Below are positions 1-42,543 of a DNA stretch of 42,543 nucleotides, piece after piece; position 1 is the first letter of the stretch; each line of letters begins with the position of its first letter. The notes beneath the pieces are model-generated. The model searched no databases. It saw nothing but the letters and a program-made list of their open reading frames with translations, and was not told the DNA's origin. This stretch comes from Acetobacteraceae bacterium. GTDB lineage: Bacteria > Pseudomonadota > Alphaproteobacteria > Acetobacterales > Acetobacteraceae. The stretch covers positions 1 through 42,543 of the forward strand of contig JAIYDD010000097.1 of the NCBI GenBank assembly GCA_027487675.1, given 5' to 3'. A program made the translations under genes and the position numbers.

Positions 1-699
1 GTTCTCGTCCGGGATCTCGAGCCCGTCGAAGACGATCTCGCAATGCCCGCCATGCTCCTCCGGCCCCATGATCGGGATGCGGCGCACGATCTCCCAGCCC
101 GGCTGGTCGGCGTGGAACAGGAAGCAGGTGAGGCCGCGGCGGTCGTCGTCGCTGGTGCGCGCGATCAGCAGGAAATGCTTCGCCTCCCCCGCACCCGTGA
201 TGTAGTGCTTGCGCCCGGCGATGCGCCAGCGGTCGTTGCCGACGCGCTCGGCCTTCGTGTAGGTCAGGCCGGGATCGCTGCCGCAGCCATCGGGCTCGGT
301 CATCGCGAAGCTGGATTGCACCGCGCCGTCCACGATCGGCTGCAGCCAGCGCGCCTTCTGCGCCTCGGTCGCCACCTTCTCCAGCACGATCATGTTGCCG
401 TCGTCGGGGGCCGCGCTGTTGAACACCACGGGGCCGAAGATGGAGCGGTTCATCTCCTCGTAGCAGGCCGCCATGCCGACCACCGGCAGCCCGCCGCCGC
501 CGCGTGCTTTCGGCATCTGCAGCGCCCACAGCCCGGCGGCCTTGGCTTCCGCGCGCAGCCGCTTCAGCACCTCGGGGTGGATGTTCTCATGCGCGTCGTA
601 GTTGGCGCGGTCGGCTTCCAGCGGGATCAGCTTGTCGTCCACGAAGTCCCGCACGCGGCGGCGGACGGCGTCGATCTCGGGCGAGAGGGAGAAATCCAT
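1..699 (-). CDS. Acyl-CoA dehydrogenase, N-terminal part (3' end beyond window)
   Basis: Flavoprotein that oxidises an acyl-CoA thioester to the 2-enoyl-CoA, passing electrons to ETF. The visible 233 codons are open to the window edge and start at an ATG (complement of 697-699). They show the all-helical N-terminal domain followed by the start of the middle beta domain: SFAMTEPDGCGSDPG (the FAD-contacting 'TEP' segment), then DRWRIAGRKHYITGAGEA and a conserved FLFHADQPGWE-like stretch. The C-terminal domain with the catalytic glutamate lies outside the window, so substrate class cannot be judged. It is the last visible gene of a minus-strand operon, 12 bp after the SDR stop, co-oriented with a PrpF/GalD-type isomerase and a Bug receptor. 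The family call is firm; the substrate is unknown. Confidence 0.93.
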   Translation of the reverse strand, partial: MDFSLSPEIDAVRRRVRDFVDDKLIPLEADRANYDAHENIHPEVLKRLRAEAKAAGLWALQMPKARGGGGLPVVGMAACYEEMNRSIFGPVVFNSAAPDDGNMIVLEKVATEAQKARWLQPIVDGAVQSSFAMTEPDGCGSDPGLTYTKAERVGNDRWRIAGRKHYITGAGEAKHFLLIARTSDDDRRGLTCFLFHADQPGWEIVRRIPIMGPEEHGGHCEIVFDGLEIPDEN

Positions 700-711
700 G
701 CAAGGTCCGTC

Positions 712-1491
712 CTAGATCGGGTTCACCGAATGCCCGCCATCGACCACGACGACCGCGCCCGTCATGTGCGCCCCGGCGTCGGAAGCCAGCAGCAGCAGCG
801 GGCCGGTCAGGTCATCCAGCTGGCCGAGGCGCCGCTGCGGGATGCGCTTCAGCATCGCCTGCCCGGCCTCGGTGGCGAAGAAGCCGCGGTTGATGTCGGT
901 CTCGACATAGCCGGGGGCGATGGCGTTGACGCGGATGCGGTGGCGCGCGAGTTCCACCGCCATCTGCTTCGTCAACTGCACCAGCCCCGCCTTGGCCGCG
1001 GTGTAGCCCGCGACGCCGCCGACCACGCGCAGGCCGAGGATCGAGGCGATGTTGACGATCGCCCCCGGCCGCTTCGCCGCCGCCAGCCGCCGCGCGGCGG
1101 CCTGGCCCACCAGGAAGGCGCCGCGCAGGTCGACCGCCATCACCTTGTCCCAATCGTCCAGCGTCTGGTCGAGGAACGGCTTCGTCGCCGCGATCCCGGC
1201 GTTGTTGACCAGCAGGTCGCAGGGCCCGAGGCGCTCGGCCACGGCGTCCAGCGCGGCCTCCACCGATCCCGCGTCGGTGACGTCGAGCGCGACCGCCATC
1301 GCGCGCTCCCCCAACGCCGCGACGGCATCGGCCACCGCTTCCGGCCGCCGCGCAGCGAGCGCCACGCGCGCACCCGCGCCGTGCAGCACGCGCGCAAAAT
1401 GCCCGCCGAGGCCGCCGGACGCGCCGGTGACCAGCGCCACCCGGCCGGAGAGGGAGAAGAGCGCCTGATCCATCGCGGCGGAGGCTTCCAT
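712..1491 (-). CDS. SDR family NAD(P)-dependent oxidoreductase
   Basis: Classical short-chain dehydrogenase/reductase of 259 residues, a normal length. The Rossmann motif TGASGGLG lies near residue 19, the LLVNNAG motif near residue 95, and the catalytic set N-S-Y-K is visible: NIAS, then GYTAAKAG containing the YxxxK pair; the C-terminus has the usual DGGHS segment. The acidic residue that would mark NAD preference is not evident and RR follows strand 2, so NADPH is a reasonable guess. A second in-frame Met seven residues in is an equally possible start. The gene sits 92 bp after the Bug receptor and 12 bp before the acyl-CoA dehydrogenase in the same operon, so it probably acts on a hydroxy- or keto-acid intermediate of that pathway. 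Exact substrate unknown. Confidence 0.93.
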   Translation of the reverse strand: MEASAAMDQALFSLSGRVALVTGASGGLGGHFARVLHGAGARVALAARRPEAVADAVAALGERAMAVALDVTDAGSVEAALDAVAERLGPCDLLVNNAGIAATKPFLDQTLDDWDKVMAVDLRGAFLVGQAAARRLAAAKRPGAIVNIASILGLRVVGGVAGYTAAKAGLVQLTKQMAVELARHRIRVNAIAPGYVETDINRGFFATEAGQAMLKRIPQRRLGQLDDLTGPLLLLASDAGAHMTGAVVVVDGGHSVNPI

Positions 1492-1583
1492 CCCCCGCCG
1501 CCCCGGTCAACCTCGGCGCGGCCCGGACCGGGCGACCCGATCCGGACCTCTGCGCCTCGCGGCCCTCAGCTCAGCGGGGCGGC

Positions 1584-2561
1584 TCAGTCCACCGTGATCC
1601 GCGCTTCCCGCACCACCCGCGCCCAGCGTTCGCGTTCCCAGCGGATCAGCCGCGCGAAGCTCTCGCCGTCCAGGGTCGAGGGCTCGGCGCCCTCGTCGCG
1701 CAGGCGCCTGATCACCTCGGGGTTCGACAGCGCCTCGCGCATCGCCGAGAACAGGCGCGCGCGGATCGGCTCCGGCGTGCCGCGCGGCACCAGGATGCCG
1801 TACCAGGCGGTGGCCTTGTAGTCGGGGATGGTCTCGGCCACCGTCGGGATGTCCGGGAACAGCGTCATCCGCGCATCGCCCGTCACCGCCAGCGGCCGCA
1901 CCTGCCCGCCCTGGATCAGCCCGACGACGGAAGGCAGCGTGGTGATCATGAAGTGCAGGTGCCCGGCGACCACGTCGGTCAGCGCGGGGCCGGCGCCGCG
2001 GAAGGGCACGTGCTCCGCCTCCAGCCCCGCCATCTGCAGCATCAGCGCCGCCGCCAGGTGGCTGGCCGATCCGTTGGACGCGCTGCCATAGGTGACGTCA
2101 CCGCGGCCGGCGCGGATCTCGTCCAGCAGCTCGCGCAGGTTCCGCGCGCGCGACTTCGGCCCGACGACGACGATCAGCGGCGCATCCGCCACCAGCCCGA
2201 TCGGCTCCAGCGCGCGCTCGGGGTCCACGCGCATGTTGCGGAACAGCGAGACGTTGACGGACATCGGCCCGTGATTGCCCATCAGCATCGTGTAGCCGTC
2301 CGGGCGCGCGCCGGCCGCGGCCTCGGTCGCGATGTTGCCGCCGCCGCCCGGGCGGTTCTCCACCACCACCGTCTGGCCGAGGATCGGGCCCATCGCATTG
2401 GCCAGCGTGCGCGCGATCAGGTCCGTGCCGCCGCCCGGCGCGAAGGCCAGCAGGATGCGCAGCGGCCGGTTGGGGAAGGGGCCTTCCTGCGCCAGCACCG
2501 GCGCGGCCGGCAGGGCGAAGGGCGCGGCGACCGCGGTGGCAAGCAGGGTCCGGCGAAGCAT
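1584..2561 (-). CDS. Tripartite tricarboxylate transporter substrate-binding protein (Bug/TctC family)
   Basis: Periplasmic solute receptor of 325 residues. A Sec signal peptide is clear (MLRRTLLATAVAAPFALP, ending at AQ around residue 25). The mature part has the family pattern FPNRPLRILLAFAPGGGTD, then VVENRPGGGGNIATE and a C-terminal half with GTPEPIRARL. Bug proteins bind small carboxylates or amides; many are orphans that rely on membrane subunits encoded elsewhere, and no TctA/TctB gene is visible here. A strong ribosome site (AAGGAGG) precedes the ATG. The gene lies 30 bp after the galD-like gene in the same operon, suggesting it collects the di- or tricarboxylate that the operon's enzymes convert. 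Ligand not predictable. Confidence 0.93.
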   Translation of the reverse strand: MLRRTLLATAVAAPFALPAAPVLAQEGPFPNRPLRILLAFAPGGGTDLIARTLANAMGPILGQTVVVENRPGGGGNIATEAAAGARPDGYTMLMGNHGPMSVNVSLFRNMRVDPERALEPIGLVADAPLIVVVGPKSRARNLRELLDEIRAGRGDVTYGSASNGSASHLAAALMLQMAGLEAEHVPFRGAGPALTDVVAGHLHFMITTLPSVVGLIQGGQVRPLAVTGDARMTLFPDIPTVAETIPDYKATAWYGILVPRGTPEPIRARLFSAMREALSNPEVIRRLRDEGAEPSTLDGESFARLIRWERERWARVVREARITVD

Positions 2562-2591
2562 GGCGTGTTTCCTCCTTCTGGCGTCGTTCTG

Positions 2592-3686
2592 TCAGTCGGC
2601 CGCGTCGGCCATGCGGCGATGCCCGGCCCAGACGGCGCGCGGGATCAGCAGCGTGCCCTCGAAGATGCGCCGCGCCGTGCGCAGCGTGCCGGCCCAGGCG
2701 ACGGCTTCGCCCTCCAGCCCGATCGGCACGGCCATGACGCCGGAGGGATGGGCGATGCGCACCTCCTCGCCCGGGTCGCCGCCGGCGATGGCGTGCGCCA
2801 GCGTGCCCGCGCTGCGCGCCGCGGCGGCGATGGTGATGCCGCCGGTCACCGCCATGGCGCGATGGCAGTCATGCGGCGTGAAGTAGCGTGCCGTCAGATG
2901 CGCGCCCTGGCTGCCGGGCCCGAGCAGGCAAGGCTTCGGCACCACGCTGTCGGCGACGTCGCCAAGCCCCATGCGCAGCCCGGCTTCCCGCCGCAGCGCC
3001 TCCACGCGCGCGAACAGCGCGGCATCGGCGTTCAGCGCCTCCGGCGTCGCGGTGACCTCGGCGTTGAGATCCGCGGCCGCCAGCAGCAGCATCGGCATCG
3101 CCCCGTCGACCAGCGTGGCGGCGACGCCCTCGATCGTCTCCTGCCGCAGCCCGGTCGGGAACAGCGCGCCCGTCTTGCTGCCGGCCACGTCGCGGAAGCG
3201 CAGCATGATGGGCGCGGCGGTGCCGGGCACGCCCGGGATCTCCGCATCCCCGCCATAGGTGACGACCCCGCCCGGCGTGCGCACCACGGCATCGACGCGC
3301 GTGCCGGTGTTGAGGTTCAGGATGCGCACCAGCGTCTCGCCATCCCGCGCGGCGACAAGGCCGGCCTCGATGGCGAAGGGCCCGACGCCGGCCAGCATGT
3401 TCCCGCAATTCGGGCGGGTATCCACCAGCGCGCGGCCGACATCGACCTGCGCGAAGAGGTAGTCCACATCCACCCCCGGGGTCGCGGAGCGCGAGACGAT
3501 GGCGACCTTGCTGGTCAGCGTCTGCGCCCCGCCGATGCCGTCCACCTGCATCGGGTGCGGCGATCCCATCGCCGCCAGCAGCACCGCGTCGCGGGTGGCC
3601 GCATCGGCGGGCAGGTCGTCGGCCAGGAAATACGGCCCGCGGCTGGTGCCGCCGCGCATCAGCACGCAGGGGATCCTGGTCTGCAT
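2592..3686 (-). CDS. PrpF/GalD family isomerase, likely 4-oxalomesaconate tautomerase
   Basis: 364 residues of the PrpF fold (two diaminopimelate-epimerase-like halves). Seen: MRGGTSRGPYF near residue 10, GIGGAQTLTSKVAIV near residue 52, and the RPNCGNM motif near residue 92 that places a conserved cysteine in the active site. The MRGGTSRG and RPNCGNM wording matches GalD, which in Pseudomonas gallate degradation converts oxalomesaconate keto/enol forms; PrpF itself isomerises aconitates in the 2-methylcitrate cycle. It is the first gene of an operon with a Bug receptor, an SDR and an acyl-CoA dehydrogenase, transcribed away from a LysR regulator 112 bp upstream. No gallate dioxygenase or hydratase is in view, so tricarboxylate use is as plausible as gallate catabolism. 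Confidence 0.85.
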   Translation of the reverse strand: MQTRIPCVLMRGGTSRGPYFLADDLPADAATRDAVLLAAMGSPHPMQVDGIGGAQTLTSKVAIVSRSATPGVDVDYLFAQVDVGRALVDTRPNCGNMLAGVGPFAIEAGLVAARDGETLVRILNLNTGTRVDAVVRTPGGVVTYGGDAEIPGVPGTAAPIMLRFRDVAGSKTGALFPTGLRQETIEGVAATLVDGAMPMLLLAAADLNAEVTATPEALNADAALFARVEALRREAGLRMGLGDVADSVVPKPCLLGPGSQGAHLTARYFTPHDCHRAMAVTGGITIAAAARSAGTLAHAIAGGDPGEEVRIAHPSGVMAVPIGLEGEAVAWAGTLRTARRIFEGTLLIPRAVWAGHRRMADAAD

Positions 3687-3757
3687 CTCGGCCCGCTTCC
3701 TCGTCCGGGCCCGCTATCGCCTGCCGCCGGGCTGCCGACAAGTGCAAAGCCCGGCAG

Positions 3758-3763
3758 TATTCT
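3758..3763 (+). promoter_or_regulatory. Candidate -10 box of the LysR gene promoter
   Basis: TATTCT lies 17 bp after CCGACA (3735-3740), a plausible -35/-10 pair with 4 of 6 consensus bases in each box. Transcription would start near 3770, in the middle of the palindromic operator, which fits the negative autoregulation usual for LysR genes. Prediction from spacing and sequence only. Confidence 0.4.
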
Positions 3764-3779
3764 TGCGCCGGGCGCAAGA
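3761..3779. promoter_or_regulatory. LysR-type operator palindrome
   Basis: TCTTGCGCCGGGCGCAAGA is a 19-bp inverted repeat with perfect 8-bp arms around CGG. Its core contains the T-N11-A spacing typical of LysR-family recognition sites. It sits in the 112-bp divergent region between the galD-like gene and the LysR gene, 20 bp before the LysR ATG. The position supports use by the adjacent regulator on both promoters. Confidence 0.7.
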
Positions 3780-3798
3780 CCGGCGCAGCCTGCCCGGC

Positions 3799-4722
3799 AT
3801 GGCCATCGACCTCGACCAGCTCCGCACCTTCGTCGCCGTCGCCGAGGCCGGCGGCCTGACGCCGGCGGCGGAGACGCTGCATCTCTCGCTGCCCGCCATC
3901 TCCCGCCGCCTCTCGGCGCTGGAGGAGGAGCTGGGGGTGGCGTTGCTGCTGCGCTCCACCCGGCGCGTGGCGCTCACCCAGACCGGGCGCGAATTCCTGC
4001 CCCGCGCGCGCCGCCTGCTGGACGAGCTGGAGGAGAGCCTGCTCGGCATCCGGGAGACGGCGGCGCAGCGGCGCGGGCTCGTGACGCTCGCCTGCATCCC
4101 CACCGCCGCCTATTATTTCCTGCCCGCGACGCTGGCCGCCTTCGCCCGCCGCTTCCCGGCCGTGCGGGTGCGCGCGATGGACCTCTCGGCCGAGGGCGTG
4201 GCGGATGCGGTCGCCACCGGCGCCGCCGAATTCGGCATCGGCATGGAAGGTGCCGCGCACGCGCAGGTGGAGTTCCGCCCGCTGCGCCGCGACCCCTTCG
4301 TGCTGGCCTGCCGCCACGACCATCCGCTGGCGCGCCGGCGCGTGGTGCGCTGGGCGGAGCTGGACGGGCAGCGCCTGGTCGGCGTCTCCCGCCGTTCCGG
4401 CAACCGGCTGATCCTGGACCGCGCGCTGGCGCCGCACGGCATCCGCCCGGCCTGGCACTACGAGGCGGAGCACCTCTCGACCAGCCTCGGCCTGGTGGAG
4501 GCCGGGCTTGGCGTGGCGGTGGTGCCGCGGCTGGCGCTGCCGCGCGACCCGCACCCGGTGCTGGTGGCCCGCCCGCTGCGCGACCCGCAGGTGGACCGCG
4601 CGACGGGCCTGCTGCTGAAGCGCGGCGCCGAACCGGGCCCTGCGGCCCGCGCGCTGATCGAGCTGCTGGAGCGCGGCATGCGTGCCGCCCTGCCCGCCGA
4701 TGCCCGCCGCGGAGCGGCATGA
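3799..4722 (+). CDS. LysR family transcriptional regulator
   Basis: DNA-binding activator/repressor of 307 residues. Residues 4-62 form the winged helix-turn-helix (LRTFVAVAEAGGLTPAAETL, then SLPAISRRLSALEEELGVAL); the rest is the two-lobed inducer domain. I chose the ATG at 3799 because it gives the canonical N-terminus (MAIDLDQLRTF); in-frame Met further upstream would extend into the divergent regulatory region. The neighbour across the operator is the galD-like catabolic operon, the probable target, with a carboxylate intermediate as likely inducer. Oddity: the C-terminus (PADARRGAA) and the TGA stop lie inside the first units of a 23-bp tandem repeat, so the last residues look repeat-derived rather than conserved. 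Confidence 0.93.
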   Translation: MAIDLDQLRTFVAVAEAGGLTPAAETLHLSLPAISRRLSALEEELGVALLLRSTRRVALTQTGREFLPRARRLLDELEESLLGIRETAAQRRGLVTLACIPTAAYYFLPATLAAFARRFPAVRVRAMDLSAEGVADAVATGAAEFGIGMEGAAHAQVEFRPLRRDPFVLACRHDHPLARRRVVRWAELDGQRLVGVSRRSGNRLILDRALAPHGIRPAWHYEAEHLSTSLGLVEAGLGVAVVPRLALPRDPHPVLVARPLRDPQVDRATGLLLKRGAEPGPAARALIELLERGMRAALPADARRGAA

Positions 4723-4831
4723 AGGCCCGCCGCGGAGCGGCATGAAGGCCCGCCGCGGAGCGGCATGAAGGCCCGCCGCGGAGCGGCATGAAGGCGCGCC
4801 GCGGAGCGGCATGAAGGCGCGCCGCGGAGCG
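4717..4831. repeat. 23-bp tandem repeat, five copies, each with a hairpin
   Basis: Five units of exactly 23 bp begin at 4717, 4740, 4763, 4786 and 4809, preceded by a degenerate partial unit from about 4700. Each unit begins GCATGAAGGC and contains GCCGC-GGA-GCGGC, a perfect 5-bp stem with a three-base loop. Copies 4 and 5 differ from 1-3 by one base (C to G). The array lies exactly between the convergent lysR and response-regulator genes and provides the lysR stop codon. A role in bidirectional termination is possible. Confidence 0.9.
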
Positions 4832-4840
4832 GCCCGGACC

Positions 4841-5245
4841 TCAGCCGCCGTCGCGCGCCGCCAGCAGCCCGCGCAGCTCCGCCAGCAGCGCATCCATGTC
4901 GATCGGCTTGGTGAACAGCGCCACCGGCCCCTCGCCCACGCCGCGGAAGGCCTCGACGCCGCCCGAGGGCGCGTAGCCGGTCATCACCACCACCGGCAGG
5001 CCCGGCGACAGGGCGCGCAGCGCGCGGATCAGCCCGGCGCCGTCCAGCCGCGGCATGCGCAGGTCGGTCAGCAGCAGGTCCGGCATCGAGGCCCGCGCCG
5101 CGTCCAGCGCCGCCTGGCCGTCGGGGGCGAGCATCACCTCGTAGCCTTCCCGCAGCAGCTCGTCCTCGATCGCCATGGCGGCCAGCACCTCGTCCTCGGC
5201 CACCAGGATGCGCCGCCCCGCGGCACCGTCCCCCACATGTCCCAT
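4841..5245 (-). CDS. Single-domain response regulator (CheY-like receiver)
   Basis: 134-residue receiver with no output domain. Motifs: RRILVAEDEV with the acidic pocket at about residues 17-18, phospho-acceptor D61 in LLLTDLRMPRLDG, T89 in VVVMTG and K113 in FTKPID. The ATG at 5245 (MGHVGDGAAGRRILVAEDE) is chosen because frames upstream overlap the kinase in a non-conserved way; a GTG two codons before is possible. It begins 16 bp after the stop of the hybrid-free histidine kinase, so the two form one operon and almost certainly a phosphorelay pair. Without a DNA-binding or enzymatic domain the output must go through protein contact, a downstream phosphotransfer protein or phosphate-sink behaviour. 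Confidence 0.92.
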   Translation of the reverse strand: MGHVGDGAAGRRILVAEDEVLAAMAIEDELLREGYEVMLAPDGQAALDAARASMPDLLLTDLRMPRLDGAGLIRALRALSPGLPVVVMTGYAPSGGVEAFRGVGEGPVALFTKPIDMDALLAELRGLLAARDGG

Positions 5246-5261
5246 CGCCACCAGCCGGTTG

Positions 5262-6800
5262 TCACGCCGCGACGGCCGAGGCGCCTGCCGGCGCCAGGGC
5301 CATCCGGAAGCACGCCCCGCCGCCGGCAAGGTTCCAGGACTCGATGCCGCCGCCCATGCCGCGCGCCACGCCCGCGGCCAGCGGCAGGCCGAGGCCGATC
5401 CCCCGCCCCGGATCCTTGGTGGTGAAGAAGGGGTCGAACATCGCCTCGCGGATCGCCTCCGGCACGCCGGGGCCGCTGTCGCGCACCTCCACCACCACCT
5501 GCCCGGCCTCCCGGCGCAGCGCGACGGCGATGCGCGCCGGCGCCTCCGGCTCCGCCGCGCGGCGCTCGGCCACCGCGTCGCGGGCATTGGCCAGCAGCTG
5601 CAGCACCGCCTGTTCCAGCCGCGCCGGCGCGCCGCGCACCGGCAGCGCCTCCCGCGCGGGGTCGAAGGCCAGCTCGATGCCTTCCGGTGCGTATTGGCCG
5701 CCGGCGGTGCGCACTGCGGCGGCCACCGCCTGGCTTGCGTCGAAGACCGCCGCCTCGGCATCGGTGGCGCCGGCCAGCGCGCGGATGCGGCCCACCAGCT
5801 CCCCGGTCCGGCGCAGCTGGCCTTCCACCACGCCGAGCGCGCGGGCGAGCTTCACCGCCGCCTCGGCCGGCAGGCGCGCGGCTTCCGCCCGCGCGGTGCG
5901 CAGCCACAGCAGCGCGGCGTTCAGCGGCTGGCTCGTCTCATGCGCCAGGCCCGCGCACATGGTGCCCACGGTGGCGAGCCTGGCGCTCTGCACCAGCCCC
6001 GCCTGCAGCCGCCGCGTCGCCGTCACGTCGCGCGCCGAGCCGAGCAGCCGCGCCACCCGCCCCGTCTCGTCGCGCAGCGGCACCAGCGCGGTCTGCCAGG
6101 CGCGGCGGCCGGCGGGGGTCTCCGCCTCCAGCTCGTAGGTGCAGTTCAACCCGCCGCCGGCGCAGGCGCGCCAATGCGGCAGGCCCAGTCCCAGCAGCGC
6201 CGCCGGCAGCGCCGCCTCCGCCCGCTGGCCCACCACCTCGGACAGCTTCAGGCCGAAGATCCGCTCGAAGGCGGGGTTGGCGCTTTCCAGGGTGAAGCCG
6301 CCATCCGCCTCCAGCCGCAGCACGAAGACGGCCTCGGCCATGTTCGCCAGCAGCGCGGCGTTGCGCGCCTCGCTCGCCTGGGCGCGGGCCTCCGCGGCGC
6401 GCCGTTCCTCAACCTCGCGCGCCAGCGCGGCGGGGGAGGGCATGGCGAGCAGCCGCGGCAGCACCGGCCACAGCACGATCGCGGTCGCGACCGAGATCGC
6501 GGCGGTGAAGGCCTTGGCCAGCCCCGCCACCTCCGGCATCGGCGCGACGAAGGCGCTGGCGTGCATCAGGTGGGTCAGGCCGCAGCTGGCGATGAAGGCG
6601 ACGAACAGCCCGAGCAGCCATGGATAGGCGACATCGCGCCGGCGCATCAGCAGCAGCGCGAGGGTCGCGGGGATCGAGAGATAGGCGACGCCGATCGCGA
6701 GGTCGGAGAGAAGGTGCAGCCAGACCAGGTCAGCCGCGCCCGTCAGGCAGAAGCCGGCGGCGTAGAGCTCCGGCGCAAGGGCGGGCAAAAATTGGAACAT
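5262..6800 (-). CDS. PAS sensor histidine kinase with ethylene-receptor-like membrane domain
   Basis: 512 residues. Three membrane helices lie at about 10-28, 32-52 and 60-80, with a possible fourth near 95-115. Residues D33, Y40, I43, P44, C73 and H77 occur in SDLAIGVAYLSIP and ASCGLTH; each is offset by eight from the ETR1 residues D25, Y32, I35, P36, C65 and H69 that I recall as needed for Cu(I)/ethylene binding. A coiled stretch (125-150) leads to a PAS domain (about 150-260), then an H-box with H287 (GLAHETSQPLN), N-box N405, G1 box DSGPGVP (441-447) and G2 box GRGIGLGLPLA. The kinase is followed by a lone receiver. Cyanobacterial homologues such as Synechocystis SynEtr1 are known; the ligand here is inference. 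A GAGAGG ribosome site precedes the ATG. Confidence 0.9.
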   Translation of the reverse strand: MFQFLPALAPELYAAGFCLTGAADLVWLHLLSDLAIGVAYLSIPATLALLLMRRRDVAYPWLLGLFVAFIASCGLTHLMHASAFVAPMPEVAGLAKAFTAAISVATAIVLWPVLPRLLAMPSPAALAREVEERRAAEARAQASEARNAALLANMAEAVFVLRLEADGGFTLESANPAFERIFGLKLSEVVGQRAEAALPAALLGLGLPHWRACAGGGLNCTYELEAETPAGRRAWQTALVPLRDETGRVARLLGSARDVTATRRLQAGLVQSARLATVGTMCAGLAHETSQPLNAALLWLRTARAEAARLPAEAAVKLARALGVVEGQLRRTGELVGRIRALAGATDAEAAVFDASQAVAAAVRTAGGQYAPEGIELAFDPAREALPVRGAPARLEQAVLQLLANARDAVAERRAAEPEAPARIAVALRREAGQVVVEVRDSGPGVPEAIREAMFDPFFTTKDPGRGIGLGLPLAAGVARGMGGGIESWNLAGGGACFRMALAPAGASAVAA

Positions 6801-6813
6801 GCGGCGCCTCTCA

Positions 6814-6883
6814 CCGTGTGCCTTGCTTATCTACCAAAGGTGGCAGGCCGGCGCGCCGTTCCCCTGGCACACGGCGCCGTGTG
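6814..6883. promoter_or_regulatory. Cluster of GTGTG inverted repeats upstream of the kinase
   Basis: CACACGGCGCCGTGTG (6868-6883) is a perfect 16-bp palindrome; CCGTGTGCC (6814-6822) is the reverse complement of GGCACACGG (6866-6874). Three CCGTGTG arms therefore lie within 70 bp in the 223-bp region between the divergent kinase and FAD-oxidoreductase genes. They look like operator half sites, but the protein is unknown because the adjacent response regulator has no DNA-binding domain. The rest of 6884-7023 shows nothing I recognise. Confidence 0.45.
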
Positions 6884-7023
6884 TCACGCGGGGTTGATGG
6901 CACCATCCGGGATCCGCCTGCCGGGGGTAACCGCAGCCGCGCCCATGGCGTAGAAGGCGGCGGCGGATTCGCGCGGCGGGATCGCCGCCGACGCGCGGCT
7001 GGGGCGAAGGATCGGATCGGCGC

Positions 7024-8130
7024 ATGGCGGAAGGGCGGCACCTGCTGCTGGTCGGCGGCGGGCATGCGCATGTCGAGGTGCTGCGCCGCCTTGCCCGCCG
7101 GCCGATGCCCGGCTGGCGCGTCACCTTGCTGACGCGCGAAGTCCTGTCGCCCTATTCGGGCATGCTGCCCGGCGTCGCGGCCGGTGTCTACCGGGCGGAG
7201 CAGGCGCTGATCGACACGCGCGCGCTGGCCGCCCGCGCCGGCGCCGCGCTGCTGCTGGACGAGGCGCAGGGCCTCGATCCCGCCGCGCGGCGCCTGCGGC
7301 GGGCGGGCGGCGCGCCGGTCGGCTACGACCTGCTGTCGATCGACACCGGCGCCACGCCGGATCTGCGCGGCACGCCGGGCGCCGCGGAATTCGCGCTGCC
7401 GCTGAAGCCGATCGACGCGCTGCTGCCGCGGCTGGATGCGCTGCTGGCGCGGGCGCGGCCGGGGCTGCGCATCGCCGTGGTCGGCGCCGGCGCGGCGGGG
7501 GTGGAGATGGCCTGCGCGCTCGCCGCGCGCCTGGGCGGCCAGGGCGTGCAGGTGGTGCTGGTCGCCGGCGCCGCCGGGCTGCTGCCGGGCCGCCCGGCAC
7601 GGCTGGTGGCGCGCGTGGCGGCGGAAGCCGCGCGCCTCGGCATCGTGCTGCGGGTGGGGGAGCCGGTGGCGGAGGTGGTGCGCGACGGCCTGGTCTTCCC
7701 GCGCAGCCCGCCGCTGGCGACCGATGCCGTGCTGTGGGCGACAGGCGCCGCCGCCGCGCCCTGGCTGGCCGCGACCGGCCTGCCGCGCGACGCGGCGGGC
7801 TTCCTGCGCGTCGGCGCGACGCTGCAGGTGGAGGGCCATGAGGGCATCTTCGCCGTCGGCGACGTGGCCGGCTTCGCGCCGCGGCCGCTGCCGAAATCCG
7901 GCGTCCATGCGGTGCGCCAGGGCCCGGTGCTGGAAGCCAACCTGCGCGCCGTGGCGGAAGGCCGCGCGCCGCGCGCCTATCGCCCGCAGCGCGATGCGCT
8001 GGTGCTGCTGGCCTTGGGCGACGGCCGCGCCATCGGCACGCGCAACGGGCTGGTGGCCACCGGCCGTTGGGTCTGGTGGTGGAAGGACCGCATCGACCGC
8101 GCCTTCATGCGGCGCTACCAGGCGGGGTGA
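7024..8130 (+). CDS. FAD/NAD(P)-binding oxidoreductase, SelD-associated type
   Basis: 368-residue protein of the pyridine nucleotide-disulfide/NDH-2-like flavoprotein group. Seen: N-terminal FAD motif LLLVGGGHAHVEVL (residues 7-20), SPYSGMLPG near residue 43, a second dinucleotide fold IAVVGAGAAGVEMA near residue 157 for NAD(P)H, and the C-terminal FAD segment GIFAVGDVAG near residue 277. The GGGHAHVEVLRR and SPYSGMLPG wording is what I know from the family often fused to, or next to, selenophosphate synthetase SelD. No selD, selA or tRNA-Sec gene is in this window. Divergent from the kinase gene; the next gene is on the opposite strand, so it appears monocistronic. Redox function likely, substrate unknown. 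Confidence 0.85.
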   Translation: MAEGRHLLLVGGGHAHVEVLRRLARRPMPGWRVTLLTREVLSPYSGMLPGVAAGVYRAEQALIDTRALAARAGAALLLDEAQGLDPAARRLRRAGGAPVGYDLLSIDTGATPDLRGTPGAAEFALPLKPIDALLPRLDALLARARPGLRIAVVGAGAAGVEMACALAARLGGQGVQVVLVAGAAGLLPGRPARLVARVAAEAARLGIVLRVGEPVAEVVRDGLVFPRSPPLATDAVLWATGAAAAPWLAATGLPRDAAGFLRVGATLQVEGHEGIFAVGDVAGFAPRPLPKSGVHAVRQGPVLEANLRAVAEGRAPRAYRPQRDALVLLALGDGRAIGTRNGLVATGRWVWWWKDRIDRAFMRRYQAG

Positions 8131-8150
8131 GGCGCGGGCCCGCCGCCGGC

Positions 8151-8882
8151 TCATCCCCCGGCCAGCAGCCGCGCCAGCCCGGCCGAAAGGCCCGTGGTCT
8201 CCACCGCCGCCGGCGGATGCGGCGCGGCGTGGCGCGTGGCGGAGGCAGCTTCGATCGCGGCGCGGATGCCGACCTCGACCGAGCACAGCACCGGCACGCC
8301 GGCGCGGTCCGCCACGCGTGCCGCAAGGCCCAGCAGGCCCGCGCCGCCCAGCACCACCGTCTCCGCCCCGTCCTCCTCGATGCTGGCGCGGCAGGCGGCC
8401 GCCAGCGTGGCGACCGCGCCATCCGGGTCGGCGGCGATCTCGGCGCCCGTCGGCGCCACCGTCCGCACACCGGCCAGCCGCGCGCCGAGCCCCCGCGCGG
8501 CGTAGAATTCCTCCAGCATCGGCTGCCAGGCCGCACCCCCGGTCACCACGCCGAAGCGCCGCGCGGTGCGGATCGCGGCCTGGCCGGAGGCCTCGGCCAG
8601 GCCGATCACGGGCACCGGCGCCACCTCGCGCAGCGCGTCCAGCCCCGGCTCCCCGAAGCAGGCCAGCAGCACCGCGGCGGCGCCGGCGCCGTGCCCGGCA
8701 TAGGCATCCAGCGCCGCGTGGGCGGCGATGGCGCTGGCGGCGCGGCTGGCGATGTAGCGCGCGCCGAAGCGGCCCGTCGCGCCCTCGAAGCCCAGCCCGG
8801 CGGGCGCCATCGCATTGGCATGCGCCACCAGGCGGTCGGTGATGGCGGCGGTGGTGTTGGCGTTGATCAGCAGGATGCGCAT
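8151..8882 (-). CDS. Asp/Glu/hydantoin racemase family protein lacking the second catalytic Cys
   Basis: 243 residues of the hydantoin/allantoin racemase group. The ATG at 8882 gives the family N-terminus MRILLINANTTAAITD. The first catalytic cysteine is present (C75 in VLLACFGEPG). At the position of the second one, normally LGCAG, the sequence reads VVLGGAGLLG (G180), a clear substitution. Classical racemases of this family use both cysteines as acid and base; single-Cys members such as arylmalonate decarboxylase or maleate isomerase do other chemistry. The gene is convergent with the FAD protein and divergent from an M20 amidohydrolase 109 bp away, a pairing that would suit hydantoin, allantoin or N-acyl amino acid turnover. 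Activity is uncertain. Confidence 0.85.
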   Translation of the reverse strand: MRILLINANTTAAITDRLVAHANAMAPAGLGFEGATGRFGARYIASRAASAIAAHAALDAYAGHGAGAAAVLLACFGEPGLDALREVAPVPVIGLAEASGQAAIRTARRFGVVTGGAAWQPMLEEFYAARGLGARLAGVRTVAPTGAEIAADPDGAVATLAAACRASIEEDGAETVVLGGAGLLGLAARVADRAGVPVLCSVEVGIRAAIEAASATRHAAPHPPAAVETTGLSAGLARLLAGG

Positions 8883-8991
8883 GGCGGGCCTGCCTGCGGC
8901 ATCGGCGCGCGCCGGGCAAGGGGGGCCGGCTTCACCGTGGCGGGCGCGGCGTGCCAGTCTGCGCGCGGCACAGGCTGGAGGACCGGGACCG

Positions 8992-10416
8992 ATGCGCAAC
9001 GAGGACGAGATCTGGCGCCTGGTGGACCGGCGCCGCGCCGACTACCAGGCGCTTGCCGACCGCGTCTGGGCGATGCCCGAGCTTTGCTACGCCGAGACCC
9101 GCTCCGCCGCCGAGCACCGCGCGATGCTGGAAGCCGAGGGTTTCCGGGTGACGGAGAACCTGGCCGGCATCCCGACCGCGCTGATGGGCGAAGCCGGTGA
9201 GGGCGGGCCGGTCATCGCCATCCTCGGCGAATACGACGCGCTGCCGGGCCTGTCCCAGGAAGCCGGCGTGGCGGAACCCCGCCCGGTGCCCGGCGAGACC
9301 AGCGGCCATGGCTGCGGCCACAATCTGCTCGGCGCCGGCGCGCTGCTGGCGGCGGCCGCGGTGAAGGACTGGCTGGCGGCGAACGGCATCGCCGGCCGCG
9401 TGCGCTACTATGGCTGCCCGGCCGAGGAAGGCGGCGCCGCCAAGGGTTTTTTGGCGCGCGATGGGGCGTTCGACGACGTGGACATCGCGATTTCCTGGCA
9501 CCCGGCCTGCTTCGCCGGCGTGAACGAGCCGGTCAGCCTGGCCAACACGCGCATCGACTTCACCTTCCACGGCCGCGCCAGCCACGCGGCGGCGGCGCCG
9601 CATCTCGGCCGCAGCGCGCTCGATGCCTGCGAGCTGATGAACATCGGCGTGAACTACCTGCGCGAGCACATGCCGTCGGATGCGCGCATCCACTACGCCT
9701 ATCTCGATGCCGGCGGCATCGCGCCCAACGTCGTGCAGGCCCGCGCCAAGGTCCGCTACCTGATCCGCGCCCGCAGCGTCGCCGAGCTGCGCCCGCTGGT
9801 CGAGCGCGTGCGGAAGATCGCCGACGGCGCCGCGCTGATGACGGAGACGCGCGTCGAGACGCAGGTGATCTCGGCGGTGTCCGAGCTGCTGGGCAACACC
9901 CCGCTGGAGGAGGCGCTGCACGCCAACCTCGAACGCCTGGGCCCGCCGCCCTTCACCGCGGAGGACCGCACCTTCGCCGGCGCGATCCAGAACACCCTGC
10001 GGGAGGAGGACATCGTCGCCGCCTATCGCCGCCAGGGCCTGCCGGTGGAACATGGCAAACCGCTGACCGACGCCATCGTGCCCTTCGGCGCGAAGGGGGC
10101 GGGGATGGTCGGCTCGACCGATGTCGGCGACGTCTCCCAGAAGGTGCCGACGGTGCAGGCGCGCGGCGCCACCTGGGCGATCGGCACGCCCGGGCATTCC
10201 TGGCAGGTGGTGGCGCAAGGCAAGTCGCCGCTGGCGCATGCCGGCATGGTGCATGTGGCGAAGGCGATGGCCGGCACGGCGGTGGACGCGCTGCGCGACC
10301 CGACGCTGATCGCGCGGGCGAAGGCCGACCACCAGGCGCGCACCGGCGGCAGGCCGTATGAGAGCCCGCTGCCGGAAGGCGCGCGGCCGGCGCTCGGGAT
10401 GTCGCTGGCGGAGTAG
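8992..10416 (+). CDS. M20 family metallo-amidohydrolase, AbgB-like
   Basis: 474-residue zinc peptidase/amidohydrolase. ATG at 8992 is chosen because GGAGG lies about 10 bp upstream and the next in-frame Met upstream lies inside the divergent racemase region. Motifs: AILGEYDALPG (first metal-ligand aspartate, about residue 80), SGHGCGHNLLG (metal-ligand histidine, about residue 105), CPAEEGGAAKG (catalytic Glu and metal Glu, about residue 145), ISWHP, and GRASHAAAAP of the dimerisation lid. The long inserted C-terminal segment with PFGAKGAGMVGSTDVGDVSQ and GTPGHSWQVVAQGKS matches p-aminobenzoyl-glutamate hydrolase subunit B and related aminoacylases. Likely hydrolyses an N-acyl amino acid or amide. 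Neighbouring racemase suggests joint turnover of an unusual amino acid derivative. Confidence 0.92.
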   Translation: MRNEDEIWRLVDRRRADYQALADRVWAMPELCYAETRSAAEHRAMLEAEGFRVTENLAGIPTALMGEAGEGGPVIAILGEYDALPGLSQEAGVAEPRPVPGETSGHGCGHNLLGAGALLAAAAVKDWLAANGIAGRVRYYGCPAEEGGAAKGFLARDGAFDDVDIAISWHPACFAGVNEPVSLANTRIDFTFHGRASHAAAAPHLGRSALDACELMNIGVNYLREHMPSDARIHYAYLDAGGIAPNVVQARAKVRYLIRARSVAELRPLVERVRKIADGAALMTETRVETQVISAVSELLGNTPLEEALHANLERLGPPPFTAEDRTFAGAIQNTLREEDIVAAYRRQGLPVEHGKPLTDAIVPFGAKGAGMVGSTDVGDVSQKVPTVQARGATWAIGTPGHSWQVVAQGKSPLAHAGMVHVAKAMAGTAVDALRDPTLIARAKADHQARTGGRPYESPLPEGARPALGMSLAE

Positions 10417-10470
10417 GGAAGGGGGGCGTGTCGCGCGAGCGATGCGGGAGTCGCCAAGCCGATGAAAACG

Positions 10471-10616
10471 GCGGGAGGGCGGTGCCCTCCCGCACCCTCC
10501 CGCCAGGAAACTGAGTTTCCTGGACCTTCCCGAATTGAACAACATGGACCGATAGATGTGGGAGGTGCAGGAACATCAGGTTCCTGCCGGGGTGCTCGAG
10601 GGGCAGAGCCCCTCGA
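10471..10616. repeat. Four-hairpin interspersed element (two inverted two-hairpin modules)
   Basis: Between two convergent genes lie four perfect or near-perfect hairpins: A 10471-10493 (10-bp stem, GCGGGAGGGC arm), B 10503-10523 (10-bp arms, one central base), C 10567-10587 (8-bp stem) and D 10596-10616 (9-bp stem, AGA loop). A and B are joined by a linker beginning GCACCC; read on the opposite strand D and C are joined by a linker that also begins GCACCC. The element is thus two copies of one two-hairpin module in inverted orientation around a 43-bp spacer. It resembles REP/BIME elements and probably also terminates both converging genes. Confidence 0.75.
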
Positions 10617-10661
10617 ACTCTACCCTCCATGCACAAGGGCAGGGCAAATTTCCGCAGCCCG

Positions 10662-11552
10662 CTACGCCTGCTTCCGCTCGATCAGCCCGCGGCGGATCTT
10701 TCGCCCGCGCCTGATGCGGTCCTCGATGTACTCCGCCTGCCCCCAGCGCACCGCGCGGCCCAGCGCCTGCGCGTCCTCCGTGAAGCGCGCCAGCATCTCC
10801 AGCAGCGCCTCGCGGTTGTTCAGGAACACGTCGCGCCACATGGTGGGATCGCTCGCCGCGATGCGCGTGAAGTCGCGGAAGCCGGTGGCGGCGAATTTCA
10901 GCACCGCTTCCTTCGTCTCCTCCGCCAGATCGTCGGCGGTGGAGCAGATGGTGAAGGCCAGCAAATGCGGCAGGTGCGACACGATGGCGACGATCTTGTC
11001 GTGCGTCGCGGGATCCAGCGTCTCGATCATGCTGCCGCAGCGGCGCCACAGCTCGGCCACCGCCTCGACCGCCGCCGGGTCGCTCCCGGGCAGCGGGGTG
11101 ACGATGCAGTAGCGGCCCTGGAACAGCTCCGCGAAGCCGGCATCGGGGCCGGAGTATTCCGTGCCCGCCATCGGATGCGCCGGCACCAGATGCACGCCGG
11201 CAGGCATCAGCGGCGCCAGGTCGCGCACCACGCTCGCCTTGGTCGAGCCGACATCGGTCACGATCGCGCCGGGCGCCAGGTGCGGCGCCACCTGCGCGCC
11301 CACCTCGGCATAGGCGCCGACGGGGATGCAGAACACCACGCAATCCGCGCCGCGCACCGCCGCCGCGGGGTCGGCCTCCACCACATCCGCGATGCCCAGT
11401 TCCCGCACGCGATCGAGCGTCGCCGGCGTCTTCGCATGCGCCACCACGGTGCGCGCCAGGTCGCCGCGGGCGCGCGCCACGCGGGCGATGGAACTGCCGA
11501 TCAGCCCGGTGCCGAGCAGGCAGAGCCGGTCGAACAGCACGCCCTCAGCCAC
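10662..11552 (-). CDS. tyrA: Prephenate/arogenate dehydrogenase
   Basis: 296-residue NAD(P)-dependent dehydrogenase of tyrosine synthesis, oxidatively decarboxylating prephenate (or arogenate). The N-terminal Rossmann motif [14 protein letters not shown] is at residues 11-24; further TyrA signatures are [18 protein letters not shown] (near residue 100), [14 protein letters not shown] (near residue 127, substrate histidine) and [10 protein letters not shown] with [21 protein letters not shown]. No chorismate mutase or ACT domain is fused. Its start overlaps the hisC stop by 8 bp and aroQ lies before hisC, so all three are one operon for tyrosine/phenylalanine synthesis. The alphaproteobacterial enzyme is often a broad cyclohexadienyl dehydrogenase, so prephenate versus arogenate is not decided. 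Confidence 0.95.
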
Positions 11553-12627
11553 GGGCGAAGGCGGTCAGCGCCTCGGTCACCAGCGTGCATTCCTCGGCGG
11601 TGCCGATGGTGACGCGCAGGCACTGGCCGAGGCCGTAGCCGCCCATGGCGCGCACGATCAGCCCGCGCGCGCGCAGATGCGCATCCGCCGCCCTGGCGCG
11701 CGCCGCGTCGCCGAAATCGACCAGCAGGAAATTGCCCTCGCTCGGCCAGACCTTGAGCCCCGCCGCTTCCAGCGCCGCCGCGACCCTGGCGCGCCACTCG
11801 GTGTTGTGCGCGACGGAGGCCTCCACCCAGCCCGGCTCCGCCACCGCCGCGATGCCGGCCGCCATGGCCGCGCCGTTAACGTTGAACGGCCCGCGCACGC
11901 GCCCCAGCACGTCCACGATCGGCGCCGGCGCATAGCACCAGCCGAGGCGCATGCCGCCCAGCCCGAAGATCTTGGAGAAGGTGCGGCACATCACCGTGTT
12001 GCGCGTGGCGTCGACCAGCTTCGCGCCGGCGTCGTAGTCCGGCCGCGTGACGTATTCGGCATAGGCCGCGTCCAGCACCAGCAGGATGTCGTCGCGCAGC
12101 CCGGCGCGCAGGCGTTCCACCTCCGCCTGCGGCAGCAGGGAGCCGGTCGGGTTGTTCGGGTTCGCCAGGAAGACCATCCGCGTGCGCGGGCCGATGGCGG
12201 CCAGCATGCCGTCCACGTCGGCCGCCAGGTTGCGCTCCGGCACCTTGATGACGCGGCAGCCGGCCCAGCGGCCGGTCAGGTCGTACATCATGAAGCCATG
12301 CGCGGACATCACCAGCTCGGTGCCTTCGCCGCCATAGGCCAGGATCAGCATGGCCAGCAGCTCGTCCGAGCCGTTGCCGCAGACGATCCGCGCCGGATCC
12401 AGGCCGAAGCGCGCGCCGATCGCCTCGCGCAGCGCCACGGCGCCGCCATCCGGGTAGCGATGCGCCTCCCGCCCCGCCGCGGCGATGGCGGCGATGGCGG
12501 CGGGCGGCGGGCCGAAGGCGCCCTCGTTCGACGACAGCTTGATGATCCGGTTGACGCCCGGGACCTTGGATTCGCCGCCCATATAGGGCTCGACCGAGAG
12601 GATGGAGGGGCGCGGCATCACGGTCAT
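11545..12627 (-). CDS. hisC: Histidinol-phosphate / aromatic aminotransferase
   Basis: 360-residue class I/II PLP aminotransferase. ATG at 12627 ([18 protein letters not shown]) is taken; an in-frame ATG three codons later is equally possible. Motifs: [12 protein letters not shown] (residues 31-42), YPDGG (59-63), NGSDELL (85-91), [13 protein letters not shown] (154-166), LDAAYAEY (185-192), the Schiff-base lysine K219 in [15 protein letters not shown] and the C-terminal RVTIGT. Set between chorismate mutase and prephenate dehydrogenase, as in several alphaproteobacteria where this aminotransferase works on both histidinol phosphate and phenylpyruvate/4-hydroxyphenylpyruvate. 31 bp follow the aroQ stop and the 3' end overlaps tyrA by 8 bp, which implies translational coupling. 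Confidence 0.95.
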
Positions 12628-12658
12628 GGCGGGTGTTCCGGAAGGCGTTCGGTGAAGG

Positions 12659-13408
12659 TCAGTCGACGACGGGCAGCGCGACGGCGCCGAGCAGCGTCGC
12701 GCCGGCCGCGCGCAGGCGCGGATCGGCGGCGGAGAGGAAGCCCGCCACCTCGGCCAGCGCCAGCCCGTCCTCGGCGCGCAGCGCGCGGGGGGGCAGCCCG
12801 GCCTCGGCCAGCGCGGCGGCCGCGCCCGCCGCGGGCAGGCGGAGCAGGCTGGCATCCTCGCCGGAGGGATCGGGGGGGGTGGGGGAGAGCAGCAGCACCG
12901 GCGCCGCGGCGGCGCCGAAGAAGGGCAGGCGGGCGGTGGCCTGCAACCGCACGGGATCGACCGCGCGCCACCATCGGCCGCCTTCCGGCACCGCGGCCAG
13001 CGCGGCCCGGCCGGCCAGCGCCGCGGCGATGGCCGCGTCCTCGTCCGGCAGGACCGCGACCGGCGCGCCGAGGCCGAAATGGCCGCGCAGCACCTCGATC
13101 CCCGCCCCGTCCAGCGCGGCGGCCAGCGGCAGGGGGGCCTGCAGGGCGGTGGTCGCGGCCAGCAATTCCCGCCAGATGCGCACCAGCGTCGCGCGCGGCA
13201 GCTTCCCGCCATGCCGCGCCAGCAGCCGGCGCAGGATGGCGGCTTCCCGCCCCGGGCGCAGCGCCGGGCCCTGGCCCTTGGCGCGGCTGGCGGCCAGGCG
13301 TGCCACCACCTCGACCCGCCGCATCAGCAGGTCGTGCAGGGCGTCGTCGAGCGCGTCGATCTCGGCGCGCAAGGCGGTGATGTCGGCCAGGGGGGCGGCG
13401 TCTGCCAT
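12659..13408 (-). CDS. aroQ: Chorismate mutase (AroQ) with an extra C-terminal domain
   Basis: 249 residues. The first 95 or so form the AroQ three-helix chorismate mutase: [20 protein letters not shown], then RLAASRAK and [16 protein letters not shown] with the basic and acidic residues expected to bind chorismate, followed by [16 protein letters not shown]. The remaining 150 residues, rich in Ala/Leu/Pro, look like a Rossmann-type or degenerate prephenate-dehydratase-like half ([44 protein letters not shown]) but lack the TRF and ESRP motifs of PheA. ATG at 13408 chosen because it precedes the helix by the usual distance; the frame continues upstream without conservation. First gene of the aroQ-hisC-tyrA operon. 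The function of the C-terminal part is unknown. Confidence 0.85.
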
Positions 13409-13494
13409 GGCTGTCTTGGATCCGGTGCGGATGCATAGGGCCGGCGGGGCTTCGCGCCAAGGACCCGCCGCGCCGGCGCGCCAGCCCGCGATCC

Positions 13495-13537
13495 GCCATG
13501 CCTCCGCTGCCATGCCTCCGCCGCTATGCGTCCGCCG
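13495..13537. repeat. Short 14-bp tandem repeat at the helicase 3' end
   Basis: Three 14-bp units of the type GCCATGCCTCCGCT follow each other, the last one diverged and running over the stop codon and final codons of the helicase gene. As with the lysR gene, a repeat supplies the end of a coding region. The remaining 13409-13494 holds nothing else I recognise. Confidence 0.6.
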
Positions 13538-15746
13538 CGGGCTTCACGAAGCGGTCCAGGACGCGCTTCGGGCCGGCCTTGTCGAATTCGATGTCGAGGC
13601 GGTCGTCGTCGGTCGCGGTGATGGTGCCGTAGCCGAACTTGTCGTGAAAGACGCGGTCGCCGGCGGCGTAGCTGGCGGTGGCGGGGCCGCGTTCCCTGAC
13701 TTCCCAGCTGCCGGCCTCGATCACGCGCGGGCGGCGTGCCAGCAGCCCCTGGCCGCCGAAGACGGAGGGCGTGTCGGCCATCCGCTGCGCCCGCATGGCG
13801 CCGGCGCCTTCGCGCTGGATCATCGCCTCCGGCAATTCGTCCAGGAAGCGGGAGGGAATGGCGCTGGTCCAGTTGCCGTAGATGCGGCGGTTCGCGGCGT
13901 GGCTGATGATGGCGCGCTTGCGGGCGCGGGTGATGCCGACATAGGCGAGGCGCCGTTCCTCCTCCAGCGACTTCTCGCCCCCTTCGTCCAGGCTGCGCTG
14001 GGACGGGAACAGCCCTTCCTCCCAGCCGGGCAGGAAGACCGTGTCGAATTCCAGCCCCTTGGCGGCGTGCAGCGTCATGATCTGCAGGCGGTCGCCGTCC
14101 GCGTTCTCGTCGTTCTCCATGACCAGCGCGACGTGGTCGAGGAAGCCCGACAGCGACTGGAAGTCGGCCAGCGCGCGGATCAGCTCCTTCAGGTTCTCGA
14201 GCCGCCCGGCCGCTTCCGGCCCGCGATCGGCCTGCCACATCGCGGTGTAGCCGCTTTCCTCGAGCAGCGTGGCGGTGGCCACCACATGGCCTTCGGTCTC
14301 GTTGATCTGCCGCCAGCGCCCAAAACCCTGCATCAGCTCGCGCAGGGCGCCGCGGGGCTTCGGTTTCAGCGCGTCGCCTTCGACGATGCGTTCGGCGGCG
14401 ACGGCGAGCGGCACGGCGTCGCGCCGCGCGCGCTCGTGGATGGCGCGCATGCCGCTGTCGCCCAGGCCCCGCTTCGGCGTGTTGACGATGCGCTCGAAGG
14501 CCAGGTCGTCGGCCGGCTGCTGCACGACGCGGAGATAGGCGAGCGCGTCGCGGATCTCGGCGCGTTCGTAGAAGCGCAGCCCGCCCACCACCTTGTAGGG
14601 CAGGCCGAGCACGATCAGGCGTTCCTCGAAGCTGCGCGTCTGGAAGCCGGCGCGCACCAGAACGGCGATCTCGGACAGGCGGTGGCCGGCGCGGCGCGCC
14701 GCCTCGATGCGTTCGCCGACCATGCGGGCTTCCTCCTCGCTGTCCCACAGCGAGACGACGCGCACCTTCTCCCCGTCCGCGTCGTGGCGCCCCGCGCGCA
14801 GCGTCTTGCCGAGCCGCCCCGAATTGCGCGCGATGAGGCCGGAGGCGGCGCCGAGGATCGGCCGGGTCGAACGGTAGTTCGATTCCAGCCGCACGATGCG
14901 CGCGCCGGGAAAATCCTTCTCGAAGCGCAGGATGTTCTCGATCTCCGCGCCGCGCCAGGAATAGATCGACTGGTCGTCGTCGCCGACGCAGCAGATGTTG
15001 CGCGGCAGCGGGTCGGGGCGCTGGGCCAGCAGGCGCAGCCAGAGATACTGCACCAGGTTGGTGTCCTGGTATTCGTCCACCAGCAGGTAGCGGAAGCTGC
15101 GATGGTAGTCGGCCAGCACCTCCGGCCGGGTGCGCAGGATCTCCGTCACGTGCAGCAGCAGGTCGCCGAAGTCGCAGGCGTTGAGGTCGCGCAGGCGGGA
15201 CTGGTAGGCCTCGTAGAGCGCGCGGGCGCGGCCGTTGGCGTAGTCCGTGTCCTCGGCGGCGGTGACGCGGGCCGGCGTCAGGCCGCGGTCCTTCCAGCGC
15301 TGCACCTGCGCCATCAGCCCCTGCGGCGGCCAGCGCTTCATGTCGATGCCGGCGGCATCCATCACTTGCTTCAGCAGCCGCAGCTGGTCGTCGGCGTCGA
15401 GGATGGTGAAGCTGGTCTTGAGGCCCACCAGCTCCGCATGCCGGCGCAGCATGCGCGCACAGAGCGCGTGGAAGGTGCCGAGCCACAGGCCCTCCACCGG
15501 GCGGCCGATGATGTGGGCCACGCGCTCGCGCATCTCGCGCGCCGCCTTGTTGGTGAAGGTGACGGCCAGCACTTCCCACGGCCGGGCGCGGCCGGTCATC
15601 AGGATGTGGGCGAAGCGGGTGGTCAGCACGCGGGTCTTGCCGGTGCCGGCCCCGGCCAGCACCAGCAGCGGGCCGTCCAGCGTCTCGACCGCCTCGCGCT
15701 GCTCCGGGTTGAGCTTCGCGAGGTAGTCGTCGGCCGGCGCGGTCAT
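13524..15746 (-). CDS. uvrD: ATP-dependent 3'-5' DNA helicase, UvrD/PcrA family
   Basis: 740-residue superfamily 1A helicase acting in nucleotide-excision and mismatch repair and in removing RecA or RNA polymerase from DNA. ATG at 15746 gives the canonical N-terminus (LAKLNPEQREAVETLDGPLL). Motifs: Walker A AGAGTGKT (31-38), motif Ia TNKAAREM, motif II VDEYQDTN, motif III GDDDQSIYSWRGA, motif IV LESNYRST, motif V MTLHAAKGLEFDTVFLPG and motif VI VGITRARK. A C-terminal Tudor-like segment (GDRVFHDKFGYGTI, then DIEFDKAGPKRVL) matches the PcrA/UvrD RNA-polymerase-binding tail. The start codon overlaps the stop of the upstream pentapeptide gene (ATGA), so translation is coupled; the helicase then has no promoter of its own in view. 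Confidence 0.96.
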   Translation of the reverse strand: MTAPADDYLAKLNPEQREAVETLDGPLLVLAGAGTGKTRVLTTRFAHILMTGRARPWEVLAVTFTNKAAREMRERVAHIIGRPVEGLWLGTFHALCARMLRRHAELVGLKTSFTILDADDQLRLLKQVMDAAGIDMKRWPPQGLMAQVQRWKDRGLTPARVTAAEDTDYANGRARALYEAYQSRLRDLNACDFGDLLLHVTEILRTRPEVLADYHRSFRYLLVDEYQDTNLVQYLWLRLLAQRPDPLPRNICCVGDDDQSIYSWRGAEIENILRFEKDFPGARIVRLESNYRSTRPILGAASGLIARNSGRLGKTLRAGRHDADGEKVRVVSLWDSEEEARMVGERIEAARRAGHRLSEIAVLVRAGFQTRSFEERLIVLGLPYKVVGGLRFYERAEIRDALAYLRVVQQPADDLAFERIVNTPKRGLGDSGMRAIHERARRDAVPLAVAAERIVEGDALKPKPRGALRELMQGFGRWRQINETEGHVVATATLLEESGYTAMWQADRGPEAAGRLENLKELIRALADFQSLSGFLDHVALVMENDENADGDRLQIMTLHAAKGLEFDTVFLPGWEEGLFPSQRSLDEGGEKSLEEERRLAYVGITRARKRAIISHAANRRIYGNWTSAIPSRFLDELPEAMIQREGAGAMRAQRMADTPSVFGGQGLLARRPRVIEAGSWEVRERGPATASYAAGDRVFHDKFGYGTITATDDDRLDIEFDKAGPKRVLDRFVKPAADA

Positions 15747-16240
15747 TGGCAGCTCCCCACGCTGCCGGCGGCGCAGAGCCGCTGGCCGTCGGTCCAGCGC
15801 GCGCCGTCCAGGATGGCGTTCGACAGATCCGCGCCCTCCAGCTCCGCCCCCGTCAGGTCGGCGCCCGTCAGGTCGGCGCGGAACAGCCGGGCGCGGCGCA
15901 GGTCGGTGCGCCGCAGCGTCGCGCCGCGCAGGATGGCGCGCGTCAGGTCGGCCTCCCGCAGGTTCGCCTCGGTCAGGTCGGCCTCCGTCAGGTCGGACGA
16001 GACGAAGCGGGCGCCATAGGCCTCCGCCCCCGCCATCCGCGTGCCGACCAGCTTCGCACGTTGCAGCGAGGTGTCGCGGATCACCGCCCGCGTCAGGTCG
16101 GCGCGCGACAGGTCGCGCCCGTCCAGCAGGCAGCGGCGCCAGACGACGCCGGCGGCGGCGGGATCGGTGCAGGCGGCGGCGACGGGCTGCGCGACCAGCA
16201 GGGCGAGCAGCACCAGGGCGGGGATGTGGCGTCGGGGCAC
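15743..16240 (-). CDS. Secreted pentapeptide-repeat protein
   Basis: 165 residues if begun at the GTG at 16240. The N-terminus (PRRHIPALVLLALLVAQPVAAAC) is a Sec signal peptide, perhaps a lipoprotein (AAAC). The mature part holds about eighteen A(D/N)LxxA-type pentapeptides (LSRADLTRAVIRD, LTEADLTEANLREADLTRA, LFRADLTGADLTGAELEGADLSNA), a right-handed quadrilateral beta-helix. An in-frame TTG at 16276 would add 12 residues, but that TTG is the -35 box of the best promoter, which makes it an unlikely start. The stop overlaps the helicase ATG by four bases. Cytoplasmic pentapeptide proteins can mimic DNA and protect gyrase; the signal peptide makes that unlikely here, so the link to the helicase may be only expression. 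Confidence 0.85.
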   Translation of the reverse strand: MPRRHIPALVLLALLVAQPVAAACTDPAAAGVVWRRCLLDGRDLSRADLTRAVIRDTSLQRAKLVGTRMAGAEAYGARFVSSDLTEADLTEANLREADLTRAILRGATLRRTDLRRARLFRADLTGADLTGAELEGADLSNAILDGARWTDGQRLCAAGSVGSCQ

Positions 16241-16247
16241 ACCACGG

Positions 16248-16276
16248 GATATAGAACACAGGACGAACGTCTCCAA
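16248..16276 (-). promoter_or_regulatory. Promoter of the pentapeptide-helicase operon, probably leaderless
   Basis: On the minus strand TTGGAG (16276-16271) and TATATC (16253-16248) are separated by exactly 17 bp, each with 4 of 6 consensus bases, in an otherwise GC-rich region. Seven bases after the -10 box comes the GTG at 16240, so the transcript would begin at or next to the start codon. Inferred from sequence only. Confidence 0.5.
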
Positions 16277-16296
16277 CCGCCCCGCCGGGTCACCTT

Positions 16297-16392
16297 CGCT
16301 TCTGCCGGCGGGCGCTTCTGCCGGCGGGCGCTTCTGCCGGCGGGCGCTTCTGCCTTGGGGCGCTTCTGCCTTGGGGCGCTTCCGGCGGCGGG
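16297..16392. repeat. 16-bp tandem repeat, six copies
   Basis: Units start at 16297, 16313, 16329, 16345, 16361 and 16377. The first three read CGCTTCTGCCGGCGGG, the next two CGCTTCTGCCTTGGGG and the last is an imperfect copy. The array lies in the 261-bp non-coding gap between the divergent pentapeptide gene and the SBF-type transporter. A period of 16 is not a multiple of three and no gene covers it. Ordinary GC-rich sequence without recognisable sites fills 16393-16501. Confidence 0.9.
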
Positions 16393-16501
16393 CGCCCCCG
16401 CGGCGCGGCTAGCCCGGCCCGGCTTGCGCCGCCGCCCCGGCTCGCGTTTGCTCGGGCGCGGCTGCCGGCTTCCCTCTCCTTCCCTCGTCTCGGATTCCCC
16501 C

Positions 16502-17440
16502 TTGGGCGTCTTGCGAAGCTTCCTCGAATGGCTGGCCCGGCACGGCGGGCCCCTGCTTGCGGGCTGCGTGTTCCTGGGCGTCGCCGCGCCGCCGCTGGCG
16601 GCCCTGCTGCGGGAGACGCTGACGGTCACGGTGGCGGGGCTGATGACGCTGGTGCTGCTGCGCATCGACCTGGCGCAGGTGCTCGGCTACCTGCGGCGGC
16701 CGCTGCTGGTCGGGCTGCTGCTGCTGTGGCTGCTGGTGGCCTGCCCGCTGCTGGCCTACGCGCTGGTCCGCGCCGCGGGGATGGATGGGCCGCTCGGCGC
16801 GGCGCTGGTCATCATGGCGACCGGCTGCGCCGCCACCTCCTCGCCTGCCTTCGCACGGCTGGTCGGGCTCGATGCCTCGATCTCGCTGGTGGTGGCGGTG
16901 ATCTCGACGCTGCTGGTCCCCTTCACGGCGCCGCCGCTGGCGCTCGGTCTGCTCGGCATCGACCTGGCGATCTCGATCCAGGGGCTGATGGCGCGGCTGG
17001 CGCTGATCGTCGGGTTGCCGCTGGCGCTGGCCCTGCTGATCCGCCGCGTCGTCCCGGCCGCGCGGCTGCGCGACGTGTCCGGCATGGTGGACGGCACGGT
17101 GGTGCTGCTGCTGGTGTCCTACGGCATCGGCGTGATGGACGGCATGCTGGCGACGCTGCTGGCGGATCCCGCCTGGGTCGCGGCGGGGCTGGCGCTGGCG
17201 TTCGCCGGGAATTTCGGGCTGAACCTGATGACCGTGGCGGCGACATGGCCGGCCGGGCGGCGGCTGGCGCTGGCGACCGGGCTGCTCTCGGGCAACCGGA
17301 ACATGGCGCTCTACCTCGCCGTGCTGCCGGCGGCGACCGAGCCGCGGATCCTGCTGTTCTTCGCGCTTTGCCAGTTCCCGCTCTTCCTCAGCCCCTTCCT
17401 GCTGCGCCCCGTCTACGACCGGCTGCGCGGGCCGGGGTGA
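16502..17440 (+). CDS. SBF-type (bile acid:Na+ symporter-like) membrane transporter
   Basis: About 312 residues with nine to ten membrane helices: FLEWLARHGGPLLAGCVFLG, then TVTVAGLMTLVLLRI, a long helix at LLVGLLLLWLLVACPLLAYA, LGAALVIMATGCAATSSPAF, LVVAVISTLLVPFTAPPLAL and so on to FFALCQFPLFLSPFLL. The helix with ATGCAATSSPAFARL followed by LDASISLVVAVISTLLVP matches the crossover region of the bile acid:sodium symporter/ArsB-Acr3 superfamily. No ATG or GTG precedes the first helix in frame; TTG at 16502 or 16511 are the only candidates and neither has a clear ribosome site, so the start is uncertain. Probably secondary transport of an organic anion. Stands alone after a repeat array. Confidence 0.75.
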   Translation: MGVLRSFLEWLARHGGPLLAGCVFLGVAAPPLAALLRETLTVTVAGLMTLVLLRIDLAQVLGYLRRPLLVGLLLLWLLVACPLLAYALVRAAGMDGPLGAALVIMATGCAATSSPAFARLVGLDASISLVVAVISTLLVPFTAPPLALGLLGIDLAISIQGLMARLALIVGLPLALALLIRRVVPAARLRDVSGMVDGTVVLLLVSYGIGVMDGMLATLLADPAWVAAGLALAFAGNFGLNLMTVAATWPAGRRLALATGLLSGNRNMALYLAVLPAATEPRILLFFALCQFPLFLSPFLLRPVYDRLRGPG

Positions 17441-17477
17441 CCTTTCCGCCGGCCGATTCCAGCCGATGTGAGGCTGG

Positions 17478-17585
17478 TCTAGAGCGTGATCGCCGAAGGG
17501 CGGAACGCCCGAAGGCGTGAATCACGCGGCAAAACAATGGGCTAGACCATGATCGGCGATTCACTCCTCGCCGACCATGGTCTAG
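17478..17585. repeat. Two long CTAG-bounded hairpins
   Basis: Hairpin 1 (17484-17527) has outer arms GCGTGAT/ATCACGC and nested inner arms CGCC/GGCG and GGGCG/CGCCC separated by GAA steps. Hairpin 2 (17542-17585) has 10-base arms CTAGACCATG/CATGGTCTAG and inner arms CGGCGA/TCGCCG. Both begin with a similar sequence (CTAGAGCGTGATCG and CTAGACCATGATCG), so they are diverged copies of one element. They recall the CTAGAGC-TGATC palindromes common between genes in alphaproteobacteria. They lie 31 bp before the next gene's ATG. Confidence 0.7.
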
Positions 17586-17616
17586 GCTCGCCGCCGCAGC
17601 ACCGCAGGAGACGCCC

Positions 17617-18051
17617 ATGCCCGACTGGCCCGACCCACAGCGCCCCGGCATGCCGGCCGACCCGTCCCGTCCCTGGCATTGGGTGACGCGGCGGGAAGGC
17701 GGGGCGGCGCCGCTGCCCGTCGGCTGGAACGGCGCGATGGGCCACTGGATGGTCTGGGACGGCACGAATGTGGGCCCCGAGGAAGCCGCCCGCCGCTTCG
17801 CCTATCTCGGCCCCTGCCTGACGCCGGCCGAGGCCGAGGCCGCGCTGGCCAAGGCGCGGCGGGATGCCGAAGCCGCCACCCGCCCGCCGGCGGAGCCCCG
17901 CGGCCTGGCCGCGCTGGCGGCCTCCGCCATCCCCGATCCGCCGCCGGCGATGGTCTTCCGCAAGGATGCGATCCGCAACCACCTGCTGATCTTCGCCGGC
18001 ACGCTGTTCGGCACGCTGTTCCTGATCGACAAGTTCAACCTTATGCGCTGA
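17617..18051 (+). CDS. Hypothetical protein with C-terminal membrane anchor
   Basis: 144 residues that I do not recognise. A tryptophan/proline-rich N-terminal part (MPDWPDPQRPGMP; HWVTRREGGAAPLPVGWNGA; GHWMVWDGTNVGPEEAARRF) is followed by an Ala-rich helix (residues 67-100), then a basic patch and one hydrophobic helix near the C-terminus (LLIFAGTLFGTLFLID, about residues 123-138) ending KFNLMR. The layout suggests a cytoplasmic domain anchored by its tail in the inner membrane. The ATG has GGAG seven bases upstream. Coding character is supported by the strongly biased third positions and lack of competing frames. Monocistronic, flanked by hairpin elements on both sides. Confidence 0.75.
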   Translation: MPDWPDPQRPGMPADPSRPWHWVTRREGGAAPLPVGWNGAMGHWMVWDGTNVGPEEAARRFAYLGPCLTPAEAEAALAKARRDAEAATRPPAEPRGLAALAASAIPDPPPAMVFRKDAIRNHLLIFAGTLFGTLFLIDKFNLMR

Positions 18052-18122
18052 CGGCGCGCCGCCGGGCCGCCGCACGGCAATCGCATGCGCGGCATGAAAG
18101 CGGGATGTCGTAGCCGGATCCA

Positions 18123-18252
18123 CCCTCTCCCCCCGACGGGGGGAGAGGGCAGGGTGAGGGGGGCGCGAAGCGCCGGCCTGCGCCCCGGATGTCGAAGCGC
18201 CTCCCGCAAGGCGCTGCGTAGCTGTCTCCCTCCCGCCCAGCGCGCGGGAGGG
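18123..18252. terminator. Three hairpins between convergent genes
   Basis: In the 237-bp gap between the 144-residue protein gene and metF are a 12-bp perfect stem with GAC loop (18123-18149, CCCTCTCCCCCC arm), a 7-bp stem (18196-18215, AGCGCCT arm) and a 9-bp stem (18228-18252, CCCTCCCGC arm). No T-run follows, but position between two converging genes fits bidirectional termination. The C-rich first hairpin resembles intergenic palindromes common in GC-rich proteobacteria. Confidence 0.55.
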
Positions 18253-18288
18253 CGAGGCTCTCCGCGTCGGCGCCGGTCTGGTGGTCCG

Positions 18289-19224
18289 TCAGGCCGCCGC
18301 CGCCGGCCGCACCCCCAGCAGGTGCGCGATCGCATAGGCCAGGTCGGCGCGGTTCAGCGTGTAGACGTGGAACTCGTCCACGCCATTGGCCTGCAGCAGC
18401 CGCACCTGCTCGGCCGCGACCACGGCGGCGACCATGCGCCGCGTGTCCTGGTCCTCGTCCAGCCCGTCGAACAGGCGCGCCATCCAGGCGGGGACGGAGG
18501 CGCCGCACATCGCGCTGAACTTCGCCACCTGCTTGAAGTTGGACACCGGCAGGATGCCCGGCACGATCGGCACGGTGATGCCCTTCGCCGCGCAGCGGTC
18601 CAGGAAGCGCAGGTAGATGTCGGTGTCGAAGAAGTACTGGGTGATGGCGCGCGTGGCACCCGCATCGATCTTGCGCTTCAGGAAGTCGAGGTCCGAATCG
18701 GCCGAAGCCGCGGCCGGGTGGCCTTCCGGATAGGCGCCGACGCTGATGTCGAACTCGGCGATGCGGCGCAGGCCGCGCACCAGGTCCTCGGCCTGGGCGT
18801 AGCCGCCCGGATGGGGTTCGTAGCTGCTCGCCCCGGCCGGCGGGTCGCCGCGCAGCGCCACGATGTGCCGCACCCCGGCGTCGAGGTAGCCGCGCGCCAC
18901 CTCGTCCACCTCCTCGCGCGTCGCGCCGACGCAGGTCAGGTGGGCGGCCGGCGTCAGGCTGGTCTCCTTCGCCAGCCGCGCCACCGTCTCATGCGTGCGG
19001 GTGCGCGTGGTGCCGCCGGCGCCGTAGGTGACGGAGACGAAGCGCGGCGCCAGCGGCTCCAGGCGCCGGACCGCGGCCCAGAGCTGCTGTTCCAGCGCCT
19101 CGGTCTTCGGCGGGAAGAACTCGAAGGACAGTTTCGGCGCCGGGCGCTCCATCGGCTGGGGCAGGCCGGACACGCGCGGGCCGGTGAGCCAGCGCTGCAG
19201 GGTCCCCGTCATCGCAATGTTCAT
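18289..19224 (-). CDS. metF: Methylenetetrahydrofolate reductase
   Basis: 311-residue FAD enzyme reducing 5,10-methylene-THF to 5-methyl-THF for methionine synthesis. Seen: LSFEFFPPKTE (about residues 32-42), FVSVTYGAGGTTR (catalytic glutamate and folate region precede and follow), AHLTCVGATREE (about 93), IVALRGDPPAG (about 120), ITQYFFDTDIY (about 194) and VPGILPVSN (about 219). Length is that of the bacterial single-domain enzyme. Two in-frame ATGs lie close together at the start; the first is used. The leader (19225-19290) shows no SAM-II or SAH riboswitch pattern that I can recognise. Divergent from mlaA and alone on its strand, as metF often is in this group. Confidence 0.97.
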   Translation of the reverse strand: MNIAMTGTLQRWLTGPRVSGLPQPMERPAPKLSFEFFPPKTEALEQQLWAAVRRLEPLAPRFVSVTYGAGGTTRTRTHETVARLAKETSLTPAAHLTCVGATREEVDEVARGYLDAGVRHIVALRGDPPAGASSYEPHPGGYAQAEDLVRGLRRIAEFDISVGAYPEGHPAAASADSDLDFLKRKIDAGATRAITQYFFDTDIYLRFLDRCAAKGITVPIVPGILPVSNFKQVAKFSAMCGASVPAWMARLFDGLDEDQDTRRMVAAVVAAEQVRLLQANGVDEFHVYTLNRADLAYAIAHLLGVRPAAAA

Positions 19225-19293
19225 CGACGCTCAAGCTCCAGCATGGCAGCAACCAGGGGCACACCGCGTCACATTCGGACAAGGTCGAGCCCG

Positions 19294-19322
19294 TTCCGCT
19301 TCACGGATGCTCCGCTTATAAG
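19294..19322 (+). promoter_or_regulatory. Candidate mlaA promoter
   Basis: TATAAG (19317-19322) is a 5-of-6 match to the -10 consensus and stands out in GC-rich DNA. TTCCGC lies 17 bp upstream as a weak -35. The box is part of CTTATAAG, which is palindromic, so it could also serve metF on the other strand. The start codon is 64 bp downstream. Confidence 0.35.
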
Positions 19323-19385
19323 GGGCGCCGACCCGCCGCGGGAAGGTCCGCCCCCCGACCGACGCGGCTTCCAGGAGGATCCTGC

Positions 19386-20198
19386 GTGAACGCCCGCCCG
19401 CACCGCCGCCGCCCCGCCCGGGTCATCCTCGCCGCCCTGGCGCTGCTCGGCCTCGCCGCCTGCGCCACCCGGCCGGACCCGACGGACCGCGAGGCGGTGG
19501 CGGAGTTCGAGGCGAACAACGACCCGCTGGAGCCGCTGAACCGCGGCGCCTTCTTCGTGAACGAGGGCATCGACACCCTCGTGCTCCGCCCGGCCGCCGA
19601 GGCCTACCGCATCTTCCTGCCGCCCGAGATCCGCACCGCGATCCGGAACGTGCTGGCCAACCTGCGCAGCCCGGTGATCCTGGTCAACGACCTGCTGCAG
19701 GGCGAGACGCAGCGCGCCGGCGTCACGCTCGGCCGCTTCGTGGTCAACACCACGGTGGGCGTGGGCGGCATCTTCGACGTCGCGACCCGCCAGGGCCTGC
19801 TGGGCCACACGGAGGATTTCGGCCAGACGCTGGCGGTGTTCGGCGCGCCGGAGGGCCCCTACCTGTTCATCCCCGTGCTCGGCCCGTCGAACCCGCGCGA
19901 CCTGGCGGGGTTTGCGGTGGACACCGCCGCCAGCCCGTTCACCTGGGTGAGCGGCAACGACACCTGGCAGGCCGTGAGGATCACGCGCACCGCGCTGACC
20001 GCGCTCGACACCCGCGAAGGGCTGATCGAGACGATCGACGCGGTGCGGAGTTCCTCGCTCGACCCCTATGCCACGCTGCGCAGCGCCTACCGGCAGCGGC
20101 GCAACGTGGAGATCCGCAACGTGCCGTCCGCCGCCTCGCCGGGGGCCGGCGGCACCGGCTTCGGCGTCGGCCGCGGCCTGGAAGGCCAGCGGCGCTGA
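19386..20198 (+). CDS. mlaA: MlaA (VacJ) outer-membrane lipoprotein
   Basis: 270-residue lipoprotein that extracts misplaced phospholipids from the outer leaflet of the outer membrane and hands them to periplasmic MlaC. GTG start with AGGAGG seven bases upstream. Signal peptide with lipobox LAAC (C26). The mature protein shows NDPLEPLNRGAFFVNEGIDT (about residues 45-64), LRSPVILVNDLLQGE, LGRFVVNTTVGVGGIFDVAT (about 117-136) and TLAVFGAPEGPYLFIPVLGP, all standard MlaA wording, plus a Gly-rich tail. mlaC follows 112 bp later. The MlaFEDB transporter genes are not in the window. Confidence 0.97.
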   Translation: MNARPHRRRPARVILAALALLGLAACATRPDPTDREAVAEFEANNDPLEPLNRGAFFVNEGIDTLVLRPAAEAYRIFLPPEIRTAIRNVLANLRSPVILVNDLLQGETQRAGVTLGRFVVNTTVGVGGIFDVATRQGLLGHTEDFGQTLAVFGAPEGPYLFIPVLGPSNPRDLAGFAVDTAASPFTWVSGNDTWQAVRITRTALTALDTREGLIETIDAVRSSSLDPYATLRSAYRQRRNVEIRNVPSAASPGAGGTGFGVGRGLEGQRR

Positions 20199-20310
20199 CT
20201 TGCCGGATGGCGTCCCGCAGGCGCGGCCCCGCCGCGCCACCCCGGGAAGCCTCCGCGCGCCGTTTCCTGCCATGGACCCGCACCGGCCCGACCGCCTCGA
20301 GGAGACAGCC

Positions 20311-20949
20311 ATGACCCTGCTTCACCGCCGTCGCCTGTTCGCCGCCGCCGGCCTCGCCGGCGTGGCCGCCCTGCCGCGCCAGGCCAGCGCCCAGCCGGTC
20401 GACATCGCCCGCGCCACCGGCTTCATCCAAGCCACCGGCAACGAGCTGGCGGCGACCATCAACGCCCAGGGCGCGCCGCTCGCCCAGCGGCGGGAGAGGG
20501 TGGCCGCCATCCTGCGCCGCGCGGTGGACGTCGAGGGCGTCGGCCGCTTCATCCTGGGCCGCTGGTGGCGCACCGCCACCTCCGACCAGCAGGCCGAATA
20601 CCTGCGGCTGTTCGAGGAGGTGCTGATCCGCAACCTCTCGGCCCGCTTCGGGGAATACCAGGGGGTGCGCTTCGCCCTCGGCCGCAGCCAGGCCCGCACC
20701 GAGGACGACGTGCTCGTCAGCACCGTGATCGAGCGCCCGGGCGGCCCGCCCTTCAGCCTGGACTGGCGGGTGGCCGAGGTCGGCGGCCAGCCCCGGGTGG
20801 TGGACGTGATCGCGGAAGGCACCAGCCTGCGCCTGACCACCCGCAGCGAATACAGCAGCGTGATCACGCGCGGCGGCAGCGATGTCGGCGCGCTGCTGGC
20901 CGCCATGCGCCAGCAGATCGCGCAGCTGGCATCGCGCGAAGGCGGCTGA
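20311..20949 (+). CDS. mlaC: MlaC phospholipid-binding periplasmic protein
   Basis: 212-residue periplasmic carrier moving phospholipid between MlaA and the inner-membrane MlaFEDB complex. ATG at 20311 follows GAGGAG and gives a twin-arginine-like or Sec signal (LHRRRLFAAAGLAGVAALPRQASA). Mature features: AAILRRAVDVEGVGRFILGRWWRTATSDQQAEYLRLFEE compressed to the family core 'VDVEGVGRFILGRWWR', then IRNLSARFGEY, DVLVSTVIER, FSLDWRVAE and VDVIAEGTSLRLTTRSEYSS. The order and length match ABC-transporter substrate-binding MlaC proteins. Same operon as mlaA. Confidence 0.95.
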   Translation: MTLLHRRRLFAAAGLAGVAALPRQASAQPVDIARATGFIQATGNELAATINAQGAPLAQRRERVAAILRRAVDVEGVGRFILGRWWRTATSDQQAEYLRLFEEVLIRNLSARFGEYQGVRFALGRSQARTEDDVLVSTVIERPGGPPFSLDWRVAEVGGQPRVVDVIAEGTSLRLTTRSEYSSVITRGGSDVGALLAAMRQQIAQLASREGG

Positions 20950-21067
20950 CGCGGGCCGCCGAGGCGCCGGACCGGCGCGGCCGCGACCGGCCGGGCGCCG
21001 GCCTCCGCCGCCCCGGGCCGCCGTGATGGCGCCGCCGGCCCGCCGCGCGGCCCCGGAGCCCGGACGC

Positions 21068-21086
21068 CGTCCCGCCCGGCGGGACG
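21068..21086. terminator. Hairpin downstream of mlaC
   Basis: CGTCCCGC-CCG-GCGGGACG is a perfect 8-bp stem with a three-base loop in the 243-bp gap between the convergent mlaC and methyltransferase-like genes. No T-run follows. Other GC-rich inverted repeats surround it; nothing else recognisable lies in 20950-21192. Confidence 0.45.
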
Positions 21087-21192
21087 ACCCGCCGGGCCGC
21101 GTCGCTTCGTCGCCCGCCGCGCCCCGAAGCGCCCGCCGGCCTGCCGCTGGCGGCTTCCCGCGCAGGCGGACCCCGGCACCGGCCGCCCGGCG

Positions 21193-22170
21193 TCACCCCG
21201 CCTTCCGCAGGACCGCGTAGCCCAGCGCGCCGTTCGCGCCCTGGAACACCTCCAGCGCCGCCACCGTGCTCGCCGGCACCGCGGCGGCCAGATCGTTCGC
21301 CCAGGCATCCTCGCGCAGCCGCAAGGGCCAGCCGGCCAGCGCATCCAGGTAGCCGGCATCCGTCGCCGCCCCCGCCAGCGGCACGCAGGCAACCAGCCGC
21401 CCGCCGGGCGCGACCAGCCGGAACAGGCCGACGACCAGGGCGCGGGACGCCGCCTCGTCCAGCGCCTCCAGCGGCCGGGCACAGACGACCAGGTCGAAGC
21501 CGCGCACATGCCGCGGATCGTCGAACAGCACATCCGCCCCGCCGCGCCGCGCCACCACCCCCTTCCGTCCGGCCCGCGCCACCTCCTCCACCGCCGCGGC
21601 ATCCTCGTCGAGCGCCAGCCAGCTCCTCGGCAGTTCCGGATCGGCCAGCAGCGCTGCCTCCCGCAGATGCGCGGCGCCGAGCGTCGCCACGCGGCCACCG
21701 GCCGCCTTCGCCACCAGCCGCGCCAGGATCAGCCGCCGCTCGCGCAGCGCCTCGGCCCAGGGGCGGGCCATCAGCATCGCGTGCAGCTCCCGCCCGAGCG
21801 GCGTCGCGCGGGCCAGCAGGGGGGCGAGCGACGCCTCGCCCTCGATGAAGCCGAGCATGACGGCATCGCCCGGGATGCCGCGCGGGCGGTCCCAGCCATG
21901 CGCGGTGAAGGGGTCCTCCAGCGCCGCGGCCGCCATCTCGGTCCCGCGCAGCCAGCCGCGGAGCGACGCCCACGCGGCCGGCGGCAGGCCCTGGCGCAAC
22001 CCGGCGAGCTCGGCGTGCAACTCGCCGAAGGCCCAGGCGACCCAGCCGGCCTCCCCGGCCCGTCCGACCCAGGCCGCCACCCGCTCCTGGAGACGCCTCC
22101 GGGCCTCGTCTGACCGGCCCGCGCCTCCCCGACACCGCATCCGAACCCCCGAAACCCGGCAGGGCGGCAA
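21193..22170 (-). CDS. Class I SAM-dependent methyltransferase-like protein
   Basis: Up to 325 residues; ATG at 22170 or the second ATG ten codons in (MRCRGG) are both possible. The N-terminal 130 residues are helical and resemble no family I know. From about residue 158 a Rossmann methyltransferase core appears: GGRVATLGAAHLREA at the position of SAM motif I, SWLALDEDAAAVEEVAR (acidic end of strand 2), FDLVVCARPLEALDEAASRALV (motif II/III) and LFRLVAPGGRLVACVP (motif III). Motif I lacks the usual GxGxG, so SAM binding may be altered. Layout recalls proteins annotated as extracellular-factor (3-hydroxypalmitate methyl ester) methyltransferases, but I cannot confirm this. Monocistronic, divergent from a LuxR-type regulator. 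Confidence 0.7.
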   Translation of the reverse strand: MPPCRVSGVRMRCRGGAGRSDEARRRLQERVAAWVGRAGEAGWVAWAFGELHAELAGLRQGLPPAAWASLRGWLRGTEMAAAALEDPFTAHGWDRPRGIPGDAVMLGFIEGEASLAPLLARATPLGRELHAMLMARPWAEALRERRLILARLVAKAAGGRVATLGAAHLREAALLADPELPRSWLALDEDAAAVEEVARAGRKGVVARRGGADVLFDDPRHVRGFDLVVCARPLEALDEAASRALVVGLFRLVAPGGRLVACVPLAGAATDAGYLDALAGWPLRLREDAWANDLAAAVPASTVAALEVFQGANGALGYAVLRKAG

Positions 22171-22234
22171 GAGAACCTGCGGGCGGTCGTCAGGAAATCG
22201 TCAAAAATGTGGAGATACCGTGCGGACCGGAGGT

Positions 22235-22244
22235 GGAATATTCC
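22235..22244. promoter_or_regulatory. GGAATATTCC palindrome in divergent promoter region
   Basis: A perfect 10-bp palindrome in the most AT-rich part (about 22195-22245) of the 201-bp gap between the methyltransferase-like gene and the LuxR-type regulator. It could be an operator or part of a -10 region for either gene. No confident promoter could be assigned. Confidence 0.3.
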
Positions 22245-22371
22245 CGCATGACCTTGCGTGCCCGAATCGGCCTGAAGACGTGACACGGACCGCCTGCACC
22301 GCCAGGGCGTGGCGCCGCGCCGCGCCGTGGCTGCCCACCGCGCGCCTGGCGGGGGGAGCGCCCCCGGCGAC

Positions 22372-23064
22372 ATGACCACGGGTTCCGGGCCGGGTCCGTC
22401 CGGCCTTTCCGCCGGCATCAGGCCAGCGCTGCCCCTGCCGTCGCGGGGCGCGCTGCCCTGGCCCCGCGGCGCGTCGCTGCGGTCCGCGCTGCTGCGCCGG
22501 CGGCCGGGCAACGCCGCCGTCGCGCTGCTGGACCGGCTTTTGCTGCCGGTCGGGCTGCTGCGGGGCGACGGCACGCTTCTGTATGCGAATCCCGCCCTGC
22601 GCGCCCTGGCCGGTCGGCGCTTCGGGGTGGCGCTCGGTCCCCGGGGCCGGCTCGACCTTGCCGATGCCGGCGCCGCGCGCAGCCTGGCCGCGGCGCTGCA
22701 TGCCTGCCTGCGCCCCGGCGCGGCGAAGCCTGCCGTGATCCCGGTGCGGCGCGCCGGTTCGCCGGCCCTGCTGCTGCACCTGCACCCGCTGCCGACCGGC
22801 GGCGCGCTGCTGCAACTGGTCGAGCCGCCCTCCGTCGCCGCCGAGATGCCGCGCCCCGCCCGGCTCCGCCTGATGTTCGGCCTGACCCCCGCCGAGGCCG
22901 CGCTGGCCGAGCTGCTGGCCGAGGGCGTGCCCCCCGCCGCGGCGGCGGAACGCCGCGGCGTCGGCATGCCGACGGTCCGCACCCAGATCCGCGCCCTGCT
23001 GGCCAAGACCGGCGCGGCGCGGCTGCACGAGCTGACCGCGCTGCTCGCCCGCGCGGCGCGCTGA
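22372..23064 (+). CDS. LuxR-type (GerE HTH) transcriptional regulator
   Basis: 230 residues from the ATG at 22372; an in-frame ATG 21 codons upstream is the alternative, neither with a strong ribosome site. The central part (about residues 50-140) looks like a PAS-like sensory fold (LLLPVGLLRGDGTLLYANPALRALAG). The C-terminal 60 residues form a GerE helix-turn-helix: FGLTPAEAALAELLAEGVPP, then RRGVGMPTVRTQIRALLAKTGAARLHEL, close to the LuxR/FixJ pattern though the usual I-A-xx-L is AAAAERRGV. No receiver or autoinducer domain. Very Ala/Arg/Leu-rich composition. Divergent from the methyltransferase-like gene, a possible target. Signal unknown. Confidence 0.8.
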   Translation: MTTGSGPGPSGLSAGIRPALPLPSRGALPWPRGASLRSALLRRRPGNAAVALLDRLLLPVGLLRGDGTLLYANPALRALAGRRFGVALGPRGRLDLADAGAARSLAAALHACLRPGAAKPAVIPVRRAGSPALLLHLHPLPTGGALLQLVEPPSVAAEMPRPARLRLMFGLTPAEAALAELLAEGVPPAAAAERRGVGMPTVRTQIRALLAKTGAARLHELTALLARAAR

Positions 23065-23175
23065 TGCCGGGGTCGGGGGCGGGCGATGCCGGCCGGCGGG
23101 CGTGCCGGGCTGCCGGCGTCCCGCCCGCACGGCACGCCCGGGCGCATGGCGCGGCGGACCTTTCGGGTGAGGCTC

Positions 23176-23709
23176 TCAGCCCGGCGCCAGGCTTTCGAAG
23201 ACCAGCATCGGCGTAGCCTGGTGCCGGTAGGCGCCGCATTCGCGCATGCCGATATCCGCCAGCACCCCGCGGGAGGCGTGGTTGTCCTCCCGCGCCACCG
23301 CGATGATCCGCGCCAGGCCACGCCGATGCCCGAAGGCCAGCGCGGCCGCGGCGGCTTCCCGCGCGAAGCCATGGCCGCGGCATTCGGGCCAGAGCGCGAA
23401 GCGCAGCGCCACGCCGCGCCCGTCGGGGCGCTCCATCAGCCCGGTGATGCCGAGGAACTCCCCGGTGCCGCGGCGGAACACGCTCCAGGTGCCGTAGCCG
23501 CGCACCAGCCAGAACTCGATGTCGTCCTCCAGCTCCTCCCGCGTGCGGCCCGGCGTGCGCACGCCGTGCAGCATGATGCCGAAGACGCGCTCATCGGCCT
23601 TGAGGCGGAGCAGGTCCGGCAGGTGTTCCCACCCGACCGGCCGCATGGAGAGCCGGGCGGTGGTGATGCCGTTCCCCTCCGCGAGCCGTGCCTCCGCCAG
23701 GTCACTCAT
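23176..23709 (-). CDS. GNAT family N-acetyltransferase (RimJ/RimL-like)
   Basis: 177 residues. GNAT order: TTARLSMRPVGWEHLPDLL (beta1-alpha1, typical of the RimJ/RimL branch), WSVFRRGTGEFLGITGLM (beta2-beta4), ALWPECRGHGFAREAAAAAL with the acetyl-CoA pyrophosphate loop in the R-G-H-G-F-A form, and AVAREDNHASRGVLADIGM (beta5-alpha4 with the usual N-x-AS R). The substrate is not predictable; the branch acetylates ribosomal protein N-termini, amino acids or antibiotics. Stands 54 bp upstream of the ettA stop on the same strand, so ettA and this gene are not in the usual operon order (this gene is transcribed after none and before ettA does not apply); it lies downstream of ettA in transcription and may be read through from it. 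Confidence 0.9.
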   Translation of the reverse strand: MSDLAEARLAEGNGITTARLSMRPVGWEHLPDLLRLKADERVFGIMLHGVRTPGRTREELEDDIEFWLVRGYGTWSVFRRGTGEFLGITGLMERPDGRGVALRFALWPECRGHGFAREAAAAALAFGHRRGLARIIAVAREDNHASRGVLADIGMRECGAYRHQATPMLVFESLAPG

Positions 23710-23763
23710 CGGTGGCGCCCTGCATCGGCGTGCCTGCGGCGACGAGGCGGCGGGCCGCGCCGC

Positions 23764-25443
<1,680 letters not shown>

Positions 25444-25602
25444 CGGCGTCGTATTCCGGAAGTGCGGGTAGGGCATGGCTTGTATCCCGCCGCCCGGGGG
25501 GCTGCCAACCGCGGGGCTGCGGCGCCCGGCGCCCGTCATGCCCGGCGCATCAACCGCTGCGCGTCGCCCAGCCCCGGCGGGCGCGCAGATGGCGCCGCCT
25601 TC

Positions 25603-26499
25603 TCAGCCGAGCCAGATCGCGTCGAGGATCGCGGCCGCATCCGCCACCTCCTCGAGCCCCGTGGCGCCGACCAGGCCGATGGTCACGCTCTGCCCGGCGC
25701 GGAGCGCGCCGTTCCAGCCCTCATCCTCCAGGCGCAGCCAGCCTTCGGCGCCGTCCGGGTGCAGCGTGGCGCCGGCGACGTGCCGGATCTCCCAGTCGCT
25801 GCGCAGCGCCACCGACCACTCCGTGATGTCGCGCGTCGCGGTCAGCGTCACCGCGGCGCGGAAGCCGCCCCAGAAGGCGGCGGTCAGCGCGATGGCCGCC
25901 TCCAGCCCGTCATCCGGCGCGGTGGCCGGCGCGTCCTGCGCCGGCGGCGTCTCTGCGGGCGCGGGCATGGCATGGCCGAGCGAGGCCAGCAGCTCCTCGC
26001 CGCCGCCGAGCAGCAGGCGCAGCCAGCCGGGCAGGTCGGCCGCCGGCGCCTCGCGCGCCGCCTCCAGCGGCAACAGCGCGGCGATCGCCTCGGCGCGGCA
26101 ATCGGCCTCCGCGCCGGACACCGATGCGGGCGCCCCGGCCGGCGCCGGCGCGTCCGCCGGGCCCGGCAGGTCGCGGCAGGCGGGCCCGGGCGTCGGCATC
26201 GCCGGCGCCTCGGGCCCAGGGTCAGGCAGCGTGCCGGCCGGCGTGCCGGCGAGCGGTCCCGGCAGCGCCTCGGCGCGCGGCGGCTGATGCGGGGCCTCGC
26301 CCGTCGCCACCTCGCCCGGGGCGGGTGCCGCCCAGCTCCAGCCGGCCGGCAGCGCCAGCGGCGGCGGCAGCACCGGCATGGCCGCCAGCACGCCCAGGCG
26401 CATGAAGTCGGCCAGCGCGATCGCCTCGATCGGCGTCAGCGCCGAGCCGGTCGCAGGCGGGTCGGCGGCATCCAGGGCCGGCAGGCGCGACGCGGGCAT
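25603..26499 (-). CDS. Proline-rich protein with C-terminal CBM2-like module
   Basis: 298 residues from the ATG at 26499, which has GAGAGG seven bases upstream. Residues 1-100 contain a hydrophobic Ala/Leu/Pro region without a clear Sec signal; 100-200 are a Pro/Ala/Gly linker. Residues 201-281 match the family 2 carbohydrate-binding pattern as I know it: FWGGFRAAVTLTATRDITEW, a second Trp in SDWEI, then GWNGALRAGQSVTIGLVG, with three aromatic positions and the terminal 'WNG-L--G-SVTIG--G'. CBM2 domains bind cellulose or xylan and normally follow a secreted catalytic domain, which is absent. Possibly a surface or matrix protein exported by another route. Monocistronic; transcription from an AT-rich stretch near 26635-26665 is likely. 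Confidence 0.75.
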   Translation of the reverse strand: MPASRLPALDAADPPATGSALTPIEAIALADFMRLGVLAAMPVLPPPLALPAGWSWAAPAPGEVATGEAPHQPPRAEALPGPLAGTPAGTLPDPGPEAPAMPTPGPACRDLPGPADAPAPAGAPASVSGAEADCRAEAIAALLPLEAAREAPAADLPGWLRLLLGGGEELLASLGHAMPAPAETPPAQDAPATAPDDGLEAAIALTAAFWGGFRAAVTLTATRDITEWSVALRSDWEIRHVAGATLHPDGAEGWLRLEDEGWNGALRAGQSVTIGLVGATGLEEVADAAAILDAIWLG

Positions 26500-26859
26500 C
26501 ACATGGCCTCTCGGGCAGGAAGGCCGGCGCTGCCGGCGTGCCACGCATCCTGCGGGGAGGCGGGTCGGGGTGGCTCGCGCCACGTTCACCGCCCGGCAAC
26601 ACATGCCAGGACAGCCCACGGGCAGCAAGGGACTGTTAAGTTTTTTGGGACAAATCCAACAAACCGCCCAGGGCCTGCGGCTGCCCCCGCCGTTGGTGCG
26701 TCACACCCCCGGCGTGTTTCCGGCACAGGCCGCAGCCGTGCCTCCGGCACAGGCCGCAAGCGTGCCTCCGGCACGCCGCGCCAGGCGGCCGCAGGCCGCG
26801 CCCGGCGCTCAAGGGCGCAGGACCGCATGCCGACCGCTCGCAGGAAGCGGCCCCCGGCA
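26500..26859. other. 360-bp intergenic region with 24-bp repeat and AT-rich patch
   Basis: No gene is evident between the CBM2-like gene start and the HNH gene stop. On the minus strand two full 24-bp units and a degenerate third (about 26718-26785) each contain GTGCC-GGA-GGCAC, a 5-bp stem with GGA loop. About 26632-26668 is strikingly AT-rich for this genome (CTGTTAAGTTTTTTGGGAC) and probably holds the promoter of the downstream minus-strand gene, though I could not fix a -35/-10 pair with confidence. Confidence 0.6.
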
Positions 26860-27186
26860 TCAGGCCATCCGTCCGCGCCTCGGCCCGCGCTTCGTGCCCG
26901 CCCGCCGCGTGGGCGCATGGAAGTCGGGCGGCCGGCCGGCCACCCAGGCGATGAAGCGCGCGACGTCCGGCTCGGCGCGCAGGCTGTCGATGTCGGCCAG
27001 CCGCCGTGCGAGTTCGGCCTCGCTGAAGCGCGCATGGATCGCGTTGTGGCAGATGCGGTGCAGCAGCACCGTCGGCGCCCGCGCCCCGCCCTTCGATCGC
27101 GGCACCAAATGGTGGCGCGTCGGTCGCGCCGCGCCCGGCATCGGCCGGCCGCACAGCGCGCAGGGCGGCGGCGCTTCCTCCGCCAC
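26860..27186 (-). CDS. HNH endonuclease
   Basis: 108 residues from a GTG at 27186, five bases after the stop of the nitronate monooxygenase gene. Zinc-finger HNH layout: CALCGRPM (CxxC, about residues 10-13), RHHLVPRSKGG with the catalytic histidine pair (about 26-27), LLHRICHNAIHARFSEAEL with the last H/N ligands, and a short helical tail FIAWVAGRPPDFHAPTRR that is common in small orphan HNH proteins of proteobacteria. The cysteine pairs support a structural zinc. Function in the cell unknown; it is not next to a toxin, phage or restriction gene but at the end of a long co-oriented housekeeping run, so it may be a domesticated nuclease. Confidence 0.85.
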   Translation of the reverse strand: MAEEAPPPCALCGRPMPGAARPTRHHLVPRSKGGARAPTVLLHRICHNAIHARFSEAELARRLADIDSLRAEPDVARFIAWVAGRPPDFHAPTRRAGTKRGPRRGRMA

Positions 27187-27191
27187 CCGGG

Positions 27192-28265
27192 TCAGCGCCC
27201 GAGCAGCGCCTGCGCCCCGGACCACAGCCCGTGCAGCACCTCGCCCGCCGGCGCGGCGCGGGACAGTGCCGCGGATTGCCCGCCCCAGGCCTGCATCCGG
27301 TCCACATCGCCGGCGCTGGCCGCTGCCTCCCGCATCGCCGCGGTCAGCCCGCGTTGCACCGGATAGGGCGCCGGCGCCGGCGCACCGGGCGCGGCGGCGC
27401 CGCGGACAAAGGCGGTGGCGATGCTGCGCCCCAGCCGGCCGCTGAAGGCGGGCGTCAGCATCGTCGCCTCCGGCCGGGCTGTGCCGAGCGCCGCGGCCCA
27501 GGCCGGCGGAATGGCGGCTTCCGGGCAGCGCAGGAAGCCGGTGCCCAGCTGCACCGCCGAGGCGCCGAGCGCCAGCGCCGCCGCAACGCCCCGCGCATCG
27601 CCGATGCCGCCGGCGGCCACCACGGGGATGCGCACGGCATCCGCCACCGCCGGCACCAGCGCCATCAGCCCGACCAGCGCGCGCTCCGCCTCCTCCGCCC
27701 GGAAGGCGCCGCGATGGCCGCCGGCCTCCATGCCCTGGGCGACGATGGCGTCCGCGCCGGCGGCCTCGGCCGCCTCCGCCTCGGCCACCGTGGTCGCGGT
27801 GGCGAACCAGGCGATGCCGCGCGCCTTCAGCTGTTCCACGAACCCGGAAGGGAAGACGCCCATGATGGAGGAGGCGGCATTCGGCGCGGCCTCCAGCAGC
27901 GCCTCGCATTGCGCCGCGAAATCCTGCAGCGGCTGGTCGGCCGCGCCTCGCGGCACGGGCGGGCCCCAGCCTTCCAGGAAGGCCGTCATGACGGCTTCCC
28001 GCGCCGCGTCGCGCGGCGGCGGCGGGTCGGGGATCCAGAGGTTGACCTGGAAGCCGCCGTTGCTGGCCGCGCGGAAGCGCGCCGCCCAGTCCAGGATCTG
28101 CGGCGGCGAGAGCGTCAGCGCCCCGCAGGCGCCGAGCCCGCCGGCATTGGCGACCGCCGCCGACAGCGCCGGCGGGCAGGCGCCGGCCATCGGCGAGAGC
28201 AGGATGGGCGCGCGCAACCCGAAGCGGGCGCAGAAGGCCGCGGCGCGGTCCAGGGGAGATTGCAT
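27192..28265 (-). CDS. Nitronate monooxygenase (2-nitropropane dioxygenase family)
   Basis: 357-residue FMN-dependent TIM-barrel oxygenase. ATG at 28265 ([21 protein letters not shown]) is preferred over a TTG 13 codons upstream. Motifs: [27 protein letters not shown] (first 20 residues of it bind FMN), FQVNLWIP, a shared loop [17 protein letters not shown] (about residue 185), [20 protein letters not shown] (about 225, phosphate site) and [12 protein letters not shown]. Oxidises alkyl nitronates such as propionate 3-nitronate; many homologues have undefined roles. Follows ilvA on the same strand with a 49-bp gap. Family call firm, physiological substrate unknown. Confidence 0.92.
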
Positions 28266-28314
28266 GGCCGCCCGAGGGTGCGCCGCGCCGGGCGGATCGG
28301 GCAAGCCCGCCGCG

Positions 28315-29565
28315 TCAGCTGCGCCGCACCACGTACTGGCCGGCCTGCAGCGCGGCGAGGATGGCGTTGCCCTGCGCGCCGTCGCGCACCTCCACCATCA
28401 GGTGCAGCTCCGTGCTCTGCACGGTCGGCGCGCCGAACAGCTGCTGGTGCTGCACCTCGATCACGTTGCCGCCCAGCGCCGAGATGCGCGCGGCGATGTC
28501 GGCCAGCATGCCGGGCCGGTCCGGAATGTCGAAGGTCAGGCGCAGGATGCGGCCGTCGCGCAGCAGCTGGCGCAGCAGCACGTTGGACAGCGCGCGGGCA
28601 TCGATGTTGCCGCCGCAGACATGGATGCCGACCTGCCGGCCCGCGAAGCGCGCGGGATGCGCCAGCAGCGCGGCAAGGCCCGCCGCCCCGGCGCCTTCCG
28701 CGACCAGCTTGCCGCCTTCCGCCAGCAGCGCGATGGCTTCCTCCACCGCGCGTTCGGGCACCACCAGCACCTCGATCCCATGGCGACGCAGTTCCGCGAG
28801 GGGAAGCTCGCCGACGTCGCGCACCGCGATGCCTTCGGCCACCGTCGGTCCGCCCACCGAGACGGGCTGGCCCGCCAGGCGCTGCGCCATGGCGGGGTAG
28901 CCCTCGACCTCCACGCCATAGACCCGGATGCCGGGGCGCAGCTCCAGCGCCGCGGCGGCCGAGCCCGCCAGCAGCCCGCCGCCGCCGACGGGGACGGAAA
29001 GCGTGTCGATCTCCGCCACGTCCTCCAGCATCTCGAGCGCGGCGGTGCCCTGGCCGGCGATCACGCCGGGATCGTCATAGGGGTGGATGAAGGTCAGCCC
29101 CTCGCGCAGCGCCAAATCGTGGGCGTGGGCGGCGGCCTCGGCCAGCATCTCGCCATGCAGCACCACGCGCGCGCCCCAGGCCTCGGTGCGCGTCACCTTG
29201 GTGGCCGGCGTGAATCTCGGCATGACGATGGTGGCGGCGATGCCGGCGAGCGAGGCGTGCCGCGCCACCGCCTGCGCATGGTTGCCGGCCGACATGGCGA
29301 TGACGCCGGCCGCGCGTTCCCGCGGCGAGAGCAGCGCGATGCGGTTCGCGGCGCCGCGTTCCTTGAAGGCGCCGGTGGCCTGGAGGTTGTCGAGCTTCAG
29401 GAAGACGGTCGCACCCGTGGCGCGCGACAGCGCATCCGACCGGATGGTCGGCGTGCGGATCACCGCGCCCTGGATGCGCGCGGCGGCGGCGCGCACATCG
29501 GCCAGAGTGACGGCGGGCGCCGCCGGCGGCGCGACGGCGGGATGGACGGCGCGCAGCGGCGACAT
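28315..29565 (-). CDS. ilvA: Threonine ammonia-lyase, ACT-containing medium form
   Basis: 416-residue PLP enzyme deaminating threonine to 2-oxobutanoate, the first committed step to isoleucine. PLP lysine K68 in [23 protein letters not shown] (substrate loop), the glycine-rich phosphate site [11 protein letters not shown] (about residue 192) and the CGGNID motif near residue 335. Residues about 340-416 form one ACT-like domain ([41 protein letters not shown]), which suggests allosteric control, usually by isoleucine or valine in the medium form. Co-oriented after greA with a 21-bp gap. Serine could also be a substrate. Confidence 0.93.
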
Positions 29566-29586
29566 GTCAGGGCGTTCCGGCGTGGG

Positions 29587-30060
29587 TCAGGCGAAGCGGA
29601 CGGCGGCGATCTCGTAGGTGCGGGCGCCGCCGGGGGCGGGCACCTCCACGCTGTCGCCGACCTTCTTGCCGATCAGCGCCTTCGCCAGCGGCGAGGAGAG
29701 CGAGATGGAGCCTGCCTTCATGTCCGCCTCGTACTGGCCGACGATGCGGTAGGTCTTCTCCTCCTCCGTCTCCTCGTCCACCACGGTGACATGCGCGCCG
29801 AAGCGCACCTGGCTGCCGGACATCTTGGAATTGTCGATGACCTCGGCGGCCGGGATGATGCCTTCCAGCTCCGCGATGCGGCCCTCGATGAAGGACTGGC
29901 GTTCGCGCGCCGCGTGGTATTCGGCGTTCTCCGACAGGTCGCCATGCGCGCGGGCCTCGGCGATGGCACGGATGACGGCGGGGCGTTCCTCGGACTTCAG
30001 CAGCCGAAGCTCATCCTGCAGCCGGGCGAGACCCTCCGCGGTCATGGGGATCTTCTGCAC
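29587..30060 (-). CDS. greA: Transcription elongation factor GreA
   Basis: 157 residues from a GTG at 30060 ([18 protein letters not shown]), which has GAAGGAAGG six bases upstream; E. coli GreA has 158. It rescues backtracked RNA polymerase by stimulating transcript cleavage. N-terminal coiled coil (residues 8-75) with the acidic tip in [18 protein letters not shown], then the FKBP-like C-terminal domain with [44 protein letters not shown] and PGGARTYEI. Placement directly after carB is a conserved alphaproteobacterial arrangement. A hairpin in the 179-bp carB-greA gap and its own ribosome site suggest partly independent expression. Confidence 0.97.
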
Positions 30061-30174
30061 GATGGTCCTTCCTTCGCACGGTCCGCCTGGCTGCCGGTGC
30101 GGTCCCGACCGGGGCGGGCGCTTGGCATGGGGCGGGGAGACAAGTGTCGGGGAAACCAGGCTTGGGCACAACGA

Positions 30175-30195
30175 CGCCCGGGACTGGCCCGGGCG
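30175..30195. terminator. Hairpin between carB and greA
   Basis: CGCCCGGG and CCCGGGCG (8-bp stem) flank ACTGG. It lies 45 bp after the carB stop, without a T-run. It may terminate or attenuate the carB message ahead of greA. Confidence 0.4.
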
Positions 30196-30239
30196 CAACG
30201 GAGCAAGGGCGGGGCAGGCAAAAACCCACCGCCGCCCGG

Positions 30240-33479
<3,240 letters not shown>

Positions 33480-33484
33480 GTCGG

Positions 33485-33751
33485 TCAGCGGTCCGCCGTG
33501 TTGGATTGGCGCCGCGCCGCGAACAGCAGCAGCGGCAGGATCATCAGATGGGGAATGCCCCAGAAGGCCAGCGCCATCAGCGCCTGTTCCCCCATCAGCA
33601 GCGTCGTCGCGCCATGCACGGCCGATGACAGCGCAAAGGCCGCCAGCGCCGCGCGGAAGGGCGGCAGCACCTTCTTCAGGCTGCCCGCCAGCACGAACAG
33701 CACCAGCCCCGAATAGGCCAGCGCGAAGAGGCCGAGCGCGCCTTCCATCAT
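33485..33751 (-). CDS. Small three-helix membrane protein
   Basis: 88 residues. ATG at 33751 overlaps the LysE stop by four bases (ATGA), and carB begins 5 bp after this gene's stop, so it is held tightly in the operon. Three hydrophobic helices: [20 protein letters not shown] (about 5-23), [20 protein letters not shown] (about 32-51) and [20 protein letters not shown] (about 58-77), ending in a basic tail [11 protein letters not shown] do not recognise the family. Coupling to the exporter upstream suggests an accessory membrane subunit or merely a shared message. Confidence 0.75.
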
Positions 33752-34383
33752 GCCGCGCGGCCCTCCGTCGCCAGCTTCACCGCCAGCAGCGCCAGCGCCG
33801 CGCCCAGCACCCAGCGCTGCACCGCCATCCACATGGGCTTGGTGGACAGGAACCGCGCGGTGCCCGCGGCACCCCAGACCAGCACCGCATCCCAGGCCGT
33901 GCAGACCGCGATCTGCACGAAGCCGAGGAAGACCGCCTGCGCCAGCACGCTGCCGCGATCCGCATCCAGGAAGGGCGGCAGCACCGCCATGTAGAACAGC
34001 GCGACCTTCGGGTTCAGCGCGGCGGTGGCGAAGCCCACCGCGAACAGCCGCCCGCGCGGCTCCCGCGGGAGCGGCCGCGGGCTGAACAGCGGCTGCCCGC
34101 CCGGCCGCACGCATTGCCAGGCGAGGAACAGCAGATAGGCCGCGCCGCCCAGCCGCAGCACGTCCCACGCATAGGGAATGGCCAGCAGCGCCGCCGTTAT
34201 GCCCGCCGCGGCGGCCAGCATGATCGCCAGCGACCCGGCCTGGCAGCCGATCAGCGAGACCATGCCCGCCCCCGTCCCCTGCGCCAGCGCGCGGGAGACG
34301 AGGTAGAGCATGTTCGGCCCCGGCGTGACCGCCAGCCCGAGCGACAGCGCGGCGAAGACCAGGATCGTCTCGGCGGAGGGCAT
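33748..34383 (-). CDS. LysE/RhtB family amino-acid exporter
   Basis: 211 residues from the ATG at 34383, one base after the SDR stop; an ATG nine codons upstream would lie inside the SDR coding sequence. Six-helix exporter fold with [20 protein letters not shown] (the PGP motif, about residues 13-32), [55 protein letters not shown] (NPK motif) and two C-terminal helices. The family exports basic or neutral amino acids and their derivatives. Its place inside the carA-carB interval, where carbamoyl phosphate supplies arginine synthesis, makes arginine, citrulline or a relative an attractive substrate, but that is inference. Confidence 0.92.
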
Positions 34384-34384
34384 G

Positions 34385-35143
34385 TCAGATCGCGACGGCG
34401 TATCCGCCATCCACCGGGATGGCCGTGCCGGTCACGAAGGCCGCGGCGTCGGAGGCGAGGAAGGCCGCGATCCCCTCGAAATCGGCGGGGTCGCCCCAGC
34501 GGCCGGCCGGCGTGCGCGCCAGCACGCGCTCGTTCAGGCCGGGCACCTGCGCGCGCGCGCCGACGGTCAGCGGCGTGTCGATCCAGCCCGGCAGGATGCA
34601 GTTCACCGTGATGCCGTCCGGCGCCCAGGCCACCGCGAGGGATCGCGTCAGCTGCATCACGCCCCCCTTGGAAGCGCCATAGGCCGCCGCGAAGGGCGCG
34701 CCGAACAGCGACAGCATCGACCCGTTGGTGATGACGCGCCCGCGCCCCGAGGCCTTCAGGTGCGGATAGGCCGCGCGCGCCGCGGTGAAGCTGCTGGTCA
34801 GGTTGGTGTCCAGCACATGCCGCCATTCATCGAGGCTCAGCGCCTGCGGCGGCTTGCGCACGCTGGTCCCGGCATTGGCCACCAGGATGTCGAGCCGGCC
34901 GAGGCGCGCCACGGTGGCGTCGACCATCGCTGCCACGGCGTCGGCGTCGGTGACGTCGGCCTCCACGCTGTCGGCCGTGGCGCCCAGCGCGCGCAGCGCC
35001 TCCGCCGCGGCGGCGTTCTTCGCGGCGTCGCGCCCCGCGACCATCACCGCCGCGCCGGCCTTCGCCAGGCCGCGCGCCATGCCGAGGCCGATGCCGGAAT
35101 TGCCGCCGGTGACGAGCGCCACCCGCCCGGTCAGGTCGAACAT
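34385..35143 (-). CDS. SDR family oxidoreductase (classical)
   Basis: 252 residues from the ATG at 35143, preceded by AGGAAGG. Motifs: TGGNSGIGLGMARGL (Rossmann glycines, about 12-26), ILVANAGTS (about 87-95), then NGSMLS (Ser) and YGASKGGVMQLT (catalytic Tyr/Lys, about 155-166), LPGWIDTPLT and the C-terminal VDGGYAVAI. Probably oxidises or reduces a sugar, sterol-like or hydroxyacid substrate; nothing in the sequence fixes it. It has no evident tie to carbamoyl-phosphate metabolism, which makes its position between carA and carB unusual. Unrelated in sequence detail to the SDR at the start of the window. Confidence 0.93.
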   Translation of the reverse strand: MFDLTGRVALVTGGNSGIGLGMARGLAKAGAAVMVAGRDAAKNAAAAEALRALGATADSVEADVTDADAVAAMVDATVARLGRLDILVANAGTSVRKPPQALSLDEWRHVLDTNLTSSFTAARAAYPHLKASGRGRVITNGSMLSLFGAPFAAAYGASKGGVMQLTRSLAVAWAPDGITVNCILPGWIDTPLTVGARAQVPGLNERVLARTPAGRWGDPADFEGIAAFLASDAAAFVTGTAIPVDGGYAVAI

Positions 35144-35192
35144 GCTGCCCTTCCTCTCCCTCGCGGGCGCCGCGCCGCCGCGGCCCGCCATG

Positions 35193-35792
35193 TCACCGCG
35201 GCAGGCGCGGCATGCGCCGGCCGAGCTCGGTCAGCCTGAAATGCGTCTCCGCCCGGGTCCGCTCCAGCAGGCCAAGCCGCAGCAGGGAATCCTGGAACCG
35301 CCGCAGCGCCTCGGCCCGCAGCTTGCGCCCGAGGCCGAAATTGCCGAGATGCACGGTCCGGTCGGGTCGCCAGGACAGGTAGTCGTGCAGCTCCGCCCAG
35401 AGGTCGCGCTCGGCCTGGCCGATGCCCGCGCCGGCCAGCAGCCCCGGCAGTTCCGCGGCGAGGGCCTGCGCCTCCGCCTCGGCGGCCTTGACGTGGGCCA
35501 GGAAGCCGGCCTCGGTGATCACGTAGCCGGCCTCGGCGGCGGGCGGCGGCGCGGCGGAGGCGGCCCGCCCGGCCCCGGCCTGCACCAGTTGCACCACGCC
35601 GGCGGCGGCGCCCGCCGGGCGCACCAGGCCCGCGGCGGCCAGGCGCTCCAGCACCTCCAGGATCACCGGCACGGGCAGCGCACGGTTGCAGCCCTCGAAG
35701 ATCGCAGGCAGGGCGACGCAGCGCGCCCCGCTGTCCAGCAGCGCGCGGGTCATGCCCGCCAGCACCGCCCGTTCATGCCTGTCCGTCGCCAT
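35193..35792 (-). CDS. Hypothetical protein with two winged-helix-like segments
   Basis: 199 residues from the ATG at 35792. I do not recognise the family. Two stretches have the rhythm of winged helices: VILEVLERLAAAGLVRP, then after an Ala/Pro-rich insert YVITEAGFLAHV (residues about 43-105); and RRFQDSLLRLGLLERTRAET with FRLTELGRRMPRLP (about 165-199). The region between is helical (about 105-150) with YLSWRPDRTVHLGNFGLGRK. Such an arrangement suggests a DNA-binding or replication-linked protein, but no known domain is certain. It follows carA by 134 bp and precedes the SDR by 49 bp on the same strand. A perfect DnaA-box sequence lies just upstream. Confidence 0.7.
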   Translation of the reverse strand: MATDRHERAVLAGMTRALLDSGARCVALPAIFEGCNRALPVPVILEVLERLAAAGLVRPAGAAAGVVQLVQAGAGRAASAAPPPAAEAGYVITEAGFLAHVKAAEAEAQALAAELPGLLAGAGIGQAERDLWAELHDYLSWRPDRTVHLGNFGLGRKLRAEALRRFQDSLLRLGLLERTRAETHFRLTELGRRMPRLPR

Positions 35793-35822
35793 CCCGCACC
35801 TCGGCAGCCTTCCGGGCGACTG

Positions 35823-35831
35823 TGTGGATAA
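35823..35831 (-). promoter_or_regulatory. Single DnaA-box consensus
   Basis: TTATCCACA on the minus strand matches the strict DnaA consensus in a genome where such AT content is rare. It is 31 bp before the ATG of the winged-helix-like protein gene, between it and carA. A lone box could be regulatory (as at several DnaA-controlled promoters) or chance. Confidence 0.35.
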
Positions 35832-35926
35832 CGCTCCGGCGGAGGGAAGGGGCCGCATCGCGCGTCCCAGGAAGATAAAGGATTCGCAACCTGCGGGCGC
35901 GAACTCCGCCGCCTGGGCCATGGCCG

Positions 35927-37435
35927 TCACGCCGCCGCCTTGTGCCGGGCGATCAGGTCCGTGAAGCGGCGGAACAGGTGGTGGCTGTCGGTCGGGCCCG
36001 GGCTCGCCTCCGGGTGGTACTGCACGCTGAAGGCGGGCCGGGTCGTGCTGGCGATGCCCTCGTTCGAGCCGTCGAACAGGCTGCGATGCGTGACCTCCAC
36101 GCCCTCCGGCAGCGTCGTCTCGTCCACCGCGAAGCCGTGGTTCTGGCTGGTGATCTCGACCCGCCCGCTGCGCAGATCCTTCACCGGCTGGTTGGCGCCG
36201 CGATGGCCGCGGTCCAGCTTGTAGGTCCTGGCCCCCAGGGCGAGGGCCAGCAGCTGGTGGCCAAGACAGATCCCGAACACCGGCACGCCTGTCTCCAGCA
36301 CGCCGCGGATGGCGGGCACGGCGTATGCGCCGGTCGCCGCCGGGTCGCCGGGGCCGTTCGAGAGGAACACGCCATCGGGCTGGTGGCGCAGGATGTCCTC
36401 GGCCGTCGCGGTCGCGGGCACCACCGTCACCGCGCAGCCGGCCGAGGCCAGGCAGCGCAGGATGTTGCGCTTGGCGCCGTAATCCACCGCGACGACCTTG
36501 AAGCGTGGCGCGGTCAGCTTGCCGTAGCTGCCGCCCCAGGCCCATTCGGTCTCGTCCCACTCGTAGGTCTGGCGGGTCGAGACCTCCTTCGCCAGGTCCA
36601 TCCCTTCCAGGCCCGGCCAGGCGGCGGCCTGGGCGACAAGGGCCGCGATGTCGAAGCGGCCATCGGCGGGGAAGGCGAGCACGCCGTTCGGCGCGCCCCC
36701 CTTGGGAGGAAAACCATCGCGGATGCGGGCGGTCAGGGCGCGGGTGTCCACGCCTGCGATGCCGGGCACGCCATGCGACTTCAGCCAATCGTCCAGGTGG
36801 CGCGTGGCGCGGTAGTTGGACGGCTCCGTCACATCCTGCTTGACGATCAGGCCGCGGGCGACGGGGGTGGTGGCCTCGATGTCCTCGGGGTTGGCGCCGA
36901 CATTGCCGATATGGGGGAAGGTGAAGCAGATGGTCTGGCCGGCATAGGACGGGTCGGTCAGCACCTCCTGGTAGCCGGTCATCGAGGTGTTGAAGCAGAT
37001 TTCCGCCACCGTGGTTGCGTTGGCGCCGAAGCCGCGGCCCCAGAACACCGTGCCGTCGGCCAGGACGAGGGCGGCGGTCGCGCCCTCGGGCGCGCGGGAG
37101 GCGATGGCGCCCTCGGGCGCGCGGGGGGCGGTCGCGCCCTCGGGCGCGCGGGAGGTGGGGACGCCCTCGGGCGCGCGGGGGGTCGTCGCAGCTTCGGGGG
37201 CGGGGGCGTGTTCGGGCACCGGGGCGTCCTCCGTGCGGGTCTTGCGGGGGGTGTTGCCGCCTTTCGGCAGGTCGTCGAGCGCGAGGCCGGTGGCCGAGAG
37301 CACGGCCGGCCAGTGCTTCGCCGGGATGGCGCGGGCCTGGCGCCACTTGCGCAGCGCCTCCGTCCCGATGCCGAGCCGCGCCGCCGCGGCCTCCGCGCCG
37401 CCGAGCAGGGCGACGATGTCCTCGACCGTCCGCAT
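35927..37435 (-). CDS. carA: Carbamoyl-phosphate synthetase small subunit with N-terminal HTH domain
   Basis: 502 residues, about 120 more than ordinary CarA. Residues 1-55 ([20 protein letters not shown], then [20 protein letters not shown]) look like a Cro/YdaS-type helix-turn-helix; I recall an NCBI domain named 'carph-isopro' for such N-termini on carbamoyl-phosphate and isopropylmalate enzymes. Residues 56-121 are a linker with four RAPEG 9-residue repeats (87-118). The enzyme runs from about 122: [38 protein letters not shown] (359-365), the nucleophile C390 in [14 protein letters not shown] and the triad partners H474 and E476 in YHPEASPG. No internal Met lies between the HTH and the enzyme, so the extension is translated. 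Divergent from the yqeY gene; AAGG six bases upstream may be the ribosome site. Confidence 0.95.
37080..37214. repeat. 27-bp minisatellite within carA
   Basis: Four 27-bp units start at 37080, 37107, 37134 and 37161, with a degenerate fifth from 37188. Each contains GCGCCC-TC-GGGCGC, a perfect stem. Read in the carA frame they give the 9-residue repeat (S/P)RAPEG(A/V)xx that forms the linker between the HTH and the enzyme. Because the period is a multiple of three, copy-number change would alter linker length without breaking the frame. Confidence 0.9.
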
Positions 37436-37442
37436 GGCCGCC

Positions 37443-37471
37443 CTTATGTGGGAAAAAACTTCCCAAGTCCA
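37443..37471 (-). promoter_or_regulatory. Candidate carA promoter with operator O1 in the spacer
   Basis: On the minus strand TGGACT (37471-37466) and CATAAG (37448-37443), each 4 of 6 to consensus, are 17 bp apart, and the spacer is exactly operator O1. The -10 box ends seven bases before the ATG, so the transcript would be leaderless; alternatively AAGG in the same place acts as a ribosome site and the promoter is further upstream. Confidence 0.4.
37449..37465. promoter_or_regulatory. Operator O1, TGGGAA-N5-TTCCCA
   Basis: A perfect palindrome with 6-bp arms (TGGGAA AAAAC TTCCCA), 14 bp before the carA start codon. It shares arms and spacing with O2, 36 bp away centre to centre. No other copy was noticed in the window. 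The N-terminal HTH of CarA is the natural candidate to bind it. Confidence 0.75.
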
Positions 37472-37484
37472 GTGCAGCGCCGCC

Positions 37485-37501
37485 TGGGAACTAACTTCCC
37501 A
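37485..37501. promoter_or_regulatory. Operator O2, TGGGAA-N5-TTCCCA
   Basis: Second perfect copy (TGGGAA CTAAC TTCCCA); the arms extend to 7 bp with a flanking C/G pair. It lies 75 bp before the GatB/YqeY start and 49 bp before the carA start on the other side, so it could act on both divergent genes. The rest of 37502-37576 shows a weak TGCTAAT (37544-37550) that might be an extended -10 for yqeY. Confidence 0.75.
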
Positions 37502-37576
37502 GCCTGGGCAGCCGGCCCGCCGCCTTCCCGTTTCCCCCCGGGCTGCTAATCACCCGACCCCGAGGAGACCGCCGCC

Positions 37577-38038
37577 ATGTCCGAAGACCTGCGCACCCGT
37601 TTCACCGCCGCCCTCAAGACCGCGATGCTGGCCAAGGACGCCGCCGCCACCTCCACCGTGCGGATGATCATCGCCAAGCTGAAGGAGGTGGACATCGCCG
37701 CCCGCCCCTCCGGCGTCGAGAAGGTGCCGGACGAGCAGATCGTCGGCATGCTGCGCGGCATGGTGAAGTCGCGGCGGGAGAGCGTGGAGCTCTACCGCCA
37801 GGGCGGCCGCGCCGAGCTGGTGGAGAAGGAGGAAGCCGAGATCGCGGTGATCGAGGGCTTCCTGCCCCAGCAGATGGACGACGCCGCGCTGGCAGCCGCG
37901 GTGGATGCCGCGATCGCCGCGGCCGGTGCCGCCAGCGTCAAGGACATGGGCAAGGTGATGGCGGAGCTGAAGAAGCTCGGCCCCGCGCTCGACATGGCGC
38001 GGGCCAATCCGCTGGTGAAGGCCCGGCTCGCGGGGTAG
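37577..38038 (+). CDS. GatB/YqeY domain protein
   Basis: 153 residues of the YqeY family, a free-standing relative of the tRNA-binding tail of the GatB amidotransferase subunit. Seen: LRTRFTAALKTAMLAKDAAA, then TVRMIIAKLKEVDIAARPSG, DEQIVGMLRGMVKSRRESVE, LYRQGGRAELVEKEEAEIAV, IEGFLPQQMDD and VKDMGKVMAELKKLGPALDM. Strong GAGGAG nine bases before the ATG. In alphaproteobacteria it is usually placed between carA (divergent) and dnaG, as here. Proposed roles concern tRNA-dependent amidation, but the function is not established. First gene of a yqeY-uma2-dnaG-rpoD run. Confidence 0.95.
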   Translation: MSEDLRTRFTAALKTAMLAKDAAATSTVRMIIAKLKEVDIAARPSGVEKVPDEQIVGMLRGMVKSRRESVELYRQGGRAELVEKEEAEIAVIEGFLPQQMDDAALAAAVDAAIAAAGAASVKDMGKVMAELKKLGPALDMARANPLVKARLAG

Positions 38039-38048
38039 TCTCCGCGCC

Positions 38049-38648
38049 ATGGACGGGCACGCTTCCCCCAAGCTGCCGGCACATCCGCAGCCCGACTGGG
38101 TCCCCCGCCGGAAGCTCTCCGCCGCGGAGTACCAGCGCATGGGCGAGGCCGGGATCCTGCGCCCCGAGGACCGGGTCGAGCTGATCGAGGGGGAGCTGAT
38201 CGCGATGTCGCCGCAGGGCGGGCCGCATGTGTTCCGGGTCATGATGCTGACCCGCCTGCTGGTCCGCGCCGTCGGCGATGCGGCGCTGGTCGCCGTGCAG
38301 GCCGCCATCCGCCTCGGCGCCTTCAGCGAGCCGGAGCCGGACATCGCCCTGGTCCGCCCGGATTACGCGACCCGCACCGAAACCCCGCCCCAGCCCGCCG
38401 ACATGTTGCTGGTGATCGAGGTCGCGGCCAGCACGCTGCGCTACGACCGCGGCGTGAAGGCCGCGCTCTATGCGCGCCACGGCATCGCCGACTACTGGCT
38501 GCTCGATGTCGGCACCGGCGCGCTGCTGCTGCACCGCGACCCGTCGCCGGAGGGCTACCGCGACATCCGCGAAGCCGCGCCCGGGGAAGCGCAGGAACCC
38601 GCGCTGCTGCCGGGCGTGCGCCTGCCCGTCCCGGCGCTGCTCGGCTGA
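38049..38648 (+). CDS. Uma2 family PD-(D/E)XK endonuclease-like protein
   Basis: 199 residues. The Uma2 (DUF820) pattern is clear: LSAAEYQRMGEAGILRPEDR, VELIEGELIAMSPQGGPH, then the PD-(D/E)XK core EPEPDIALVRPDY, LLVIEVAASTLRYDRGVKAA (D...E-x-K-like) and LYARHGIADYWLLDV with a tail EPALLPGVRLPVPALL. Uma2 genes are abundant in cyanobacteria and some alphaproteobacteria with no proven role. It starts 10 bp after the yqeY stop, so it is inserted in the otherwise conserved yqeY-dnaG interval, and dnaG begins 56 bp later. Confidence 0.92.
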   Translation: MDGHASPKLPAHPQPDWVPRRKLSAAEYQRMGEAGILRPEDRVELIEGELIAMSPQGGPHVFRVMMLTRLLVRAVGDAALVAVQAAIRLGAFSEPEPDIALVRPDYATRTETPPQPADMLLVIEVAASTLRYDRGVKAALYARHGIADYWLLDVGTGALLLHRDPSPEGYRDIREAAPGEAQEPALLPGVRLPVPALLG

Positions 38649-38704
38649 GCGGCGCGGGCCGCCGCCGCTTGCGCGCCGCGCCGGCGTGCTAGAACCGCCC
38701 CCGC

Positions 38705-40564
38705 ATGGCGCTGCCCCCCGCCTTCCTCGACGAGCTCCGCGCCCGCACCCCGCTCTCCGGGCTGATCGGGCGCAAGACGCGGCTGGCGAAATCGGGCCGC
38801 AACTGGAAGGGCTGCTGCCCCTTCCATGGCGAGAAGACGCCCTCCTTCTACGTCTATGACGACCATTTCCACTGCTTCGGCTGCGGCGCCCATGGCGACG
38901 CCATCACCTTCGTCATGCGCGCCGAGGGCGCGTCCTTTCCCGAAGCGGTCGAGCGCCTGGCCGGCGAGGCGGGCCTCGAGGTTCCGAAGCCGACGCCCGA
39001 GGCCGCCGCCCGCGACCGCCGCGCCCGCGACCTGCACCAGGTGCTGGACGCCGCCGCCGCGTCCTTCCAGCGCCGCCTGCGCCTCTCGGAAGGCGCCGAC
39101 GGCCTGGCCTATCTGCGTCGCCGCGGCCTGAAGGAGGCGACGATCCAGCAATTCGGCCTGGGCTGGTCCGGCGCCGGCCGCGGCACGCTGGTCGCCGACC
39201 TGAAGGCCGAGGGCATCGCGCCCGAGCAGCTGCTGGAAGCCGGCCTGCTGCGCGAACGCGAGGACGGCCCGCCGACCGAGCTCTTCTTCAACCGCGTGAT
39301 GTTCCCGATCCGCGACCGCCGCGGGCGCACCATCAGCTTCGGCGGGCGGATCCTGGGCGACGGCCAGCCGAAATACGTCAACGGGCCGGAGACGGCGGTC
39401 TTCCAGAAGCGGCGCAGCCTCTATGCGCTGGACCTCGCGCGGGAAGCGGCCTTCCGCGGCGCGCCGGTCGTGGTGGTGGAAGGCTACATGGATGTCATCG
39501 CCCTGCACCAGGCGGGGTTTGGGGGCGCGGTCGCCCCCCTCGGCACCGCGCTGACGGCCGAGCAGGTGGAGGAGCTGTGGCGCCTCTCGCCCGAGCCGGT
39601 GCTGTGCTTCGATGGCGACGGCGCCGGGGCGCGCGCGGCCGCGCGGTCGGCCGAGATGGTGCTGCCGATGATTTCCGTCGAACGCACGGTGAAGCTCGCC
39701 ACCCTCACCGGCGGCGAGGACCCGGACACGCTGGTGGCCAAGGCCGGCCCGGCCGCCTTCCAGGCGGTGCTGGACGCCGCGCAGCCGCTCTCCGCCGCGC
39801 TCTACGGGCTGGTCGCGGGCGGCCGCCCCACCGGCACGGCGGAACAGCGCGCCGCGCTGCGCGCCCGGCTGGAGGAAGTGGCCGGCCGCATCGCCGACCG
39901 GCCGCTCGCCGGCGAGATCCGCCGGCAATTGCTGGACCGCTTCTTCGAGGCGACGCGCCCGCAGCGCCCGGGCCAGCGCCCGCGCCCCGGCCAGCCGATG
40001 CGCCCGGGGCAACCCCCGGCGCGGCTGGTCGGCCCGCGGCCCGCCATCACCGTGGCGCGGCGGCGCGGCGCGCAGGCCCGCGCGCTGCTCGCCGTGACGC
40101 TGCGCCATCCCTGGGTGCTGGGCGAGGTGGAGGAGAGCCTCGGCCTGCTCGATCTCGGCGAGGGCGCGGCGGCGGCGTGCCGCGCGGCGATGCTGGACTG
40201 GGCGCACCGGGGCGGCGCGCTTGACTCGGGCCCCTTGATGGACCACCTCGCCCAAGGCGGGATGGGGGAGTTCGCCGCCGATCTTCTGCGGGATACGGCC
40301 CTGCCGGCTGCGGCACAGGCCGGCGCCCAGCCGGCCGAGGTGCTCGAAGCCTGGTGGCATTTCTTCGGCCTTCTCCGCGGTGCGGCGGATCTGGTCGAGG
40401 ACCAGGCCGCAGCAAGGCGGGCATGGGACGAGAGCAGCGATCCAGCGGCCTGGCTTCGGCTGGTCCGCCTGACCGAGGCCCTGCAGGCGCTCCGCCGGGG
40501 CGATTTCGGCGAGGCCGGCACCGCCGCCGAGACGGGCGCCGGCGCGGCAGGCGGCACCCCATAG
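38705..40564 (+). CDS. dnaG: DNA primase
   Basis: 619 residues. Makes RNA primers at the replication fork with DnaB. Zinc-binding CHC2 domain with C38, H41, C57 and C60 (CPFHGEKTPSF and HCFGCGAHGD); the RNA polymerase core with RIMFPIRDRRGR-like FNRVMFPIRDRRGRTISFGG (about 195-214) and the Toprim domain VVVVEGYMDVIALHQAGF (about 257-274) with the DGDGAGARAA acidic motif (about 301). The C-terminal helicase-binding part (about 440-619) is Ala-rich and less conserved, with a run of PGQRPRPGQPMRPGQPPARL near residue 423 as a flexible linker. rpoD follows 93 bp downstream. Confidence 0.98.
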   Translation: MALPPAFLDELRARTPLSGLIGRKTRLAKSGRNWKGCCPFHGEKTPSFYVYDDHFHCFGCGAHGDAITFVMRAEGASFPEAVERLAGEAGLEVPKPTPEAAARDRRARDLHQVLDAAAASFQRRLRLSEGADGLAYLRRRGLKEATIQQFGLGWSGAGRGTLVADLKAEGIAPEQLLEAGLLREREDGPPTELFFNRVMFPIRDRRGRTISFGGRILGDGQPKYVNGPETAVFQKRRSLYALDLAREAAFRGAPVVVVEGYMDVIALHQAGFGGAVAPLGTALTAEQVEELWRLSPEPVLCFDGDGAGARAAARSAEMVLPMISVERTVKLATLTGGEDPDTLVAKAGPAAFQAVLDAAQPLSAALYGLVAGGRPTGTAEQRAALRARLEEVAGRIADRPLAGEIRRQLLDRFFEATRPQRPGQRPRPGQPMRPGQPPARLVGPRPAITVARRRGAQARALLAVTLRHPWVLGEVEESLGLLDLGEGAAAACRAAMLDWAHRGGALDSGPLMDHLAQGGMGEFAADLLRDTALPAAAQAGAQPAEVLEAWWHFFGLLRGAADLVEDQAAARRAWDESSDPAAWLRLVRLTEALQALRRGDFGEAGTAAETGAGAAGGTP

Positions 40565-40579
40565 GGTAGAGGGATCCGC

Positions 40580-40611
40580 GCGCGCCCGGGGGCCACTCTC
40601 CGGGGGCGCGC
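40580..40611. terminator. Hairpin between dnaG and rpoD
   Basis: GCGCGCCC and GGGCGCGC form an 8-bp stem that can be extended by CCGG pairs across a small bulge, with a loop of about 12 bases. No T-run. It could be a partial terminator or an mRNA processing/stability site between the two genes, as the E. coli operon also separates primase and sigma-70 expression after transcription. Confidence 0.4.
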
Positions 40612-40657
40612 ACGGCGCGGCCCTGTCGGCGCGGTTCGGGACGGAGCGGTTGGACGC

Positions 40658-42543
<1,886 letters not shown>

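What the first reader, a model, noticed from the sequence alone, without database searches (positions are those of the whole stretch)
37449..37501. Twin TGGGAA-N5-TTCCCA operators, one filling the carA promoter spacer
Seen: two perfect copies of an identical-arm palindrome 36 bp apart in the 141-bp gap between carA and the yqeY gene; O1 occupies exactly the 17 bp between the best -35 and -10 boxes of carA. Inference: CarA's HTH represses its own gene through O1, and O2 may extend control to the divergent yqeY-uma2-dnaG-rpoD genes, coupling nucleotide/arginine precursor synthesis to primase and sigma-70 supply.
Basis: partly seen in the sequence, partly recalled or inferred. Interest (0 to 1): 0.85.

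Follow-up and report, generated by a model that had tools for sequence, protein, structure and literature searches.

The report
Enzyme that represses its own gene
In one family of bacteria, the small subunit of the enzyme that makes carbamoyl phosphate carries a DNA-binding domain, and two DNA palindromes in front of its gene look like the sites through which it switches itself off.

Summary
Two exact TGGGAA-N5-TTCCCA palindromes (37449-37465, 37485-37501) are the only exact copies in the 5.18-Mb genome. CarA carries an N-terminal Cro-like helix-turn-helix. I read upstream DNA of 183 carA genes with this domain from the same bacterial family. All 183 have a GGAA-N5-TTCC palindrome (at most one core mismatch); 165 have two or more. 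The proximal site sits as the 17-bp spacer between a TTG-type -35 and a TATA-like -10, and in 115 of 183 the start codon follows 11-15 nt later, predicting leaderless mRNA. Of 74 fetched carA genes without the domain, none has an exact core site. Where helix residue Gln33 became Ser/Ala, the operator became CCGGAA-N5-TTCCGG-like in three of four changes on the tree, none opposite. Best reading: HTH-CarA is an autogenous repressor (confidence 0.85); its signal is unknown. Extension to yqeY-dnaG-rpoD is not supported: O2 shows no promoter and usually persists where yqeY is absent. Searches found no description in print.

The parts
37449..37465 (.). O1, proximal operator TGGGAA-N5-TTCCCA; the 17-bp spacer of the predicted carA promoter
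   Evidence: exact match; TTG at the right place in 112 of 183 relatives
37485..37501 (.). O2, distal operator, 36 bp upstream of O1 (start to start)
   Evidence: exact match; 135 of 165 two-site relatives have 36-41 bp spacing
37466..37471 (-). predicted -35 of carA, TGGACT
   Evidence: sequence; comparison
37443..37448 (-). predicted -10 of carA, CATAAG; ATG follows after 7 nt, so the mRNA is predicted leaderless
   Evidence: sequence; comparison
35927..37435 (-). carA, carbamoyl-phosphate synthase small subunit with N-terminal HTH (502 aa)
   Evidence: TIGR01368 450.6 bits
37268..37426 (-). HTH (carph-isopro) domain of CarA, residues 4-56; predicted recognition helix residues 25-34, with Gln33
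   Evidence: NF046037 57.3 bits, cut-off 38; model pLDDT 90.2
37076..37264 (-). Ala/Pro-rich linker between HTH and catalytic part (residues 58-120), with repeated [12 protein letters not shown] units
   Evidence: translation; domain borders
30240..33479 (-). carB, large subunit, downstream on the same strand; possibly the same transcription unit (inference)
   Evidence: TIGR01369 1485.6 bits; ORF
37577..38038 (+). divergent yqeY; control by O2 not supported
   Evidence: Pfam YqeY 133.4 bits

Best explanation
HTH-CarA is an autogenous repressor of carA. Shown by sequence: a Cro-like HTH is fused to the N-terminus of CarA; two palindromes stand upstream of essentially every such gene read; the proximal one is the promoter spacer; the palindrome goes with the HTH and changes with its recognition helix. 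Inferred: a pair of HTH domains binds each palindrome, binding at O1 blocks RNA polymerase, O2 (usually 36-41 bp upstream) adds affinity or cooperativity, and so CarA level limits its own synthesis and possibly that of CarB. With a predicted leaderless mRNA there is no room for leader-based control, so control would act at initiation. Unknown: which signal, if any (CarB partnership, glutamine, UMP, ornithine), changes binding.
For: Only 2 exact sites in the own genome, both at carA; 31 of 33 exact sites in 35 family genomes at carA. 183 of 183 HTH-carA genes have a core site within 200 bp at up to 1 mismatch (shuffled mean 11.05) and 177 of 183 an exact core (0.55). Of 74 HTH-less carA genes 0 have an exact core; none has the full motif at up to 2 mismatches. 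Three family members with HTH-less CarA lack an exact core. Proximal site as promoter spacer. Operator and helix: x=C in 155, G in 2, tie in 7 of 164 Gln33 genes; x=G in 14, C in 1 of 15 Ser/Ala33 genes. Residue 33 is the most informative HTH column (MI 0.342, next 0.195). On the tree 3 of 4 changes agree, 0 oppose. HTH fold closest to N15, Xfaso1 and P22 Cro.
Against: No experiment; sign of regulation inferred from geometry only. The tree comparison is too small for significance (sign test p 0.25), and the and 47 statistics are not corrected for kinship. G103 has Ser33 with a mostly TTCCCA-type operator; G118 and G182 have Gln33 with TTCCGC-type sites; Thr33 genes are mixed. HTH-less losses inside the family are few (3 genomes, 2 genera). 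The own genome has an excess of near matches (37 against 13 at up to 2 mismatches), most of which I did not examine. G110 has 11 exact copies, none on its carA contig.
Confidence: 0.85

Rival explanations
1. A separate transcription factor, not CarA, binds the palindromes; CarA's HTH does something else.
For: No binding experiment links CarA to the sites. Escherichia coli carAB is controlled by several separate regulators (PMC6245113, passages).
Against: The palindromes go with the HTH on CarA, vary with its recognition helix, and in the own genome exist in exact form at this promoter only. A separate factor would have to have one target and share this distribution.
Confidence: 0.07
2. HTH-CarA binds the sites but activates, or only tunes, transcription (for example O2 as an activating site).
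For: O2 is centred some 40 bp upstream of the promoter spacer, a place where activators can act; it is less well conserved (mean 1.32 mismatches against 0.74 at O1, 152 Gln33 genes).
Against: O1 fills the -35/-10 spacer in most relatives, a position where bound HTH proteins usually repress (general knowledge; some MerR-type spacer binders activate, but on longer spacers).
Confidence: 0.1
3. O2 controls the divergent yqeY-uma2-dnaG-rpoD genes, coupling precursor supply to replication and sigma-70.
For: yqeY is divergent within 500 bp in 159 of 183 genes. The gap from yqeY start to the distal site has a median of 55 bp, so some overlap with a yqeY promoter is possible in individual genomes.
Against: No -35/-10 pattern around O2 on the yqeY strand in 135 genes; two sites remain in 14 of 16 genes without detected yqeY.
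Confidence: 0.06
4. The palindromes are chance, a dispersed repeat, or an RNA hairpin.
For: One family genome, G110, does have 11 scattered exact copies with two N5 variants.
Against: Two exact copies in the own genome, both here; conserved position and spacing with variable N5; O1 lies upstream of the predicted transcription start.
Confidence: 0.01

Closest known systems
PutA, trifunctional proline utilisation A (abstract start in the listing, PMC5293562)
   Same: A metabolic enzyme with an N-terminal DNA-binding domain that is an autogenous repressor
   Different: PutA uses a ribbon-helix-helix and represses the put regulon; here a Cro-like HTH on a carbamoyl-phosphate synthase subunit, and no binding has been shown
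BirA, biotin ligase and repressor (abstract start in the listing, PMC6391492)
   Same: Enzyme and repressor in one protein
   Different: Different enzyme; its signal is known, the signal here is not
N15 Cro, Xfaso1 Cro and P22 Cro
   Same: Closest solved folds of the HTH: TM-scores 0.61-0.73 for the top rows 1-8 and P22 Cro 0.68; profile E-values 6e-4 to 0.015 for 3bd1, 2hin and 1rzs
   Different: Free phage repressors; here the domain is part of an enzyme. Foldseek E-values are weak (best 0.023, none at or below 0.001)
Control of Escherichia coli carAB by ArgR, PurR, RutR, IHF and the trigger enzyme PepA (PMC6245113, passages)
   Same: Transcription control of the same enzyme, in part by an enzyme
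   Different: Separate proteins in E. coli; 'autoregulat' does not occur in that paper's text
NCBIfam NF046037 carph-isopro domain
   Same: The HTH of this CarA scores 57.3 bits, cut-off 38
   Different: The family model names the domain; I found no stated operator or function (one search found no paper with the name)

Membership tests
carph-isopro domain (NF046037) | score over the curated cut-off | tested here: met
   57.3 bits against 38
Pfam YdaS_toxin (PF15943) and P22_Cro (PF14549) | score over the gathering cut-off | tested here: not met
   20.5 against 30 and 19.1 against 30.2
carbamoyl-phosphate synthase small subunit | TIGR01368 over cut-off | tested here: met
   450.6 bits against 307.35
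carbamoyl-phosphate synthase small subunit | enzyme activity | not testable with these tools
   no assay
Cro-like HTH fold | helical fold matching solved Cro proteins | tested here: met
   model mean pLDDT 90.2; best matches N15 and Xfaso1 Cro, Foldseek probability 1.00 but E about 0.02
autogenous enzyme-repressor (trigger enzyme, PutA kind) | enzyme with its own DNA-binding domain | tested here: met
   in-frame reading of 250 aa or more in 180 of 183 genes
autogenous enzyme-repressor (trigger enzyme, PutA kind) | conserved operator in its own promoter that goes with the DNA-binding domain | tested here: met
autogenous enzyme-repressor (trigger enzyme, PutA kind) | binds the operator and represses | not testable with these tools
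   needs EMSA, footprint or reporter
autogenous enzyme-repressor (trigger enzyme, PutA kind) | binding depends on enzyme state or ligand | not testable with these tools
   no signal identified

The most novel reading that the evidence does not exclude
The synthase itself is the sensor: its ligand- or partner-dependent state (in Escherichia coli UMP favours the single heterodimer and ornithine the tetramer; PMC6245113) decides how many HTH domains are presented together, so O1 and O2 read the pyrimidine/arginine balance without any separate regulator.
Probability: 0.3. Interest if true: 0.85.

Novelty: new variant of a known kind. Interest (0 to 1): 0.72.

Why it matters
Carbamoyl phosphate feeds both arginine and pyrimidine synthesis, and its control in Escherichia coli needs several separate proteins (PMC6245113, passages). 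Here one bacterial family seems to have replaced that by a DNA-binding domain on the enzyme itself, with a very compact promoter (-35, operator as spacer, -10, start codon). The natural change of recognition helix together with operator offers a direct test of a Cro-type recognition rule.

Tried and rejected
O2 as a yqeY operator was tested and not supported. My first count of genes without yqeY (24) looked at 500 bp only; with the longer held flank 8 of those 24 do have yqeY further off, so 16 is the number used.

Chance and simple repeats were rejected. The window-only shuffle test is weak by itself.

A fusion outside the family: the HTH profile A1 matched 7 of 385 class genomes at 1e-8; 5 are of the same family and the other two are weak hits in frames of 554 and 137 aa. 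G050's carA lies on another contig. I did not fetch these two to check further. In one search the four strong hits outside the family (G041, G048, G049, G050) are not carA; three of them were translated and look like membrane coiled-coil proteins (the name mitofilin/COG4223 is recalled). None has the motif at up to 2 mismatches in the upstream DNA examined.

Five genes that failed the TGGGAA search at up to 2 mismatches first looked like exceptions; they carry shifted palindromes. Rows dropped: G076b (L263) was fetched but is another protein and was left out of the 183; G071, G073 and G126 (frames under 250 aa) were left out of the tree. A first tree with a poor trimming rule lost 32 rows and was redone. 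In one search, L091, L092 and L094 were counted as HTH-less by my rule although their match includes the HTH; they were read apart (L091 has the motif; L092 and L094 have the shifted kind), and one search uses 74 loci without them. L100 was too short; L141 and L165 lacked upstream DNA.

Near matches in the own genome at up to 2 mismatches: of the 35 apart from O1 and O2 only the two with 1 mismatch were looked at; both lie inside long open frames.

Full report
What is there. Two exact palindromes TGGGAA-N5-TTCCCA lie at 37449-37465 and 37485-37501 in the 141-bp gap between carA (minus strand, start 37435) and the divergent yqeY (start 37577). They are the only exact copies in the 5.18-Mb genome, and the reversed pattern has none. 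At up to 2 mismatches the genome has 37 matches against 13 for the reversed pattern, so weaker sites elsewhere remain possible.

The protein. The 502-aa CarA has the small-subunit domains (TIGR01368, 450.6 bits) and, at residues 4-56, the NCBIfam domain carph-isopro (57.3 bits, cut-off 38). The Pfam YdaS and P22_Cro models match below their cut-offs. A profile of 36 such HTHs finds Xfaso1, N15 and P22 Cro among solved structures (E 6e-4 to 0.015). A predicted model (mean pLDDT 90.2) is closest to N15 Cro, including N15 Cro on operator DNA, and to Xfaso1 Cro (TM about 0.7, Foldseek E about 0.02). Helix 25-34, the expected recognition helix, ends with Gln33-Ala34. carB lies on the same strand at 33479-30240, with four small genes in between, so one transcript for both subunits is possible but not shown.

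Distribution. In 59 relatives including the own genome, 29 have an exact match; the reversed control rings in one. In a wider draw of the family, 189 of 299 genomes have an exact match against 17 with the reversed control. The HTH model matches 278 of 299 family genomes. Of 35 family genomes, 26 have a match, and 31 of 33 exact copies are upstream of carA. I read the upstream DNA of 183 HTH-carA genes, one per genome: 34 and 60. Within 200 bp, 177 of 183 have an exact GGAA-N5-TTCC core and 183 of 183 one with at most one mismatch; shuffles give means of 0.55 and 11.05. Two or more sites at one mismatch: 165 of 183, shuffles 0.4.

Genes without the domain. Of 74 fetched carA genes without the HTH, mostly alphaproteobacterial by record title, 0 have an exact core, 6 have one at one mismatch and none has two. 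Of the 25 family genomes rechecked for carA, three have a full CarA without the HTH (G067, G153, G245); none has an exact core upstream, and one of the three has one at one mismatch. Their number is small: two genera. In one of these genera (g55) three other genomes read here keep both HTH and sites. Outside the family, 385 class genomes (the own and four other family genomes among the hits) gave strong HTH matches only in family members.

Promoter geometry. TTG starts exactly 6 bases before the proximal site in 112 of 183 genes, with 0-8 at the ten other offsets tested, and the bases after it read T/C-A-T-A. So the operator is the 17-bp spacer. In 115 of 183 genes the start codon begins 11-15 nt after the site, which after a 6-nt -10 leaves 5-9 nt and predicts a leaderless mRNA. 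59 of 183 have more than 25 nt instead. In the window the hexamers are TGGACT and CATAAG; the tool's stricter scan does not call them. In the 165 genes with two sites chosen, 135 are spaced 36-41 bp. For these 135, TTG at the right place occurs in 96 before the proximal site on the carA strand and in 0-3 in the other three arrangements. N5 is A+T-rich (0.76 at O1 and 0.75 at O2, 152 Gln33 genes, against 0.43 in the surrounding 200 bp).

Helix and operator. Reading each half-site as TTCC-x, genes with Gln33 have mostly x=C in 155, x=G in 2 and ties in 7 of 164; genes with Ser or Ala33 have x=G in 14 and C in 1 of 15; of three Thr33 genes two are C and one a tie; the His33 gene is G. Fisher p is 1.3e-17, but this ignores kinship. 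An unbiased scan of HTH columns puts residue 33 first (MI 0.342, next 0.195). On a tree of 180 CarA catalytic parts there are four changes to Ser/Ala33; the operator goes the same way in three, does not differ in one (G103) and goes the other way in none; the sign test (p 0.25) cannot reach 0.05 with so few. Two of the four changes sit in one 15-member clade, so a gain and a reversal is an alternative history. G118 and G182 have G-type sites with Gln33. The named genome Acidocella aquatica (L092) has Ala at this place and a CCGGAA-type site. I take this as good but not conclusive evidence that CarA's own HTH reads the sites.

O2 and yqeY. yqeY is divergent within 500 bp in 159 of 183 genes. 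Of the other 24, 8 have it further off in the held flank and 16 do not; 14 of these 16 keep two sites. O2 shows no promoter pattern on either strand. So O2 more likely serves carA. The proposed link to primase and sigma-70 is not supported, though yqeY control in individual genomes is not excluded.

Mechanism. Most likely a pair of CarA HTHs binds O1 and blocks RNA polymerase, with O2 as an auxiliary site. Binding and repression are inferred. The signal is open: the E. coli enzyme changes between one, two and four heterodimers with its effectors (PMC6245113, passages), which would offer a means of sensing, but nothing here tests it.

Known or new. Enzymes that repress their own genes through a fused DNA-binding domain are known: PutA (PMC5293562, abstract start in listing). 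The carph-isopro domain is named in NCBIfam. I found no paper naming the domain, and the searches for a DNA-binding or autoregulating carbamoyl-phosphate synthase gave no such paper (searches gave none; one search gave 30 papers, 20 listed, of which I read passages of one). The library holds open-licence papers only. I therefore rate it a new variant of a known kind.

Noticed in passing
window 37076-37264: The CarA linker contains repeated [12 protein letters not shown] units, encoded by GC-rich tandem DNA repeats.
   Followed up: no
G110 (unnamed family genome), contigs C5, C7, C14, C22, C24, C42, C44, C72, C73, C86: Eleven exact TGGGAA-N5-TTCCCA copies with only two N5 variants, none on the contig of its carA (C2): probably a dispersed repeat.
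   Followed up: partly
L185 (G126) and L187 (G071): In G126 the HTH and the CarA core are in different frames; in G071 a TAG interrupts the carA frame. Sequencing error or real change cannot be told.
   Followed up: no
L037, L040, L054: Outside the family the carph-isopro domain stands at the N-terminus of membrane coiled-coil proteins (mitofilin/COG4223-like by recall), without the palindrome at up to 2 mismatches.
   Followed up: partly
G153:C1:2074574-2074711, G160:C17:25246-25383, G135:C95:23276-23416: Stand-alone carph-isopro frames of 82-86 aa in family genomes; G153 also has a CarA without the HTH.
   Followed up: no
window 30240-37435: carA and carB lie on one strand with four small genes between them (an unnamed ORF, an SDR-like, a LysE-like and a small membrane protein; names by eye, not by family search).
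   Followed up: partly
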